Origin: Thermococcus gammatolerans EJ3
GTDB taxonomy: Archaea; Methanobacteriota_B; Thermococci; Thermococcales; Thermococcaceae
Assembly: GCF_000022365.1 (NCBI RefSeq)
Contig: NC_012804.1
Span: 1,798,001 to 1,862,000 of the forward strand
DNA: 64,000 bases
Direction of reading: 5' to 3'
Shown here: piece after piece, positions 1 through 64,000 of the stretch
Numbering within the stretch: the first letter of the stretch is position 1
How the letters are laid out: the number at the start of each line of letters is the position of its first letter
Program-made: the position numbers and the translations under genes
The notes under the pieces: generated by a model
The model's database searches: none
What the model was told of the DNA's origin: nothing
What the model saw: only the letters and a program-made list of their open reading frames with translations

Positions 1-774
1 GGACTTAGGCCTTGGAGCCCAAAGCGGAAAACCGGCGACGTTCACTACCTCCAGATCAGGGAGGGCAAGTTCACTGGAGAGGTCATGGTGAACCTCATAA
101 CGCACGTTGAGCCCTCTAAAGAAACCAGCGAGGCCTTCGGGGACTACTTCTTCTTCGCGGACTCGCTTTACTGGAGCCTAAAGACCGACTGGCGGGACGA
201 CCCGCGCGGGGAACCCCTGCACGTTGCGGGGAGCCAGTTCATAAGGGAGCGGATTGAGGACGTGGTGTATCTCATACATCCCAACAGCTTCTTCCAGACC
301 AACAGCTACGCCCTTGAGCTTCTCCTCAGGGCCGTTGAGAACTTCACCGACGGTGAGAGGGTTCTCGACCTCTACTCGGGCGTCGGCACATTCGGCGTTT
401 ACCTCGCCAAGAGGGGCTTTACCGTTGAGGGGGTCGAGGTTAACCCCTTCGCGGTTGAAATGGCCAATCGAAATACCGAGATAAACGGAGTAAACGCTCA
501 ATTCCGCGTTGGAAGGGCTGAGGAGACCCCGATAGGCGATTACGATACCGTGATAGTTGACCCGCCGAGGAAGGGCCTGAGGGAAACGGCTGAACTGCTG
601 GTGAAGGGCGGGATTGAGAGGGTCGTTTACGTCTCCTGCAATCCAAAGGCGTTCAGGCTCGACTACAAGAACCACCTAAGAAAGGCATACAGGATCGAGG
701 ATGCAGTTCTGGTAGACATGTTTCCTCACACGCCTCACGTCGAGGCAGTCGTAGAACTCGTGAGGCGACGTTAG
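1..774 (+). CDS. TrmA/RlmD-family RNA m5U methyltransferase, 5'-truncated by window edge
   Basis: C-terminal part of an S-adenosylmethionine-dependent RNA uracil-C5 methyltransferase; the frame is open from base 1, so the N-terminus (TRAM domain and Fe-S cysteines in the family) lies outside the window. Visible are FFQTNSY, the SAM-binding strand VLDLYSGVGTFGVYLA, the VDPPRKGL motif and the catalytic-cysteine motif YVSCNP, followed by the usual MFPHTPHVEAV ending. A full-length paralogue lies at 25560-26825. Pyrococcus has two such enzymes, one for tRNA U54 and one for 23S rRNA; I cannot assign this copy to either. The family call is secure, the substrate is not. Confidence 0.93.
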   Translation, partial: GLRPWSPKRKTGDVHYLQIREGKFTGEVMVNLITHVEPSKETSEAFGDYFFFADSLYWSLKTDWRDDPRGEPLHVAGSQFIRERIEDVVYLIHPNSFFQTNSYALELLLRAVENFTDGERVLDLYSGVGTFGVYLAKRGFTVEGVEVNPFAVEMANRNTEINGVNAQFRVGRAEETPIGDYDTVIVDPPRKGLRETAELLVKGGIERVVYVSCNPKAFRLDYKNHLRKAYRIEDAVLVDMFPHTPHVEAVVELVRRR

Positions 775-814
775 GTTTTTCAAATCCCACTCACTACTCA
801 CGCCGGTGAATTTC

Positions 815-1603
815 ATGGCCTTTGGCAGAAAGAAGAAGTTAAAATTCATAGATGGAATTCATCACGAGAGCCACCTCGATACCATCTGCATCTCCCAGAT
901 GGTAGGATTAAATATTATTGAGGACGCCATCATCGGGAAGTATCCTGTTAAAAACGTCGAGTTCGAGAAGAAAAAGCTTCTCGGAAAGGAAAAGCTCTTC
1001 TATGAGGTCGTGGACGTTCCCCTTGCCCGGGGTCTGGGTATCAGAGTCGTAAAGCGCGACATGGAACCGGTCACAGCTTTTCCTGTTCTCGAAGGGGTAA
1101 CGGTTGAGCTCAAGGTTGAAGAAGTCCTCGAGTGGAAGAAGTGGCCCGAAGCTAACGTCTCGGGGGCGGTTTTAAACGAATACTCTCCCGCGGTTACCTT
1201 CTATGCAACCGACTACATCGAAAGGAAGAAAGCCTATCTAAACTCGGAGAAGCTCAACGTTAAGCTGGCCTTCTTTGTGTACACGGGAACGGCGGAGGAA
1301 CTCAAGAGGGAAACCACGAAACTGCCGGACGGTAAGGAGGTCGTCATTGACCTCAACGAGGCCGAGATACTCCTTCCGGCGACGGTGAACATTCAGGGTG
1401 CGTTCATAGACGACTATGTGATGACCGCCCATATCCTTGAGTTCGAAGAGGTTTCAACACCCTGCGGGGATGACTACGTAATGCTCCTCAGCAACGAGCC
1501 CCTCGGAAAGATTAAAGCGTTCGCGCTGAAGGGAAACCTGAAGGGAGAAATCGAGAAAGGCGCGAGCCTGAAGCTCGTCGGATGGCTTCAGGGCAGGCTT
1601 TGA
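815..1603 (+). CDS. Conserved hypothetical protein, possible OB-like C-terminus
   Basis: 262-residue soluble protein that I do not recognise. The start is the ATG preceded by GGTGA at a normal distance rather than the GTG nine bases upstream, which is itself part of that ribosome site. It begins with a basic patch (GRKKKLKF) and has no signal peptide or membrane segment. The second half is rich in beta-strand-like stretches, ending in KGASLKLVGWLQGRL, which looks OB-fold-like, but this is only an impression. It lies 41 bp downstream of the methyltransferase on the same strand, so co-transcription is possible. Codon use looks native. Confidence 0.75.
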   Translation: MAFGRKKKLKFIDGIHHESHLDTICISQMVGLNIIEDAIIGKYPVKNVEFEKKKLLGKEKLFYEVVDVPLARGLGIRVVKRDMEPVTAFPVLEGVTVELKVEEVLEWKKWPEANVSGAVLNEYSPAVTFYATDYIERKKAYLNSEKLNVKLAFFVYTGTAEELKRETTKLPDGKEVVIDLNEAEILLPATVNIQGAFIDDYVMTAHILEFEEVSTPCGDDYVMLLSNEPLGKIKAFALKGNLKGEIEKGASLKLVGWLQGRL

Positions 1604-1612
1604 CTCTGCTTT

Positions 1613-1789
1613 TCAATCGAAGTCCCATATGGTCCTACCCTTGTAGAACAGCATCACGTAGCCGCAGTTTTTGCATATTACGATCTTAACCTTATGGGCC
1701 GTGAAGCCCCACTTGCTGTCGAGCTTTCCCTCCTCAACCTGGAAGTCAGTTCCACCACACAGGGGACACCTCAGCTGTCTCCGCTCCAC
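1613..1789 (-). CDS. Small zinc-ribbon protein
   Basis: 58-residue protein with two CxxC knuckles, CPLCGG near residue 8 and CKNCGY near residue 40, the typical spacing of a zinc ribbon. The start chosen is a GTG preceded by GGTGAT-N4, the ribosome-site arrangement seen at many genes here; a tandem GTG 12 bases upstream is the alternative. Such small ribbons in Thermococcales are usually nucleic-acid or protein-interaction modules, but no specific role can be inferred. It ends 9 bp from the convergent gene at 815-1603 and lies just downstream of aIF5B, possibly sharing its transcript. Confidence 0.72.
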   Translation of the reverse strand: MERRQLRCPLCGGTDFQVEEGKLDSKWGFTAHKVKIVICKNCGYVMLFYKGRTIWDFD

Positions 1790-1837
1790 AGGAATCACCA
1801 CTCAAAATTGGAAGAAGAACATAAAAATTTAGTGGAA

Positions 1838-3634
1838 TCAAACCGCTTTCCAGAACGGATCCTCTTTGGCCTTAACCCTCGCCGTCATCTTGAGGGCCCT
1901 CAGATCGCTCTCGTCGAGCTCGTTCTTGAGCTGTTTGAGAAGTATTATGACGTCGTTCTTGGTTAGGTCAACGTAAAGGGTCTCCCCCGGATGTATGTGC
2001 CTGCCTACTATGGCTCCTTCGATGGCAATCGCTACCGCATCTCCCTTCTTGGCCTCCTGAACGAACTCGTTCTTGTTCTTGATGGACTTGATGACGCCGA
2101 CTTTCTCGCCAGTTTCCTTGATAAGGGTCACACCAGGCCGTATCCGGCCCTCGAGAACCTCGATACCGACGATTGCCGGTTTGCTTCTCCTGAAGACGTA
2201 GCGCTCGTCCGGGTAGAGCCTGATAACTCCAGGGAAGGTGACGTTCTTGAGTAGCTCGCGCTTTTTCTTCTCCTCTTCCGCCTTGACCCAGGCCTCGTAG
2301 TCCTCTATGAGCTTGTAGATGATGTTCCCGACGAAAATCGGCACTCCCTTGGCCTTCGCGACCTCTTCTGCATCTTCGTTGACCTTGACGTTGAAGCCGA
2401 GGACGACGCCGTACTTCGGCTCCTCCTCGCGGACGCTCAAAGCTTCCATGACGTCGGTCTTGCTGATGTTTCCAACGTCGGCCTTCCTTATCGGAATGCC
2501 CTTCTCCTGGAGCTCCTTGCTCAGGGCCTCAAGGCTTCCGAGGGTGTCGGCCTTGACGATGACGCCTATTTTACCAGTGCTTATGACGACGCTCTGTATC
2601 TGGTTGAGTATCTCCTGCTTGGCTTTTTCGATTTCCTCCTCGCTCCTCGCGGCTATTACCGGTGAACCGGCCAGGGCCTCTTCGAGACCAGGGGCGGCTA
2701 TCTTCACACCCGCCGCCGCGGTAACCTCATCAACCTGGTCGAAGCGGAAGCGCGGGTCGCGAATCTCGTCGAGGGGCTTCGGCTTGAGCAGGGCGCGGAT
2801 TTTGGTCACTATCGCCTTGTCCTTTCCGCCGACGACTATAGTGTCGTCCTTCCTCAGCGTTCCGTCGTAGATGATAACGTCTATCGTTGTTCCGAGACCC
2901 AGCTCCTCGCGAACCTCAAGGATTGTTCCGCGCGCCGACCCCTCGACCTCAATCTTGAGCTTCTGCTCGAGGTACTTCTGGCTGAGACCAGCAATGAGAA
3001 CGAGAAGCTCCGGAATGCCTATGCCATATTTGGCCGAAATCGGAACTATCGCCAGTTCTCTGGTAAAGTCCTGAACGCGGTCGAAGCGGTTCGCCTGGAA
3101 GCCGAGCTCGTAGAACTTGCCGATGAGCTCCCAAAGCTTGGTTTCGAGCTCTTGAACGGCCCTCTGGTCCTGCTTCTTGATGTTTATCAAAAACGGCTCG
3201 TCCTCCTCGACCACCCAGCCCTTTATCCTGTCTATCTTGTTGGCGGCGACTATGAAGGGTGTTCTGTAACGCCTCAGTATCTCAATGCTCTCTATGGTCT
3301 GAGGCTGAAAGCCCTCGTTAATGTCCACAACGAGAACGGCCAGATCGGCTAAGCTACCTCCCCTCGCGCGCAAACTCGTAAACGCCTCGTGGCCGGGCGT
3401 GTCTATGAAGAGCAGGCCGGGGAGCTTTATCTCGCCCTTCCAGAGCTTTATGAGCGGTCCGGCGAGCTTCTTAACGACGTCAATCGGGACCTCCGTCGCT
3501 CCGATGTGCTGGGTTATTCCACCCGCTTCTTTGCCAGCGACGTTTGTTTTCCTTATCCGGTCGAGGAGCGTCGTTTTTCCGTGATCCACGTGCCCGAGAA
3601 CCGCTATGATCGGCTGCCTAATCCTTTTGGTCAT
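1838..3634 (-). CDS. infB: Translation initiation factor aIF5B (IF2-like), no intein
   Basis: GTPase that promotes ribosomal subunit joining and initiator tRNA placement. The G1 motif GHVDHGKT is at residues 14-21, followed by the G3 motif DTPGHEAF and G4 NKID, then the family's beta-barrel and C-terminal domains. The start is the ATG giving MTKRIRQP, preceded by GGTGAT-N4; upstream in-frame codons are not plausible. The resulting 598 residues match an intein-free archaeal aIF5B. In several Thermococcales this gene carries an intein at the G1 loop; here the motif is uninterrupted. A TATA box lies about 35 bp upstream, back to back with that of the divergent membrane-protein gene. Confidence 0.96.
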   Translation of the reverse strand: MTKRIRQPIIAVLGHVDHGKTTLLDRIRKTNVAGKEAGGITQHIGATEVPIDVVKKLAGPLIKLWKGEIKLPGLLFIDTPGHEAFTSLRARGGSLADLAVLVVDINEGFQPQTIESIEILRRYRTPFIVAANKIDRIKGWVVEEDEPFLINIKKQDQRAVQELETKLWELIGKFYELGFQANRFDRVQDFTRELAIVPISAKYGIGIPELLVLIAGLSQKYLEQKLKIEVEGSARGTILEVREELGLGTTIDVIIYDGTLRKDDTIVVGGKDKAIVTKIRALLKPKPLDEIRDPRFRFDQVDEVTAAAGVKIAAPGLEEALAGSPVIAARSEEEIEKAKQEILNQIQSVVISTGKIGVIVKADTLGSLEALSKELQEKGIPIRKADVGNISKTDVMEALSVREEEPKYGVVLGFNVKVNEDAEEVAKAKGVPIFVGNIIYKLIEDYEAWVKAEEEKKKRELLKNVTFPGVIRLYPDERYVFRRSKPAIVGIEVLEGRIRPGVTLIKETGEKVGVIKSIKNKNEFVQEAKKGDAVAIAIEGAIVGRHIHPGETLYVDLTKNDVIILLKQLKNELDESDLRALKMTARVKAKEDPFWKAV

Positions 3635-3664
3635 TTCCATCACCTGAGCATAACTCATGACTGG

Positions 3665-3675
3665 CCTTTTAAAGG
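3665..3675 (-). promoter_or_regulatory. TATA box of aIF5B gene
   Basis: The minus strand reads CCCTTTAAAAGG, a good archaeal TATA element about 35 bp before the aIF5B ATG. It forms a divergent pair with the element at 3689-3697. Confidence 0.55.
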
Positions 3676-3688
3676 GTTCGGGGCAAGG

Positions 3689-3697
3689 ATTAAAAAG
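3689..3697 (+). promoter_or_regulatory. TATA box of membrane-protein gene
   Basis: GGATTAAAAAG lies about 33 bp before the ATG at 3726, which would give a leader of only a few bases. Confidence 0.5.
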
Positions 3698-3725
3698 CCC
3701 CATAGTAACTCCAAACGGTGGTGGG

Positions 3726-4421
3726 ATGATAGCGCTTGCACTCGGCCTGATTGTTGGCCTTGGGCTCGCGTTCCTGCTTGGAAAAGTGAAGGGCAGAAAA
3801 TCAGAGGTGGCAACGACACTCGCGGTTCCGTTGATGGTATACGAAGTTGCAGAGGGCATTTACGGGGGCTGGAGCGGGAACGTTTTCATTGCAACTCCCC
3901 TTGGAGATTTCACGCCTAAAGAGATAATCGGGCTCGAAACTTTCTTGGCGCTTCTTGTGGTTCTCGTTTGCGTTCACTTCCGTGTGAGAGGGACCTTTGA
4001 GATAGACGGGTTCATAGGATTCTCAACGTTTTTCTGGGCAATGGTTGGATTTGGAATTGGTCTCTCCGCAAGCGGCTGGTCCCTGCTGGCCATTCCGGGA
4101 CTTATTCTATGGGGAATCCTTATGTGGATCTCGCGAAGGAACTCTCTTGTAGGTCTAAGGGCTACGCCCTGTACGGACGGGCTGAGTGAACTGGTCAGTG
4201 AAAGTGACCTCAGATGCCTCACTGACGAGGAAAGCCTGGGAGTTTACAGAATCAACGGCTACCTTCTCGTGGGCGGGAAAATTGGAAACTTTCCCCAGTG
4301 GAGGGAGATTGTTAGGTGCATTGCGATGGCCCCAGAGCAGAGAACTGTCCAAGGGGTGATAATTGGGCTCATCTACCTCCTTCCCGTCCGGCAGGGATTA
4401 TTCTGGGAGACAGTATCGTGA
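3726..4421 (+). CDS. Polytopic membrane protein, possibly a degenerate M56/M48-like peptidase
   Basis: 231-residue protein with hydrophobic segments at roughly residues 2-20, 65-85, 100-118 and 118-135, then a soluble stretch and a last hydrophobic segment near 208-222. The start is the ATG after GGTGGTGGG. The stretch WREIVRCIAMAPEQR followed by a hydrophobic VIIGLIYLLP resembles the layout of M56/M48 membrane metallopeptidases, in which an HExxH helix precedes a membrane helix, but the HExxH zinc motif is absent. This resemblance is my inference and weak. The stop overlaps the start of the next gene as GTGA, so the two are probably translationally coupled. Confidence 0.72.
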   Translation: MIALALGLIVGLGLAFLLGKVKGRKSEVATTLAVPLMVYEVAEGIYGGWSGNVFIATPLGDFTPKEIIGLETFLALLVVLVCVHFRVRGTFEIDGFIGFSTFFWAMVGFGIGLSASGWSLLAIPGLILWGILMWISRRNSLVGLRATPCTDGLSELVSESDLRCLTDEESLGVYRINGYLLVGGKIGNFPQWREIVRCIAMAPEQRTVQGVIIGLIYLLPVRQGLFWETVS

Positions 4422-4591
4422 CAGCACTGGCACTTCTGATTCTGGCGGTGTTAGACTACCTCACCGTGGCGTTTCTGAGCGTTAGGGTGTTTCAAAGGGC
4501 TCTTCCCGAGGACTGCAGGGAGGTGATGGACGAATACAAGAAGTTCATTAAGGAGAGCAAGAAAAGGGAAGGAAAACGGGTTATTGCCTGA
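4418..4591 (+). CDS. Small single-pass membrane protein coupled to upstream gene
   Basis: 57-residue protein starting at a GTG that shares four bases (GTGA) with the stop of the preceding gene, with GGGAGA a short distance upstream. Residues 1-25 form one hydrophobic segment; the remainder is a charged, lysine-rich cytoplasmic-type tail ending KKREGKRVIA. The alternative is that both genes are one protein split by a frameshift, since the membrane helix would continue naturally; the clean GTGA overlap and ribosome site favour two genes. Function unknown. Confidence 0.6.
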   Translation: MTALALLILAVLDYLTVAFLSVRVFQRALPEDCREVMDEYKKFIKESKKREGKRVIA

Positions 4592-4593
4592 TA

Positions 4594-5118
4594 TCACCTC
4601 TCAAGACAGTCCATAGCGTCGAGGTACTCCTTTTTGGCCCTCGCGTGTGTATGATAGAACCAGTCGGAAGCTTTGCAGTAGCTGTAGAGCTCCTCCGGCT
4701 TGAAGTAGAGGTTTATTTCCCTTTCGGCGCTCTCGGGGCTGTCTGAGGCATGGATGACGTTGTATATTGCATCCCCAACGTCGAGGCCGTAGTCCCCCCT
4801 GATGCTCCCGGGTTCGGCGTCCTTTGGGTCCGTCGCTCCGGCCATCTTCCTGACGACGCTTATGGCGTAGCGCCCTTCGACTACCATCACGACGCTCGGG
4901 GCCTTTGTGATGTAGTCTATCAGCGCCTCGAAGAAGGGCTTTCCCCTGTGCTCCTCGTAGTGCTTTTCAGCGAGCTCGCGGTCAATCCATATCATCTTCA
5001 TTCCAACGATTTTAAGGCCCCTCTTCTCAAAACGGCTTATGATTTCGCCCATCAGCCCCCGGACAACGGCGTCAGGCTTCAGGATAACGAGGGTTCTTTC
5101 GACCTTGCTCTCGGCCAT
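4594..5118 (-). CDS. ndk: Nucleoside diphosphate kinase
   Basis: Transfers the gamma phosphate between nucleoside tri- and diphosphates through a phosphohistidine. [15 protein letters not shown] is the family N-terminus and the active histidine is H123 in NVIHASDS. The start ATG has GGTG at a suitable distance; a TTG/GTG extension upstream is rejected. At 174 residues it is longer than bacterial Ndk (about 140), with a C-terminal extension after the catalytic region, which I believe is common in Thermococcales. It follows the L7Ae-S28e-L24e operon on the same strand after about 90 bp. Confidence 0.96.
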
Positions 5119-5206
5119 CGGCAACACCGCTTATAGAATGGGGTACGCGGTTAATAGGTTTTTTGGGTCGTAGCAGAAACGGTTGAAAGGATTAAAAAGA
5201 AAGAAA

Positions 5207-5413
5207 TCACTTCCTCCTCTTGGCCCTCTGGAGTCTGGCCTCCTGGAAGGCCTTGGTCCACTTGAGCTTCCTCGGATTGCGCCCCATGAAGTAGAGCTTC
5301 TCGCACTTGCTGGAGCAGAAGAACAGGACTCTGCCGTCGTTCCTGACGAACATCTTGCCCGTTCCCGGCTCGAACTCCCTTCCGCAGTAGGAGCAGACGT
5401 TCCAGCGGGCCAT
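5207..5413 (-). CDS. rpl24e: 50S ribosomal protein L24e
   Basis: 68-residue ribosomal protein with a zinc site made by C7, C10, C33 and C37 and the basic C-terminus QRAKRRK. It binds 23S rRNA in the large subunit. It starts two bases after the S28e stop, within the L7Ae-S28e-L24e operon that is conserved in archaea. Confidence 0.97.
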
Positions 5414-5415
5414 TT

Positions 5416-5628
5416 TCAGCGCCTCCTCCTGATCTCTCTCGCCTCACGCTCAGTCTCCCTGAGGATGACTATATCGCCAACGCGAACTGGCCCTTTAACG
5501 TTCCTCCTGATGACACGACCCTTGTCGCGTCCCTCGAGTATCCTAACCTTGACCTGAGTAACGCCGCCGGTGACACCGGTCCTTGCAACGATCTCGATGA
5601 CCTCAGCCGGGTATCCTTCGTCGCTCAT
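5416..5628 (-). CDS. rps28e: 30S ribosomal protein S28e
   Basis: 70-residue small-subunit protein with an OB-like fold; [20 protein letters not shown] and the terminal [15 protein letters not shown] are the family signature. It lies between L7Ae and L24e on the same transcript. The gap to L7Ae is about 70 bp and includes TTTAAA-like sequence, so an additional internal promoter is possible. Confidence 0.97.
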
Positions 5629-5701
5629 ACCTCACACCCCTTTAAAACTCAAGCTCGCGAGATGAACTTAAACCTTTCGTGATTAAGGAAGGAAAAGGAG
5701 C

Positions 5702-6073
5702 TCACTTCATGAGCTCCTTGACCTTCATAGCAATGTCCTCAACGAGCTCGCGGGCCTTGCCGGGCTCTATTATTGCCACGCTCGCAGCGGCGACCTCAAG
5801 CCCGGCGGCCGCACCGAGCTCCTTCTTGCTCGGAACGTAGATGTACGGGATCTCCTTCTCCTCACAGAGCGGCGGAAGGTGGGCAACTATCTCCTCGGGG
5901 TCAACGTCCTCGGCAATTATAACGAGCTTGGCCTGGCCCCTCTCGACGGCCTTGGTGGTCTCGTTGGTGCCCTTCCTTATCCTTCCGGTGTCGCGAGCGA
6001 TCTCAACGGCCTCAAGGGCCTTCTCGGCAAGCTCCTGGGGAACCTCAAACTTTACGTAGCTCGGCTTCGCCAT
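5702..6073 (-). CDS. rpl7ae: Ribosomal protein L7Ae, kink-turn binding
   Basis: Kink-turn-binding protein of the large subunit, also part of box C/D and H/ACA RNPs and of archaeal RNase P. The family stretch [27 protein letters not shown], around residues 34-60, carries the RNA-binding loop. Length 123 residues is standard. The start ATG is preceded by GGAGGGATGAAAG. In Sulfolobus L7Ae is known to bind kink-turns in mRNAs including its own; here the short leader contains a hairpin with two GATGA elements (see 6088-6110), so autoregulation is plausible. Confidence 0.97.
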
Positions 6074-6087
6074 CTTTCATCCCTCCG

Positions 6088-6110
6088 AAACCTCATCGTT
6101 CATCCGGTTT
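6088..6110 (-). promoter_or_regulatory. Candidate kink-loop hairpin in the L7Ae leader
   Basis: On the minus strand AAACC pairs with GGTTT around a 13-base loop that reads GGATGAACGATGA. Two GATGA (box-C-like) elements in the loop resemble L7Ae targets. It fills most of a leader of about 40 nt between the predicted start of transcription and the ribosome site. Inference from sequence only. Confidence 0.4.
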
Positions 6111-6133
6111 GTCAAGGTAGAAAGACGGATTGC

Positions 6134-6143
6134 GTTTTTAAAC
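6134..6143 (-). promoter_or_regulatory. TATA box of the L7Ae operon
   Basis: The minus strand reads AGGTTTAAAAACGC immediately after the truD stop codon. Transcription would start near 6110-6115, giving a leader of about 40 nt. Confidence 0.6.
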
Positions 6144-6150
6144 CTTTCCT

Positions 6151-7398
6151 TCAGTGATCTTTCATTATCTCGCGCAGGACGCTCGTCGCGTAAACCCCCT
6201 TCGGAAGAAAGAAGCGGAAGCACATCCCAGTCTCTGGAAGGTAGCCGTATGTTAGACCGATCGGCCTTATCAGGAGTTCCCGTCTTCTTCCAGGCTCGGC
6301 CATTGGCTTTGGCAGTTTTTTAAAGGCGTCAAGAGTTATTCCCTCCCCCTCAAGGATTTCTTCCTCAAGTTCACCCGGGATTCCCTTGGCCCTTCTCATC
6401 GCGAAACCGAAGAGCGGGCCCGAAACCATTGCTTCGCCTCTCTTCACCTTCTCACGGACGAAGTTAAGGTTGGTCTCGGTAACTCGGTAGGTCCTATCTC
6501 GGTAGGGGATCCCCCCTTTAACCTGGACGACTATATCTCCGACGAGCGGTTCATTGAGTGGAAGCTCTTCGATTCTCCTCGATAGGTAGAGGTTGAAGAG
6601 GTAGCTCTGGTAGGCATGGATGAAGATGCGCATTATCGGGAGCGGGAGCGACAGGAAGGCCTTTTTCCAGCTTCCGGTCTTCTTGTATGTGTAGAGCAGG
6701 GTTCTCTCGTAGCGGAGAAAGCGCGGGAACTCCTCCAAAGCCCTATCCACGTCTTCAGTCTCCCAGAAGTTCCTCCTTGCCTCATCGCCCTCCATGCTCC
6801 CGTCGGCGTAGCCGAGGAAGAGCCTCGCCGCCTCATCGAACTCCCCCTGGAGGAGGAGCTTTCCAATCAGGTGGTTCACGACCCTCCTCTCGCCGAAGCG
6901 CTGGTAGCCGAAGTAGTTGGGAAAGCCACCCTTCTCGCGGAGTTCCCGAATTATTTCTTTAGTCCTATCAAAGGCACTCCCCTCAACGTCCCGAATGATT
7001 ATCCTAAAGCGGTTGCCAAGCAGATGGCCGAGCTTTATGAACCGGCCGTAAGAGACGAACCTCAGCTCGACGTCCCGGATTTGAATGGATTCGACCTTCT
7101 CCTTAGCCCCGGCTGGCACGCTTATGTACTGGTAAGTTACGGCGTGCCTGTCCTTTGTCCCCGCGAAGCCTATATCACGGTGGCTTATCCCGGCACGCTT
7201 GGCAATCTCCTTTATCACTGCCATAGTGTCCCAGTTGCGCTTTTTGAGGAGAAAAATCGCGTGCTTCCTCCCCTCGAAGATTTGAGGAAGGGGATCCTCA
7301 ATCACCACGAAGTCCTCGGGAAGGATCTTGATTTTACCCCCTATCCCGGGCTTCTCGCTCAGATGGCGAAACTGGGAGAAGAACTCGCGGTAGTCCAT
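6151..7398 (-). CDS. truD: tRNA pseudouridine(13) synthase TruD
   Basis: Isomerises U13 of tRNA to pseudouridine. [12 protein letters not shown] carries the catalytic aspartate at about residue 83; [14 protein letters not shown] is the conserved motif of the TruD family, and the insertion domain follows. 415 residues is normal for archaeal TruD. It starts only three bases after the pth2 stop, so the two are one transcript. Start [10 protein letters not shown] is kept, since it follows the pth2 stop directly. Confidence 0.96.
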
Positions 7399-7401
7399 AA
7401 C

Positions 7402-7758
7402 TCACACCAGCTTCAGATGGCCTGTGACCTTGTCTACGAGCTCCTCAGGACCGGGCCCTATGGCCAAAACGGTGACGGTTCCGGGCGGAATCTCCGTTAG
7501 TCCAGCATCCCTTATGAGTGCAGTAGGGAGCCCGAGCCTTTCAGCCTTTTCTTTAAGCTGGAACAGCTCCTCAAGGTTTTCCGCTTTAACAACTACCTTC
7601 TTCTGTCCCTCGTTGAACCAAGCCTTGAACCACTCGGGCTTCTCCTTCTGGGCTTTGTATGCCGCTGTAACCGCTCCGTGAGCCACCTGAACCGCGAACT
7701 TGCCCTTGCTGAGCTTTAAGTCCTTCCGTGAGACTATAACCTGCTTGTACCTGAACAT
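7402..7758 (-). CDS. pth2: Peptidyl-tRNA hydrolase, archaeal Pth2 type
   Basis: Releases tRNA from prematurely dropped peptidyl-tRNA. The 118-residue protein has the Pth2 N-terminus [20 protein letters not shown] followed by VQVAHGAV, and the motif [17 protein letters not shown] near the end. The start is the second in-frame ATG, preceded by GGTGAT-N4; the upstream ATG is itself inside the ribosome site. Immediately upstream of truD, three bases apart. Confidence 0.96.
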
Positions 7759-7803
7759 GGGCATCACCAAAAGGGCTTGAGGAGAATTTAAAAAATTAAA
7801 GGG

Positions 7804-9945
7804 TCACTCCTCAGGGGGTTTCCTCTCCGAGGGCAGGCTCTCCCGAACGAGCTCCAGGCGTAGCTCCCTGAGGAGCACCTCCAGCTCGTCCCTCTTCCAT
7901 TTTTTCGGGAGCCCTCCGGGCCTGCTCTTTCTCTTCCTGAGTAGGAACCTCCTGAAGGTCTGCACTTCACGATAGTAACCGTAGGCGAGGTACCCGAGGA
8001 TCAGAGCGAGGATCAGAAAAACTACCGTCGCGAGCTTCCAGTAGTTTGTTTCATGGGGCAGGTAGGGCTTTATGACGTTTGAAAGTTCTTCCGCAAGGGC
8101 CCTGGCGTTTGTGGAGTTCTTGAGGGTCTGGTTGACGAACTTTGGAAGCTCGTTCTCATTCGGGTAGACGTGGATGACCCGCTCCTTAACGATAACCTTC
8201 GGCGGGACGGTATCGATGACGAGAACCGTGCCGAGGTCGAGCTCGTGCTCGCCTCCGAGCGGATCACGGTACGTTAGGGACGCCCTTATCGGGAAGCGAC
8301 CCGTTTCAAGGGCCCTAATCTGAACGGCCTTCTCGATGTTTCTCCCTGCACTCAGGTTCCCCAGCCCTATCAAAGCCGGTCCGACGACTCCACGCGGATA
8401 GCTTATGTGAAGCTCAGCGTCCGTGATGTACTCAAACCTGGCGTCGGTTCCCATAGCACTGACGTTGATGAGGAGAAGAACCGGGCTCATGTTCTCCGCG
8501 TGAACGTAGTTGCCCCATTTTCCTCCGAAAGTCGAGTTTGAGCCGAGTATCGTGACCTGTAGGTCTGGAACACCATAAACTTTGACGTGTATGTCCGGAG
8601 TGGATTTAACCTGAACCTTGTTCCCGTTCTCGTCGTAGTAGGTTGCGACGACTCCTGAGATCGTGAACTCCCCCGGACTCGTGGGTCTGAGGACGTAAAC
8701 GATCGCCGGAATCTTTGAGTATGGCTCCAAGTCGCCGATGGACCAGCCAGTTTCTTTACCGACGAGTTCAAACCCGTTCGGTACGGGGGCCGCTATCGCG
8801 AGGTTTCTGGCCTCTCCGGATCCGTTGTTCGCAACGTTTATATAAACGGCCACTTCTCCTCCAACCATCAGCTCCGTTGGAACCGCGCTTATTGAAACTG
8901 AAACGTTGGCCGGTTCTGGGGGTTTATGAACGGTCGAACCTGGAGGGGCGAAGACCCCCAGCAGTACTCTGCCGTGCTCGGGATCCGCACGGTAGGCGCT
9001 TAACATGAGCGGAACGCCTTCTACCTCAACAGGACCCGAACCGATGGGAAGGTTCACCCTCTTCGACACAACGCTTCCGTTGATGGCTGTGAAGTTCACC
9101 AAAGCCAGAAAGCTTGAAGTCGTGGGTATATTCACCCCCCCGCTCAGGCTGAAGGTAGTTAACCTCACTATGGCGGTACCGAGGGGAGTTTCCACCTTGA
9201 CCGGTCTGCTTATGAGTACGTAGCCTTTGTAGGCTTCAACAAAGATCCTCGGCTCGGTCTCTATGGGTTTTGATCCGTTGCCCGCAGGTATCTGCTGGAG
9301 GGTCAGGTTCTCTGCGTCAAGTTTTGGAAGGTAAACGTTAAGCCAAGCGACGTCCCTTGAAGCGCTCTGAAGCTCGACCCTGAGATAATCGGTGTACATC
9401 AGTCCGGGAGCCAGCCGGTAGTCAAAGCCCTTCGATTCGCCTACCGTCAGGTTGAAGACCTCGAAGTCCATCAGGGGGGGCAGTTTGACCCCAACTGTGG
9501 CCCCGTTCTGCCACGAGGCGAAAAGGTGTATCATCACGTTCTTGTTTATTACTACGGTCTCGTTCGGAACCATCTGAAGGTTTTCCCTGACCCGGACGAG
9601 GGGAGATGTGACGGAGATGACTATGAGGCCGTTCTCCCTGTCTATCGAGTTGAGCGCCACCGCGAAGACCTCAGAGTCCCGGGATGGAAAGTAGCCGACC
9701 TCCCCCTCCCGGAGGAACAGGAGCTGAACACCGGCCGGATATGACACCCTGATCGTGACGAGGCTCCAGTTCGTGCTGACGTCGTAGAACTGAATCGTAT
9801 AGTTCGCTATTCTAACGCTGTCTCCCAGCCCGAGGACTATCGGTGAGATCTCGGCACTCCAGCTTCTCTCAGCGTGCACCTGCGGTGCGTAAACGGGCAA
9901 CAGGAGAAAAATCAGCAGGATTGGAAGGACTCTCTTTAAACCCAT
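7804..9945 (-). CDS. Large exported type I membrane protein with Ig-like repeats
   Basis: 713 residues: an N-terminal signal peptide of about 25 residues (VLPILLIFLLLPVYA...HA), a long extracellular part, one transmembrane helix near residues 637-655 (LATVVFLILALILGYLAYGY) and a basic cytoplasmic tail of about 55 residues. The middle region around 350-440 resembles CARDB/DUF11-like beta-sandwich repeats (VNNGSGEARNLAI...GFELVGKETGWSIGDLEP). Many N-x-S/T sites suggest glycosylation. Likely a cell-surface protein, possibly S-layer associated or a COG1470-type NPCBM-free surface protein; no enzyme motif seen. It has its own TATA box about 45 bp upstream. Confidence 0.82.
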   Translation of the reverse strand: MGLKRVLPILLIFLLLPVYAPQVHAERSWSAEISPIVLGLGDSVRIANYTIQFYDVSTNWSLVTIRVSYPAGVQLLFLREGEVGYFPSRDSEVFAVALNSIDRENGLIVISVTSPLVRVRENLQMVPNETVVINKNVMIHLFASWQNGATVGVKLPPLMDFEVFNLTVGESKGFDYRLAPGLMYTDYLRVELQSASRDVAWLNVYLPKLDAENLTLQQIPAGNGSKPIETEPRIFVEAYKGYVLISRPVKVETPLGTAIVRLTTFSLSGGVNIPTTSSFLALVNFTAINGSVVSKRVNLPIGSGPVEVEGVPLMLSAYRADPEHGRVLLGVFAPPGSTVHKPPEPANVSVSISAVPTELMVGGEVAVYINVANNGSGEARNLAIAAPVPNGFELVGKETGWSIGDLEPYSKIPAIVYVLRPTSPGEFTISGVVATYYDENGNKVQVKSTPDIHVKVYGVPDLQVTILGSNSTFGGKWGNYVHAENMSPVLLLINVSAMGTDARFEYITDAELHISYPRGVVGPALIGLGNLSAGRNIEKAVQIRALETGRFPIRASLTYRDPLGGEHELDLGTVLVIDTVPPKVIVKERVIHVYPNENELPKFVNQTLKNSTNARALAEELSNVIKPYLPHETNYWKLATVVFLILALILGYLAYGYYREVQTFRRFLLRKRKSRPGGLPKKWKRDELEVLLRELRLELVRESLPSERKPPEE

Positions 9946-9987
9946 TTCGCTCCCTCCCGTTAATGCTAGAATAATAAGGAACGAAAA

Positions 9988-9998
9988 AGTATAAAGGG
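9988..9998 (-). promoter_or_regulatory. TATA box of the large surface-protein gene
   Basis: The minus strand reads CCCCTTTATACTTT about 45 bp before the ATG. It lies directly downstream of the aspS stop, implying separate transcription. Confidence 0.45.
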
Positions 9999-10005
9999 GT
10001 TTTGC

Positions 10006-11322
10006 TCAAGGAACCAACCTTTTCCTGTCCCTTGGGAACAGGATAACCTCCCTGATGTTCGGCAAATCGAGCATCTGCTTTATCAGCCTCTCAGCTCCAA
10101 GGCCGAAGCCACCGTGCGGGGGCATTCCGTAGCGGAAGGCCTTGAGGTAGAACTCGAAGCTCTCTGGGTTGAGTCCCTTCTCCTTAATCTGCTCGACGAG
10201 AACATCAACGCGGTGTTCCCTCTGCCCACCGGAGGTTATCTCAACTCCCCTGTACTCCAAATCAAAGGCCCTGCAGATTTCTGGCTTTTCATCGTACTTC
10301 ATTATGTAGAAGGGCTTGGCCTCGCTTGGGTATTTATAGAGGAAGTAGAGCGGAGCGTTTTCGTTCTCCATCATGTACTTCCCGAGGAGTCTCTCGCCCT
10401 CGGTGTCTATGTCCTCCCCCCAGGGGATTTCCTTGCCGAGGTCGGCGAGAATCTCAAGGGCCTTATCGTAGCTCAGCCTCGGGAAGGGCAGTTTCGGCTC
10501 CTCCAGCTCGAAGTTGAGGGTCTCAAGCTCCTTCGCGTTGTGCTCGCGGACGTAGTTGATGGTGTGAGCGACGAGCCTCTCAAGGAGCTCCATTACCTCC
10601 TCCTCGCTCTCGATGAAGGCCATCTCAGCGTCAATGCTCCACGCCTCGTTGAGGTGCCTCGTCGTGTTGTGCTCCTCCGCCCTGAAAATCGGGGCTATCT
10701 CGTAAACCCTGTCAAGGCCCGAAGCCATCATAATCTGCTTGTAGAGCTGTGGGCTCTGGGCAAGGAAGGCGTCCTTCTCGAAGTACTTCATCGGGAAGAG
10801 CTCTGTTCCACCCTCGGTTGCAGTCGCTATAATCTTGGGCGTGTGAATCTCGATGAAGCCGCTCTCGTGGAAGAAATCCCTGATTGCCTTGAAGACGCTC
10901 GAGCGTATCTTGAAAATCGCCATTACCTCGGGCCTTCTGACGTCCATGAATCGGTTGTCTAAGCGAGTGTCGAGCTCGGCCTTAACTTTACCGGTCGGGT
11001 CGAGGGGCAGGGGCGTTTCTGCCCTGCTGAGGACTTCGAGCTTTTCTGGAAGGATTTCGAAGCCGAGCTTCGCCTTGGGGGTGAAGTTTACAATTCCCTC
11101 GACGGCTATGACATCCTCGGCGTTGAGCTTCGGAATGAGCTTGAATATCTCGGGGTCAACCTTCTTCTTTGGAGCCGTAATCTGTACTATCCCCTCCCTG
11201 TCCCTGAGCCAGAGGAACTTTATTCCGCCCAAATCCTTGACTTCCCACACCCAGCCGGCCACCTTAACGCGCTGGCCGTTGAGTTCCTCGGTTATCTCGC
11301 TTGAGTAGTGCGTCCTGTACAT
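10006..11322 (-). CDS. aspS: Aspartyl-tRNA synthetase
   Basis: Class II synthetase charging tRNA-Asp. An N-terminal OB anticodon-binding domain (residues 1-105, [18 protein letters not shown]) is followed by the catalytic domain with motif 2 ([16 protein letters not shown]) and motif 3 ([15 protein letters not shown]). The start giving [10 protein letters not shown] is preceded by GGGGA at the right distance and yields 438 residues, the length I recall for the Thermococcus kodakarensis enzyme. That enzyme is discriminating; whether this one is cannot be read from sequence alone. Confidence 0.97.
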
Positions 11323-11351
11323 GGCCATCCCCGGAGAAAACAGATTAGTAT

Positions 11352-11361
11352 GCTTTTAAAG
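11352..11361 (-). promoter_or_regulatory. TATA box of aspS
   Basis: The minus strand reads AAACTTTAAAAGCA about 33 bp before the ATG at 11322, giving a very short leader. Confidence 0.55.
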
Positions 11362-11379
11362 TTTGGGAACAAAAAGAGA

Positions 11380-11892
11380 TTAAATAAACGAGATCTTCAC
11401 GTCCTTCCCAAGAACCTGAGCCAGAATGCTCTCGAGGAGCTCCGGCTTTTCGGGCAGTCTCTTCTTCTCCCTGGTTGCCACGAGTATCTTGTAGTATTTC
11501 TCTCCCCCGGGCCGGTACACAACGTTGACACCAAAAACACTCGCTGGATAGAAGAGATCCGTTGCGAGCTTTTTTATGTCGTCTGTGGTCTCGGCTTCGA
11601 TCCCCTCGATAACCCTGACGCGCTTTCCGAGTTCCTTCACGAGGGCCTTTATGTTCTTTCCGCCCTTGCCTATAACGAGGGGAACATCCCCCTTGCCAAC
11701 GACTATAACGATTAGATCTCCGGCCTCGACGGCTTTCCTGAACTCAACATCCACATCCCCGAGAAGCTTGTAGAGTAAGCGTGCAACCTTAACGTCGAGC
11801 TCGGAGATTATACCCTCCTGGAGCTTCTTCTCGTCAGCCGGGCACAGAATACCATCCGTCTTTAGGCAAACCTCACAGATCGGGGCCTTCAT
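11380..11892 (-). CDS. KH-domain protein with N-terminal zinc-binding cysteines (NusA-like)
   Basis: 170 residues. C6, C9 and C17 (CEVCLKTDGILCP) look like a partial zinc knuckle; a KH domain follows with the GxxG loop in VIGKGGKNIKALVKELGKRVRVIEG around residues 75-100. The family is widespread in euryarchaea and is annotated as NusA-like or KH RNA-binding protein; it is probably involved in transcription or RNA processing. It is distinct from the true NusA-like gene of the rpo operon at 47082. A ribosome site GGGAGGTGA precedes the start; a TATA-like TTTTTAAAT lies near 11950. Confidence 0.85.
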   Translation of the reverse strand: MKAPICEVCLKTDGILCPADEKKLQEGIISELDVKVARLLYKLLGDVDVEFRKAVEAGDLIVIVVGKGDVPLVIGKGGKNIKALVKELGKRVRVIEGIEAETTDDIKKLATDLFYPASVFGVNVVYRPGGEKYYKILVATREKKRLPEKPELLESILAQVLGKDVKISFI

Positions 11893-11966
11893 TCGCTCAC
11901 CTCCCGCAGAATGACCTTGAACGGCTAAACTAAATTTTGGAAGCCATTTAAAAAGGTTATTATAGC

Positions 11967-12587
11967 CTAAAGCTCACCCTCGATCTCCTTCCTTAACCTC
12001 TCGATGAACTCGACCGTGAAGCGATGCCTGTCCTCTGCGATGCGCCTTGCGGTTTCGGTGTACATTAAGTCCTTGAGCTTGAGGATTTTCTCCTCGAAGT
12101 GCCTGAGGGAGGCCTCTATGTCCCTCCCGTGCTCGCCGGAGTACATGAAAACGCGGGCAATTCCAATGGCCCCTATCGCATCGAGCTTGTCCGCGTCGCT
12201 GAGTATTTTTGCCTCGAGCGTTCTCGGCTCCGGGCCCCTTGAAAAGCGGTGGGCCTCTATCGCGTGGGCAACCGCCTCAGCCTTCTCCTCTGGATAACCA
12301 ATGCTCAAAAGAAAGCGTTTCGCTATTTTCGCACCTTCAACCGCGTGGTCTTCAACCTTTCCAGAATCTTCGAGGGGCCTTGCTACATCGTGGAGGAGCG
12401 CCGCCAAGGCAAGAACCTCGAGATCGGCTCCCTCTTCCCTGCCTATGTGCATGCAGAGGTTGAAGACCCTCTCAACGTGGCTGAAGCCGTGCGTTCCCTC
12501 CCTCTCAAAGAAGCCCCTCGCGAACTCGCGCGTCCTTTCTATGAGCTCCCGCGTCCTAGCGTCGGGTATGAACTCCTCGAGCTTCAT
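11967..12587 (-). CDS. HD-domain metal-dependent phosphohydrolase
   Basis: 206 residues of a YedJ-like HD protein. Metal ligands are seen in HGFSHVERV (about residue 34), LLHDVARP (about residue 68), the later HRFSRG and SDADKLDAIGAIGIAR. The family hydrolyses phosphomono- or diesters of nucleotides; the substrate cannot be predicted. No good ribosome site precedes the ATG, and a TATA box (CTTTTAAACC) about 33 bp upstream suggests a very short leader. Adjacent to the KH protein but with its own promoter. Confidence 0.88.
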   Translation of the reverse strand: MKLEEFIPDARTRELIERTREFARGFFEREGTHGFSHVERVFNLCMHIGREEGADLEVLALAALLHDVARPLEDSGKVEDHAVEGAKIAKRFLLSIGYPEEKAEAVAHAIEAHRFSRGPEPRTLEAKILSDADKLDAIGAIGIARVFMYSGEHGRDIEASLRHFEEKILKLKDLMYTETARRIAEDRHRFTVEFIERLRKEIEGEL

Positions 12588-12615
12588 AGCGCATCGGTTG
12601 AAGAAAATGGAAGAG

Positions 12616-12624
12616 GTTTAAAAG
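12616..12624 (-). promoter_or_regulatory. TATA box of the HD hydrolase gene
   Basis: GGCTTTTAAACC on the minus strand, about 33 bp upstream of the ATG at 12587. It overlaps the 3' end of the next gene upstream. Confidence 0.45.
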
Positions 12625-13286
12625 CCTTTGGCGTTGTCAATGCGTCTTTTTTCCCTCAAAAGTTCGACTCCCTCTTTAAAAATGCCACCATTATCTACTG
12701 TATCTTCCTTGGTAAACTCCCAGGAACCCCCTGTTTCGAACCTGCCATCTTTCATGACCTTTCCAATCTCCCAAAGGAGGTTCTTCAGGGCATCGTTTCC
12801 CTTCTGGGTTGGGCCACGAATCGTCTGTGCGGCCCTTACAACGCCTCTGTCAAGATAAAGGCGCCAAGAAGTGCCCCCGTTGTGCACCCTGAGTTCTCCC
12901 CTGTGAGTGGTGAGCACGAGGAGGAGTGAATCAAGGTCCCATCCAGGAATATCCTCACTTATAACACCGCTCTCCACCCTGATTGAGGGGTTCTCACGGA
13001 GGATTTCGGCGACGTCAGCTTCGTAGAGCTCAACCGCTTTGAGCCTTTTAGAGAGGGATACCTCAGATATTTTTCGTAGAGCGTTTTCTCCTTCAATTCT
13101 CTCCCTGCTAAGGACATCTTCTACGAGAGCTCCTAAGATGGCTCCATCAGAAACGAGCACGTAGCCCGTTTTTAGACTATCACCATCTCGCCAGGAGGCC
13201 TTTAAATAGCCCTTCTTGATCTTAGTGAGGAGTTCTCTTGTGCTGTCAAAATCAATCACAACCCCAAGAAACTTCCCAGGCAACAT
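12618..13286 (-). CDS. Uncharacterised protein, possible DUF2226 family
   Basis: 222-residue cytoplasmic protein without an enzyme motif. The start ATG (MLPGKFLGVV) has GGGTGG upstream at a short distance; an upstream GTG is part of that site. The pattern of short strands followed by helices (YVLVSDGAILGALVEDV; VHNGGTSWRLYLDRGVVRAAQ) fits the archaeal DUF2226/DUF4388-like proteins that often neighbour Roadblock/LC7 genes. It is followed upstream on the same strand by a Roadblock gene 34 bp away, so the three genes 14162-12618 look like one transcript. Function unknown. Confidence 0.7.
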   Translation of the reverse strand: MLPGKFLGVVIDFDSTRELLTKIKKGYLKASWRDGDSLKTGYVLVSDGAILGALVEDVLSRERIEGENALRKISEVSLSKRLKAVELYEADVAEILRENPSIRVESGVISEDIPGWDLDSLLLVLTTHRGELRVHNGGTSWRLYLDRGVVRAAQTIRGPTQKGNDALKNLLWEIGKVMKDGRFETGGSWEFTKEDTVDNGGIFKEGVELLREKRRIDNAKGF

Positions 13287-13320
13287 CTCAACCACCCTAC
13301 AAAATTAGGTGAAAAAAGGC

Positions 13321-13674
13321 TCACAGCATCGAAGCGACCTTTTGGGCGTTTCTCTTGAGGTAAATCCTGACAAGGCCGAGGTTGACCTTCGGGTCCGTTA
13401 GGACCGTCAGGACGGCGTTTTCACCAGCCTCGACTGTAATGATTTTGCCTTTCGGCGATTCGAGCGTCACCATGTCAACGGCTTCCTCATGGAAGACCTC
13501 ATTAGACACGTTAAGTGCAGTACCGTAGATGGTCGCGACCATCGCCGCGACGCTCTCCACGTCTATTGTCCTGTCGCTTGCCTGCCCCTCAATGAGAAGA
13601 CCGTCCTTGCTCACTATCGCGACTCCCTTGACGCCATCAACCCTTAATAAATCGGCAATAACGTTCTCGAACAT
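13321..13674 (-). CDS. Roadblock/LC7-domain protein
   Basis: 117 residues forming one Roadblock/LC7 domain. GVKGVAIVSKDGLLIEGQ near residues 14-32, a central helix with VAAMVATIYGTA, and VTVEAGENAVLTVLTDPKVNLGLVRIYLKR are the family hallmarks. Such proteins dimerise and in bacteria and archaea regulate small Ras-like GTPases, but no GTPase gene is present nearby. It starts five bases after the stop of the gene upstream and is therefore probably co-translated with it. Confidence 0.92.
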   Translation of the reverse strand: MFENVIADLLRVDGVKGVAIVSKDGLLIEGQASDRTIDVESVAAMVATIYGTALNVSNEVFHEEAVDMVTLESPKGKIITVEAGENAVLTVLTDPKVNLGLVRIYLKRNAQKVASML

Positions 13675-13679
13675 TCACA

Positions 13680-14162
13680 TCACCCCAGAATCAGCATATC
13701 CACTTCAACGTGCTTATCCGAAACGCGGATTTCCTTAATCAAAACGTTCTTTCCGCTGAACTTCTTGATTGCGACTGCTATGGCATTGGCCATCGGATAG
13801 AGAACGGGTTTCATGCCCTTCTTCTCAAGCAATTGGAGCGCATAAAGATCCATAGGGTTGTCGAGCTTGAGCGTTACTTTGTTGCCGTTAACATCGATTT
13901 CGCCCCTCTCTGCGAAACCGAAGGTGTTTATCATGACCTCTGTGAAACGGTTGAGCAGTTCTTGGGGGTCGTTGCTTCCCTCAAAGTTCAACCCGTACTC
14001 CTCCATCATGGTGTTAAGGAGCTCCTCGCCGATTGAGTTCCCGAGACCTTTGGCCCCGGCGCCGAGTACTTTATAGATCCCGTAGAGGATCAAGTTATTT
14101 ATTTTAGTTGCCATTTCCTCAGACCTCTCATTCATCCTTTTCACGACCTTCGCCTCCATCAT
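13680..14162 (-). CDS. Uncharacterised protein, weakly V4R/HNOB-like, in Roadblock operon
   Basis: 160 residues. The first of two adjacent ATGs lies after GGTGAT-N4 and is chosen; the next ATG three bases on is equally possible. A helical N-terminal half (KINNLILYGIYKVLGAGAKG) is followed by a strand-rich end with FGFAERGEIDVNGNKVTLKLDNP. The order and glycine pattern resemble V4R or heme-NO-binding-like sensor folds, but no cysteine or histidine ligand is obvious, so this stays a weak idea. First gene of the three-gene minus-strand operon. Confidence 0.65.
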   Translation of the reverse strand: MMEAKVVKRMNERSEEMATKINNLILYGIYKVLGAGAKGLGNSIGEELLNTMMEEYGLNFEGSNDPQELLNRFTEVMINTFGFAERGEIDVNGNKVTLKLDNPMDLYALQLLEKKGMKPVLYPMANAIAVAIKKFSGKNVLIKEIRVSDKHVEVDMLILG

Positions 14163-14629
14163 GAGGATCACCCTTTATGGGGTCATCCAAGATAGGTTGT
14201 AGATGGGGGATTTAAAGCATTTATAGATACTTCCTCGAACAATGCTTAAGAGGAAGTCCTACGATGCTGATATCACGTTCTCTTGGAACACCCATGATCA
14301 GCTCTGGATATGGAGGATGTTCAGACTATTGAAGCTCTCGTTTTTGGTTTATAAAATTTGTCTCGTTTCGTTTGAAAATTGTTCTAATCCTCACCTTAAT
14401 TGCGGATATAAAAGAAACAAGAACCTAGAACATTATTAATAGATTTGGCCAAGTTGTCAAAAGATAGACACGAAATTTCAGTTTATTCAATGTCAAAATA
14501 ACGTTGTTGTTTAATATAGCTTGTTATGGGACTTAATGGATCCACTGAGGAGGATTTAAATAGTATGAAGAAACTTTTTAAGGAAAGAAATCGTCTCCGA
14601 CGGTAGCTATGACTGGAGGAGGTTATGCA
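14163..14629. other. AT-rich intergenic region between divergent Roadblock-type genes
   Basis: About 460 bp that is clearly richer in A+T than the surroundings and holds no convincing gene. A minus-strand TATA candidate (ATGCTTTAAATCC, near 14210-14220) could serve the operon to the left. TTTAAATAG at 14554-14562 probably serves the gene to the right. A further GGATATAAAAG near 14403 has no gene behind it. A 65-codon reading frame at 14242-14439 is rich in W, C and N, lacks a ribosome site and is unlikely to be coding. Confidence 0.5.
14554..14562 (+). promoter_or_regulatory. TATA box of divergent Roadblock-like gene
   Basis: GGATTTAAATAG about 70 bp before the ATG at 14630; a transcript would start near 14586 and carry a leader of about 45 nt with a strong ribosome site. 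Confidence 0.5.
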
Positions 14630-14995
14630 ATGGGGATTCTTGGGAAGTTGTTGAGTTTGATCAAATCCATGTCCGAGAGTGAAGTCAGAGACTTTCAGGA
14701 GCTATTGAAGGTTAAATTCGGGTTTTCCCGATTCATCTACACGACCTCGGAGGGTCTGCTAATATTGGGGAACTTCGAGGACAACGAGGAACTCTCCGCA
14801 AAAGTTCCTGAGATGCTTAAGCTCCTTTCAGAGCTTGAGGACTCCACATCCTATCTGATACAGGCGGGAGAGCACGTTTACTCACTCGTGAAAATCACAG
14901 ATGACGTGCTCATGCTGGGCAAAGGCAACAAAATATTGGATAAAAACGACATAAATGCGCTAATTAGACTCACTAAAGATAATTTTAGGTTATAA
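14630..14995 (+). CDS. Divergent Roadblock/LC7-like protein
   Basis: 121 residues. The start follows GGAGGAGGTT and five bases; an upstream ATG lies before that site and is rejected. The core FSRFIYTTSEGLLILGNF, a central helix (ELSAKVPEMLKLLSELE) and SLVKITDDVLMLGKGNKILDKNDINALIRL follow the strand-helix-strand order of a Roadblock domain, with low similarity to the gene at 13321. The two genes face away from each other across the AT-rich region. Its last six bases overlap the stop of the convergent DUF4392 gene. Confidence 0.7.
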   Translation: MGILGKLLSLIKSMSESEVRDFQELLKVKFGFSRFIYTTSEGLLILGNFEDNEELSAKVPEMLKLLSELEDSTSYLIQAGEHVYSLVKITDDVLMLGKGNKILDKNDINALIRLTKDNFRL

Positions 14996-15796
14996 TCTAA
15001 ACCCAATAAGAGATGTGAGTACTTTAAACATCTCCTCATGTATCTCCATTGGTATCCCGTCGACGCTCCCCTCCAGCCTCTTTGAAACCCCATCGATTAT
15101 TCCGGCCCTTACAAGGGCCCTGACGACTTCTCTCTCATCCCACCCTGATAGGAGGTTTTCTCCGGTTTCGATGGAGAGCTGGGCAACGAGTCCATAGGCA
15201 CCCCAGTTTGAAACCGCCGAGGTTATGAGCTCGTCCGTTTCTACGGTGCTCGCTATGAGTTCACCCTTTGGGATGTGCTTGACGACGAGATCCTTTATCT
15301 TACCCATCCCGACCTCGTTGCCCCCATCACCGATGCCTATCGTTGGAATGCCCAGTTCCTTGGCCTCGATGAAGACCCAGTCGAAGATATCCCTTTCTAC
15401 TGGAATTCCGCTCATCGACCTTGCTTTGCCGTCTTTTCCTCTGCCGGGTGTCTCAACAGCCACTATGGCCGAGTAGTCCTCAGGTCTGGGCGATCTCACG
15501 AAGTTAACATTGAATTCCCCGAGCGCGGCCTCGACCTCAGGATAGCTTAGGATCTCAGCGCGGCCGCCCATACGCTCAACGGCCTTCGCAATGGCCAGGG
15601 CCCCGGGGGGACCGTCGGTCTCGGGAACGTTTCTGGGGGGTATTGGAAAGCCCGTCACGACCAGAACCTTTTCGGGATTTTTGAGAATGATCTCAGCCGC
15701 GTTCCTAAGGAAGTTGAAATTCCGCCTCCTGTAATCCAGGTAAAGGGAGAGAATTCCTCTGCCCCCGATGTCCGTGTTCACGAGGTGTGCGATCAT
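14990..15796 (-). CDS. DUF4392 protein, D-glutamate cyclase-like
   Basis: 268 residues. The conserved stretches ETDGPPGALAIAKAVERMGG, VAVETPGRGKDGKARSMSG and GIPTIGIGDGGNEVGMGK are those of the DUF4392 domain, which forms the C-terminal part of mammalian D-glutamate cyclase (DGLUCY), converting D-glutamate to 5-oxo-D-proline. The GDGGNEVGMG motif is the active-site-like loop. Whether the archaeal protein uses D-glutamate is unknown. It is the last gene of a tightly packed minus-strand operon; its start codon overlaps the stop of the preceding 59-residue gene as ATGA. Confidence 0.85.
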   Translation of the reverse strand: MIAHLVNTDIGGRGILSLYLDYRRRNFNFLRNAAEIILKNPEKVLVVTGFPIPPRNVPETDGPPGALAIAKAVERMGGRAEILSYPEVEAALGEFNVNFVRSPRPEDYSAIVAVETPGRGKDGKARSMSGIPVERDIFDWVFIEAKELGIPTIGIGDGGNEVGMGKIKDLVVKHIPKGELIASTVETDELITSAVSNWGAYGLVAQLSIETGENLLSGWDEREVVRALVRAGIIDGVSKRLEGSVDGIPMEIHEEMFKVLTSLIGFRL

Positions 15797-15972
15797 TCTT
15801 CCACCTCGTGAACGACGATCCGAACCTTTTTACCCTTAACGGCCTCCTTAAGCTTCCACCACAGTTCCGTTGGTTCCTCACTCCTATGGACCAGCTCGTG
15901 GCCGTTTTCAAGCTTTACCCTCTTTTCTTCATACTTCACGAACACACCCTCTGCCTCGAACACCTTTCCCAT
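15793..15972 (-). CDS. Small uncharacterised protein (59 residues)
   Basis: A short gene that automatic length cut-offs would miss. It starts with ATG after GGAGGTGG, a near-perfect ribosome site, reads MGKVFEAEGVFVKYEEKR at the N-terminus and RIVVHEVEE at the end, and its stop overlaps the next start as ATGA. Its start abuts the stop of the HAD phosphatase with no gap. The sequence is mostly beta-strand-like with WWKLKEAVKGKK in the middle. No family recognised. Position and translational coupling argue strongly that it is real. Confidence 0.8.
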   Translation of the reverse strand: MGKVFEAEGVFVKYEEKRVKLENGHELVHRSEEPTELWWKLKEAVKGKKVRIVVHEVEE

Positions 15973-16617
15973 TCAAACCACCTCCAGCACCTTCCTGAGC
16001 TCGTGAAGGGTTCCGATTCTAAAGTCGGGGAAGTGGAAATCTTCGCCGCCTTCCCGCGCTATCCACACGGTTTTCATGCCCACGTTCTTCCCGCCGTACA
16101 CGTCCTGCCAGAGGGAATCCCCCACCATAATTGTCTCTTCGGGACGCACACCAAGATCCTCTAGGGCCCGGAGGAAGATCTTCGGCTCGGGTTTTATGGC
16201 GTTCACGTCGTCCCTCGTGATCACCGTATCAAAGTACCCATCCAGGCCGGTCAGTTCCAGTTTGAGCTTCTGGTAAGCGGGCCCGCTGGTGACTATGCCC
16301 AGCTTTAGGCCCTCCTCTCGCAGCCACCTGAGGACTGGAACGGTGTCCGGATAGACGTGAAGCTTGTGAGGGTACTTCCTCAGCAGATCCTCGTACCTCA
16401 GATCAAGGTCAAAGAGCCGGAAGAAGAAGTTCCAGTCGTGCCACTCGTAGGTTTCCCTCCTTCCGAGGATCTCGTTAAGGAATTTCTTTCTCGCCTCCTC
16501 CTTGTTTATCCCCAGTTTTTTTGAGATCTTCTCGTACACCTGCGGAAGGAAGAGCTGGATGAGGGGCATCTCCGTGAGCAAAGTGTGATCTATGTCAAAG
16601 AGCACCGCCTTTATCAT
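15973..16617 (-). CDS. HAD-superfamily hydrolase (phosphatase)
   Basis: 214 residues. Motif I is DIDHTLL with the nucleophilic aspartate near residue 8, motif II is the threonine/serine in VTSG, motif III the lysine in KPEPKIF, motif IV GDSLWQDV. The second aspartate of motif I (DxD) is present, fitting a phosphatase such as the TIGR02253-type archaeal proteins. The start ATG has GGGGTG at a suitable distance. Its first codons overlap the end of the FtsZ-like gene by 23 bases. Probable substrates are small phosphorylated metabolites; context with HPS-PHI suggests a sugar phosphate, as inference. Confidence 0.9.
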   Translation of the reverse strand: MIKAVLFDIDHTLLTEMPLIQLFLPQVYEKISKKLGINKEEARKKFLNEILGRRETYEWHDWNFFFRLFDLDLRYEDLLRKYPHKLHVYPDTVPVLRWLREEGLKLGIVTSGPAYQKLKLELTGLDGYFDTVITRDDVNAIKPEPKIFLRALEDLGVRPEETIMVGDSLWQDVYGGKNVGMKTVWIAREGGEDFHFPDFRIGTLHELRKVLEVV

Positions 16618-17371
16618 TGCCTTCACCCCACTCCTTAACGAGAAGTGCTATTACCTCCATCCTGTTTTTAATGTCTTTGTCCGTCACCATCCCCCAGATG
16701 ATGTCCTTCTTCCTCAGTATCCCCTGGAACATCTCGAGGATTTGATGGGCTTCCCTCAGAGCAACGTCGTCTCGGGCGAGGGTCATGATGATCCCCCTGT
16801 CCCAGATCCCCCAGTGCCAGCTGAGATCCACGCTCCGCAGGAGCCTTATTATTCCAACGTTGCCCCCCCTGACCACCGAGAAAAAGTCCGCGTAGTCGAC
16901 GTTTATGAGCATCTGCCCCTCCAGGTTCCGGATGAGTGAGCTGAGGGCCCGGGCTATTGATCCCGATGCTTCCTTGTAGGCCTCGCTCAGAGGTTTCCTC
17001 TCGTCAAAGAACTCCCAGAGGGAATCGTAAAAGACTGTGTCAAAAAGCCCCGCCCATTGCGGTTTCTTTTCCTTAACGAGTTCCCTCGCGGGCGTGAAAA
17101 CGTAGGCCAGCCGCGTGGCACCCTCAGGAATGCTATCGATGATCAACCTGAGTATCTCCACGTTGATTGGTTTGTCCTCCGTGAGGATCCAGACTATCGA
17201 GTCCTCGGGAACGGTCGAGAAGAAGAGGGGAACCCTTCTCATGTACTCCTCGGTTCTCAGAAGGTATCTACCGGGGTTTATGTTCACCTTAATGGAATCC
17301 ACAGTTATTTCATTAACCACCTTCGAACCGGCCCCACCTATTCCAACAAAAACGTGTGTAAAGCCTATCAC
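16595..17371 (-). CDS. Degenerate FtsZ/tubulin-family protein
   Basis: 258 residues. The N-terminus HVFVGIGGAGSKVVNEI (residues 6-22) matches the FtsZ T1 loop region. PLSEAYKEASGSIARALSSL followed by GQMLINVDYADFFSVVRGGN matches the FtsZ segment leading into the T7 loop, with the catalytic-type motif NVDYAD at 157-162. KKDIIWGMVTDKDIKNRMEV near 221-240 matches the C-terminal domain. The GGGTGTG T4 loop, essential for holding GTP phosphates, is missing; residues 58-70 read SIVWILTEDKPIN instead, and the protein is about 100 residues shorter than FtsZ. The GTG start is uncertain since GGAGG lies unusually close. It starts 40 bp after hps-phi and overlaps the HAD gene. Confidence 0.8.
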   Translation of the reverse strand: MIGFTHVFVGIGGAGSKVVNEITVDSIKVNINPGRYLLRTEEYMRRVPLFFSTVPEDSIVWILTEDKPINVEILRLIIDSIPEGATRLAYVFTPARELVKEKKPQWAGLFDTVFYDSLWEFFDERKPLSEAYKEASGSIARALSSLIRNLEGQMLINVDYADFFSVVRGGNVGIIRLLRSVDLSWHWGIWDRGIIMTLARDDVALREAHQILEMFQGILRKKDIIWGMVTDKDIKNRMEVIALLVKEWGEGNDKGGAL

Positions 17372-17410
17372 CGCTCCTCCCAATATGGAGAGGGAAAAGG
17401 AGTTAATAAA

Positions 17411-18631
17411 TCATTCGAGGGTCGCGTGCTTTCTCTTCATGTCCTTCTCGGTCTTCTGGAACGTTGCCATCAGGAGGGCTATTATTCCGTCGAGGAATAT
17501 CATGGTTGAGTCCTCGAAGAGGGTTCCCATCGGTGCGATCCACTTGTATTGGGTGAGCATCTGCCTCGCTATGTAATCAGTTGGAACGTCCGTCTTCGCC
17601 CTTCCGGGGATCTCAACGACGACATCGGCCAGTTTTCCGAGAGTTGAGTTGGCATAGGATGTTATCGCCGCTATCTTGCCCCCCTGCTCCTTGGCTATCC
17701 TGGCGGCATCTACTATGCTCTGGGTCTCACCGGAGCCGCTGATGGCTATGAGCAGATCCCCCGGCTCGAAGGCTGGTGTTATCGTCTCGCCGACGACGTA
17801 GACGTTGAAGTCAAGGTGCATGAGCCTCATCGCGAAGGCCTTGCCGACCAGACCGCTCCTTCCCGCGCCGTAGATGAATATCTTGTTGGCCCCTATCATT
17901 GCATCGACGAAACCGCGAACCTGCTCGAGCTTTAGGCTCTCCGCCACACCCTTGATGTGATCGAGTATGTCGAGCATGGCTTTCTTTATTGTCATCATGT
18001 ATTCTCCCCAGAAGAGGTCTATGATCTGCCTCGTGACTTTCTCCGGATCCTTGGCCTTCGTTATGGCGCTGCCAACTATTATTATGGTTGCACCAAGTTC
18101 TATGACCTTGGGAATAGTCTCAAGGTTCAGCCCTCCGGCAACGGCCACGGGGACGTTCACGGCCTTAACGACCTTTTCGAGATCCTCAAGCGGGCTCTTG
18201 CCCTGCATCTGCTCGTCTATGCCGGTGTGTACGAGTATGTAGTGTACACCCATCTTCTCGAGTTCTTTGGCTCTCTTAACCTTATCCTTAACCCCTATCA
18301 GGTCAACCATGACCCTGATTCCATAGCGTCTTGCGACGTCAACCGCGTCCTTGATTGTTTTGTCGTCGGCCACACCGAGAATAGAAACAACGTCGGCACC
18401 GTGCCTCGCGGCCATTTCGACCTCCAGAGCGCCGGTGTCCATAGTCTTCAAGTCGGCGACGATCTTCCTGTCCGGGAAGCGTCTCTTGAGAAGTTCAACA
18501 GCCCTCATTCCTTCCTTCTTGATGAGTGGTGTTCCAACCTCAAGCCAGTGCGCACCGCCGCGGGCGGCCTTCTCCGCGATAGAAAGAGCCTGATCTATAT
18601 CTGTAACGTCGAGTGCCACCTGGAGTATCAT
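17411..18631 (-). CDS. hps-phi: Fused 3-hexulose-6-phosphate synthase / 6-phospho-3-hexuloisomerase
   Basis: Bifunctional ribulose monophosphate pathway enzyme of 406 residues. Residues 1-208 are the HPS barrel of the orotidine-decarboxylase superfamily (VADLKTMDTGALEVEMAARHGAD, GGLNLETIPKVIELGATIIIVGSAI). Residues 215-406 are the SIS-domain PHI isomerase (GAGRSGLVGKAFAMRLMHL, ISGSGETQS). Thermococcales use it in reverse to make ribulose 5-phosphate from fructose 6-phosphate, replacing the pentose phosphate pathway. First gene of a five-gene operon that continues with the FtsZ-like protein. Confidence 0.97.
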   Translation of the reverse strand: MILQVALDVTDIDQALSIAEKAARGGAHWLEVGTPLIKKEGMRAVELLKRRFPDRKIVADLKTMDTGALEVEMAARHGADVVSILGVADDKTIKDAVDVARRYGIRVMVDLIGVKDKVKRAKELEKMGVHYILVHTGIDEQMQGKSPLEDLEKVVKAVNVPVAVAGGLNLETIPKVIELGATIIIVGSAITKAKDPEKVTRQIIDLFWGEYMMTIKKAMLDILDHIKGVAESLKLEQVRGFVDAMIGANKIFIYGAGRSGLVGKAFAMRLMHLDFNVYVVGETITPAFEPGDLLIAISGSGETQSIVDAARIAKEQGGKIAAITSYANSTLGKLADVVVEIPGRAKTDVPTDYIARQMLTQYKWIAPMGTLFEDSTMIFLDGIIALLMATFQKTEKDMKRKHATLE

Positions 18632-18674
18632 CTCCCCGCCTCCGAGGATTTTTCAGTGGTGGGTTGTCAGGTTT

Positions 18675-18683
18675 ACTTTTAAA
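18675..18683 (-). promoter_or_regulatory. TATA box of the hps-phi operon
   Basis: AGGTTTAAAAGTAAAC on the minus strand, about 45 bp before the ATG; expected leader about 23 nt. Confidence 0.55.
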
Positions 18684-18714
18684 CCTTTGGTGGTGTCGTT
18701 GTCTTTGTACATTT

Positions 18715-18770
18715 TTATGTCAAATAACGGCTTCCATCTTTGTAACGTTTCGAAGTTTGTTTTGACATAA
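18715..18770. promoter_or_regulatory. Widely spaced inverted repeat in divergent promoter region
   Basis: TTATGTCAAA at 18715-18724 and its exact reverse complement TTTGACATAA at 18761-18770, 36 bp apart, lie between the divergent promoters of hps-phi and the TRAP operon. This could be a regulator site with two half-operators on the same face of DNA, or chance in an A+T-rich tract. No binding protein is identified. Confidence 0.35.
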
Positions 18771-18848
18771 CTGGATTTATCTACGCAAAATTTTATTGAG
18801 GACTTCATTTGATGAAACTCACACGATTTACCCGTTGGTAAACGTAAA

Positions 18849-18857
18849 GTATATAAC
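18849..18857 (+). promoter_or_regulatory. TATA box of the TRAP transporter operon
   Basis: AAAGTATATAACC about 75 bp before the ATG at 18929; a leader of roughly 48 nt containing GGGAGGAATG as ribosome site would follow. Confidence 0.55.
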
Positions 18858-18928
18858 CGATCGCATACACAATATTTGACGTTAATGTACGCTTTAGTTG
18901 TTTGGACAAGGTTTGGGAGGAATGAAGA

Positions 18929-19915
18929 ATGAAATGGGCTGCAGTTGGATTGATAGTGGCGTTGGTGCTGGCAACCGTTGCCGTCGGTTGCATTCAGGGG
19001 GAAGAGAAGAAGACGGAGACAATAACTATATACACCGGTGGTACCAGTGGCGTCTACTTCCCCCTCGGTTCCAAGTACGCGGAGATATTGAATAAGAATG
19101 GAATCAACGCGAAAGCCGTCACAAGTGGAGCGAGCGTTACCAACGCCAAGGCAATAGGAGAGGGCAAAGCCCAGGCAGCTATCCTCCAGAACGACGTTGC
19201 TTACTATGCTTACCACGGTCTCTACATGTTCGAAGGAAAGGCCATCACGAAGCTCAGGGGAGTTGCGGCACTTTACCCCGAGACAGTCCAGTTTGTGGTT
19301 CTGGCTGACAGCGATATCCAGAGCCTTGAGGACCTGAAGGGCAAGAAGGTCGCAATAGGTGCTCCTGGAAGCGGTACCGCCGTCGCTGCCGAGCAGATCC
19401 TCAAGGCCGCAGGCGTTTGGGACAGCATCGAGAAGGTTAACCAGAAGTTCAGTGAGGCCGCCCAGAGCCTCAAGCTCCATCAGATCGATGCTGCCGTCAT
19501 AGTCTCCGGTGCTCCCACCCCGGCTGTTAACCAGATCGCTCAGCAGACCCCTGTTAGAGTTCTTCCGATTCCGGACGAGATCCTCAACAAGCTGAAGGAT
19601 GAGGGTTACATATTCTACGTCAGGCAGATCCTCCCGAAGGACACCTACAACGGAATGCAGGAGGACACCCCGACAGTCGCCGTTAAGGCCATGCTCGCGG
19701 TCAGCGCGGACCTCTCCGAGGACACAGTTTACAAGATGACCAAGATACTCTTCGACAACCTCGATGAGCTCCACAAGGTTCACGCCAAGACCAAGTACAT
19801 AAGCCTCGACACGGCCCTTGATGGTATGAGCATACCGCTCCACCCAGGGGCATACAAGTACTACAAGGAGAAGGGCCTTCAGATTCCCGACGACCTTAAA
19901 CCGCCCAGCGGGTGA
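18929..19915 (+). CDS. TAXI-family TRAP transporter solute-binding lipoprotein
   Basis: 328 residues. A signal peptide ends in a lipobox (LATVAVGC) with the lipid-bearing cysteine at position 21. The TAXI signature TIYTGGTSGVYFPLGSKYAEIL follows, with VTSGASVTNAKAIGEGKAQ and KVAIGAPGSGTAVAAEQIL further on. It captures a small organic acid-like solute outside the membrane and hands it to the fused permease encoded two genes downstream. Substrate not predictable; family members handle glutamate or dicarboxylates. A long reading frame on the opposite strand is a coding shadow. Confidence 0.95.
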   Translation: MKWAAVGLIVALVLATVAVGCIQGEEKKTETITIYTGGTSGVYFPLGSKYAEILNKNGINAKAVTSGASVTNAKAIGEGKAQAAILQNDVAYYAYHGLYMFEGKAITKLRGVAALYPETVQFVVLADSDIQSLEDLKGKKVAIGAPGSGTAVAAEQILKAAGVWDSIEKVNQKFSEAAQSLKLHQIDAAVIVSGAPTPAVNQIAQQTPVRVLPIPDEILNKLKDEGYIFYVRQILPKDTYNGMQEDTPTVAVKAMLAVSADLSEDTVYKMTKILFDNLDELHKVHAKTKYISLDTALDGMSIPLHPGAYKYYKEKGLQIPDDLKPPSG

Positions 19916-19921
19916 GGGTAG

Positions 19922-20368
19922 TTGAAAAAGTTTCTTTTCTTTTTTGTCCTTTCAATCATCCCTATTTTCCTGCTTCCAGTTAACTGTCTCGTCATAAGCG
20001 ACGGTAACCACGAGCGGGTTTATTCCCTGGGTGTTCACAACGTTACCATCCGTTACATCCATAGCGTTGAGAGGAGCACTGTGATAGAGGTCCTTCAGGT
20101 AAACTCCAGCGGAATTTACGCCAGGGAGATGTGGTGGAAGGATTTCGGGGCGGGCCTTCCCGAAGACATACAGTTCATGAAAGACGGGTTTTACGTCAAG
20201 AAAATAGAGATTCCCCTCGGGAAGAGCCTAGACTTCTGGTTTATCCCCCTAAACCGGGCCAGGATATACGTCGATGGTAACTTGGTGCTCCAGCCAAAGT
20301 CAGAGGTGCTCGTTCACTTCCGTGTGGAAAGATGCATGCTGATTCAGAAAGCTGTTGGGAGGTGTTAA
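19922..20368 (+). CDS. DUF1850 protein of the TRAP-TAXI operon
   Basis: 148 residues starting at a TTG six bases after the TAXI stop, with GAGGGTAG as ribosome site. An N-terminal hydrophobic segment of about 22 residues is a signal peptide or anchor. RYIHSVERSTVIEV and MWWKDFGAGLPED are typical of DUF1850, a family almost always found between TAXI binding proteins and their fused permeases. Its exact role in transport is not established. Confidence 0.87.
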   Translation: MKKFLFFFVLSIIPIFLLPVNCLVISDGNHERVYSLGVHNVTIRYIHSVERSTVIEVLQVNSSGIYAREMWWKDFGAGLPEDIQFMKDGFYVKKIEIPLGKSLDFWFIPLNRARIYVDGNLVLQPKSEVLVHFRVERCMLIQKAVGRC

Positions 20369-20369
20369 T

Positions 20370-22667
20370 ATGGTTGAGAACAAAGAGATTCCGGTTGAAA
20401 AGGCCGAAGTTATTATTGAGAGAACCAGAAAGCTCCCCCCAATCCTTGAAAAGGTCATAACAGCTGCCGCGATACTAATCGGTATTTATGAAATCCTGTT
20501 CATATTTAACTTCAACTACACACTCTACGATATGTTCTCCCGCATGGGAATAAAGATGGGCTTCCTGAAGACGACATTTCAAACGAAGCAGGGTGAAGCC
20601 TTCGTTATGGCCATGATCCTCCTTATCACATACCTCCTGTATCCCGTTAAAAAGGACAGAAAGCACCTCGAAAAGGTGCAGTTCTACGATTACATACTGG
20701 CGGCCCTAGGTGTTGTGTCCGCGTTCTATCTGTTCATTGTGTACCCGAGGTACACCGAATTCGCGGACGTCTATATGAGGGACGTTTTCTTCGGGATCCT
20801 GGCTATAATCCTCGTTCTTGAGGCCACGAGAAGGGTCCTGGGGTGGGTTCTCCCCCTCGTTGTTACGGTGTTCCTCGTGTACGGTATCTACAACATAAAC
20901 TTCGACTGGATTCGCTTCACCCAGCAACTCTACTTTGATGAGGGAATCTTTGGCATTCCCTTCTTTGTTATGACCATATACGTCTTCGCCTTCGTGTTCT
21001 TCGGTGCGTTCCTGCTCAAGATAGGCATCAGTGATTACATAACGGAGTTTATGATAACTCTCTTCGGTAAGAGACCTGGCGGGCCGGCAAAGGCAGCCGT
21101 CGTGGCAAGTGGTCTCATGGGCACGGTGAGTGGATCGAGCGTCGCCAACGTCCTCACAACCGGCACCTTTACCATCCCCCTGATGAAAAAGGCCGGTTAT
21201 CCCCCCGAGATAGCCGGTGCCGTTGAGCCGGTGGCGTCAACGGGCGGTCAGCTGATGCCGCCGATAATGGGTGCGGCCGCGTTCATAATGGCCGAGTTCC
21301 TTGGCGTGCCCTACAACAAGCTCATAATCGCCGCTGTCATACCGGCACTGGTCTACTACTCCGGAGTTTACCTTTTCATTGATCTCGAAACCAAGAGGCT
21401 CGGCCTCAAGGGAATGCCTACGGAGCAATTTGCACCGCTGAGGTACTTTATTCGGAAGCTCTATATCCTCCTGCCCATAGTGGTCATAACAGTTGCCCTC
21501 GTCTGGGGAATCGCTCCACACATATCGGCAATATCTTCACTCGGCGTTGCCATCTGGGTCGCCTGGATTTCCAAGGACAGGATCAAAGGACACGAGGGGC
21601 TGTACGTTGCAGTGGTTTTGATAACAATACTTCTCATGTTCACCGGCAAAGCAATATCTACCCCCGTTGCAGGGGTTCTGGTTCTCTTGGGCCTCGCCCT
21701 GATAGCTATGGCCTACCTCACCGATCTGGTTGAGTTCAACGAAAAGCTCTACATCAGCCTGCTCTTCATATTCTTCATTGCCCTCGTCAAATACCTCGAG
21801 ATGAACAAAGAGCAGATACTCCTGCTCAGCGGTGTCATGGGAATAGTCTTCTCGATGATCGTGGGTTATATCTCCAAGAGCGAGGAAGGCAAGGAGATGT
21901 ACCGGGCGACGTATGAATCGATGATCGACGCGGGCAGGACCAGCACGAGCGTTATGCTTGCAGCCGCCAGCGCGGGACTTATCCAGGGTGTCCTAACGAT
22001 GACCGGTCTCATCACGAGCCTTGGCTACCGGCTCGTTGACCTTACTGCGGGCAACCTGTGGCTACTCCTCATTCTGACGATGGTGTTCAGCCTCATACTC
22101 GGAATGGGCGTGCCCACGACGGCCAACTACATCATAACATCGCTGGTCGCCGCTCCGGCAATCTACAACGCGGTCTCAAACATTCAGCCCTACAACCTCA
22201 ACGTTCCCGGCTACGGAACAAGTATAGCCCTCCTTGCGGCCCACTTCTTCGTGTTCTACTTCGGAATCCTTGCCGATGTCACTCCGCCGGTGGCACTGGC
22301 AAGCTACGCTGGTTCCGCCCTGGCAGGGGGTGAATTCTGGAAGACGGCAATGAACGCCGTCAAGTACGCGCTGGCGGGGTACATAGGACCGTACATATAC
22401 TTCACCCATCCGGAGATGTTCATCATAACCGTCCAGGATTGGACGGTAAAGACCGCACTAACGGTCGTCTACGACTTCGGGGCAACGCTGCTCGTCATGT
22501 ACCTGCTGGCGATAGCCCTTACAGGGTGGTTTGGAAAGCACATAAGAAAAGAACTGAGGGCTCTTGCGGGAGTAGTGGGCCTGCTCTCGGCATCCCTGCA
22601 CCCAATACCCGTTGCCATAGGCGCCGCTACGGTACTCTTCCTGAAGTTCCTCGGCCGAGAGCTCTGA
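20370..22667 (+). CDS. TRAP transporter fused permease (DctQM-type, TAXI-associated)
   Basis: 765 residues with many hydrophobic segments across the whole length. The start ATG follows GGAGGTG and five bases; the upstream codon in frame lies inside the DUF1850 gene. The large-subunit signature GLMGTVSGSSVANVLTTGTFTIPLMKKAGY is near residue 250, and GMGVPTTANYI near residue 580. The smaller DctQ-like domain is fused at the N-terminus, as in TAXI systems. It drives ion-coupled uptake of the solute bound by the lipoprotein. Only one base separates it from the DUF1850 stop. Confidence 0.95.
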   Translation: MVENKEIPVEKAEVIIERTRKLPPILEKVITAAAILIGIYEILFIFNFNYTLYDMFSRMGIKMGFLKTTFQTKQGEAFVMAMILLITYLLYPVKKDRKHLEKVQFYDYILAALGVVSAFYLFIVYPRYTEFADVYMRDVFFGILAIILVLEATRRVLGWVLPLVVTVFLVYGIYNINFDWIRFTQQLYFDEGIFGIPFFVMTIYVFAFVFFGAFLLKIGISDYITEFMITLFGKRPGGPAKAAVVASGLMGTVSGSSVANVLTTGTFTIPLMKKAGYPPEIAGAVEPVASTGGQLMPPIMGAAAFIMAEFLGVPYNKLIIAAVIPALVYYSGVYLFIDLETKRLGLKGMPTEQFAPLRYFIRKLYILLPIVVITVALVWGIAPHISAISSLGVAIWVAWISKDRIKGHEGLYVAVVLITILLMFTGKAISTPVAGVLVLLGLALIAMAYLTDLVEFNEKLYISLLFIFFIALVKYLEMNKEQILLLSGVMGIVFSMIVGYISKSEEGKEMYRATYESMIDAGRTSTSVMLAAASAGLIQGVLTMTGLITSLGYRLVDLTAGNLWLLLILTMVFSLILGMGVPTTANYIITSLVAAPAIYNAVSNIQPYNLNVPGYGTSIALLAAHFFVFYFGILADVTPPVALASYAGSALAGGEFWKTAMNAVKYALAGYIGPYIYFTHPEMFIITVQDWTVKTALTVVYDFGATLLVMYLLAIALTGWFGKHIRKELRALAGVVGLLSASLHPIPVAIGAATVLFLKFLGREL

Positions 22668-22722
22668 TTTCTTTTCTGCTTTTCTATTCTCTTTACAGTG
22701 CAGTTTGGGAAAAGATAAAGGG

Positions 22723-23931
22723 TCAGTACAGCATGACCTCGAAGCCGAGCTCACTCAGCAGATCCGCAAGCTCCTCGCTGTCAACGTAAGCCAGAAGGTG
22801 GTGATTCCCTATCGTCCCGTCCACGAAGTCCTTCGCCTCTTCCACCCTGAGCCTGACCTGCGTTCTGCACCGGTTCTCACTCCTCTCAGTCCCGACTACC
22901 TCAACACCCGCCACGATGGCCTTTCTTCCACGTACCTTCAAAAGCGAGGCCTTTCCCCGGGGCATCTCCACGGCAACGCCGACACCCGTTCCGCTTTCAA
23001 AGTGAGTTCTGAGAACGTATCCCCCCAGCAGAGGAGCCGTGCAGTGGGCTAGGATAAGGTAGTCGTCACCGTAGTCCGCGATATTTCCCATAAAGGCAGG
23101 TTTGTCGAAGAACTTTCTGACGAGCAGCATGCCGAGCAGTGAATTCAGCTCGCCCTCGCAGGCCGCGGGAATCCCCTCCGTGTTGAAAATCGCCAGGGCC
23201 AGGCAGGGTGTTGTTCCGATCTTTCCGATGAGGTCGAAGCAGCCGATTGTGAAGCCGTCCAGTTTGTAGTCCCCGATTATTTTTTTGAGGGCAAGGTAAA
23301 CCCGCCCCGCCTTTGCAAGGGACTTCCTGTCGGGTTCTTTTATCTCACGTGCATTCTCAACGATTTTCTCTATCACTTCAAGACCTTCTTCCTCGTTGGT
23401 GTCTTCGTAATACTCGTAGAACTTCTTCAGACTTATGTGGACGTAGGGTAGCTCGAATCGTTCGTTGATGAGCCACGGTGACACCCTGCCGATCAGACCA
23501 AGACGAACCCGGAGAAACTTCTCAAAAAGCTCCGCCGAGTCTTCGTACCCGAGTAAAGCCGCCTTCAACTCGTCTTTTTCCTTAACGAGGGTGGCCGGAA
23601 TGAGCCTTTCCCTGAAGTACTCCCTCAGTTCAATACCGGCGGCGATAGAATTGTTGAAGGGATCACCGTATATTATGATCGGTTTTCTGTAAACTGCAAA
23701 CTCTTTTAGCCCGTTCTCAGTTCCCCCAGTTAGAGGATAGAGCACCAGAACGTCCGCTTTATTTAGATCAACTTCCTCTTTGACCCTCTTGAAGTCGGAC
23801 TTGGTCGATACAAAAAGGCCGCCCATTATCTCGTGTTCCCTCGCGAGGCAGTTGAGGAACTCAGAGGCTTTCCTCTCAAACGCCTTGGGATCCGCGAGTT
23901 CGCTAACTCCGAAGATGACACCAACCTTCAC
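22723..23931 (-). CDS. L-fucose/L-arabinose isomerase-like protein
   Basis: 402 residues with the fold of sugar isomerases such as FucI and AraA. GVIFGVSELADPKAFERKA at the start and TIGCFDLIGKIGTTPCLALAIFNTEGIPAACEGEL near residues 230-265 are the recognisable stretches; the acid-rich metal site (ACEGEL, NIADYGDD, AHCTAP) is present. The natural substrate of these archaeal homologues is unknown. Convergent with the TRAP operon, leaving 55 bp between stops. No regulatory gene nearby. Confidence 0.85.
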   Translation of the reverse strand: MKVGVIFGVSELADPKAFERKASEFLNCLAREHEIMGGLFVSTKSDFKRVKEEVDLNKADVLVLYPLTGGTENGLKEFAVYRKPIIIYGDPFNNSIAAGIELREYFRERLIPATLVKEKDELKAALLGYEDSAELFEKFLRVRLGLIGRVSPWLINERFELPYVHISLKKFYEYYEDTNEEEGLEVIEKIVENAREIKEPDRKSLAKAGRVYLALKKIIGDYKLDGFTIGCFDLIGKIGTTPCLALAIFNTEGIPAACEGELNSLLGMLLVRKFFDKPAFMGNIADYGDDYLILAHCTAPLLGGYVLRTHFESGTGVGVAVEMPRGKASLLKVRGRKAIVAGVEVVGTERSENRCRTQVRLRVEEAKDFVDGTIGNHHLLAYVDSEELADLLSELGFEVMLY

Positions 23932-24010
23932 GCTACCATCCCTCCCCTTGGGTCAGCGATCTTCGGCTTCAGCACTTATGAACCTTTCTTTCTAACCTCC
24001 TGTGGAAAGG

Positions 24011-24019
24011 TATAAATAA
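24011..24019 (+). promoter_or_regulatory. TATA box of lipoprotein gene
   Basis: GGTATAAATAAAAAG about 40 bp before the ATG at 24053; a short leader with GGGGGAATCCCC follows. Confidence 0.5.
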
Positions 24020-24052
24020 AAAGCGATCCAACATTTTGATGGGGGAATCCCC

Positions 24053-25030
24053 ATGAAGGGGAGGACAATCTATGCGGCGATAATTCTCTTTGTTCTTATT
24101 GCTGGGATTGCTTCCAGCGGATGTATTGGGGGGAGCAGGGAGAAAAGCTGGCTTGAGCTGGTTCCATCGGACGCGATAGTGGCGGGCGTTTTCGACATGA
24201 GCACGGTAAAAGAGGCCGCCTTTGAGGAGCTTATGAAGAACCTCAGTCTCTACCCCAAGTACGAGTCCCTAAGGGAGAACGTTCTGAACGAGACGGGTGT
24301 GGACATAGCGACACTATCGAGGGCCATCTTCGCTGTGAGAGGGTACGACGAGGAAACCCAGCAGCCGAAGATGGCGATATACGTTGAGGGGAGCGTGGAC
24401 GTCGAAAAGGTCAAAGGTAAGATCGAGGGGCTCAACGAGACGATCCATCACGCCAAGTACAGGGGCGTTGATGAGTACCTCGACAGCAAAAACTGGGGGG
24501 TGGCTATCAGCGAGAACTACATCATCGTGGGGGATAAGGACACGATTGAGGAGGTGATCGACCTCATTCACGGCGAGGGGAAGTGGGCCAAACAGTACAG
24601 GGAGATTGTTAAAAAGGTCGGTTCAGGAAACCTGATAGCGGTTTACGACTTTCGTGCGCTTATGAATCTCACGTCCTCGGAGCGTGAATCAAGTGAGCTC
24701 TCCACGCCTATTCCCCTCGGGACAATGGAGGAGAGCGTCAAATACGGTGCATTTAAGTTCGTGCTGACGAACGGCAACTACTCCTTCAGGGTGGTTCTGG
24801 AGATGGACAGCCCGACTGACGCCTCCGACATGGCAAAACAGTTGAGAGGTTTCATCTCACTCCTCGACCTCAAATTCTCTCAAGAGGGGAGATCGGCCCT
24901 CGTTGAGATACTGAGGGACATTGAGATATCAACGTCCGAGAACTTTGTCTTAATCGACCTCACCGTGTCCGGAAAGCAACTTGAAGAACTCCTCACGTAT
25001 GAAGCCATTCCAAAGGCAACTCTGGGCTGA
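24053..25030 (+). CDS. Uncharacterised membrane-anchored lipoprotein
   Basis: 325 residues. The signal peptide ends in IASSGC, making C24 the probable lipidated residue, so the protein faces outwards. The mature part starts SWLELVPSDAIVAGVFDMSTVKEAAFEELM, a pattern (a quantity at the surface compared in VDVEKVKGKIEGLNETIHHAKY, then ISENYIIVGDKDTIEEVIDLIHG) seen in DUF3352-like proteins that have repeated alpha-beta units. No catalytic residues identified. Monocistronic; the next gene is convergent. Confidence 0.75.
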   Translation: MKGRTIYAAIILFVLIAGIASSGCIGGSREKSWLELVPSDAIVAGVFDMSTVKEAAFEELMKNLSLYPKYESLRENVLNETGVDIATLSRAIFAVRGYDEETQQPKMAIYVEGSVDVEKVKGKIEGLNETIHHAKYRGVDEYLDSKNWGVAISENYIIVGDKDTIEEVIDLIHGEGKWAKQYREIVKKVGSGNLIAVYDFRALMNLTSSERESSELSTPIPLGTMEESVKYGAFKFVLTNGNYSFRVVLEMDSPTDASDMAKQLRGFISLLDLKFSQEGRSALVEILRDIEISTSENFVLIDLTVSGKQLEELLTYEAIPKATLG

Positions 25031-25072
25031 TCCATCTTTTTTTAACTCTTTGACCCCTAAAAAATGAAAAGG

Positions 25073-25498
25073 TCATTTCAACCGCTCTAGGATTATCGCC
25101 GGGCAGACTTTAACGACACCGTCGATCTTTCCAATCTTGTTAGAGATGATGTCGGAGAGATCGTTGCCGTCCTTGGCCCATACCTCCGCCATTATCATGT
25201 GATCCCCGCTCGTGAGGTAGACGCTCCTCACAAACTCGAACTCCTTGAGCTTGCTGGCGACCTCGAATATTTTCTCTGGGAGCGTGTCGATCCCAGTTAA
25301 ACTCACGAGGTTGTAGCCGAGCTTTGACGGGTCGATGACGATCGTGTACTGCTTTATAACCCCTGCCTCTTCAAGAGCCCTTACACGCTTCCTAACGGCA
25401 GTCTCGCTTATGCCCAGCACTTTGGCTATCTCTGTGAAGGGCGTTCTTGCATCCTTGGTAAGCATCTCGATTATTATCTTGTCCCTCTCGTCGAGCAA
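25073..25498 (-). CDS. lrpA: Lrp/AsnC-family transcription regulator LrpA
   Basis: 141 residues, a close match in my memory to Pyrococcus furiosus LrpA in length and sequence. The winged-helix region is [30 protein letters not shown] (residues 18-47), and the ligand-binding RAM domain follows ([20 protein letters not shown]). The start is a TTG after GGAGGTGA and five bases, giving [13 protein letters not shown], which aligns with P. furiosus; an upstream GTG is inside the ribosome site. P. furiosus LrpA represses its own promoter, so the same is likely here. Confidence 0.92.
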
Positions 25499-25559
25499 CT
25501 TTTTCACCTCCTACCTAATATCGAACTAGGATGTTATGATTTATTAACTTAGCGGTTCT

Positions 25560-26825
25560 TCAATTGAATCTCTGACGTCTTAGCTCAACCACCACCTCAA
25601 CGTGTGGTGTGTGGGGGAACATGTCAAGACCTATTATACCCCCTACGGTGTAGACACTCTTAAGTTCATTAAGGTCACGGGCGAGGGTCTTGGGATTGCA
25701 GGAAACGTAGATGAGTTTTTCAGGCCCTTTTTGGACGAGCCGTTTTACAAGTTTTGGATGCAAACCTGCCCTGGGGGGATCGACGATTACTGTGTCGTAC
25801 GCCTGAAGGCTCCCTACGTCCTTGTCGGCACCGACCCTGAACCTCGCCTCCACCCCGTTTATCTCGGCATTTCGATTGGCCATCTCAACCGCGAAGGGAT
25901 TGATCTCTATACCCTCAACGGAAAATCCTTTCCTGGCTAGATAGACCCCAAATGTGCCGACACCGGAGTATAGATCCAGAACCCTGCCCCCTTCAGCCCT
26001 CTTCGCCACCTCACGTAGCAGTTCAACGGCCCCGTAGCTGTTGGTCTGGAAGAAGCTGTTTGGATGAATAAGGTAAACGGTTCCGTCAAGTTCCTCCTTT
26101 ATGAACTCCTTGCCCCAGAACCTCTCAATTTCACCGTAGGAGACATCACTGGGCGTTCTGTTAACGCTCCAGTATATTGACTCCGCGTAGTCAAAGTACT
26201 GGGGAAAGTCTTCTGGAAGCTCTCCAGGGCCGGTCACAAGGTTCACCATGAGGTCCCCGGTAAACTTCCCCTCCCGGATCACGATATACCTCAGAAGTCC
26301 CTCGTTTTTTCCAATTTCGTAGAGGCTCACTTCATGATCCTCTATGAACTCTCGGAGGGACTTCAAAACCCTCTTTGAGGATGGGCCGAAGACGGGGCAC
26401 CACTCGATATCCACAACGTCCCACCATGTGCCGTATCTTCTGAACCCGATACCCCTTGTCGAAATGACAACATCAATTCTGTTTCTATGCCCAAATATCT
26501 TCGGTGATGGTATAATCTCGACATCTTCATTCAGGATCGCGTTAAGCTTGAACCTCTTGAACTCGAGCTGATCCCGGTAGTCCAGATGCTGAAGCAGACA
26601 GCCACCGCACCGTCCAAAGTACTCGCATTGGGGCTCTTTTCTAACTGGGGAGGGCTCGAGGATCTCAAACCTCTCCGCGATGATCTTCCTCTTTTTCTTT
26701 CTCGTTCTCTCTATCCTAACCCTGTCTCCCGGAGCCGAGAACGGGACAAGTACCCTCCTCCGGCCCACCTTCACAATCCCAAGGCCGTCCTCGTTGAGCT
26801 CCCTAACGGTTCCTTCAATCGTCAT
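25560..26825 (-). CDS. TrmA/RlmD-family RNA m5U methyltransferase
   Basis: 421 residues. An N-terminal TRAM domain (residues 1-55, GIVKVGRRRVLVPFSAPGDRV), then CEYFGRCGGC with further cysteines (EWCPVF) for a 4Fe-4S cluster, a central domain, then the SAM domain: VLDLYSGVGTFGVYLA, VDPPRAGL and the catalytic YVSCNP. It methylates uracil C5 in tRNA or rRNA. It is a paralogue of the truncated gene at position 1-774; pyrococcal pairs split into a tRNA U54 enzyme and a 23S rRNA enzyme, and the split is not decidable by eye. Its own TATA box (GGGTTTATAAACC) lies about 25 bp upstream. Confidence 0.94.
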   Translation of the reverse strand: MTIEGTVRELNEDGLGIVKVGRRRVLVPFSAPGDRVRIERTRKKKRKIIAERFEILEPSPVRKEPQCEYFGRCGGCLLQHLDYRDQLEFKRFKLNAILNEDVEIIPSPKIFGHRNRIDVVISTRGIGFRRYGTWWDVVDIEWCPVFGPSSKRVLKSLREFIEDHEVSLYEIGKNEGLLRYIVIREGKFTGDLMVNLVTGPGELPEDFPQYFDYAESIYWSVNRTPSDVSYGEIERFWGKEFIKEELDGTVYLIHPNSFFQTNSYGAVELLREVAKRAEGGRVLDLYSGVGTFGVYLARKGFSVEGIEINPFAVEMANRNAEINGVEARFRVGADKDVGSLQAYDTVIVDPPRAGLHPKLVKRLVQKGPEKLIYVSCNPKTLARDLNELKSVYTVGGIIGLDMFPHTPHVEVVVELRRQRFN

Positions 26826-26892
26826 TGGAGCCCTCTAGCGGGTTTTGGTTTATAAACCCTTGGCCCGTCGCGGTGACGATTTTTGTCCAGAA

Positions 26893-26902
26893 AAGTTTAT
26901 TT
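26893..26902 (+). promoter_or_regulatory. TATA box of the HTH protein gene
   Basis: AAAAGTTTATTTACG about 40 bp before the ATG at 26937. It lies inside the longer reading frame, which argues for the downstream start. Confidence 0.5.
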
Positions 26903-26936
26903 ACGTGGAGCGATAACTATTATCGGTGCTCTTCCC

Positions 26937-27152
26937 ATGCTCGGTAGGAGCAAGGATTTCGTTTATAAGGTTCTGGCAACAAAAAAGAGGGCCGTTGCCC
27001 TCCAGCACCTGAGTTCGGAACTCGAAACCCCGATGCCGGCACTTCTCTCGACGGTGAAGAAACTTGAGTCCGACGGCCTAGTTGAGGTGTTCTACGGCCG
27101 GGAAAAGGCAAACATCATGGTCAAGGCCAAAACCCTTGAGGACTACGTTTAA
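26937..27152 (+). CDS. Small winged-helix DNA-binding protein
   Basis: 71 residues: KRAVALQHLSSELETPMPALLSTVKKLESDGLVEVFYGREKA is a winged-helix motif spanning most of the protein. The start MLGRSKDFVYKVL is favoured because a TATA box lies inside the upstream extension and GGTG is positioned before this ATG. Likely a transcriptional regulator or a chromatin-like factor; target unknown. Convergent with pyrE, stops 10 bp apart. Confidence 0.78.
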   Translation: MLGRSKDFVYKVLATKKRAVALQHLSSELETPMPALLSTVKKLESDGLVEVFYGREKANIMVKAKTLEDYV

Positions 27153-27161
27153 TCCCTCCCT

Positions 27162-27731
27162 CTAATCCGATTCCCGCCCTTTGACTGTTTCTTTTCTTTC
27201 AAGGAGCTCAGAGACCCTGATAACGGGCAGGAAAGTGTAGCCCTTTGAGGTTATACTCCCCTCTGCCCCTTCCTCCCTGTCCACCACGACCGCTATGGCC
27301 GCTATTCTTGCCCCCAGGGATTCAAGCACCTCAGCCGCTCGAAGAACGCTTCCCCCTGTGGTCGTCACATCTTCGACTAAGAGGATTCTGTCGCCCTCCT
27401 TGACATCCCCCTCGATCTGGCTTCCGGTACCGTACCCCTTGGGCTTTTTCCTGACTATAACGAGGGGCTTGCCGGTTTTGAGGGAAACTGCCGTTGCTAT
27501 CGGCACAGCCCCCAGCTCCGGGCCTGCAACGCGGTCAAAGTCAATCCCGACCCTCTGGACGAGGCCGGCTATCAACCCGGCCATCAGCTCAAGGGCATCG
27601 GGATCGGTTACGACTTTCTTCACGTTGATGTAGTAGTCGCTCTCCTTCCCCGAAGAGAGCACGAAGTGACCGAAGAGAATTGCCCCGGATTCAAGCATCT
27701 TATCGATCAACCGATCCTTTGCCTCGATCAT
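27162..27731 (-). CDS. pyrE: Orotate phosphoribosyltransferase
   Basis: 189 residues. Converts orotate and PRPP to orotidine monophosphate in pyrimidine synthesis. The PRPP loop is ILLVEDVTTTGGSVLRAAEVL around residues 118-138; the N-terminal helix and FVLSSGKESDYYINVKKV are the OPRTase signature. The length is somewhat short, as in archaeal enzymes. Single gene with own promoter; no other pyr genes in the window. Confidence 0.95.
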   Translation of the reverse strand: MIEAKDRLIDKMLESGAILFGHFVLSSGKESDYYINVKKVVTDPDALELMAGLIAGLVQRVGIDFDRVAGPELGAVPIATAVSLKTGKPLVIVRKKPKGYGTGSQIEGDVKEGDRILLVEDVTTTGGSVLRAAEVLESLGARIAAIAVVVDREEGAEGSITSKGYTFLPVIRVSELLERKETVKGRESD

Positions 27732-27804
27732 AATAACACACCCGTATAAATTCTCCTCTGAAATTCAGCTGAAATTGACAGAAAAGAGTTTAAAAAAGTT
27801 GGCC

Positions 27805-28608
27805 TCACTCGGAGGCCTTCTCTTCGACCATCTTCTTCACGGCCTCTCCAGCGTCGGCAAAGCTCTTGAAGAGCTTGAGCATCTCCATCGGAAGCGGCAG
27901 GACTATGACGTTGCTCTTGTCGCTGGCCACGTCGCTTATCGTCTGGAGAGTCCTGAGCTGGAGCGCCATCGGGTGCTCGCTTATTATCTGCGCAGCCTCG
28001 CGGAGCTTCTCCGCCGCCTGCCTCTCAGCTTCTGCCAGCGTGATCCTTGCCCTTCTCTCCCTCTCCGCTTCTGCCTGCTTTGCCATTGCCCTCTGCATTC
28101 CTGCCGGCAGTTCTACGTCCTTTATCTCAACGGTGGTCACTTTAATTCCCCAGGGATCTGTTGCCTCGTCGATGATCTTCTGGAGCTCCATGTTCAGCTT
28201 CTCCCTCTCGCTGAGCAGCTCGTCCAGATGGGCCTGACCGATGACACTTCTGAGGGTTGTCTGGGCTATCTGGCTCGTCGCAACGATGTAGTTGGCCACC
28301 TGCGTAACGGCCTTCACGGGATCGACGACTCTAAAGTAAACGACGGCGTTCACTTTAACCGGGACGTTATCCTTGGTTATGGTCTCTTGAACCGGAACGT
28401 CGAGAACCCTCGTCCTGAGGTCAACTATGTAGGCCTTTTCGAATATAGGAATTATGAAGAACAGTCCCGGACCTCTGGCACCGACGACCCTTCCAAGACG
28501 GAATATAACGGCCCTCTCGTACTCCTTGACTATCTTTATGGCACTGGCCAGTATTATCAAAACAAAAAGCAAAATAGTTCCCAAAATTATGGTTCCCAAA
28601 CCTGCCAT
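27805..28608 (-). CDS. SPFH/stomatin-like membrane protein (PH1511 type)
   Basis: 267 residues: a membrane helix at about residues 4-24 ([18 protein letters not shown]), the SPFH/band-7 domain ([19 protein letters not shown]... [25 protein letters not shown]), then an alanine- and glutamate-rich coiled coil ([25 protein letters not shown]). It forms oligomers at the membrane. In Pyrococcus the homologue PH1511 is cut by the neighbouring NfeD-type protease PH1510. That neighbour is three bases upstream here, making a protease-substrate pair. Confidence 0.93.
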
Positions 28609-28611
28609 CCT

Positions 28612-29970
28612 TCACACCTCCTTTTTCTCATCGGGACTCACTCCCTCGGGGACAACGATTAGGGTCAACCCCCTGACTTCAACGACCCTAACCTTTTCTC
28701 CAACCCCTATTCTTTCTCCCGTCTTGCTCTCGGCCTTCCAGAGTTCACCCCGGATCTTTACCATTCCCTCAGGGTTGAGCTCCTGAACGACCCGGCCGAC
28801 TTCTCCGATCATCTCCTCTTTTCCCGTCTGGGCCTTTCTCTTCCTGTCCCTAATCACAGCGCTAACCCCGAAGGCAAAGAACAGCGCCAGCATGACGGCT
28901 ATCGCAATTATAACCGCCCTCAAGGTGGAGAACGTTGAACGCTGTATGAGGTACTCGTTTCCGCCCCCGAACAGAAGGATTCCACCGAGTATCATGGTTA
29001 TCGCCCCTGCCACCGTAAACAGGCCAAAGGTCGGCGTCAGCGCCTCGGCGATGAAGAATATCACCGCGAGGATTATGAGTACCAGCCCGGCGGCGTTGTA
29101 GCCGAAGTAGCCGAGCCCTATGATGCCGAGAACGAGGAGTATTGCCCCAACGGTTTCTGGAACGTGCCATCCCGGTGTCAGGAAACCGAAGATAAGCCCG
29201 AGGATTCCAATGTTTATGAGGACGTAGGCTATCGTGGGATCCGAGATATACCTCACGACCTCGTCCTTGAAGGAGGGCTCTATACTCACTATCCTAGCGT
29301 TGGTGAAGTTGAGCGTTACGTAGCCCTTCCCTTTTACCGGGATTTTGGTTTTCATCCCATTGGCCTTTTTGAGCAGATCGGGGACGTCGTTGGCTATAAC
29401 CTCGATAACGTGGGCCCTAAGGGCCTCCTCCGGTGTAAGGCTTAGATCCTCCGTTATGAACCTCTCCGCCGCGGTTACGTTCCTTCCGCTCGCCTCGGCG
29501 AGGCTTTTGATGTAAGCCACGTAGAAGTTCCTTACCTTCGCGGGGGCTTTGATTATGCTCCCGTTGGAGGCGTAGCCCATGATTGGTTCGCAGGCTCCTA
29601 TGCTCGTGGAGGGGGCCATAGCTATGAGGTGGGATCCGAGGGCTATGTAGGTTCCTGCTGAGGCCGCTATCGCACCGGGCGGGTAAACGTATATTATCAC
29701 CGGAACCTTCGATTCCTTGATCCTCTGGATTATCTCCTGCATCGCCTGACCACTCCCGCCCGGCGTGTCAATCTCAATAATTAGAGCTTCAGCATTGTTT
29801 TTCTCTGCTATTTCTATGTACCGCGAGAACTGATCCACGGAATAGCTCGTGATAACCCCCTCAAACTTGGCAACGTAGACGGTCTTCTGATTGGGCGACG
29901 CGAGCACCGCTGGAAGGAGCATGAGGACGAGGATGATGAAGGCCGAGCGGCTAAGGGTTCTTGTTTTCAT
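28612..29970 (-). CDS. NfeD-type membrane serine protease (PH1510 type)
   Basis: 452 residues: signal sequence, then a ClpP-like serine protease domain on the outside (EIDTPGGSGQAMQEI; GAIAASAGTYIALGS with the likely nucleophile serine; GSIIKAPAKVRN with the candidate lysine), four or five membrane helices (about 240-360) and a C-terminal OB NfeD domain (GEVGRVVQELNPEGMVKIRGELWKAES). PH1510 in Pyrococcus is a Ser-Lys dyad protease that cleaves stomatin at its C-terminus. Start ATG after GGCGATGAT. Operon with the stomatin gene. Confidence 0.93.
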   Translation of the reverse strand: MKTRTLSRSAFIILVLMLLPAVLASPNQKTVYVAKFEGVITSYSVDQFSRYIEIAEKNNAEALIIEIDTPGGSGQAMQEIIQRIKESKVPVIIYVYPPGAIAASAGTYIALGSHLIAMAPSTSIGACEPIMGYASNGSIIKAPAKVRNFYVAYIKSLAEASGRNVTAAERFITEDLSLTPEEALRAHVIEVIANDVPDLLKKANGMKTKIPVKGKGYVTLNFTNARIVSIEPSFKDEVVRYISDPTIAYVLINIGILGLIFGFLTPGWHVPETVGAILLVLGIIGLGYFGYNAAGLVLIILAVIFFIAEALTPTFGLFTVAGAITMILGGILLFGGGNEYLIQRSTFSTLRAVIIAIAVMLALFFAFGVSAVIRDRKRKAQTGKEEMIGEVGRVVQELNPEGMVKIRGELWKAESKTGERIGVGEKVRVVEVRGLTLIVVPEGVSPDEKKEV

Positions 29971-30028
29971 TATCATCGCCCAATCTATATACTTCTAGGA
30001 GTTTAAAAAGATTGCATCCGGGAAACGG

Positions 30029-30036
30029 TTTTATAC
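30029..30036 (+). promoter_or_regulatory. TATA box of wHTH-like gene
   Basis: CGGTTTTATACGTTG about 35 bp before the ATG at 30068; transcript start predicted within a few bases of the start codon. Confidence 0.5.
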
Positions 30037-30067
30037 GTTGTCTTCGATAAGCCTATGAGGGACTCGG

Positions 30068-30415
30068 ATGGAGACGCTTAGGGCTCTGGTGAAGGCCTAC
30101 AGGATAGCGAGGGGGGAGAGAAAGGTAAAGGTGGCCTGGGCCATCGTGAGGAAGGCAGCCAAGTACTCGGATAGTGAACCCTTCTGGGAGACCATAAAAT
30201 CGAGCGGAATAAGTCCTGATGCCATTAAGGAGGTAATGAGATTCCTAGAAAGCATTGGAGAGCTTCAGATAAAGAGGTCGATCGATGGGAGAAGGCTCTA
30301 CGTCTCGACCCTCAAGGACATAAGGAGGAACCCAATCAAGCTGGACAGGTGGCTCAACCTTCCATCCGGCGGAGGAGCGCGAACTCCCTCTCTTTCCAGA
30401 CTGAGGGGTCAGTGA
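30068..30415 (+). CDS. Hypothetical protein, winged-helix-like
   Basis: 115 residues, rich in arginine and lysine. SGISPDAIKEVMRFLESIGELQIKRSIDGRRLYVST resembles a winged helix with a wing hairpin, suggesting DNA or RNA binding. The end (GGGARTPSLSRLRGQ) is low in structure. The last 62 bases overlap the end of the convergent DUF835 gene, unusual for this window. Divergent from the NfeD operon with its own TATA box. No known family recognised. Confidence 0.7.
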   Translation: METLRALVKAYRIARGERKVKVAWAIVRKAAKYSDSEPFWETIKSSGISPDAIKEVMRFLESIGELQIKRSIDGRRLYVSTLKDIRRNPIKLDRWLNLPSGGGARTPSLSRLRGQ

Positions 30416-30806
30416 TCAGATAAAGCCTGCCCCCCGTGAGCATCACGTGATCGCGCAGGGCGTTTAAAAACCTTAGAAAGCTTCTGAATCCGTTGTGGAG
30501 AACCATATACTCCGGGCACTCGAGAACAACCGCCGTTCCGGGATTCTTTTTCAGTTCGTCTATGATGCTATGGAGGAGCTTTGGGAGCTCCCGGGGGCCT
30601 ATGAAGCCGGGGACCGTGCTCACAAAAAGAGCCTTCCATCCCGGAGGTACCTCCCTCCCCGGCCGGGTCACGAGAAGAACGCTTCCCTCCCTAACGGCCT
30701 CCCGGGAGCCGATTATGTTGAAGTAGCCGGGACTCCGGAGGGGGGAAGAGTAGGAGTTTCCGGCCCATGCCTGAATGAGCATCGAGGTGAGTGCCTTCAC
30801 AACCAT
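30354..30806 (-). CDS. DUF835-domain protein
   Basis: 150 residues. The C-terminal part (HNGFRSFLRFLNALRDHVMLTGGRLYLITDPSVWKEREFALLRR) is the DUF835 signature, an archaeal domain usually linked to signalling proteins but of unknown function. The start ATG (MVVKALTSM) is chosen because a TATA box sits about 30 bp upstream and inside the longer frame. A second DUF835 protein lies at 55702. Overlaps the convergent gene by 62 bp. Confidence 0.82.
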   Translation of the reverse strand: MVVKALTSMLIQAWAGNSYSSPLRSPGYFNIIGSREAVREGSVLLVTRPGREVPPGWKALFVSTVPGFIGPRELPKLLHSIIDELKKNPGTAVVLECPEYMVLHNGFRSFLRFLNALRDHVMLTGGRLYLITDPSVWKEREFALLRRMEG

Positions 30807-30834
30807 GCCTTTCCCCGGGATAAGTAGACCTCTG

Positions 30835-30843
30835 GAATATAAG
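30835..30843 (-). promoter_or_regulatory. TATA box of DUF835 gene
   Basis: GGTACTTATATTCC on the minus strand about 30 bp before the ATG at 30806; predicted leader is a few bases. Confidence 0.45.
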
Positions 30844-30943
30844 TACCTTTTTTGTAAGTGGTTATGTAGGTGCACATGCAGGCCCTCGGTCAAGGCCGAT
30901 GTCATCATGTATCAGTCGGTTAATCCATCGTCATCGGGCCAGG

Positions 30944-31909
30944 TTAGGATGCATTTCTGGCTCTTCCCCTTTCTATCCACATGCCCCAGGTTTTAACGGT
31001 TCCGTTGTTGAGAATAATCACACTTGAGATACCCGGGAGACCCCCTCTTTTGTAGGATCTCTCAAAAATCAGCCGGGCGTGTGGGTTGAGATAGATCCCC
31101 GTTGCATTCATTAAAAGGCCCTCCACATCTCCCCAGCCAAGCTTGTTTGAATGCTTCTTTATAAGCCATGAGTAGCGGCTCCCATTGAAGACTTGTAGAT
31201 CCTGTCTGGGTGAGAATCCCCAGACGTCCACGTCTGCATAAATTACACCCACTCTATCGTGGGTTTTGTTGTACGGCTGAACGACCAGCCACGTCTCCCT
31301 GCAGAGGGGGTTGTAACTGTAGGAACCTGTGAGAACGAAGACTCCACCAACTGGGCTTACATTTAGCAGGGCCGTCTCACTTCCACTCCTGAGCCCTTTA
31401 ACGAGTTTAAACTCCTTCCCAAGGAGGAACGAGGTTATGTTCCTGCATCTGGAGATGCCATGATATTCGTCTTTCATGATCCTGTAGTTAGTGTTGTTCA
31501 AGAAGTAAATTTTGTCCACATACCCACGATTGCTGGAGGCCGGTGAGAACTCCCTCAGAGCCTCTATGGGCATCGCGATGGGCGAATAATCAAGGAATGT
31601 GGGGTATTCTCTTTTGCTGACTCCATAACTTCCAATTGTTATGTAAGCCAACGTTCCATTGGGGTGGTACAGATAAATTCTCCACTCAAATTCTAGTCCG
31701 GAATGAGGATGCCATTCCCTGAATTGGGCTGCCAAGAGGTGAAATCCCCTCTTCGCGTATGGGCTCAAGTACCTGTCATACACATAGGTGGAGTTCAACT
31801 GGGGGATCTTTGGATGTTTATCCCTTGGGATTGAGCCGAAGTAAACGACGCCCGCATATAGAATGAGAAGGGTAATCAAGAGAGGAACTATGATGTACTT
31901 GTCCTTCAT
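30944..31909 (-). CDS. Exported, membrane-anchored protein of unknown function (first of a pair)
   Basis: 321 residues. One N-terminal hydrophobic helix (IIVPLLITLLILYAGVVYF) acts as an anchor or signal; the remainder is predicted outside, with about nine N-x-S/T sites and four cysteines that could pair. Segments such as RETWLVVQPYNKTHDRVGVIY recall MVWVIERPQGDFVNVTVFY in the preceding gene, hinting at distant paralogy. Its start overlaps the upstream stop as ATGA. No enzyme motif found. Confidence 0.75.
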   Translation of the reverse strand: MKDKYIIVPLLITLLILYAGVVYFGSIPRDKHPKIPQLNSTYVYDRYLSPYAKRGFHLLAAQFREWHPHSGLEFEWRIYLYHPNGTLAYITIGSYGVSKREYPTFLDYSPIAMPIEALREFSPASSNRGYVDKIYFLNNTNYRIMKDEYHGISRCRNITSFLLGKEFKLVKGLRSGSETALLNVSPVGGVFVLTGSYSYNPLCRETWLVVQPYNKTHDRVGVIYADVDVWGFSPRQDLQVFNGSRYSWLIKKHSNKLGWGDVEGLLMNATGIYLNPHARLIFERSYKRGGLPGISSVIILNNGTVKTWGMWIERGRARNAS

Positions 31910-32817
31910 TCTTCCTCCCCCTCCCAGGATTCATCGAAAGTCCCGTACCTGTCTTTGGGGAGTACAAATATCCCTCCAACGGACGAGTGGTTTCTGTCAT
32001 CCATCACTTCAAGTTCGATGTAGAGGATATCCCGCTCAACGTAGTCCGGAACAGCTTCTCGGAGCAACTGAACACTTCTTCCGGTGAACGTGAGGGTTCC
32101 ATTAATCTTCCTCTCAGGTTTGACAAGCTTTGATAGGGAAATTCCTGGATAGAACACTGTAACGTTCACAAAGTCCCCCTGTGGTCTCTCAATTACCCAT
32201 ACCATCCGCCCAGTTTTGAGCCTGTACCCGGGGATCACGAGAAGCCCATCATACCCTATGAAGCCTCTGCAAACATAATCATGGGCAAAGAGACTCGGAG
32301 GGTCGCAGATTATTTTCATATTGATCCATAATCCCCGGTTTGAACCGAGTCCCGTTATTGAACTGTATTTCTCTCCCCTACTCATAACCTCACTGAGGGC
32401 AGGCAGATGAAGGGCAATGTCCTCGTCGTAGACCCAGCCAAGGGTCTTGAAGAGAAGAGCCCTGTGATGTGGACGGTACTTTTTGAGGAGTGTTTTATCC
32501 AGAGCGAGGGGTGAGTAGTTAAAAGCGGCCTTTGAGCTCTCGGTGTTCTTTGAAAGGCTCCACGTAAAAAAAGCGTGGATGAAATCCCACGAGACAGTGC
32601 GGACAATTATCCTGTTATCCTCCTCTCGATAAGTTGCAAACTGCCAGGTGTTCCCGTTGTGATACACAGCTATGAGGCTCTCGTTGACGGCCACTCCAGC
32701 GGTTTCAAACGCCTTCAGCGGGGATTCTATCTGGTACTTCAAGTACACTGCTTTTCCCGAAGAGATCAGAATAAGTGCCAAAAGCGCGATCTTTACTGCC
32801 CTTTTTATTCTTCCCAT
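31906..32817 (-). CDS. Exported, membrane-anchored protein of unknown function (second of a pair)
   Basis: 303 residues. The N-terminal helix is AVKIALLALILISSGKAVYL; the outer part contains IYADVDVWG-like strands and many aromatic residues, ends acidic (ESWEGEEE), and carries several N-x-S/T sites. The ATG start follows GGGGTG; the upstream GTG is part of that site. First gene of a two-gene operon with ATGA overlap. Probably a surface-exposed pair that acts together; no family recognised. Confidence 0.75.
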   Translation of the reverse strand: MGRIKRAVKIALLALILISSGKAVYLKYQIESPLKAFETAGVAVNESLIAVYHNGNTWQFATYREEDNRIIVRTVSWDFIHAFFTWSLSKNTESSKAAFNYSPLALDKTLLKKYRPHHRALLFKTLGWVYDEDIALHLPALSEVMSRGEKYSSITGLGSNRGLWINMKIICDPPSLFAHDYVCRGFIGYDGLLVIPGYRLKTGRMVWVIERPQGDFVNVTVFYPGISLSKLVKPERKINGTLTFTGRSVQLLREAVPDYVERDILYIELEVMDDRNHSSVGGIFVLPKDRYGTFDESWEGEEE

Positions 32818-32890
32818 TAACACCCCTCACATAATCTAAAATACTAACGACATTAAAACATTTCCGTAAAAGTTAATGAAAAAAGGAACA

Positions 32891-33619
32891 TCAGAACAGC
32901 TCTTCAAGCTTGACGTCAATCTTGTCCGGGTTGAAAGGCAGGACGTGCCTGGTCGTCTTCGGCGAGAAGACCTCCCCGCGCTTGACGAGTTCCATAACGT
33001 CCTCTTTCGTCGGGGCCTTCCTGATGAAGACGTAGTCAATCTCACCCTTTGCCATATCCTCCCTCGCGTCCTCCTTGAGGCCGTAGTAGATGAGCTCTAT
33101 TCTCCCTTCCTGGTTCATCTCGTCGAGGACCCTGCTGACCTTCTTCTGCTCCTCAAGACCTCCTGGAATCGCGAAAGCTTTCTCGCCGACGATGGCGAAG
33201 GCAATCTCACCGCGTTCGGCCTTCTCCTCGGCTTCGGGATCCTCAACGACCTCAAGGCCCTCCTTCTTGAGCCTCTCGATAACCTCGTTGAGGTCGCCCT
33301 TGAAGGCCGGGTACCACGTGTAAACCTTGACGTCGTCGCTGAAGTAGTCGAGTATAACCGAGGGAGCGCGCTTGGCGCCGAGCTTCTGGAGGCCGGCCCA
33401 GCGGTGGTGGCCGTCAACGATGAGGTACTCGTCCGTCCCCGGGATCTTCGCGAGGAGCATCGGCTTCCAGAAGATGCCACTTCCCGTGACACTCTCGATG
33501 AAATCCTCAAGCTCCTTCTGAACGAGCTGCTCGTGAGGCTTCATCTTGTCGAGCTCGATAAAAACGTAGTCCACTTTAACAGTCGGGATGTCGTACTTCG
33601 GGACCTTTTCAACTCCCAT
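32891..33619 (-). CDS. serK: ADP-dependent L-serine kinase SerK (ParB/Srx fold)
   Basis: 242 residues. Phosphorylates free L-serine with ADP to O-phosphoserine, feeding cysteine synthesis in Thermococcus. The ParB-like motif IVDGHHRWAGLQKLGAKR near residues 68-85 holds the phosphate-binding residues; the N-terminal YVFIELDKMKPHE supplies the catalytic acid. The start ATG (MGVEKVPKYDI) follows GGAGGGTTG. I recognise the sequence as the T. kodakarensis SerK type. Monocistronic; the divergent gene starts 170 bp away. Confidence 0.93.
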   Translation of the reverse strand: MGVEKVPKYDIPTVKVDYVFIELDKMKPHEQLVQKELEDFIESVTGSGIFWKPMLLAKIPGTDEYLIVDGHHRWAGLQKLGAKRAPSVILDYFSDDVKVYTWYPAFKGDLNEVIERLKKEGLEVVEDPEAEEKAERGEIAFAIVGEKAFAIPGGLEEQKKVSRVLDEMNQEGRIELIYYGLKEDAREDMAKGEIDYVFIRKAPTKEDVMELVKRGEVFSPKTTRHVLPFNPDKIDVKLEELF

Positions 33620-33757
33620 TTCCAACCCTCCGTGAGATCAAAACCTGCAGACCGATATCGAATTGAGGGATAAAAAGGCTTTCCTTTCCATTTGACTACA
33701 TTTTTCCGGTAGACCTGCACTTTTTGATTGGATGTGCGAAGATCATGCGGGACAACC

Positions 33758-33767
33758 GTTAAAACAT
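33758..33767 (+). promoter_or_regulatory. TATA box for leaderless DUF763 gene
   Basis: CGTTAAAACATC centred about 26 bp before the ATG at 33789, which would place the transcript start at the start codon. Confidence 0.4.
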
Positions 33768-33788
33768 CTGAGCGAGTATTACCGGAGG

Positions 33789-34934
33789 ATGAGGAACGTT
33801 GCGGAACTGCCCCTCCACGGCGGCCACGTTCCCGCGTGGCTTGCCCAAAGAATGAGGAAGCTAACGAAACTAGTGCTAATACTCGCCGTTGACGAGTACG
33901 GGACGAAGGGTCTCCTTGAGAGGCTCTCCGACCCTATCTGGTTCCAGGCCTTCAACAACCTCATCGGCATGGACTGGGACTCCTCCGGTAGCACAACGGT
34001 AACGGTTGGGATGATAAAGGACGCCCTTTCCAAGGAGGAGCTCGGGGTTAAGGTAGCCGGCGGTAAAGGGAGGGCAAGCAGGAAAACACCGGAGGAGTTA
34101 AGAGCCATAGCGGAGCACTACGGACTCGACCCGGAACCTTACATCAGAACGTCCAGGCTCGTCGCGAAGGTCGACACCGTCGCCTTCCAGACAGGTTACC
34201 AGCTCTACCACCACGCCTTCCTCCTCGACGAGGAGGGCAATTGGGCGGTGATACAGCAGGGGATGAACGAAAGGGCCAAGCTTGCAAGGCGCTACCACTG
34301 GTTCAACACCGAGACCTTTACCATCGATCCCCACAAGGCGATAGCGGGCATTAGGGCCAAAATTGCCCTCAATACTGTCTCAAAAGACTCCAGGGAATTT
34401 CAAAAGACCCTTCTCGATATCGTGAGTGAGAGGCCCGAGAAAATTGAACGGGAATTTGAAACCATAAAGGCCATAGCGAAGGGCTACCGTCCATTGGTCT
34501 ACTATCGCCCGAGGAACGTCGATGAGGTAACCGTTCTGAGGCGTTACGAAAGCCTTGGAAAACTGGAGCTCAACAGGAAGGCACTTGAATTCGCGAGGGA
34601 ACTGGGGGTTAGGAACTATGAGGAGCTTCTACTCCTCAAGGGCCTAGGTCCGAGCACGCTCAGGGCACTATCGCTAGTTGTGGAGCTGGTCTACGAGACG
34701 CCACCCAGCTGGAGGGACAGGGTTACCCATCCGGTCGATCCTTTCAAGTTCACCTACGCGGTCGGCGGAAAGGACCGCGTGCCGTTCCCAGTTGAGAAGA
34801 GAACCTACGATGAGCTCGTCTCCTTCCTTGAAAAGTTGGTCGAGAAGAACCGAGATGAGAGAACGCTGATCAGAAACGTTGCCAGGATCACGAAAAACTG
34901 GAAGTTTCCAGAGGAAGAGAAAAGGCCCACCTAA
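33789..34934 (+). CDS. DUF763 protein with helix-hairpin-helix
   Basis: 381 residues. The N-terminus RNVAELPLHGGHVPAWLAQRM is the DUF763 signature. Other family blocks are GMDWDSSGSTTVTVGMIKDAL, YQLYHHAFLLDEEGNWAVIQQGMNE and LLLLKGLGPSTLRALSLVVELVY, the last a helix-hairpin-helix. These suggest a nuclease or DNA-processing protein, but no reaction is established. The start is placed at the ATG that matches the family N-terminus; GGAGG abuts it and a TATA box lies 26 bp upstream, so translation may be leaderless. It ends four bases inside the convergent DUF89 gene. Confidence 0.85.
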   Translation: MRNVAELPLHGGHVPAWLAQRMRKLTKLVLILAVDEYGTKGLLERLSDPIWFQAFNNLIGMDWDSSGSTTVTVGMIKDALSKEELGVKVAGGKGRASRKTPEELRAIAEHYGLDPEPYIRTSRLVAKVDTVAFQTGYQLYHHAFLLDEEGNWAVIQQGMNERAKLARRYHWFNTETFTIDPHKAIAGIRAKIALNTVSKDSREFQKTLLDIVSERPEKIEREFETIKAIAKGYRPLVYYRPRNVDEVTVLRRYESLGKLELNRKALEFARELGVRNYEELLLLKGLGPSTLRALSLVVELVYETPPSWRDRVTHPVDPFKFTYAVGGKDRVPFPVEKRTYDELVSFLEKLVEKNRDERTLIRNVARITKNWKFPEEEKRPT

Positions 34935-35791
34935 GGCCCGAAGGGAGAGCGAACGCAAAGCAACGAGCCCTGGGGCACGTTTAGTTCCCTCGCTATCGGC
35001 CGGCACTTGGCCTTCAGGAGGTAGAAAATCCTCCCATCTTTCCTCTCGCTCAGGGTCTCAAAGTTCCCCTGTCCCTTGGCTATTATTACGTCCGCCTTCT
35101 CGAAGACCTCCATGAACTCCCGAGAAACAAGGCCAAAGGGCACACCGACTATTCTCGTCCCAGTCGAGATTACCTCGCCAATCTCCTCAAGGCCCGCTCG
35201 CCTGAGATCCTCAACGGTGGCGTCGTTTATTATCGGTCCCTCCTTGCCGGCGATGTAGATCTTCAATTGGGGAAACTCTTCCCGAATCTTCCTGAGGAAC
35301 AGCCTGTCGAAATATATCTCGCCGCAGTTGTCCGTGAGGTAGAGGAGGATCTTTGCCCTACTCAGCCTATTGAAGAGTTCATCGGAGTTGTCGATGTAGA
35401 GCTCTTCCCCGAGCATTGCCCTAACGTCCTCCTCAATCCTCTCGGGGGAGTAGCCGACGGCGAAGTCTATCACGTTGCCAATTATGGCGAGCTTTAGTGC
35501 GGTCTTAAGGTCGATATTTTCCCGTTCGAGATCAGAGACGACTTTCTCAGCCAGCCTGTTCGAGAGTTCCTTGTACTCCCTGAACGGATCGTCGTTCCCA
35601 ATGGCATCATAAACCTCAAGGAATACTCTGCTCCCGATCACTGCGGGTATGGAGTCTTCTTTCATCTCAGCTATCCCCTTCGCGGCCCTCAAAATACCTC
35701 TCTTCCTGACACCAAGGTCTTCGGTTCCCATTTCGACAATCTTTTGACACTGACTGGCAATGCACGAGAAGCACTCGTAGTGAACCTTCAT
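34931..35791 (-). CDS. DUF89 damage-control phosphatase-like protein
   Basis: 286 residues of the DUF89/ARMT1-like family (PH1575-type in Pyrococcus). The N-terminal CFSCIASQC cysteine cluster, LYLTDNCGEIYFDRLFLRKI with metal-binding D and N, and IIAKGQGNFETLSERKDGR are family motifs. These enzymes dephosphorylate harmful sugar or vitamin phosphates; a defined substrate is not readable. The start is the ATG after GGTGGTGGA; a longer extension (42 codons) is unlikely. Confidence 0.88.
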   Translation of the reverse strand: MKVHYECFSCIASQCQKIVEMGTEDLGVRKRGILRAAKGIAEMKEDSIPAVIGSRVFLEVYDAIGNDDPFREYKELSNRLAEKVVSDLERENIDLKTALKLAIIGNVIDFAVGYSPERIEEDVRAMLGEELYIDNSDELFNRLSRAKILLYLTDNCGEIYFDRLFLRKIREEFPQLKIYIAGKEGPIINDATVEDLRRAGLEEIGEVISTGTRIVGVPFGLVSREFMEVFEKADVIIAKGQGNFETLSERKDGRIFYLLKAKCRPIARELNVPQGSLLCVRSPFGP

Positions 35792-35866
35792 TCCACCACC
35801 GCTATCTTCATGATCCAGCGATTTAAATCGCTTTCGCAGGCAAGCTTTTGGGAAAAGTTTGGCTAG

Positions 35867-36110
35867 AAGTTCGTGATTCCTCTTTTGGGCTCCTTTGTAA
35901 TAGGATTTCAAAATCAAGCCCGCTATTGAAAGTTTGAATTCACCAAGTTAAGGCTTTTTATGCGCGGTTCAGGTAGAACCGCGCCCCACCAGAGCGCAAA
36001 AAAGCTTGAACCCAAGCTAAAAGGTGCTTTTAAATGAATTCGTTCAGTCAAAGGAGCAATTTGGGGGAAATCCACTCAAAAACTACTCTTCAAAAAGGAA
36101 TCACGAACTT
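35867..36110. repeat. Long-spaced inverted repeat flanking hairpins
   Basis: AAGTTCGTGATTCCT (35867-35881) is repeated exactly in reverse complement at 36096-36110; a shorter pair GCTCCTTTG/CAAAGGAGC (35889-35897 and 36050-36058) lies inside, and AAAAGTTT is shared just outside the arms. Ends are about 30 bp, imperfect. MITE-like layout, but no target-site duplication was verified. Confidence 0.4.
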
Positions 36111-36114
36111 TGAT

Positions 36115-36139
36115 GAAACTTTTGCTTGGCAAAAGTTTC
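36115..36139. repeat. Perfect 11-bp stem hairpin beside tRNA-Leu
   Basis: GAAACTTTTGC and GCAAAAGTTTC pair fully with the loop TTG. On the tRNA-Leu strand this lies just after the encoded CCA, so it would be part of the 3' trailer, and might help processing or termination. Confidence 0.5.
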
Positions 36140-36144
36140 GTTTC

Positions 36145-36232
36145 TGGTGCGGGGGCGGGGATTTGAACCCCGGAACCCCTGCGGGACGGGACCCTCAATC
36201 CCGCGCCTTTGACCAGGCTCGGCAACCCCCGC
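36145..36232 (-). tRNA. tRNA-Leu (anticodon GAG)
   Basis: 88 nt on the minus strand with acceptor GCGGGGG/CCCCCGC, a long variable arm as in leucine tRNAs, T-arm GGGGTTCAAATCCCC and encoded CCA after the discriminator A. The anticodon loop TTGAGGG gives GAG, reading CUC codons. No intron. A TATA box (AACTTTATAAATCC, about 36258-36271) lies upstream. Confidence 0.93.
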
Positions 36233-36329
36233 GTTGCCAATTATAAGGGTCGAGGAGGATTTATAAAGTTTTCCCTCGAGAGATACCAAAAAATTTATAA
36301 ATCAACTCCCGTCTATGGTTTCGGGTTGA

Positions 36330-36407
36330 GGGCCGGTAGCTTAGCCTGGTTAGAGCGGCGGACTCTTAATCCGCAGGTCGGGGGTTCAAATCCCCCCCGG
36401 CCCGCCA
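36330..36407 (+). tRNA. tRNA-Lys (anticodon CTT)
   Basis: 78 nt: acceptor GGGCCGG/CCGGCCC, anticodon loop CTCTTAA giving CTT, T-arm GGGGGTTCAAATCCCCC, discriminator G and encoded CCA. No intron. TATA box AATTTATAAATC at about 36290-36301. Divergent from tRNA-Leu. Confidence 0.94.
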
Positions 36408-36478
36408 GATCGCGTTTCTTCTCGACGCGTTCCGCCTGAGAAGGAGTGCGTCTGAGCAAAGTAAGGGAGTTTGTAAAG

Positions 36479-37657
36479 ATGAGTTTTGAAAGATTGGGCT
36501 TGTCAGAATCAAGTTTAGAGGCAGTTAGAAGGAAGGGTTTTGAAGTCCCAACGGACATTCAAAGGGAAGTCATCCCACGCCTCCTTGAGGGGGAGGTTGA
36601 TATAATCGGCCAGTCCCAAACGGGAACAGGGAAAACTGCGGCGTTTGCACTTCCTATAATAGAGGCAATCGACCCCAACGAAAAAACAGTGCAGGCCATA
36701 ATACTCACCCCCACCAGAGAGCTGGCACTTCAGGTGGCGAACGAGATCAAAAGCCTCCGGGGGAAGAAGAGGGTCTACGTCTACGCGATCTACGGCGGTC
36801 AGCCGATAGGGCCGCAGATAAGGGCCCTCGAAAGGGGAGTTCATGTGGTCGTTGGAACTCCGGGCAGGGTGCTCGATCATCTAAACCGGGGTACCCTGGA
36901 TCTCAGCTCGGTAAGGTTCTTCGTACTTGACGAGGCCGATAGAATGCTCGACATGGGTTTCGTCGATGACATCGAGGAGATAATGAGGCGCGCGCCCCAG
37001 GAGAAGAGGATCCTGATGTTCTCGGCGACGATGCCAATGGGAATTCTCCTCCTGGCAAAGAAGTACATGCGGAACCCCGAGGTCATTCTCGTTAGCAGGG
37101 ATGAGGTGGTACCCGAGATGGTTGATCAGGAGTACGTGGAGGTCCTTCCTGCGAGAAAGTACGAAAAGCTGAAAGAGGTTCTCGGGGAGGGGTTTTACGG
37201 CATAATCTTCTGCCACACCAAGAGGGAAACCCGGGAACTGAGCGAGAGGCTGAGGAGAGACAGCTTCAGGGCCGATGCCCTCAACGGGGACATGAGCCAG
37301 GCCGCGAGGGAGAGAACCTTCGGTCGCTTTAAGGAGGGAAAGATCAACGTTCTCGTTGCCACAGACGTTGCCGCGAGAGGACTAGACGTCAGGGAGATAA
37401 GTCACGTGATAAACTACTCCCTCCCCATGAACACGGAACAGTACATCCACAGGATAGGCAGGACTGGCAGAATGGGAAAGAGAGGAAAGGCCATTACTTT
37501 TCTTAAACCAGGTGAGATTGGCAGGTTCAGGGACATAGCAAGGAAAGCCAAGGTCGAGGTGAAGAGATCCAAGCTGAGTGAGAGAATTCCCAAGCGCTTC
37601 AGGGAAGAGGATCTCGAGAGGGAGTACAGGAGAAGATGGGGAAGGAAAAGGTTCTAA
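36479..37657 (+). CDS. DEAD-box RNA helicase
   Basis: 392 residues. Q motif GFEVPTDIQREVIP, motif I SQTGTGKT, Ia PTRELALQV, II DEAD, III SAT, V TDVAARGLDVR and VI HRIGRTGR are all present in order. ATP-dependent RNA unwinding, probably in ribosome biogenesis or mRNA handling at low temperature for the organism. The start at MSFERLGLSE has AAGGGAGT upstream; the GTG 11 codons before it is less likely. The basic C-terminus (RRRWGRKRF) may bind RNA. Confidence 0.96.
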   Translation: MSFERLGLSESSLEAVRRKGFEVPTDIQREVIPRLLEGEVDIIGQSQTGTGKTAAFALPIIEAIDPNEKTVQAIILTPTRELALQVANEIKSLRGKKRVYVYAIYGGQPIGPQIRALERGVHVVVGTPGRVLDHLNRGTLDLSSVRFFVLDEADRMLDMGFVDDIEEIMRRAPQEKRILMFSATMPMGILLLAKKYMRNPEVILVSRDEVVPEMVDQEYVEVLPARKYEKLKEVLGEGFYGIIFCHTKRETRELSERLRRDSFRADALNGDMSQAARERTFGRFKEGKINVLVATDVAARGLDVREISHVINYSLPMNTEQYIHRIGRTGRMGKRGKAITFLKPGEIGRFRDIARKAKVEVKRSKLSERIPKRFREEDLEREYRRRWGRKRF

Positions 37658-37662
37658 AAAGG

Positions 37663-37737
37663 TGGAGCCGGGACCGGGATTTGAACCCGGGTGGAAGGGA
37701 TCTGCAGTCCCTCGCCTCGCCTCTAGGCTATCCCGGC
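37663..37737 (-). tRNA. tRNA-Cys (anticodon GCA)
   Basis: 75 nt: acceptor GCCGGGA/TCCCGGC, anticodon loop CTGCAGA giving GCA, T-arm CGGGTTCAAATCCCG, discriminator T (U) and encoded CCA. Located 18 bp downstream of tRNA-Ser on the same strand, probably co-transcribed, and only five bases from the convergent helicase stop. Confidence 0.93.
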
Positions 37738-37755
37738 ATTGAACCCGAGAAAATT

Positions 37756-37841
37756 TGGCGCCGCGGCGGGGATTTGAACCCCGGTGGGCACCGCCCACCG
37801 GCTTAGCAGGCCGGCGCCCTACCAGGCTAGGCTACCGCGGC
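37756..37841 (-). tRNA. tRNA-Ser (anticodon GCT)
   Basis: 86 nt: acceptor GCCGCGG/CCGCGGC, anticodon loop CTGCTAA giving GCT (AGC/AGU codons), long variable arm TGGGCGGTGCCCACC, T-arm GGGGTTCAAATCCCC, discriminator G and encoded CCA. A TATA box (AGCTTAAAAACCC near 37868-37880) lies about 30 bp upstream. Confidence 0.94.
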
Positions 37842-37887
37842 ACGCCCGAGGTATATGAGCGGGGGAGGGTTTTTAAGCTTTTTGCTA

Positions 37888-39033
37888 CTAATAGAACTTC
37901 CCGAAGTTGTACTGGGGAATGGGACACTGGACTATCCTCCTCGACCAGAGACAGTCGGCACAGCTCGGCTCGTTGCCCCAGCAATCAATATCGGTTGTTT
38001 TCACGAAGTCGCAGGCATCGACGAGGGGACAGTCGGTGCAGGACGGGTACATGTAGTTCTTCATGGTGAAGCGGAACCACGTGTACTTTTCGCTCGTCCA
38101 TATCTCCGCGAGGCTCTTTTCTCTGACGTTTCCAAAGGAGTAGGCGTTCACTTTCTTCTTCCTGCCGAAGATGTACTCGTAGTAGGTGTGGAGGAACCGG
38201 TAGCAGGGTGCAACCTCTCCGTCCCATCTAACGACCGCCACGTTGTTCTCGTCGAAATCGCACTGCCTCTCGGTCTTCAGCTCAAAGTACGGCAGCTTTA
38301 TGTAAAGGCCGCTGTGGGCGATCTTGTACAGCTCATCGAGGATCGGTTTCATATCAACGCTCCCATCGTAAACTATGTCCTTGGTTTGCTCTTCAGTCAA
38401 TGGGAGGAGGTTCGAAACCAGCATTGAATCGACGCCGAGATCTAGGAGATAACGGGCGAGATCAGGCAGTTCCATGTAGTTCTCCTTGGTCACGACGACT
38501 TCAACTCCAATGCTCGGTTTATGCGTTCCCGTCTCCTCCCGGTATTTCACGAGCTTCCTTATCTTGTCCGCTGTAACCGCCGCGGCAATGTGACCGAGTG
38601 TTATCGCGTTCTGGGCCGTTGGCACGGTGTCCATGGAAAAGTATACCAGCTCAACCCCAAGCTCAGATATCTCTCGGAGCATTTTGTCCGTCAGCAGGGT
38701 TCCGTTCGTGCTCATCCCGAGGGCAAACCCCCTCCTCTTAACTTCCCGGACCATGTCCATGAAGCGCGGGTGGACGGAAGGCTCACCTATCCCTCCGAAG
38801 TAGATCATTCTGAGCTCTGGAAACTCCTCCGCGTCGTCGAGTATCTTGAGGAAGAGGTCCCAGTCCATATCCCCCTCTTTATCTTCCCAGTACTGCTTGA
38901 AGCACATCTCGCACTTCAGGTTGCACCTGCTGGTTACTTCTATGTACAGGTACTTCATGTCGAGCTTCGGTCTGACTATTACCTTCCCGTCCCACAGAGT
39001 GAAGGTGTACTCTTTGCCGACTTCCTTCACCAC
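37888..39033 (-). CDS. Radical SAM protein for tungsten-oxidoreductase cofactor (CMO type)
   Basis: 381 residues. The radical SAM motif CNLKCEMC is near residue 36, and a SPASM-type cysteine-rich end (CTDCPLVDACDF, CADCLW) would bind more Fe-S clusters. Such proteins always accompany tungsten aldehyde oxidoreductases and are called cofactor-modifying proteins. The start is a GTG two bases after the MoaD-like stop, with GGGAGG as ribosome site; an ATG 45 bases upstream would overlap the MoaD gene. Third gene of the aor operon. Confidence 0.88.
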   Translation of the reverse strand: MVKEVGKEYTFTLWDGKVIVRPKLDMKYLYIEVTSRCNLKCEMCFKQYWEDKEGDMDWDLFLKILDDAEEFPELRMIYFGGIGEPSVHPRFMDMVREVKRRGFALGMSTNGTLLTDKMLREISELGVELVYFSMDTVPTAQNAITLGHIAAAVTADKIRKLVKYREETGTHKPSIGVEVVVTKENYMELPDLARYLLDLGVDSMLVSNLLPLTEEQTKDIVYDGSVDMKPILDELYKIAHSGLYIKLPYFELKTERQCDFDENNVAVVRWDGEVAPCYRFLHTYYEYIFGRKKKVNAYSFGNVREKSLAEIWTSEKYTWFRFTMKNYMYPSCTDCPLVDACDFVKTTDIDCWGNEPSCADCLWSRRIVQCPIPQYNFGKFY

Positions 39034-39034
39034 T

Positions 39035-39286
39035 TCAACCGCCTCCCGCCGGTGGAAAAACGCTAACCGTATCGTCATCTGAAATGGGAGTTTCCAGTCC
39101 CTGAAGGTGTTCGATGTTCTTACCGTTAACGAGAATCAGGTAGCCGTCTTCGAGTTCCTTTTTGACCCCCGGAAACCGCCGATCGAGTTCATCCAACAAC
39201 TCCCCAACGGTTTTAACGCCCCCGATTTCAAGCATTCGCTTTCCCACGATGTCGATGAGAGTGGCGAACACCTTAACTTTTACCAT
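39035..39286 (-). CDS. MoaD/ThiS-like sulfur-carrier protein
   Basis: 83 residues of the ubiquitin-like MoaD family. The C-terminus FPPAGGG provides the glycine tail that becomes a thiocarboxylate for pterin dithiolene synthesis. The position between aor and the radical SAM gene points to a specialised role in tungstopterin assembly for AOR. It lies 67 bp after aor on the same strand. Confidence 0.93.
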   Translation of the reverse strand: MVKVKVFATLIDIVGKRMLEIGGVKTVGELLDELDRRFPGVKKELEDGYLILVNGKNIEHLQGLETPISDDDTVSVFPPAGGG

Positions 39287-39353
39287 ACAACGTCACCTGA
39301 ACAAGTTCCTCAGCGTGAAGCTATTAAAAAATTGCTGGACAAAAATGGGAAAA

Positions 39354-41171
39354 TCAGAGGAACTCCTTGATGCCGAGCTCCTCGGCCTTCTCCGGCGGAA
39401 CCCTTCCATCTTCGGTCCAGCCGCGGAGCTGGTAGTAGCGCGGCAGCATCTCCTTGAGCCTGACAACGTGTCCCTTGTTCGGTCCCTCCGGCATCGGCTC
39501 CTCGAGGAAGCGCTTCGGCAGGGTGTCGTCCTTAAGCGGATCGAGGCCGGCCTTGAGGTTGAAGATCCTCTCGGCGTTCCATATTCTCTCTCCGACCTTG
39601 AGGTAGTCCTCAGTTGAGAAGTCCCAGCCAAGGGCCGCGTTGAGCATGTCGCGGTAGTCGTCGGCGCCGAGTCCAAAGGTCGTGAACAGACACAAACCGG
39701 CGGCGTCTATGAGGGCGCTGAGATCCTGGAAGAGTATGAGCATCTTGATCTTGTCGTCGCTTATGTCGTGCGGATCCATCTTGTACGGATAGCCGAGGAT
39801 CTCTGGGCTTATCATATAGTTCTTGATGTGGCATCCACCGCGGTTGTTGGTTGCGTAACCAAGGCCGTGACCCTCCGCACCCCTCGGGTCGTAAGCCGGG
39901 AGTTCAAGCTTCTTGACGCTCATTGAGAACTCGGGGTGGCCGTACATCTCGGCGAAGCGGTAGCTTCCCTCGGCAAGCTTGTCTCCGAGGCCTTCCCTCT
40001 TGGCTATCTTCTCGATGTAGTAGTGCAGAACTTCCGTGTTACCCCACCTGAAGGGCGGAGCGTCGCCGAGGTCATCGTCTGTAAGGTAGCCCTTCTCGTA
40101 GAGCTCCATTGCCGCTGCCAAAGTTCCACCGGTTGAGATGGTGTCGAGACCGAACTCGTCACACTGGTGGTTGGCCTCGATAATGCTCGCGAGGTCGTTT
40201 ATTCCGAGGTTGGCACCGAGCGCCCATATGCTCTCGTACTCGGGGCCTTCAGTAACGCCAACGGTTGGCAACTTGTTGACCCTTCCACATCCGATTGGAC
40301 AGGCGTAGCACGGCTGGTTCCTTATGAGGTACTTCTTGGCCATCGCCTCACCGCTCTGCTCATAGGCGTGTTCAAAGACGCCGGTCTGGAAGTTTCTCGT
40401 CGGGTAGAGACCGTTCTCGTTGATGATGTTAACGAGGACTGCGGTTCCGTAGTTGGGAAGTCCACCACCGGCGACCGGATCGTTCTTGAGCTTGTTTATC
40501 TTCTCCCTAACGGTGAGCATAAACTTCTGCTTGTCGGCAATTGGAACCCTCTTGCTTCCCTCTGCCACTATGGCCTTGAGGTTCTTGCTTCCCATAACCG
40601 CACCGACGCCACCTCTACCGGCCGCCCTGTGGCCGTCGTTCATTATGGCCGCGAACTTGACGAGGTTCTCACCGGCGGGGCCTATGCTCAGGATCCTGAT
40701 CTTCTTGCTACCGATTTCTTTCCTCAGCGTCTCCTCGGTCTCGCTCACTACTTTGCCCCACAGGTGTGAAGCGTCTCTGATCTCAACGTTGTCGTCCTTG
40801 ATGTAGATATAGACCGGACTCTCGGCCTTTCCTTCGATTATGATACCGTCCCATCCGGCGAACTTGAGTTCCGCACCGAAGTAACCGCCGGAGTTGGCCA
40901 TGGTTATGAAGCCCGTTGCCGGGCTCTTTGTTACGACGTTGTACCTGCCGCCGGTCGGAGCACTCGTTCCGCTGAGCGGACCCGGTGTTATTATCAGCAT
41001 ATTCTCCGGGCTGAGCGGGTCGACCTTGGGATCCATGTCCCTGAGAAGGAAGTATATTGCCAGTCCTCTGCTGCCAACCCACTTCTTGGCCAGCTCCTCG
41101 TCGTACTCCTCAACTTTGACCTCCCCAGTGGAGAGGTTCACGCGCAAAAACTTACCCCAGTTCCCGTACAT
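39354..41171 (-). CDS. aor: Tungsten-containing aldehyde:ferredoxin oxidoreductase
   Basis: 605 residues, the same length as P. furiosus AOR. It oxidises aldehydes to acids and reduces ferredoxin in peptide and sugar fermentation. CYACPIGC (about residues 288-295) and the later CLFTTFG provide the 4Fe-4S ligands; GRGGVGAVMGSKNLKAI and AYDPRGAEGHGLGYATNNRGGCH are pterin-binding blocks. The start ATG follows GAGGTG and a TATA box lies about 35 bp upstream. Operon aor-moaD-cmo. Confidence 0.97.
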   Translation of the reverse strand: MYGNWGKFLRVNLSTGEVKVEEYDEELAKKWVGSRGLAIYFLLRDMDPKVDPLSPENMLIITPGPLSGTSAPTGGRYNVVTKSPATGFITMANSGGYFGAELKFAGWDGIIIEGKAESPVYIYIKDDNVEIRDASHLWGKVVSETEETLRKEIGSKKIRILSIGPAGENLVKFAAIMNDGHRAAGRGGVGAVMGSKNLKAIVAEGSKRVPIADKQKFMLTVREKINKLKNDPVAGGGLPNYGTAVLVNIINENGLYPTRNFQTGVFEHAYEQSGEAMAKKYLIRNQPCYACPIGCGRVNKLPTVGVTEGPEYESIWALGANLGINDLASIIEANHQCDEFGLDTISTGGTLAAAMELYEKGYLTDDDLGDAPPFRWGNTEVLHYYIEKIAKREGLGDKLAEGSYRFAEMYGHPEFSMSVKKLELPAYDPRGAEGHGLGYATNNRGGCHIKNYMISPEILGYPYKMDPHDISDDKIKMLILFQDLSALIDAAGLCLFTTFGLGADDYRDMLNAALGWDFSTEDYLKVGERIWNAERIFNLKAGLDPLKDDTLPKRFLEEPMPEGPNKGHVVRLKEMLPRYYQLRGWTEDGRVPPEKAEELGIKEFL

Positions 41172-41203
41172 AGAAGCACCTCACGACAACTAAGTACATT
41201 GCC

Positions 41204-41213
41204 GTATATAAAA
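41204..41213 (-). promoter_or_regulatory. TATA box of aor operon
   Basis: AACTTTTATATACGG on the minus strand, about 38 bp before the ATG of aor. Leader about 15 nt with GAGGTG. Confidence 0.6.
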
Positions 41214-41291
41214 GTTTGGGAAAACACTACAATGCACACGGAAATGAGAAATTAAGCAGATAAATTTAACTCCAGTGTAGTACTAATCGGG

Positions 41292-41300
41292 ATATAAAAA
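41292..41300 (+). promoter_or_regulatory. TATA box of nreA gene
   Basis: TCGGGATATAAAAACC about 78 bp before the ATG of nreA; the leader would be about 50 nt. Confidence 0.4.
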
Positions 41301-41373
41301 CCATGAACTTCGAACCCTTGTTTCCGGAACGGCTTCGAAGGAAAAGGCTAAAACGTGGGGAGACAAACCAACC

Positions 41374-42627
41374 ATGATGGTCGAGCTCTTCAACTCCAAG
41401 CTCTGTGCTATCTGCAAGGGTCGGAAGCTCCTCTGCGGAAGGCCAACCTGCCCGATTTTAGAGCGCTTCAGGGTAGCCCGCACGGTGGAAAAAAGGCTTA
41501 ACAAGCGCCACATCTTTGGTTCCTCCCCGCCAAGCATATTCGTCGGCGAGTACGGCTACCCCAAGGTCCGAATTGGCCCCCTCGTCCCCCCGATTGAAGG
41601 AAATACCAGCCACCTTGACAGTCCCCTCAAGTGGGAGGATAAGACGATTCGCGATATTCTCTACTACCGCTCGCTTTTGGTCATGGGCGAGACGAAAGCC
41701 GACGTTGATGTCAGAAAGAGCGGGAGGATTCTGGGCGAGGTCCAGGAATTGGTGATGTCAATAAAACCGGTGGACAGCGAGGTAATCCTCAAGAGGAAGC
41801 CCGTCCTAAAGGTTCTCCCGAGCGAGTTCGCCCCACCCATCGGGCCTAAAGCGGAGCTCCTCGACTTCGAGCTGACCGAGAACCCGAAAATCCCAAGGAG
41901 AACCGACTACGTGGTGAGCGACGAGCTGAAGGCCGAGCAAGCAATAATGCGCCTCTACAACTGGGGCTTCGACGAATACTACATCATAAGGCTCCTCTCC
42001 GCTGGGCTACTCGGAGTCGAGAAAAAGCTCGTCCCGACGCGGTGGAGCATCACAGCGGTTCAGGACACGATTGGCAGAAACCTCAGGAGAGAAATTCTTC
42101 ACTACCCTGAGATAAACGACTACGAGGTCTACTTCTACCGCTTCCTCGGCAACCACTATGTAGTTCTGCTGATGCCCCAGTCTTACGCCTTCGAGCTTTT
42201 GGAGGTCTGGCTCAAGGGCTCGCTCTTCGGTAGCGAGAGGCCGAGCGTGATTCACGACTATGAGGACTTCCGCGGAAGGAAGGAGTACGTCAAAGAAACG
42301 GCCGGTGCATACCACGCCGCCCGCTTAAGTGTCCTCGAAGCCCTCAGAGCGAGAAGGAGGCAGGCGCGGGCAGTCGTCTTCAGGGAAGTTACACCGGAAT
42401 ACTACGCCCCCGTCGGCGTCTGGCAGATTCGCCTCGGGGTGAAGAAGGCGATGGGCAACTTGATCGGACGCTTCGAGACGCTCAACGAGGCCCTCGACGC
42501 GATACGGAGAAGGCTTGAGCACCCCTTCGAGGAGTACCTTAGGAGGAGTTACATCCTCGGAAGCCTCGCTAGGCAGAAAACCTTGGACGAATGGCTCGGA
42601 AGGAATTTATACCGAATTGACCAATAA
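41374..42627 (+). CDS. nreA: Nre-family DNA repair protein with PCNA-binding tail
   Basis: 417 residues. An N-terminal zinc finger of the type CAICKGRKLLCGRPTCP (residues 11-27) and a conserved core ARRVGLVP-like (IGPLVPPIEGNTSHLDSP, HDYEDFRGRKEYVKETAGAYHAARLSVLEAL) define Nre. The C-terminus QKTLDEWL is a PIP motif for PCNA binding, as in Haloferax NreA. In haloarchaea Nre proteins act in DNA damage repair; here the call is by homology. Two tandem ATGs exist; the first is given. Own promoter. Confidence 0.91.
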   Translation: MMVELFNSKLCAICKGRKLLCGRPTCPILERFRVARTVEKRLNKRHIFGSSPPSIFVGEYGYPKVRIGPLVPPIEGNTSHLDSPLKWEDKTIRDILYYRSLLVMGETKADVDVRKSGRILGEVQELVMSIKPVDSEVILKRKPVLKVLPSEFAPPIGPKAELLDFELTENPKIPRRTDYVVSDELKAEQAIMRLYNWGFDEYYIIRLLSAGLLGVEKKLVPTRWSITAVQDTIGRNLRREILHYPEINDYEVYFYRFLGNHYVVLLMPQSYAFELLEVWLKGSLFGSERPSVIHDYEDFRGRKEYVKETAGAYHAARLSVLEALRARRRQARAVVFREVTPEYYAPVGVWQIRLGVKKAMGNLIGRFETLNEALDAIRRRLEHPFEEYLRRSYILGSLARQKTLDEWLGRNLYRIDQ

Positions 42628-42701
42628 AACCCGGTGAATGATGACCACTCCATCCCACCGAGCGGTGACGAGTGCACGTCAGGCTGACACCGGTGATGGA
42701 A

Positions 42702-43820
42702 ATGAGAAGAAAGCTGGCTTTGATAAGCCTCGACGGAAACGGCGTTTACAACCTAAAGCACATGCCGTTTCTGGGCGAGTTAGCTGAGACTGGAGGCTTT
42801 GCGGTAGTGGATTCAATCTTTCCAACACTGACCGATTTAGTGCACACGAGCGTAATGACCGGGGTCTGGCCAAAATGTCATGGTGTCGTCGAGAACGGCT
42901 ACTACGACAGGCTGACCGACAGGAAAATAAACTTCTACGATTATGAAGTGGCTTTCAATCCCCACAGGGTCATCAAGGCCCCGACAATAGTTGACCTGCT
43001 TCGCCAGAGGGGAGTTAGAACGGCGAGCGTTTCGGGCTACACGATGCCCCCCTTCAGCGGAACGGACGTGAGGATTTTCCCCCCATTCTTCGCGAGCGAC
43101 AAGATGTACAGACAGCACGGGCGCGACTGGAGGAAAGACGTGTGGGTTCTTAATTCCGCTCTATATCTCTACGAGGAATGCAAGCCAGACTTGCTCCTCG
43201 TCCACTTCGCCTCGATTGACGGGATGAGCCACGATTACGGCCCGCTTAGCGAGGGGGCACTTAAGGCCGTTGAGACGGTTGACACTGCTGTCAGAACCCT
43301 CTGGGAGCGCCTTAAAGACGAGTATGCATTCATAATCTTCGCCGACCACGGACAGGAGGAGGTTCACATGTGGGTGAACCTGAAAACCTATCTCAGAAAG
43401 CACGGGATTGAAACGCTTCGCGTTTCATCGGGTGGGGGTGCTCACGTCTATCTGAGGAATCCAAACGAGGCCGAGAAAGCTTTCGAAGTTCTGAGGAAGG
43501 CGCCGGGCGTTAAGGCTGTCTTCTTCCGCGAGGATTTGGAGCATCTCAACAGCCCGAACAGCGGAGAGCTGATTGTCTCGGCAAAGCCCGGTTACTGGTT
43601 CTGCTCCCACAGGATGTGCAAGGGCATAAAGGGGGTAAGCCACTGGGTTAGGGGAATGCACGGCTCGATGAACGAGCCGGTAATGAAAGTCCCGCTTATC
43701 CTCTGGGGATTCGAGAAAGTGAACCTCGACGAGCCAAGCCTCATGGACATCGCCCCGACGGTTCTGAAGTTCTTCGGAGTCGAGAAGCCGGGAAACATGG
43801 TGGGGAAGAGTTTGGTTTAA
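42702..43820 (+). CDS. Alkaline-phosphatase superfamily phosphodiesterase/nucleotide pyrophosphatase
   Basis: 372 residues. Metal and catalytic sites: LISLDGNGVY (Asp), LTDLVHTSVMTG with the nucleophile threonine, HFASIDGMSHDYGP (Asp, His), FADHGQEEVH (Asp-His) and GMHGSMNE (His). These are the type I phosphodiesterase marks. Substrate unknown. The start ATG follows GGTGAT-N4; a GTG 30 bases upstream is rejected. Lies 75 bp after nreA, possibly an operon. Confidence 0.9.
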   Translation: MRRKLALISLDGNGVYNLKHMPFLGELAETGGFAVVDSIFPTLTDLVHTSVMTGVWPKCHGVVENGYYDRLTDRKINFYDYEVAFNPHRVIKAPTIVDLLRQRGVRTASVSGYTMPPFSGTDVRIFPPFFASDKMYRQHGRDWRKDVWVLNSALYLYEECKPDLLLVHFASIDGMSHDYGPLSEGALKAVETVDTAVRTLWERLKDEYAFIIFADHGQEEVHMWVNLKTYLRKHGIETLRVSSGGGAHVYLRNPNEAEKAFEVLRKAPGVKAVFFREDLEHLNSPNSGELIVSAKPGYWFCSHRMCKGIKGVSHWVRGMHGSMNEPVMKVPLILWGFEKVNLDEPSLMDIAPTVLKFFGVEKPGNMVGKSLV

Positions 43821-43838
43821 GAGGGATTGGGGGTAGCT

Positions 43839-44570
43839 ATGGAGCTGAACCTCCACATTGACGATACAACGCTCTTGGACATGACCTCCGGTGGCGTGAA
43901 GGACCCATTTGAAGTATTCGGAATAAGGCAGGAAATTGAGGTAGAAGCCGTTATCGAGAGCACTATAGACAAAGTGGAGGTACTAAACGAGGCAACACCT
44001 TCAGTTGAACCCTTGGACGATGAGGGGACGTATCGGGTGGTCGCCAAAATCCTCGGTGGGTACGCGCGAACCATAATACCCGAAGCAGGGCAGAAAGTTC
44101 CGTGCAGGGAGGAAAGGGAGGAAACCTACTGGGGAACAGTGCACCTGGTTGTGGACTTTGGAGTTCTCTCCAGGGCAGTAATAAATTTTCCAGTCCGCTG
44201 CCGGCTTTGCAGAATAGGACGTGAGTCGTTCATGTACGTCCCCATCGAGGAGGAACTCACAGGGGAGATGACCTTCAAACGAGGTGAGTATATAAAAATA
44301 ACGGGCCGGCTCTCCCCCGTGTTTCTGGACTTCTGGGAGGGTGCCATCACCGTAAGACCATTTAGGGGCACTATCAAGGAATTCAGACTTTTGCCTAGGA
44401 ACGGTGGAGTACTGGGGGTTGAGGTTACTGGGAAAGGAAAACCCCTGCAGGTGAGGGGTGGCGGCCAAATGTTCTTCGGTGACTTCGCCTACGACATCTA
44501 TTACGCCAGATTTTCACCGAGAATCGACAAAGATAGGGACTCATTCAGGGTGAGGTTCAGTGAAGTCTGA
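43839..44570 (+). CDS. Uncharacterised soluble protein with CxxC
   Basis: 243 residues, not recognised. Mostly beta-strand sequence with a single CRLCRIG pair near residue 120 that might bind metal. The start ATG follows GGGGGT; a TTG 12 bases earlier is less likely. It begins 18 bp after the phosphodiesterase stop and may belong to the same transcript. Ends RDSFRVRFSEV. Sequence composition appears slightly richer in A+T than neighbours. Confidence 0.65.
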   Translation: MELNLHIDDTTLLDMTSGGVKDPFEVFGIRQEIEVEAVIESTIDKVEVLNEATPSVEPLDDEGTYRVVAKILGGYARTIIPEAGQKVPCREEREETYWGTVHLVVDFGVLSRAVINFPVRCRLCRIGRESFMYVPIEEELTGEMTFKRGEYIKITGRLSPVFLDFWEGAITVRPFRGTIKEFRLLPRNGGVLGVEVTGKGKPLQVRGGGQMFFGDFAYDIYYARFSPRIDKDRDSFRVRFSEV

Positions 44571-44640
44571 ATGCGGCATAAAGCATCGGCATGATTCAAC
44601 TTGTGGAGGCTTTATCTGGTCGGCGGGCGTACAAAAAGCG

Positions 44641-44885
44641 TTAACCCCCTACCTTTTTCGAAAGGATTTTAATGGCCTCATCGGCGCTGAGAGCTTCAAC
44701 CTTTCCCTCTATCATGTCTTTAAGGTTTTCTCAAAGGCTTTCAATGTTTCCTCGTCTATTTCCTCATCATCCTCTGGGAGGTTTTCGGCGACCATCTTGA
44801 GCAGCATGATCTTTAAGTCCTCCAGTTCTTTCTCTATGTGGTCTATTTTCTGGAGGAGCACATGAGGATTGATAACTTCGCTCAT
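44641..44885 (-). pseudogene. Frameshifted antitoxin-like gene
   Basis: Starts MSEVINPHVLLQKIDHIE, a leucine- and acid-rich helical protein typical of VapB/RelB-like antitoxins, after GGTGAGAG. The frame ends early at 44712; moving by one base restores the reading DMIEGKVEALSADEAIKIL up to a stop at 44641, and the total length is one base short of a whole number of codons. The shift lies around 44721-44740. No toxin gene follows, so it appears to be the relic of a toxin-antitoxin pair, or a sequencing error in an orphan antitoxin. Confidence 0.6.
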
Positions 44886-45045
44886 TCTCTCACCGATTTT
44901 GGATAAGCCTTGAAGTTAAATAGTTTTCCAGCTACCCTTTTGCACCCGATAACTGGAGATGAAGGCGAAAGCCCGAAAAAATCTCTGACCTTGCGAAGCA
45001 TGCAGGGCGAAGGGGTTAAATAGGCGCGGAACAAAACCCCTTCAG

Positions 45046-45239
45046 GTGTGGTATAGAGGTATTGAGTACATTTACGACGAGCACGGGAGATTAAGGACGT
45101 CATAATTCCTCCTGAACTCTGGGAGAAGATTAAGGTCGAGTTCTTTGAGCCATCGAAGTACCGCGGGATTTACAGGGAAAAGAAAAACCTTGAGAGGAGC
45201 CTCAGGGGGCTGAGGGAAGAATGGGGGAGGGATTTTTAA
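45046..45239 (+). pseudogene. Decayed antitoxin (VapB-like), one-base frameshift
   Basis: GTG start gives WYRGIEYIYDEHG; after a one-base loss in a G-run near 45085-45088 the reading continues IKDVIIPPELWEKIKVEFF... to RREEWGRDF-like end and a stop at 45239. Helical, basic and acidic patches fit a short VapB antitoxin of about 65 residues. A TATA-like GGTTAAATAG lies at about 45014. The toxin start overlaps its end as is usual in VapBC operons. Confidence 0.6.
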
Positions 45240-45322
45240 TTGACATCAACGTTCTTATTCGTGCGGGTATGAGTTTAGAAGATTCTTTTCACATCAACTT
45301 TATCAAAATCCCTATCGTTTGA
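45221..45322 (+). pseudogene. Truncated PIN-domain toxin (VapC) remnant
   Basis: Starts ATG within the antitoxin end and reads MGEGFLIDINVLIRAG, the first strand of a PIN domain with its catalytic aspartate and following asparagine. The remainder of the domain is missing; after about 45270 the sequence is that of the intact VapC gene on the other strand. This marks a deletion or insertion junction between two toxin-antitoxin loci. Confidence 0.6.
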
Positions 45323-45640
45323 TAGGATTGTTGTTATTCCGTGGGCTTTCATTGTCGCATAATGAATGGCATCGTCGAAATCGAGCTTTTTGCATCTTTC
45401 GGCATTCCTAAGGATTTCCATGGTTAAGGGAACTACCTCAATTCCCAAATCCAGAAGTATATCAGTGATGTTCAACTTAGTCTTTTGCCTCCTAAACAGA
45501 ATATAAAGTTGCCATACTGTAAGGGCTGAGGTCATCACGTTTCCGCTGTATCTCTCAAGCAGGTCTCTCGCACGCTCTCCGAACTCCTCGTTGGCTGTGA
45601 GGAAATAATACAGAACATTCACGTCAACATAAACATTCAC
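45275..45640 (-). CDS. vapC: PIN-domain toxin VapC
   Basis: 121 residues. MNVYVDVNVLYYFL holds the first acidic residue, then E (ALTVWQLYILFRRQ region) and the D-rich motif LDFDDAIHYATMKAHGITTILSNDRDFD. A Mg2+-dependent ribonuclease of the VapC family that targets RNA when the antitoxin is degraded. Its start overlaps the antitoxin stop by four bases, in the normal order antitoxin then toxin. Confidence 0.92.
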   Translation of the reverse strand: MNVYVDVNVLYYFLTANEEFGERARDLLERYSGNVMTSALTVWQLYILFRRQKTKLNITDILLDLGIEVVPLTMEILRNAERCKKLDFDDAIHYATMKAHGITTILSNDRDFDKVDVKRIF

Positions 45641-45879
45641 AGCTCATCCCTCAGAAGTTGCTCTGTTTCCTCTTCAATTAACTGGTCAATCTCTTCCGCA
45701 CTTAGATTCTCACCTTTGAATACTCCGTAGTACTTCCTGATTTTTTTGCGAACCGGGATAAGAACTATCTCATCCCCCCTTTCCTCAACGTAGAAAGAGC
45801 TGGTCCCAAATTTCTTCCGCAGGGATGCAGGAAGATATATCCTTCCATTCTTGTCTAGTTTGACAATTTCAGTTGTCAT
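45637..45879 (-). CDS. vapB: AbrB/MazE-type antitoxin VapB
   Basis: 80 residues. TTEIVKLDKNGRIYLPASLRKKFG is the swapped-hairpin AbrB DNA-binding domain, with an acidic helical tail (SAEEIDQLIEEETEQLLRDEL) to bind the toxin. The start MTTEIVKL has no ribosome site; a TATA box about 26-36 bp upstream suggests leaderless translation. The TTG eight codons upstream is rejected. Normally the antitoxin and the VapBC complex repress their own promoter. Confidence 0.9.
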   Translation of the reverse strand: MTTEIVKLDKNGRIYLPASLRKKFGTSSFYVEERGDEIVLIPVRKKIRKYYGVFKGENLSAEEIDQLIEEETEQLLRDEL

Positions 45880-45904
45880 GCTATGTTGTTGAATTTTGGA
45901 CAAT

Positions 45905-45914
45905 AAATAATTTT
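45905..45914 (-). promoter_or_regulatory. TATA box of vapBC
   Basis: AAATTATTTATTG on the minus strand about 30 bp before the vapB ATG, consistent with a leaderless transcript. Confidence 0.4.
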
Positions 45915-45974
45915 TGGCAACAACGGAAGCAGTAATATATAAACTGAAGAGAGAATGAGAACAGGAAACAGCCC

Positions 45975-46622
45975 TCAGCGGGAGGACTGGGCAATCCTCT
46001 CGATCTCTTCCTTCTTACTGTAGGCGAAGCTCTTCGGATCCCTGTTGGCGGCGGCAATGATCTCCTCGGCGAGGGCCTGGGCGTAGGTGGTCTTGTTGCG
46101 GTAGCACTTTATGCTTGCACCGAGGGCGATGTTCTTCAAGGCCACGTCAAGCCTCCTGAGCGGGGAAACGTCGACGGCCATGTGGTAGCGGATTCCACCG
46201 AAGGCAATGGTGGTGGTGTCCTCCCTCGGGGCGGAGTTCTCGATGGCCCTTATGAGAACCTGAATCGGGTTCTGTTTGGTTCTTCTCTCTATGATCATGA
46301 AGGCCTCCTTGACGACCTCGTAGGCCTTCATCTTCTTGCTCATTATCGAGCGGTGTTCCCTTCTCATGAAGTGACCGCCGGCCTTGTAGTGGCTGGCACC
46401 GCTCCTCATGACCTTGTTAATCAAACGCTCAACGATGTGAACCTGGGCCTTGCCAAAGGGCTTTTTCGCGTGCCTGCCGTGGCTGTGCGGGAGGATCCTC
46501 GGCTCGAGGGCTATGTAAGGCCTGAGCGAGGGGTCGTTGACTGTAACATCCTCAACGCTCCACCTTCCAAAGACCTTGAGCTCCTTCGGGATGAAAAAGC
46601 GCTCGGTGAGGGGTTTGGCCAT
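45975..46622 (-). CDS. rps7: 30S ribosomal protein S7
   Basis: 215 residues. The family block [25 protein letters not shown] and [11 protein letters not shown] are visible, with [29 protein letters not shown] at the end. It binds the 3' domain of 16S rRNA. Start ATG after GAGGTGA. It is the last gene of the rpo-ribosomal operon; downstream the strand has the vapBC genes instead of translation elongation factors. Confidence 0.97.
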
Positions 46623-46627
46623 TCGCT

Positions 46628-47071
46628 TCACCTCCTCGGCTTCTCCTTTCTTCCCTTGACGAGCTCCTTGAGGGAAACCCTGTTGACCTTAACGACCTTG
46701 TACCTGATTCCCGGGATGTCACCCATCGAACCGCCTTTGGGACCGCCGATTCCCTCGATGATGACTTCATCGTGCTCGTCGATGTGGTTTATGGCACCGT
46801 CACCGGGGGTGAAGGCCGTAACGACCTTACCGTTCTTGATGAGCTGAACCCTAACCGCTTTACGCATGGCCGAGTTCGGCTGCTTTGCCTCGACGGCTAT
46901 CTTCTCAAGGACGATCCCCCTCGCCTGAGGAGCTCCCTCCAGCGGGTCGCTCCTCTCCTTGAGGCGGAGAACCCTTCTCTTGTACCTTATGTCGCTCCAG
47001 CGGAACTTCTTCCTCTTGAGCTTGAGCTTCCTACCGGCAAATTCACCATACGGGGCCTTCTTTCCAGCCAT
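46628..47071 (-). CDS. rps12: 30S ribosomal protein S12
   Basis: 147 residues, the archaeal type. [20 protein letters not shown] is the conserved block of the decoding-centre protein. The ATG after GGTGAT-N4 is the start; the upstream ATGs are within the ribosome site. Five bases from S7. Confidence 0.97.
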
Positions 47072-47081
47072 GATCATCACC

Positions 47082-47827
<746 letters not shown>

Positions 47828-47840
47828 CAACTACACCTCC

Positions 47841-49016
47841 CTACTCCCTTTGCGGTCTCAGGGGGAGATTCATTGTCAGCTTAACGATTCCCGTACCAAC
47901 GGGCACGGGCTGGCCGATGAGGACGTTCTCAACGACTCCGTTGAGCGGATCGACTTCTCCCCTCTCGGCGGCCTCGAACAGGTGCTGCGTTGTGATCTCG
48001 AAGGCCGCCCTTGCTAAAACGCTCGACTTCTCACCGACTATTCCATGCCTTCCTATCGGCCTTATAACACCGTCGAGCGTCATCATGTCGGCGACGAGCA
48101 TTATGTGCCTGATATCAACCTCGAGACCCTGCTCGCGCATCGTGTTAACGATTTCCTCGATGATGGCGTTGCGAGCGGCTTCTATGCCAAGGACGTCCGC
48201 TATTTCCCAGATGTTGTTCGTTCTCGTTCTCGTTGGATCGACGCCCGGAACTTTCAGCACCTGCTTGAAGTTCGAGCCTTCAGTGTAGATGACGTACTCG
48301 TCGCCTTCCTTCCTTATGATGGTCTTTCCGACGCCAGACAGGCCTTTAAGGCGGTGCTTTTTAACCTTTTCGGCGAGCTTTCTGAGGTCTGAGAGCTTCG
48401 TTACCTTCTTCGGCCTTACTATGAGTGAGTACCCCTCCGCCTCGAACTCAGCGCTCTTGAACGAACCGGACAGCTTCTTGAGAATCCTCTCCATGTCGAG
48501 CCCGCTCTTCTCGAGCCTCTCGGGGTCAATCTCAACGATGAACTCGAAGTTGAGGATGTCTATGCTCATCTCCCTCGCAAGGTTCTCTATCGTGGTCCCC
48601 TCGATTCTCCTCGCGACTTCCCTCGCCTTTTCAAGATCATAACGGTGCTCTTCATCGAGGAAGACCGTCATAACCGGGGTGGAGGGGTTCTTCCTCGCGT
48701 CGACTATCTCGATGATCCTCGGGAGACCGAGGGTAACGTTGATTTCAGCGACACCTGCGTAGTGGAAGGTGTTGAGGGTCATCTGGGTTGAGGGCTCTCC
48801 TATCGACTGGGCCGCAACGGTTCCTATCGGCTCGCCCGGTTCGACGAGAGCCTTCCTGTACTCGTTCACGGCATCTTCTATGATGGCCTCAACCTCGGCC
48901 TTCTTGAGCTTGTACTTCTTGTTGTACTCGATGAGCTTGTTGTAGAGCTCTTCTTTGATGTTGTCCGGAAGCTCGGACTTCCAGACAAGGGTTTTAATGG
49001 TCTTCGCGGCTACCAT
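47841..49016 (-). CDS. rpoA2: DNA-directed RNA polymerase subunit A''
   Basis: 391 residues, the C-terminal part of the split largest subunit. GEPIGTVAAQSIGEPSTQMTLNTFHYAG, the trigger-loop region, is around residues 57-85; the end contains VALIDAEITT-like sequence (AAFEITTQHLFEAAERGEVDPLNGVVENVLIGQPVPVGTG). No intein. Start after GGTGAT-N4, five bases from the A' stop. Confidence 0.97.
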   Translation of the reverse strand: MVAAKTIKTLVWKSELPDNIKEELYNKLIEYNKKYKLKKAEVEAIIEDAVNEYRKALVEPGEPIGTVAAQSIGEPSTQMTLNTFHYAGVAEINVTLGLPRIIEIVDARKNPSTPVMTVFLDEEHRYDLEKAREVARRIEGTTIENLAREMSIDILNFEFIVEIDPERLEKSGLDMERILKKLSGSFKSAEFEAEGYSLIVRPKKVTKLSDLRKLAEKVKKHRLKGLSGVGKTIIRKEGDEYVIYTEGSNFKQVLKVPGVDPTRTRTNNIWEIADVLGIEAARNAIIEEIVNTMREQGLEVDIRHIMLVADMMTLDGVIRPIGRHGIVGEKSSVLARAAFEITTQHLFEAAERGEVDPLNGVVENVLIGQPVPVGTGIVKLTMNLPLRPQRE

Positions 49017-49021
49017 GTCAA

Positions 49022-51739
49022 TCACCTCCCGCCCCTCGATTTGAGCAGGTTTCTAACTATTATCCTCTCCACATCGAGCGTCCTGCCCTGCCAGCTCCTC
49101 ATTGGATCAACGCCGTCCTCCCCATAGCGGAACTGGACGATGATTCCGGTCGGGTCTCTAACCGTTCCGTCGTAGTCCACTTTGAGATCCTGGAGCGCGT
49201 TGATCAACCTTCTCTGCATGTAACCGCTCTGTGCAGTCCTGACGGCAGTATCGACGAGTCCCTCTCTACCGCCCATCGCGTGGAAGAAGTACTCCTGTGG
49301 AGTCAAGCCACTCTTGTAGGAGTTCACGACGAAGCCCCTTGCCCTCGCTCCCAGATCACCCGGCTTGAAGTGCGTCAGAACCCTTCCACGGTAACCGCGG
49401 TAGAGCCTCTTACCACGAATCGACTGCTGGCCGAGCATCGCTGCCATCTGGGTTATGTTGAGTATCTTACCCCTAGCCCCGGTCTTGGCCATTATAACGG
49501 CGTGGTTGTTCATACCGAGGTACCTCTCGGCGACCTTACCGGCGTTGTCACGTGCTTCAGCTAAGACGGCCATTATCTTGCTCTCAAGGGTCTCCTCAAG
49601 TGTCTTACCGGGGAGTGGCTCAAGCTCGCCGCGCTTGTAGGCCTCGATGAGCTTGTTGACTCTCTCCTCAGCCTCCCGGATGATCTCCTTGATTCTGTCC
49701 AAAGCTTCCTGAGGAAGGTCTTCGTCGTCTATGGCCGTCGTGAAGCCCTTGTGGGTTATAACCCATATCGTCAGCTTGGTGACCTGATCGAGGAACTGCC
49801 TCGCCCTCTCAACGCCGTACTCCCTCACGATAATATCAAGGAGCTTTCCATCCTCCCTGCCGTAAGCCTTCTTGTCTATCGCACCGCTGAGGAGCTTTCC
49901 GTTCTGAATGTAAACGAAGCCATCATAGGCAATCTTTCTTACCTCTTCTGGGTCGGGAACGAGCTTCTCCTCGATGAGCTTTTCAATGGCCTCGCAGCGC
50001 TCCGGTTCGTCGCAGAGCTTGTTGCGGTACCAGAGTGTCAGGTCGTCAGGCAGGAGGAGGGAGAATATCGTCTTCCCGCTCCAGAGCTCGACGCCGTTCT
50101 CGACCTTATCCGGTTTCGGAAGCTCGTCCACATCAACGCCCGCAAAGGTTAGCATCTGCTCGACCTCTGAGCGGGTGAAGTAAGCTCCTTCACGGGTGAG
50201 GAGGTAGCCGCCGGAGATGTGGTCCTGAATTCCAGCGATGAGGGGGCCGCCGTAACGGGGTGAGATGATGTGGTTCTGAACCTCCATGAGGATCTTCGCC
50301 TCAGCCTGAGCTTCCTCAGTCTGGGGCACGTGGAGGTTCATCTCGTCACCGTCGAAGTCCGCGTTGTACGGCGGGCACACCGGCAGGTTGAGGCGGAAGG
50401 TCTTGTATGGCATTACTCTAACGCGGTGGGCCATTATGCTCATCCTGTGAAGGGACGGCTGTCTGTTGAAGAGGACTATGTCACCGTCCTCAAGGTGTCT
50501 CTCAACGGTCCAGCCTATGTCAAGCCTCTCGGCTATTGTCTCGAGGTTGTTCTCCATGAGGCGGATTCTCCTTCCCTCTGGATCAATCACGTAGTTCGCC
50601 CCTGGATACTTCTCAGGACCGTTCAAAACGCGCTGTTTGAGCTTTTCAAAGTTAAACTCCGTGACCTTCTCGGGTACGGTAAGTTCCATTGCTATCGCGA
50701 GGGGAACGCCGACCTCGTTTATGCTTATCATAGGATCGGGGCTGATGACCGTACGAGCAGAGAAGTTAACGCGCTTACCGCTGAGGTTTCCACGGAAGCG
50801 ACCTTCTTTACCCTTAAGCCTCTGGGCGAGGGTTTTGAGGGGTCTTCCGCTCTTGTGCTTGGCCGGCGGAATTCCCGAGGTCTCGTTGTTGATGTAAGTC
50901 GTCACGTGGTACTGAAGGAGGTCCCAGAGGTCTTCGATGATGAGCTGCGGCGCACCGGCCTCGATGTTGGACTTGAGGCGGTTGTTGATGCGGATTATGT
51001 CAACGAGCTTGTGAGTGAGGTCGTCCTCCGCACGAATGCCGCTCTCGAGTGTAATCGATGGCCTCATTGTAACGGGTGGAACCGGGAGAACGGTTAAGAT
51101 CATCCACTCGGGACGGGACTTCTCGGGGTGGAGTCCGAGGAGAGGAAGGTCTTTGTCAGGGATCCTCTCAAGCCTGTCCCTTATCTCGCTGGGCATCATT
51201 CTGTGTTTGTACTCGTTGCCCTCCTCGTCGCGCCTGAGCTCATAGTATATCGTCGGCCTCTCGAACTTGATCGGGAACTGCGGTGCCCCACAGTGCGGGC
51301 AGACCATTCTCTCCTTGGCCTTCTTGTGGATCTCCTTGATGAGCCGGTCTTTGTCCTTCTTGCGGTCGCCGATCACCTCGAACTTCTTCATGTACTCCTC
51401 TATCTCCTCGTCGGTGAGCTTTATCCTCCCGCACTCGCGGCAGGTACTTTCGAGGACCCGCTGAATAGTCTTGGCAAAACCAACGTGGACAACGGGTCTC
51501 GCGAGCTCTATGTGGCCAAAGTGTCCCGGGCACTCCCCGGCTCTGGCTCCACAGGTCTCACACCTGAGACCGGGGTCAATGACACCGAGCCTCTTGTCCA
51601 TGAGGCCTCCTTCAATAGGGTAACCGTCATCGTCGTAGGTGTCAGGAACTGTGATTTCGGCAGCGCTCATCTTTCTGATTTCCTGGGGTGAGAGTATTCC
51701 GAACTCGATACTCCCGATGACCTTTTTCATCGACTGCAT
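49022..51739 (-). CDS. rpoA1: DNA-directed RNA polymerase subunit A'
   Basis: 905 residues, containing the clamp, the active-site magnesium motif NADFDGDEMNLH and zinc sites (CETCGARAGECPGHFGH; CRECGR and CPHCG). Start at MQSMKKVIGS with GGTGTG six bases upstream; an ATG nine bases later is the alternative. No intein interrupts the sequence. It begins five bases after the rpoB stop. Confidence 0.97.
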   Translation of the reverse strand: MQSMKKVIGSIEFGILSPQEIRKMSAAEITVPDTYDDDGYPIEGGLMDKRLGVIDPGLRCETCGARAGECPGHFGHIELARPVVHVGFAKTIQRVLESTCRECGRIKLTDEEIEEYMKKFEVIGDRKKDKDRLIKEIHKKAKERMVCPHCGAPQFPIKFERPTIYYELRRDEEGNEYKHRMMPSEIRDRLERIPDKDLPLLGLHPEKSRPEWMILTVLPVPPVTMRPSITLESGIRAEDDLTHKLVDIIRINNRLKSNIEAGAPQLIIEDLWDLLQYHVTTYINNETSGIPPAKHKSGRPLKTLAQRLKGKEGRFRGNLSGKRVNFSARTVISPDPMISINEVGVPLAIAMELTVPEKVTEFNFEKLKQRVLNGPEKYPGANYVIDPEGRRIRLMENNLETIAERLDIGWTVERHLEDGDIVLFNRQPSLHRMSIMAHRVRVMPYKTFRLNLPVCPPYNADFDGDEMNLHVPQTEEAQAEAKILMEVQNHIISPRYGGPLIAGIQDHISGGYLLTREGAYFTRSEVEQMLTFAGVDVDELPKPDKVENGVELWSGKTIFSLLLPDDLTLWYRNKLCDEPERCEAIEKLIEEKLVPDPEEVRKIAYDGFVYIQNGKLLSGAIDKKAYGREDGKLLDIIVREYGVERARQFLDQVTKLTIWVITHKGFTTAIDDEDLPQEALDRIKEIIREAEERVNKLIEAYKRGELEPLPGKTLEETLESKIMAVLAEARDNAGKVAERYLGMNNHAVIMAKTGARGKILNITQMAAMLGQQSIRGKRLYRGYRGRVLTHFKPGDLGARARGFVVNSYKSGLTPQEYFFHAMGGREGLVDTAVRTAQSGYMQRRLINALQDLKVDYDGTVRDPTGIIVQFRYGEDGVDPMRSWQGRTLDVERIIVRNLLKSRGGR

Positions 51740-51744
51740 GGCTC

Positions 51745-54700
51745 TCACACCCTATCCTTCAACTTGAGGGAAGGTCTAATCACCATCGCCTTCAGCTCGT
51801 CGAGGAGCAGTTTAAACGCGTAGCTCATCTCGACCTTGCTTATCCTCTCCTCCTCACCGCAGACGGGGCAGTAGACCTTGCCACGGCGCTTGTCCTCAAG
51901 GGCTATGTGACCGCAGTTTTCACAGACCCATACCTCCGTCTTGTCGCTCTCCTCCAGGAGCCTCTCGATCAAGAGCATCGCAGCGCCATGTCCAACGAGG
52001 ACGTCACGCTCCATCTCACCGAACCTCAATCCACCCTCTCTCGCCCTTCCCTCGGTCGGCTGCTTGGTGAGAACCTGAACCGGGCCTCTTGAGCGCGCGT
52101 GCATCTTGTCGGCAACCATGTGGTGCAGACGCTGGTAGTAGATGACGCCGATGAATATGTCCGCCTCAAGCCTCCTGCCGGTTATACCGTCGTACATGAC
52201 CTCCCTGCCCGTGTGCTTGAAGCCGAGCTCCTCGAGCTCCTTCCTGAGCTTCTCTTCCGGCTCCCCGATGAAGGCCGTACCGTCAACTCTCCTTCCCTTA
52301 AGTGAGGCGACCTTTCCGCCTATGGCCTCTATGAGCTGTCCGACGGTCATACGGCTCGGGATACCGTGAGGATTCACTATGAGATCGGGAACGATGCCAT
52401 TCTCGGTCCAGGGCATATCCTCCTGTGGAACTATGAGGCCGATAACACCCTTCTGCCCGTGCCTGCTCGCGAACTTGTCACCCAACTCAGGGATGCGCAG
52501 GTCTCTAACGGTGACCTTTACGAGTTTCGTACCGTCACCGGTCTCGGTTATTATCACCTTGTCAACTATACCCTTCTCGCTCGGCCTGACGGCAACGCTA
52601 GTCTCCCTCCTCTCCTGGAGGGCTATTCCCCCGAGGCCGCTCTGCTCCTCAAGGAACCTCGGTGGTGACGTTCTGCCCACGAGAACGTCCTTTCCTTCAA
52701 CCTTTGACTCCGGGAAGATTATGCCGTCCTCGTCGAGGTTGCGGTAGTACCGATCGCCAAGGTAGCCCTTGATGGTCGGATCTGGCTTTTCAAAGCGATC
52801 CATCTGACCGCCCAGGTATCTCTTCTCTTCCGCCTCGTACGTTCTGAAAAAGGTTGATCTCGCGAGACCGCGCTCGATCGATGCCTTGTTTATTACGATG
52901 GCATCCTCCATATTGTAACCGCCATAGCTCAGTACGGCGACGACGAAGTTCTGACCGGCAGGCCTCTCCTCGAAACCAACGGCCTTCATGATGCGCGAGT
53001 TGACGAGCGGAACCTGCGGGTAGTGCATGAGGTGACCTCTTGTATCAACGCGAATCCTGAAGTTTGCCCAGCCGAGACCGAGGCTCTGCTTGGCCATACC
53101 CGCGCCGTAGGTGTTACGCGGGGCCGCGTTGTGCTCCGGGTAGGGAACGAGCGAAGCGGGAATACCGAGTATTGCGGCAGGCATTAACTCAAGGTGTGTG
53201 TGCTCCTCCGTGACCTCCCAGGGCCAGGTTGCCACGTAGGCGTTCTCCTCTTCCTCCGCATCGAGGTACTCGATGACGCCCATCCTTATCAGGTCGCTCC
53301 AGGTAAGGGTGCCGTTCTTTATAGCCTCAACGTGCTCGCGGGTGAGCTTTGGCCTGCCGTTCTCCACTATGATGAGGGGCCTCCTAACTCTACCGTCGTC
53401 GCTGTTGATGTAGATCTCCCTAACGTCCCCCTCCTCGTAGAGGGCAACGTTGATCACGTCGCTTATCTTCCCCGCCCTTCTATCCGACCTTATAGTCTGA
53501 ACAAGGGCTTTTCCGTCCTCTATGGTTCCGATGAGAACACCGTTGAGGTAAACACGATAAAGTCCGGGTGAAGGTCTTCTCTCTTCAATTGGAACGACGC
53601 CGAGTTTGAGGATGTACTCCTTGACCTCCTCCTCCGGGATCCCAGTGGTTATCTGGGACATCAGGGCGAGGTTCTTAACCAGACCACAGTTTGGACCTTC
53701 CGGAGTCTCCGTCGGACATATCCTGCCCCAGTGGGTTCCGTGCAGATCTCTCGCCTCAAAGTGAGGCTGCTCCCTGCTGAGCGGGGAGGTAACGCGTCTT
53801 AGGTGGGAGAGGGTCGATATGTAGTTGGTCCTGTCGAGGAGCTGACTCACACCGGTTCTTCCGCCGGGCCAAGAACCAGTTGCGAGGGCGTGCTCGATCC
53901 TCTCGCTCAGAACGTCCGGCCTAACGGAGTTCCTCACAAAGCGCTGGATGTTCTCGAAGGTGTAGCGCTCGCCCTTTCTCTGGTAGGTCTTGGTCATCTG
54001 GTACTGCATATCCTTGACGAGCTGGCCGAAGGCGACGCGGAAGAGATCCTTGAGCAAGTCTCCAGCGAGCTTGAGCCTCTTGTTGGCGTAGTGGTCCTTG
54101 TCGTCCTCACCGCGGAGGCCGAGCGAAAGCTCAAGAACCTTGAGGGCCATCATGCCGAGGTAGTAAGCCTTGGCCTTCCTGTTCTCGGGCTCGACGCCCA
54201 TGTGCGGGAGGAGGTTGTTGTCTATTATGTGCTCGGCCCTCCTGAGTCTGTACTCTTTGGGCTGACCGGGGAGGGAAAGCCTTCCTATGAAGTCGAGAGC
54301 CTCTTCCTGGGTTCTTATGTCACTTGCATCCTCAAGGTTGTTGAATAGAACCTGCTGGATCCTCGGATCCTCGCTTATTGCCTCAACGATCTCCTTATCG
54401 CTGAGCAGGCCGAGGGCCCTCATCACGTAGACGAACTTAACCGGCTTGGGAACGTTCGGAATTGAAACGTACAGTATACCATCTTTTCTGCTCTCAACTG
54501 TTATCAGGGCCCTGTACCCATGTCTGTATGAAAAGACCTTGGCGACGACCTTTTTCTGCCTCTCATCCTTCTCGACCAGAGTTTTGTTCGGGGCCAGATC
54601 TTCGATAGAGACGATAACCCTCTCAGAACCGTTGATTATGAAGTATCCTCCCGGATCCTTCGGATCCTCGCCGAGCTCTATGAGTTCCTCGTCGCTGAGG

Positions 54701-55113
54701 CCGTAGAGCCTGCAGGCCTTGGACTTCAGCATGAGGGGAAGTTCACCGATGCGGACTTCAACTGGTTCCTGCTCTATGCCGTTTACAACGGGTATCAGCT
54801 CAAGGAACAGCGGGGCGGAGTAGGTGAGGTTTCTTATGCGGGCGTCCATTGGATACAGGGGTCTTCTCTGCCCCTGGGCCTCCTGAAAGATGGGCTCTCC
54901 GAGGCGTATCTTTCCGAACTTGACCTCAAAGTTGGGGATGTCCGGTTTGACACCACCGAACTCATTTATAACTTCCTGGAGGCCGTGCTCAATGAATGCG
55001 TTGTAAGAATCGAGGTGCTGCCTGACGAGACCCTTTTCCTTCCAGTAGGATTCCATAACAATCCAGAGATCGTCGGGAGTGACATCAACAACAGTAACTC
55101 CTCTCGCGCTCAT
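51745..55113 (-). CDS. rpoB: DNA-directed RNA polymerase subunit B (unsplit)
   Basis: 1122 residues in one piece; in some archaea this subunit is split into B' and B''. The zinc site is [25 protein letters not shown] near the C-terminus; the catalytic-core blocks [15 protein letters not shown] and [19 protein letters not shown] are present. Starts at [17 protein letters not shown], 15 bases after rpoH. No intein. Confidence 0.98.
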
Positions 55114-55128
55114 GATCCCACCTCAGAA

Positions 55129-55377
55129 TCAGTCTTCCACGACCAGCCGGTAGTATAGGTAAACCCCGGCCGTCGGGCTTTTTCTTTTGATCTCTATAAC
55201 ATCCCCAGGCTTCGCGCCAAGCTCAACGACCGCTGGGTCAGATGCCTTAATCTGCGGAAGCTGGGAGAGTCTAATGCGATACCTTCTGAGGAGCTCTTCC
55301 TTTTCCTCCTCGCTGATAACCCTGTGCTCGGGAACCAGCTCGTGCATAAACACACTAAATTCTTTTTTCCCCGCCAC
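55129..55377 (-). CDS. rpoH: DNA-directed RNA polymerase subunit H
   Basis: 82 residues, homologous to the C-terminal domain of eukaryotic Rpb5 ([22 protein letters not shown]... [40 protein letters not shown]). The start is a GTG with GGGGG about nine bases upstream. First gene of the operon, preceded by a TATA box. Confidence 0.95.
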
Positions 55378-55441
55378 CGAGAAATGCCCCCTTACAGTTT
55401 TTTACAAGAATGACCGCCACACCCATCGCCTTCCGGTTCAC

Positions 55442-55452
55442 CTATATAAGCT
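55442..55452 (-). promoter_or_regulatory. TATA box of the rpoH-rpoB operon
   Basis: AAAAGCTTATATAGG on the minus strand about 70 bp before the rpoH start; leader about 45 nt. Confidence 0.5.
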
Positions 55453-55577
55453 TTTCGTGATTAGACTGCGGGGGGAGGTTTATAGGACTTACGAAAAGTT
55501 TAAGAAGCCTTCCCTGTCCTATTGCGGCTTTCAAGGAACAGGGATGTTCAGTGGGCCGAGGGGCAGGAACACGTAAA

Positions 55578-55587
55578 CTTTTTAAAC
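55578..55587 (+). promoter_or_regulatory. TATA box of tRNA-Gly
   Basis: AAACTTTTTAAACG centred about 30 bp before the tRNA, the usual spacing for archaeal tRNA promoters. Confidence 0.6.
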
Positions 55588-55610
55588 GTGCAAAGAATAC
55601 TAACACCCGC

Positions 55611-55688
55611 GCGGTGGTAGTCTAGCCTGGTCTAGGACACCGGCCTCCCAAGCCGGTAACCCGGGTTCAAATCCCGGCCACCGCACCA
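55611..55688 (+). tRNA. tRNA-Gly (anticodon CCC)
   Basis: 78 nt: acceptor GCGGTGG/CCACCGC, anticodon loop CTCCCAA giving CCC, T-arm CCGGGTTCAAATCCCGG, discriminator A and encoded CCA. No intron. Confidence 0.94.
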
Positions 55689-55701
55689 CAATTCTTATAC
55701 C

Positions 55702-56193
55702 TCAAAAGACACCGAGGGTTCTCCTCAGCAGGGCCACTTCTCGATCATTCAGGGCATCACCCAAAACTAGGTGGAGCCTCGACCCGTTGAGGAGAGTTAT
55801 ATCGTTCACCTTTGCCAGAAACTTTAGCGTTGGAACGAGACCGGATTCCAGTATGAGGTACTCGATCCCATCCAAGATTACATCGGATTTTCTTGTGGAC
55901 ACATCCTTAGTTACGTAAAATTCCAGCTTGTACAGATCCCTCGGACTTACGGCGTTGAGATGCTCAACAGTCGACAGCCAAAGCAGCCTCAACCTGCTGT
56001 CGTTTACACCCAGCTTCCGGACAATTAACTGAGGAGGGTCACGACCTATGAGAAGAACCGGTCTGTTAGAGGACAGTTTGTTTACCACAAGAGTCCTTAA
56101 CTGGGAAGGATGAACAACTACATCACTTCGCCCCCCGTTGTCTAGAGGTTTCCATCTCAAACCTGAGTGTCTTCGGTACAACAGGGGGCCCAT
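55702..56193 (-). CDS. DUF835-domain protein
   Basis: 163 residues; RSDVILDGIEYLILESGLVPTLKFLAKVNDITLLNGSRLHLVLGDALNDREVALLRR is the DUF835 pattern. Paralogue in domain type of the gene at 30354. The promoter (TATA at 56227) suggests a leader of about ten bases. The gene stands alone beside tRNA-Gly, convergent with it. Role unknown; DUF835 proteins in euryarchaea are often attached to signalling domains, none visible here. Confidence 0.8.
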   Translation of the reverse strand: MGPLLYRRHSGLRWKPLDNGGRSDVVVHPSQLRTLVVNKLSSNRPVLLIGRDPPQLIVRKLGVNDSRLRLLWLSTVEHLNAVSPRDLYKLEFYVTKDVSTRKSDVILDGIEYLILESGLVPTLKFLAKVNDITLLNGSRLHLVLGDALNDREVALLRRTLGVF

Positions 56194-56226
56194 TTTGCCA
56201 TCACTGGCTCACAGTTTGCAACCAAG

Positions 56227-56236
56227 ATATATAAAT
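56227..56236 (-). promoter_or_regulatory. TATA box of second DUF835 gene
   Basis: AACATTTATATATCTTGG on the minus strand about 35-40 bp before the ATG. Confidence 0.5.
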
Positions 56237-56362
56237 GTTGCGAAAATGTATAACAAAATGTATGATCAAATGAACACAATCTGACTAAAACAGAAACTAA
56301 TAGGTAAATTACATAACGGCTAGTTAACAAAAACTAAACAGAAAAGGTAAGGGGGCAGTAAA

Positions 56363-56764
56363 TCACTCCTTCCTCTCACAGAGTTCGAGAAGCACACCAG
56401 TTACGGCCTTCGGATGGACGAAGGCTATCTTGGCCCCGCCAGCACCTATCCTCGGCTCCTCATCTATGAGCCTGTAACCCTTCTCCTTCAGCTCCTTGAG
56501 GTGCTCCTCGATGTTCGTAACGCCCAAAGCGATGTGATGTATCCCCTCGCCGCGCTTGGCTATGAACTTTGCTATCGGCGAGTCCTCGGCCGTGGGTTCC
56601 AAAAGCTCAATCCTGCTCTCGCCGATGTGGATTATCGCGGTTCTAACCTTCTGGTCAGGCACTTCCTCGATTTCCTCAACCTTGAGGCCGAGGCCCTCCC
56701 AGACCTTTATGGCCTCCTCCAGGTTCTTAACGGCTATACCAACGTGGTCTATCTTCTTGAACAT
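56363..56764 (-). CDS. mce: Methylmalonyl-CoA epimerase
   Basis: 133 residues of the glyoxalase/VOC fold; DHVGIAV (His), ELLEP (Glu), HHIALGV (His) and LLELCE (Glu) are the four metal ligands. It interconverts the two methylmalonyl-CoA stereoisomers. It is third in the operon mcmA2-meaB-mce, four bases after meaB. Confidence 0.96.
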
Positions 56765-56768
56765 AGGA

Positions 56769-57734
56769 TCACCTCCAGAGATCCTCCTTAAGCGTCTCCA
56801 TCACGATTTGAGAGGCCGAATATGGGTCGAGCTTCCTCTCAACAACCTCCTCGATGAGATCTTTTGCTTCTCCCTTCGCGAGCCTCTCCTCGACTTTTCT
56901 CGCTATGGTTGAGGCGATAATCGTCTTCACTTCCTCCCTCGCGCGGAAGGCCCTCCTCTCCCTCAACCTTCCGCTCTCCTCCATGTGCTTCCTGTGCCTC
57001 TTTATCGCCTCCCAGAGGGGCCTGACGCCCTTGAGGGTAAAAGCTGTTGTCTCGACTATCGGGGGCTCCCAGCCGATTTGTCTCCACTTGTCCCTCTCGA
57101 ACTCCAGGGCCATCTTGAGCTCAAGGTAGACCATCTCCGTTCCTTCCCTGTCGGCCTTGTTGATGGCGAATATGTCGGCAACCTCCATTAAACCGGCCTT
57201 AATGGCCTGAACCTCATCTCCGAGGCCCGGAACGGTTACGAGAACGACGGTATCTGCTGTTTTGACGATGTCAACCTCAATCTGCCCGACCCCAACGGTC
57301 TCGACGAATATCAGGTCGTAGCCTGAAGCGTCCAGAACCTTCACGGCGTCGTTGGTGGCCTTCGCCAGACCGCCGAGGGAACCGCGCGTCGCCATGCTCC
57401 TGATGAAGACGCCGGGGTCGGTCGAGTGCCTCTGCATCCTCAGCCTGTCGCCGAGCAGTGCACCTCCTGTGAATGGGGAGGTAGGGTCTATCGCTATGAC
57501 CCCAACCTTATGCCCCTCGTCCCTGGCGAGTTTGATTAGCTTGTCGAGAAGGGTCGACTTTCCGGAGCCGGGGGGGCCAGTTATGCCGACGACGTAAGCT
57601 TTGCCAGTGTGGGGGTAAATCCTCCGTATTATCTCTCTGGCTTTTTCCTCGTCGTTCTCAACGAGGGTTATCAGCCTTGCTATGGCCTTCTTATCACCCG
57701 ATAGGGCCGACTGGATGAGGGACTCGAGCGTCAT
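56769..57734 (-). CDS. meaB: MeaB/ArgK-type GTPase, methylmalonyl-CoA mutase chaperone
   Basis: 321 residues. P-loop [14 protein letters not shown], switch with [31 protein letters not shown] and NKADREGT are the G1-G4 motifs. It loads and protects cobalamin in the mutase. The start is the ATG after GTGATGGAA; a longer upstream frame is rejected since it runs into the mcmA2 gene spacer. The gap to mcmA2 is 40 bp. Confidence 0.95.
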
Positions 57735-57774
57735 TTCCATCACTGGAGAAATTATCCAAGGGGAGAATATAAAG

Positions 57775-58203
57775 TTAAGCCTTGAAGCGCTTGAGGTTCT
57801 CGACGGCCCTGTCAACGAACTCTATCACGGTCTTCAGAGGAGTTCCCGGGCCGAAGACCTCGGCGACGCCCATCTTCTTCAGCTCCTCGGCGTCGTCGGG
57901 CGGGATTATCCCACCCGCGAAGATTACGATGTCCTCGTTCGGCTTTATGCCCCTCTCCTCGAGGAGCTTGATAATCTTCGGAATCAGAACCATGTGCGCG
58001 CCGGAGAGGATGCTTATCCCAAGGACTGCGGCGTCCTCTTGGATGACCGTCTCGACTATCTGCTCGGGGGTCTGCCTGATTCCCGTGTAGATAACCTCGT
58101 ATCCTGCCTCCTTCAGGGCCCTCGCGACGACCTTGGCCCCCCTGTCGTGACCGTCAAGACCGGGCTTCGCTATGACGACGCGAACCTTTGAGCGCTCGAC
58201 CAT
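57775..58203 (-). CDS. mcmA2: Methylmalonyl-CoA mutase, B12-binding subunit
   Basis: 142 residues forming only the cobalamin-binding domain, with the base-off ligand motif LDGHDRG and GISILSGAH. In Thermococcales the large catalytic subunit is encoded separately and is not in this window. Start ATG after GGTGGTG. First gene of the mcmA2-meaB-mce operon. Confidence 0.95.
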   Translation of the reverse strand: MVERSKVRVVIAKPGLDGHDRGAKVVARALKEAGYEVIYTGIRQTPEQIVETVIQEDAAVLGISILSGAHMVLIPKIIKLLEERGIKPNEDIVIFAGGIIPPDDAEELKKMGVAEVFGPGTPLKTVIEFVDRAVENLKRFKA

Positions 58204-58292
58204 TGACACCACCGGGTAGGTTTCTCCCTTGTCGTATTTAAAGGTTGTCAAAACTCAAGGTTTAGCTTTACGTTGGATTTTTTGTCCACAAG

Positions 58293-58303
58293 CTTTTTTA
58301 AAG
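58293..58303 (+). promoter_or_regulatory. TATA box for leaderless PHP gene
   Basis: CTTTTTTAAAG centred about 26 bp upstream of the ATG at 58323, predicting transcription from the start codon. Confidence 0.45.
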
Positions 58304-58322
58304 CCCCAGAATAGCCTTGAAC

Positions 58323-58970
58323 ATGATTCACGACGCCCACACCCACACGCTCCACTCAGATGGCCTCGGTGAGGTCTTCGAGAACATCGCGGAGGCCGAG
58401 CGAAAGGGCCTTTCGCTCGTAGCTATAACAGACCACAGCCACTATCTCCTGCGTGGTAACTTCAACGCCTACCTTAGCGAGATAAGGCGCTGGGGCGAGG
58501 ATAGTGAGATAACGGTTTTAGCTGGAATCGAGGGCAACATAACCCCCAACGGCGTTGACGTGCCGGACTGGATGGCCAAAAAGCTCGACTTCGTGATAGC
58601 AAGCGTTCACGAGTGGGTTGACCGGCCGGAGCAGTACGTTGAGCTCGTCAGGGTTGCACTCCTCGACGAGAACGTCGATGTAATAGGCCATTTCGGGGCA
58701 AGCTTTCCCTACATAGGTTATCCTCCTTGGGAGGACCTTTTGGAGCTCATAACGCTCGCCGAGGAAAATGGTAAGGCCTTCGAGATAAGCTCCCGCTACC
58801 GCGTTCCGGATCTGGAGTTCGTGAGGGAGTGCATAAGGAGGGGCGTTAAGCTGACCTTCGCCAGCGATGCCCACAGGCCGGAAAAAGTTGGAAACGTCGG
58901 CTGGAGCGTGAGCATTTTCAAAAAAGCTGGAGGAAAGCTTGAGGATCTGCTGTTTGAAGAGTTTCTGTAA
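58323..58970 (+). CDS. PHP-domain phosphoesterase-like protein
   Basis: 215 residues. The four PHP metal motifs are DAHTHTLHSDG, ITDHSHY, IASVHEW and the final ASDAH. The family is a phosphoesterase with two or three metals (histidinol phosphatase or RNase P p30-like relatives). The start ATG lies about 26 bp after a TATA centre, fitting a leaderless message; an ATG six bases upstream is rejected. It is the last gene before the CRISPR array, ending 51 bp from the first repeat. Confidence 0.88.
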   Translation: MIHDAHTHTLHSDGLGEVFENIAEAERKGLSLVAITDHSHYLLRGNFNAYLSEIRRWGEDSEITVLAGIEGNITPNGVDVPDWMAKKLDFVIASVHEWVDRPEQYVELVRVALLDENVDVIGHFGASFPYIGYPPWEDLLELITLAEENGKAFEISSRYRVPDLEFVRECIRRGVKLTFASDAHRPEKVGNVGWSVSIFKKAGGKLEDLLFEEFL

Positions 58971-59021
58971 GCGCTTGGATCTTAAGTGAATTCACATGAG
59001 GGCGCCTCAAGATAAACTCCT

Positions 59022-59814
59022 CTTTCAATTCTCCTAGAGTCTTATTGCAACTCTACGTCGACGTGAACCTCGACAACCACCCGCCCTCGGCCCCCCTTTC
59101 AATTCTCCTAGAGTCTTATTGCAACCCGGAACATACATCCAGAGCTACGACGCCTACGTGGCCTTTCAATTCTCCTAGAGTCTTATTGCAACCGGGGACG
59201 ACTGTAAACGTGAATGACTTGCTAAATATCATTACTTTCAATTCTCCTAGAGTCTTATTGCAACGTGCCCGTCATCGTGGCGGAGGACTTAACCCCTGCT
59301 CAAGCGACTTTCAATTCTCCTAGAGTCTTATTGCAACCTTGATCCAGCCGCACATGAGTGTTCTTGACAGGGAGAAACCTTTCAATTCTCCTAGAGTCTT
59401 ATTGCAACCTGCTCTTCATCAGCGACGTTCTCGACGAGGCCGAACTCTTTCAATTCTCCTAGAGTCTTATTGCAACTTCAGGTGGGTGCAAAACGTTTAC
59501 CTCGATGCCAAAGCCCTTTCAATTCTCCTAGAGTCTTATTGCAACGTGCTGACGCTGACTGAGGGCTCTGTTGGGGCGTACTTGCTTTCAATTCTCCTAG
59601 AGTCTTATTGCAACTAACCGGGGTCACCCTCCACGTAGACGGCGCCTCTTACTTTCAATTCTCCTAGAGTCTTATTGCAACAGGGCCGTCGATTCCGAAG
59701 GTTACTCGGGCGAGACGACTTTCAATTCTCCTAGAGTCTTATTGCAACCGGCTACTGGAGCGTTACGAAGACGGTTGACGTCCACTTTCAATTCTCCTAG
59801 AGTCTTATTGCAAC
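59022..59814 (-). CRISPR. CRISPR array: 12 repeats of 30 nt, 11 spacers, transcribed leftwards
   Basis: Repeats start at 59022, 59096, 59163, 59235, 59308, 59379, 59447, 59516, 59585, 59652, 59719 and 59785. All twelve are identical over 30 nt; on the plus strand each begins CTTTCAATTCTCC and ends CTTATTGCAAC, so the minus strand reads GTTGCAATAAG...GAATTGAAAG, the type found in Pyrococcus and Thermococcus. Spacers are 36 to 44 nt. A TATA box on the right at 59863-59872 reads towards the array, so the leader is to the right and the spacer at 59749-59784 is the newest. No cas gene is in the window. Confidence 0.98.
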
Positions 59815-59815
59815 A

Positions 59816-59832
59816 GGGCGTGAAATTCGCCC
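59816..59832. repeat. Hairpin at the leader-repeat junction
   Basis: GGGCG and CGCCC pair with a seven-base loop (TGAAATT) beginning two bases from the first repeat. It could guide leader-proximal integration, or be chance. Confidence 0.4.
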
Positions 59833-59862
59833 TTTAGCCCAACAAAAGGAGAAGAACGTTTC

Positions 59863-59872
59863 AATATTTAAG
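59863..59872 (-). promoter_or_regulatory. TATA box of CRISPR transcript
   Basis: GAAAGGCTTAAATATTG on the minus strand; transcription would start near 59840, about 25 bases before the first repeat. Confidence 0.6.
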
Positions 59873-60267
59873 CCTTTCTGAAAATCACCCACAAAAAACC
59901 CACTAGAACCCATGAATCAAAGCTTCTGAAAGAGAGATAGGCCAGAACGGAGGGTAATGGACGACCAGAAATCCACGTGCGCTCGGGATGACTGGGATTT
60001 CCAAAGCCGTGATCGGTTAGCTAATCCCAAACAACCCCATTACATGGGCTCAACCTCGAAAAAATATGATTTCAGCAGGGTCCAGCCAAATTCACGGATT
60101 CAAGGAGCCCCGTCCAGAGTTTCGAAAAAATTCGTTACATCAAACACGACAAATTGTCACATAATGTTACATTCTGGAAAACTTCAAAACCAGTCTCCAG
60201 GGTTGTTTCTGGACCACAAACATGAAAGCATGACAAAATAACCTTGAAATTCAAAAAACCGGCCACT

Positions 60268-60825
60268 TCAGCGTGATAACACCTCAAAGCCGAGCTCCCT
60301 GAGCTTCCAGATAATCTCCATCGGGAAGCCGACGACGTTGTAGTAATCCCCTCTAATCCACTCGACGAAGAGGCCCGCTTTTCCCTGAATCCCGTAGGCA
60401 CCGGCCTTGTCCATCGGCTCTCCCGTCCTTATATAGGCCCAGATTAGCTCATCGTCGAGCTCCCTAAACTTGACTTCGGTCGTGGCGGAGCCAGCTATCT
60501 CCTTTCCCTCGTGGATTATGCAGTAACCGGTCGTGACGCGATGAACCCTACCGCTGAGGAGTTTCAGCATCCGGTAGGCTTCCCCTTCGTCACTGGGCTT
60601 CCCAAGGACTCTTCCATCGATGCTGACGACTGTGTCGGCCCCGATGACTGTTCCGCCGACGCGCGAGTAAACTTCCCGCGCCTTCAGCCTCGCGAGCTCG
60701 ACGGCGCACTCCTCGGGAGTTCCCGAACACCTCTCCTCCGCGTTGCTCGGAACAACGTGGAAATCTCTGATAAAGCGCGACAGTATCTCCCTTCTCCTCG
60801 GTGAAGCTGACGCCAGAACGAGCAT
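60268..60825 (-). CDS. maf: Maf-family nucleoside triphosphate pyrophosphatase
   Basis: 185 residues. SASPRRREILSRF (substrate loop), GADTVVSIDGRVLGKPSDEGEA and GAYGIQGKAG are the Maf motifs; the YhdE-type members act on dTTP and UTP, cleaning modified or unwanted nucleotides. The start ATG follows GGGGTGAGGAA; 12 codons upstream another start is rejected. Confidence 0.93.
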   Translation of the reverse strand: MLVLASASPRRREILSRFIRDFHVVPSNAEERCSGTPEECAVELARLKAREVYSRVGGTVIGADTVVSIDGRVLGKPSDEGEAYRMLKLLSGRVHRVTTGYCIIHEGKEIAGSATTEVKFRELDDELIWAYIRTGEPMDKAGAYGIQGKAGLFVEWIRGDYYNVVGFPMEIIWKLRELGFEVLSR

Positions 60826-60924
60826 TTCCTCACCCCCAAACGTTAAAAGGAAAGCGCCCAAGTTGGACGGGCGATGACGACAATTTCGCTAGCTGAACGG
60901 TGATGAGTACCCTCGCAACCGAGC

Positions 60925-61293
60925 CTAAGCGAGGCACTCCTCAATGGCTTTGACTATGCACTCGATGTCCCTCTCGAACTCGAGGACCGAACAGCGGTTT
61001 CCATCCACCGGCGGGCAGTTCTCCGTTATTTTCCTCAGCTTGACGTGGACGATGCCCTTCTTGCCCTCCTTTTCGAGCGTGTACTTTCGGTAGAGAACGT
61101 CGCAGTCCTCGCCCTCAAGTTCCTCAACGCTCGCGTTGAAGCTGGCCTTTATGACCCTGTCAACTCCGTTCACTATCTCCATAGCTATGTCGTAGCTCCT
61201 GTCCCCGATTACCATCGGGGGGCAGATGTGCTCCATGTTGTGTTTGTCGAAGCGGTGGAAGCTCTCCGGGATGATGACGACGTCGTACTTCAT
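60925..61293 (-). CDS. Hypothetical protein with clustered cysteines
   Basis: 122 residues. The order of strands and helices is not recognised. Six cysteines (EHICPPM, EDCDV, ENCPP, NRCSVL, DIECI, EECLA) are spread over the second half, more than usual for a cytoplasmic protein here, so a metal site or disulfides are possible. ATG after GGTGGTG. It lies 100 bp from maf and 50 bp after the PINA gene, so may be in its transcript. Confidence 0.65.
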   Translation of the reverse strand: MKYDVVIIPESFHRFDKHNMEHICPPMVIGDRSYDIAMEIVNGVDRVIKASFNASVEELEGEDCDVLYRKYTLEKEGKKGIVHVKLRKITENCPPVDGNRCSVLEFERDIECIVKAIEECLA

Positions 61294-61341
61294 GGACACC
61301 ACCTGAAAAAGAATGGGAAGGGGAATTAAAAAGCTTTGGAC

Positions 61342-63150
61342 TCAGGTGCTCGCCCAAATCGGAATTCCTGCATCGATGAGCCTCTTGAGCTCCTTGCCTA
61401 TCGGCGTGCTCTTGCTCACCTTTACGAGGCCCTTCTTGCTCGGCGTTGCCGTGAAGACGTACTGCTCGCCACCGTAGAACTTGAGCGGTTTTTTCGCGTA
61501 GTCGGGCGAGACCCTCAGGACAATCGTTTTCTTCTTCTCCTCGACCTCGACGGGTATCTTCTCCTTGGGCTTCTGCGCTTCCCTCTCGGCGAAGCTCTTG
61601 ACGTCTATGCTTATGCCTATCCTCTTCTCCAGCTCGGTGATGCGCTTGCCCTTCTTGCCTATGATTGCAGGAATGTCGAACTCGTCTGCGTAAATCACGG
61701 CCTTGTGCGGGCTGACTATCTCGACCTCGGTGTAAACATCGGGCAGGAACTTCTTAATCTCCTGCTTGAGCCTCTTCTCGGCGAGCCTGAGGGCAGGGGC
61801 CTTCTCCTCCTTCTTGACGGGGACAACGCTTATCTCCTCGCCGTAGGTGTAGATTTCGTACTCAAGCTCTCCAGTCTCAAAGTCGCGAACCTCTATGACG
61901 GGCCTCGCGAGGTCCTCCTCCTTCATTCCGCTCGGGACCTTAACGAGGTACTCAATGGTTAGAACCTTCGCAACTCTGCCCGCCTTGATGAAGAGGACCG
62001 TGTCGACTATCTGCGGTATCATTCCGAGCTCGACCCTTCCGATAAAGCGCTGGATGGCATCGATAGGCTTCGTCGCGTGAACCACTCCAACCATTCCAAC
62101 ACCAGCCAGGCGAAGGTCGGAGTAAATCTTGAAGTCGCTCGTCTTCCTCATCTCGTCGAATATCGTGTAATCGGGCCTCACGAGGAGGAGTATGTCACCG
62201 GTCAGCTCCATCTTACCGTTTAAGGCGGTGTACTGAGTTATCTCCTCGCTCACCTGCAGGTCCCTCGGCTTCTCCATAGTCTTCACTATCTTGCCCATGC
62301 TCGCGTACCACTCCGCTAAAGCCTGGGCGAAGGTCGTCTTTCCTTCACCGGGCGCTCCGGCTATGAGTATTCCCTCCGCCTTGTCCTTGAGCCTCTCAAG
62401 GAGCTTCTCGCTCAGCTCGTAGTCCTCTATGCTGAGTTTTTTAACCGGCCTGACGGCGGTAATCTCTATCCTATCGGCGAAGGGCGGTTTGGCTATGACG
62501 ATACGGTAGTTCCTGAGCTGAACGACGGTAGCCCCGGGCTCGTCAAGTTCTATAAAGCTGTCAGGCTCGCGCTTGGCCCTCTCCACTATGTCGTCGGCTA
62601 TCTCCTCCAGCTCCTCGTCGCTCAGCGGTTCGTCGCGGATTGGAACAAGCCTCCACTCACCGGGCTTCCCCTTCTTGGCGAGCGGCCTTACCCCTGCCTT
62701 GAGGTGGACGCTCATCGTCGTTTCATCGAAGAAGTCCTCGAGGCGGTGGCGAACCTCCCTCTTTGCCGTCAGGTAAATCACGTCGATACCCTTCGCTATG
62801 GCTATATCCCTCTGCACCTGGTCGCCGGTGATGAGCGTTGCGTTGAGTTGCTTCGCCGTCTCTCTCACGAGGTGGTCTATCTCGCCGGCCTTGGCCCGTC
62901 TAATCTGCCAGAGCTCCGGCCTCTCGCCGTAGAACTCGAGGAGTATCTCTCCCCTGTCGGCCATGTCGCGCAGTTTTTTAAGCTCCTCAAGGCCCGTATG
63001 TCCTATCGCCTTCCCCTCGTTCGCCTGATGCTCTATCTCGGCTATGACCGCTTCCGGAACGACGACCTTGACCTTCTCGTCGAGGGTTGAGAGGAACTGC
63101 GTTAACCTGCCATCAACTATCACGCTCGTGTCAGGAACGAACACTTTCAT
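61342..63150 (-). CDS. PIN-domain ATPase (PINA-like)
   Basis: 602 residues: N-terminal PIN domain (FVPDTSVIVDGRL with catalytic D; ATLITGDQVQRDIA), a PilT/VirB11-like ATPase with Walker A GAPGEGKTT (about residue 280) and a KH domain near the end (DIPAIIGKKGKRITELEKRIGI). In Sulfolobus, PINA acts as a hexameric ATPase on Holliday junctions together with Hjc and Hjm; the same is likely here by homology. Start after GGTGAGAG; the 12-codon upstream extension is rejected. Confidence 0.93.
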   Translation of the reverse strand: MKVFVPDTSVIVDGRLTQFLSTLDEKVKVVVPEAVIAEIEHQANEGKAIGHTGLEELKKLRDMADRGEILLEFYGERPELWQIRRAKAGEIDHLVRETAKQLNATLITGDQVQRDIAIAKGIDVIYLTAKREVRHRLEDFFDETTMSVHLKAGVRPLAKKGKPGEWRLVPIRDEPLSDEELEEIADDIVERAKREPDSFIELDEPGATVVQLRNYRIVIAKPPFADRIEITAVRPVKKLSIEDYELSEKLLERLKDKAEGILIAGAPGEGKTTFAQALAEWYASMGKIVKTMEKPRDLQVSEEITQYTALNGKMELTGDILLLVRPDYTIFDEMRKTSDFKIYSDLRLAGVGMVGVVHATKPIDAIQRFIGRVELGMIPQIVDTVLFIKAGRVAKVLTIEYLVKVPSGMKEEDLARPVIEVRDFETGELEYEIYTYGEEISVVPVKKEEKAPALRLAEKRLKQEIKKFLPDVYTEVEIVSPHKAVIYADEFDIPAIIGKKGKRITELEKRIGISIDVKSFAEREAQKPKEKIPVEVEEKKKTIVLRVSPDYAKKPLKFYGGEQYVFTATPSKKGLVKVSKSTPIGKELKRLIDAGIPIWAST

Positions 63151-63247
63151 CTCTCTCACCTGGCCTAACTTGATGGAACGGTTCATAAGGTTTTAGCCTC
63201 CCCTAAAGCTTCATAAAGGTTTAGGAATAAGTCCTATGGGTGGGATC

Positions 63248-63985
63248 ATGGGGCATTTGATATCGATAGCGAGCGGTAAGGGAGGAACCGGCAAGACCAC
63301 GACCACCGCTAACCTCTCCATTGCCCTTGGGAAGCTGGGTAAGAAGGTTCTCGCGATTGACGCCGACCTGACTATGGCCAATCTGAGCCTTGTCATGGGC
63401 ATAGATGACGCGGAAACAACGATCCATGACGTTCTTGCGGGGGAGGCTTCCATCTCCGACGCAATATATCAGACAAGCTTCGAGAACGTCGATCTGATAC
63501 CGGCCGCGATAGACTGGGAGCACGTCAAAAAAGCGGACCCCAGGAAGTTGCCAGGAACTATAAAACCCCTCAAAGGATACTACGACTTCTTGATAATCGA
63601 CTGCCCCGCCGGGCTTCAGATGGATGCGATGAACGCGATGCTGAGCGGCGAGGAGGTTATCCTGATAACGAACCCCGAAATCTCGTGTATAACCGACACA
63701 ATGAAAGTTGGAATCGTCCTTAAGAAGGCAGGTCTAGCTGTTCTTGGCTTCGTGCTCAACCGCTACGGCAGGAGCGAGAACGACATACCCCCGGAGGCCG
63801 CTGAAGAGGTCATGGAGGTTCCACTACTCGTTGTGGTTCCCGAGGATCCGAAGGTCAGGGAGGCAACGCTGGAGGGCGTTCCCGTTGTTGAGTACGATCC
63901 CGATTCTGAGGGAGCCAAGGCCTTCATGAAGCTGGCCGAAGAGGTGCTGAAGATAGCCGGCTTCAAGGCGAGGGTTATGTACTGA
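63248..63985 (+). CDS. minD: MinD/ParA-family ATPase
   Basis: 245 residues with the deviant Walker A SGKGGTGKTTTTANL at residues 8-22, ADLTMANLSLVMG (switch I) and IDCPAGLQ (switch II). C-terminal amphipathic helix ends FKARVMY. In archaea MinD proteins localise at poles or position other complexes. The start ATG follows GGTGGGATC. It is followed 9 bp later by the start of another gene, probably one operon. Confidence 0.93.
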   Translation: MGHLISIASGKGGTGKTTTTANLSIALGKLGKKVLAIDADLTMANLSLVMGIDDAETTIHDVLAGEASISDAIYQTSFENVDLIPAAIDWEHVKKADPRKLPGTIKPLKGYYDFLIIDCPAGLQMDAMNAMLSGEEVILITNPEISCITDTMKVGIVLKKAGLAVLGFVLNRYGRSENDIPPEAAEEVMEVPLLVVVPEDPKVREATLEGVPVVEYDPDSEGAKAFMKLAEEVLKIAGFKARVMY

Positions 63986-63994
63986 GGTGATGCC

Positions 63995-64000
63995 ATGATA
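63995..64000 (+). CDS. Start of a gene cut by the window end
   Basis: ATG ATA at the last bases preceded by GAGGTGAT, a strong ribosome site, nine bases after the minD stop. Only two codons are visible, so nothing can be said of the product except its likely coupling to minD. Confidence 0.5.

Follow-up and report, generated by a model that had tools for sequence, protein, structure and literature searches.

A lineage-wide FtsZ-like protein of Thermococcaceae, predicted to be a pseudo-GTPase, with an invariant T7 motif

The described proteins closest to the FtsZ-like family reported here are archaeal FtsZ2 and, next by profile score, FtsZ1 (TIGR00065; PF00091 and PF12327). The order S1-T1-H1, S4, S5, S6, H7, T7, H8 and S7-S10 is common to these proteins and to the family, as are the NxDxxD motif of T7 and the archaeal S9 signature IIWG. 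In contrast to FtsZ2 and FtsZ1, which comprise 380-417 aa, the Thermococcus gammatolerans protein has 258 aa, and the family lacks the T2-H2-S3-T3 segment, T4, helix H9, the linker and the GID tail. CetZ (arCOG02202), encoded in the same genome, likewise belongs to the tubulin superfamily; it keeps a GGGTGAG loop, whereas the FtsZ-like family has no such loop. Gamma-tubulin, a member of the same superfamily, works in a ring complex and serves as a minus-end cap or nucleator; the minus-end role proposed below is similar by analogy only, gamma-tubulin being a GTP-binding protein. FtsZl1 and FtsZl2 (Makarova and Koonin 2010) are further divergent families of FtsZ-like proteins occurring alongside FtsZ itself; both keep GGGTG(S/T)G, and FtsZl1 is devoid of recognisable T6-H7 and C-terminal parts (PMC2875224). 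The anatomy of the present family is the reverse, with the GTP loop lost and the T7 and C-terminal parts kept, and the intact GGGTG(S/T)G that defines FtsZl1 and FtsZl2 is absent from its 62 members. A survey of CetZ records for Thermococcales only FtsZ1, FtsZ2, CetZ and one divergent protein in two strains, Thermococcus AM4 and T. gammatolerans (PMC9856176). This extra tubulin-superfamily protein is comparable in its divergence and its host lineage, but it was described from two strains, whereas the FtsZ-like family is lineage-wide.

The window, i.e. the whole analysed stretch of 64,000 nucleotides from T. gammatolerans EJ3 (NC_012804.1, positions 1,798,001 to 1,862,000), contains the following features.

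17411..18631, minus strand: fused 3-hexulose-6-phosphate synthase / 6-phospho-3-hexuloisomerase (HxlAB), upstream of the FtsZ-like gene; NF041755, E=2.1e-166
17374..17380, minus strand: ribosome-binding sequence GGAGGAG, 5' of the FtsZ-like gene, read from the sequence
16595..17371, minus strand: coding sequence of the FtsZ-like protein, 258 aa; GTG start at 17371, stop at 16595
17327..17344, minus strand: T1-equivalent GIGGAG, residues 10-15; G10 and G12 in 62/62, G15 in 61/62
17162..17200, minus strand: strand S4 and the position of the missing T4, SIVWILTEDKPIN, residues 58-70; W61 and N70 in 62/62; GGGTGTG deleted (hhalign gap)
17078..17092, minus strand: T5-equivalent PAREL, residues 94-98; P94, E97 and L98 in 62/62
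17015..17044, minus strand: S6-T6-equivalent FDTVFYDSLW, residues 110-119; F110, T112, F114, Y115, D116 and S117 in 62/62; T6 Asn of FtsZ replaced
16916..16990, minus strand: central helix H7, about residues 128-152, placed from the models; base-contact Asp replaced by S/A/T/G
16880..16915, minus strand: T7 loop QMLINVDYADFF, residues 153-164; N157, D159, A161 and D162 in 62/62
16793..16819, minus strand: family-specific aromatic loop WHWGIWDRG, residues 185-193, replacing FtsZ helix H9
16691..16708, minus strand: S9-equivalent KDIIWG, residues 222-227, matching xxIIWGAxxDE of FtsZ
15973..16617, minus strand: HAD-family phosphatase, downstream, overlapping the stop of the FtsZ-like gene; TIGR02253 over its cutoff, PDB 4YGQ with E=5e-102

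The reading frame reported in the initial annotation is thus present at 16595-17371 on the minus strand, and all motifs quoted there occur in its translation: GIGGAGSK at residues 10-17, SIVWILTEDKP at 58-68, GQMLINVDYADFF at 152-164 and KKDIIWGMVTDKD at 221-233. The GTG start was placed by means of the N-termini of orthologues, which have Met at the same site, and of the upstream GGAGGAG.

The membership in the FtsZ superfamily proposed in that annotation is borne out by TIGR00065, by hhalign with its negative controls and by Foldseek. As a single sequence, the protein matches the NCBIfam ftsZ model TIGR00065 with E=1.9e-8, a match below the curated cutoff of the model, and M. jannaschii FtsZ with E=1.2e-5 among all PDB chains; the latter match strengthens to E=1.7e-7 with a 32-member family profile. 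The organism's own FtsZ2 is found by translated search (7.3e-5). Upon hhalign comparison of 62 distinct family members with FtsZ1, FtsZ2 and CetZ profiles built from the same organism and its relatives, E-values of 9.5e-11 for FtsZ2 and 6.8e-9 for FtsZ1 are obtained; no significant profile match to CetZ is observed (E=0.55), and the CetZ profile itself matches FtsZ2 at 2e-25. The controls, i.e. the HAD, HxlA, HxlB and glutamate-cyclase-like neighbours and reversed FtsZ1, FtsZ2 and CetZ, all remain at E 0.35-0.86. A chance resemblance to FtsZ is ruled out by these E-values together with the unrelated and reversed controls. With Pfam, the single sequence reaches FtsZ_C alone (E=0.13), which says little by itself, while FtsZ_C matches 22 of 32 family members (best E 4.7e-4); in the same 32 members neither PF00091, the tubulin GTPase domain (at E<=1), nor CetZ_C gives a match.

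AlphaFold2 was run on the T. gammatolerans protein and on a relative, with the same 11-sequence alignment for both; the two models show pLDDT values of 72.5 and 75.6 and pTM values of 0.78 and 0.79, the C-terminal parts being of moderate confidence. Among the Foldseek matches listed against the PDB with E<=0.001, FtsZ is found throughout for both models, with best E-values of 5.6e-6 and 1.4e-8 and TM of 0.5-0.67. Overall identity to FtsZ is low, about 20%. Collectively, the sequence and model comparisons identify the protein as a divergent FtsZ-superfamily member with a predicted FtsZ fold; the profile search, which had been named as a possible source of refutation, places it inside and not outside the tubulin/FtsZ superfamily.

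The losses relative to FtsZ are readily apparent from the hhalign alignment to FtsZ1, in which T1 aligns without gaps. A 9-column gap is located at T4 (GLGGGTGTG), exactly between S4 (SIVWILT) and helix H4, in agreement with the absence of GGGTGTG noted in the initial annotation; the 28-column gap over T2-H2-S3-T3, which removes the cation-contact region of T2/H2 and the gamma-phosphate loop T3, is a loss that the annotation did not mention. The contact positions used for comparison were taken from the literature (PMC10020519) and from the general anatomy of FtsZ. The family T6 is shortened and has lost the Asn of FtsZ, its position reading YDS; the T1/H1 Asn position is mostly R or K (54/62), the guanine-contacting Asp of H7 is replaced by S, A, T or G, and the T5 Arg position is also replaced. 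Furthermore, helix H9 of FtsZ gives way to an invariant aromatic loop, WxWGxW. The C-terminal linker and the GID tail are absent from the 62 distinct members, GID being the SepF-binding motif of the FtsZ tail (PMC8178401); the last Trp is the C-terminus in 38 of the 62, and the remaining chains end at most 12 residues further on. The best reading of the sequence is a pseudo-GTPase, which would no longer bind or hydrolyse GTP in the FtsZ manner.

The T7 motif NxDxAD, by contrast with these losses, is invariant and has exactly the FtsZ spacing in 62/62 distinct orthologues, so that its retention, as first proposed, is confirmed by identity at N157, D159, A161 and D162. Of these residues, N157, D159 and D162 are the equivalents of N208, D210 and D213 of S. 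aureus FtsZ, which serve catalysis or assembly at the GTP held by the neighbouring subunit and are required for assembly (PMC8936486). Against a family mean of 0.716, S6-T6 is the most conserved segment (0.939) and T7 the second (0.908). The former pocket is also lined by invariant residues: G10, G12, W61, N70, P94, E97, L98, Y115, D116, S117 and A131 (H7). Since both faces are similarly conserved, selection on both faces is indicated, and the former nucleotide pocket appears from its sequence to be rebuilt and conserved rather than decayed. Consequently, a lack of nucleotide binding is not equivalent to a lack of ligand binding. The loss of the FtsZ-type GTP loops stands as originally described, while the picture of the pocket does not hold in full, the T1 and T5/T6 positions and new residues at the T4 position being invariant. 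Identity to FtsZ over T7-H8 amounts to 6 of 18 consensus positions, with similar fractions in other segments, and a segment-by-segment comparison gives no clear excess of identity at the T7 face.

An orthologue is encoded in 79 of 81 Thermococcaceae genomes, covering all six sampled genera and every well-assembled genome examined, which bears out the expected conservation across the family; both absences concern drafts. A true absence is unlikely for these two and for three further drafts from a larger draw (G071, G080, G102, G110 and G111): a complete hxlAB is lacking there too, or the gene is truncated where a contig ends, and assembly gaps are the most likely explanation. No orthologue occurs in 21 genomes from other families of the phylum, where true FtsZ only is found, and when the genomes of about 85,000 prokaryote species were scanned with a pattern that detects close relatives only, matches were confined to Thermococcales or Thermococci records. 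Between near relatives dN/dS is 0.08-0.13, which shows strong purifying selection, and a pseudogene reading is thereby ruled out. In a tree of the C-terminal half, the family forms one clade (100/100) on a branch of length 9; this branch is saturated, and the place of the family within the FtsZ tree therefore cannot be fixed.

Some genomes depart from this pattern. One assembly, listed as slightly contaminated (G070), has an intact copy and a second one on another contig, split in two frames (G070:C2:360947-361698, within L065, G070:C2:357000-365700) and apparently frameshifted. In another genome (G079) two complete copies occur, each on a contig of its own (L066 and L067). Third FtsZ-like reading frames, distinct from the Thermococcaceae family, are present in another family of the same class (G099:C5:62016-62945 and G095:C37:290-442; open frames of 329 and 282 aa).

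The gene order hxlAB, ftsZ-like, HAD phosphatase, with all genes codirectional, is preserved in 35/35 loci. In 33 of them 2-53 bp separate the FtsZ-like gene from hxlAB, in one 187 bp, and in the last the two frames appear joined; the gap to the HAD phosphatase ranges from -29 to +8 bp. The joined case (G011, L050:4086-6065, minus strand) reads as a single 660-aa frame, and a genuine fusion is improbable: there is one extra homopolymer A compared with two relatives, probably a sequencing error. The HAD phosphatase is an orthologue of a solved structure deposited as 'Hydrolase' (PDB 4YGQ/4YGR/4YGS), and its substrate might point to the ligand of the operon. Canonical FtsZ1, FtsZ2 and CetZ are encoded elsewhere in the T. 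gammatolerans genome and are potential partners of the FtsZ-like protein. The CetZ gene lies near a gene for a protein with a class III signal peptide-like (pilin-like) start (L072:1184-2179 and 4391-5488, both on the minus strand), which accords with a reported association of CetZ with pili in Thermococcales.

The T7 loop of FtsZ has no use within the subunit that carries it; from its invariance in a protein without the GTP loops we infer an action on the GTP of another protein, FtsZ2 or FtsZ1. The reading that we tentatively put forward from the sequence is that the protein may use its T7 face to dock, as a cap or nucleator, at the minus end of FtsZ2 and/or FtsZ1, where the nucleotide face lies. 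The nucleotide (N-terminal) face of FtsZ is the minus end and the C-terminal/T7 face the growing plus end (PMC11938149; polarity also in PMC8936486). A subunit having a T7 face and no nucleotide face could occupy only one filament end, the minus end, where the aspartates of its T7 could set off hydrolysis of the GTP in the last subunit. Proteins that bind FtsZ by its nucleotide face are expected to favour nucleation or stabilisation (PMC11938149), so that such a subunit would be predicted to nucleate or stabilise minus ends rather than to inhibit in the style of MciZ or SulA. MciZ, SulA and MinC also engage one polymerisation face of FtsZ, but it is the C-terminal/T7 face at the plus end (PMC11938149), whereas the FtsZ-like protein would take the opposite one. 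As a weaker suggestion, expression together with HxlAB and a phosphatase of the sugar-phosphate type may let its activity track pentose-phosphate or nucleotide supply. Several observations weigh against docking: T7 could persist for folding or for a self-association unrelated to FtsZ, no clear excess of FtsZ mimicry is seen at the docking face, conservation on the nucleotide side equals that on the T7 side, which would be unnecessary for a purely one-sided cap, and the neighbours in the operon belong to metabolism rather than to the divisome. Because of the selection on both faces, the cap envisaged in the initial annotation is not fully adopted as a protein that binds nothing itself.

The same conservation invites other explanations. 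The FtsZ fold may have taken on a new task as a ligand sensor, with another small molecule, e.g. a sugar phosphate or nucleotide from the HxlAB/HAD pathway, bound in the shortened pocket (T1 GxGxxG, N70, E97, Y115-D116-S117) and with the protein regulating those enzymes or coupling them to division. The residues of the former nucleotide site are invariant, with no drift, and the operon with HxlAB and HAD is fixed in all 35 loci; pocket invariance can, however, be structural, operon conservation in one family may be inherited synteny, and a sensor has no need for an invariant T7 catalytic triad. We regard this explanation as a serious rival, though less likely than docking. It is improbable that the protein has lost all connection with filaments and now acts as a structural partner for HxlAB or the HAD phosphatase: tightly coupled genes such as those of this operon often encode complexes, but the T7 NxDxAD is invariant at exact FtsZ spacing, and in other organisms HxlAB as well as HAD phosphatases function without an FtsZ-like protein. 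Neither explanation is exclusive of FtsZ binding. A combination in which a non-GTPase minus-end FtsZ subunit with intact T7, a prokaryotic counterpart of gamma-tubulin, senses in its pocket a pentose-pathway metabolite which the enzymes of its own operon produce or consume, and thereby couples nucleotide-precursor supply to division, is conceivable and decidedly improbable.

With the T3 and T4 phosphate loops deleted and other residues in place of the Asn of T1/H1 and of T6, the Arg of T5 and the Asp of H7, it is highly unlikely that the protein retains GTP or GDP binding at an altered site and builds filaments of its own, even though the T1 glycines and the T5 glutamate are retained. The chance that the gene is an artefact, a pseudogene or a fortuitous resemblance is negligible; the low overall identity, and nothing else, speaks for it, and it is refuted by the presence in 79/81 genomes, a dN/dS of about 0.1, a frame undisrupted in most genomes, and the E-values with their negative controls. 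Docking at the minus end of true FtsZ is retained as the tentative reading.

No published description of the family was found in the literature searched, which gave nothing relevant under the locus tags TK0474-0476, PF0220/0221, PH1938 and TON_0338 or for a link between FtsZ and hexulose-6-phosphate. The family has seemingly been overlooked because surveys were seeded with a GTPase model that misses it; one large survey gathered homologues by PF00091 (PMC9871819). Some archaeal FtsZ paralogues that lack motifs are already mentioned in a 2010 paper citing an earlier review (PMC2875224), so that single proteins of the family may have come to attention earlier. The protein represents a fourth tubulin-superfamily protein common to Thermococcaceae. 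Known regulators of archaeal FtsZ are few, and a one-sided subunit in the genetically tractable Thermococcus would make it testable how archaeal FtsZ filaments start and end.
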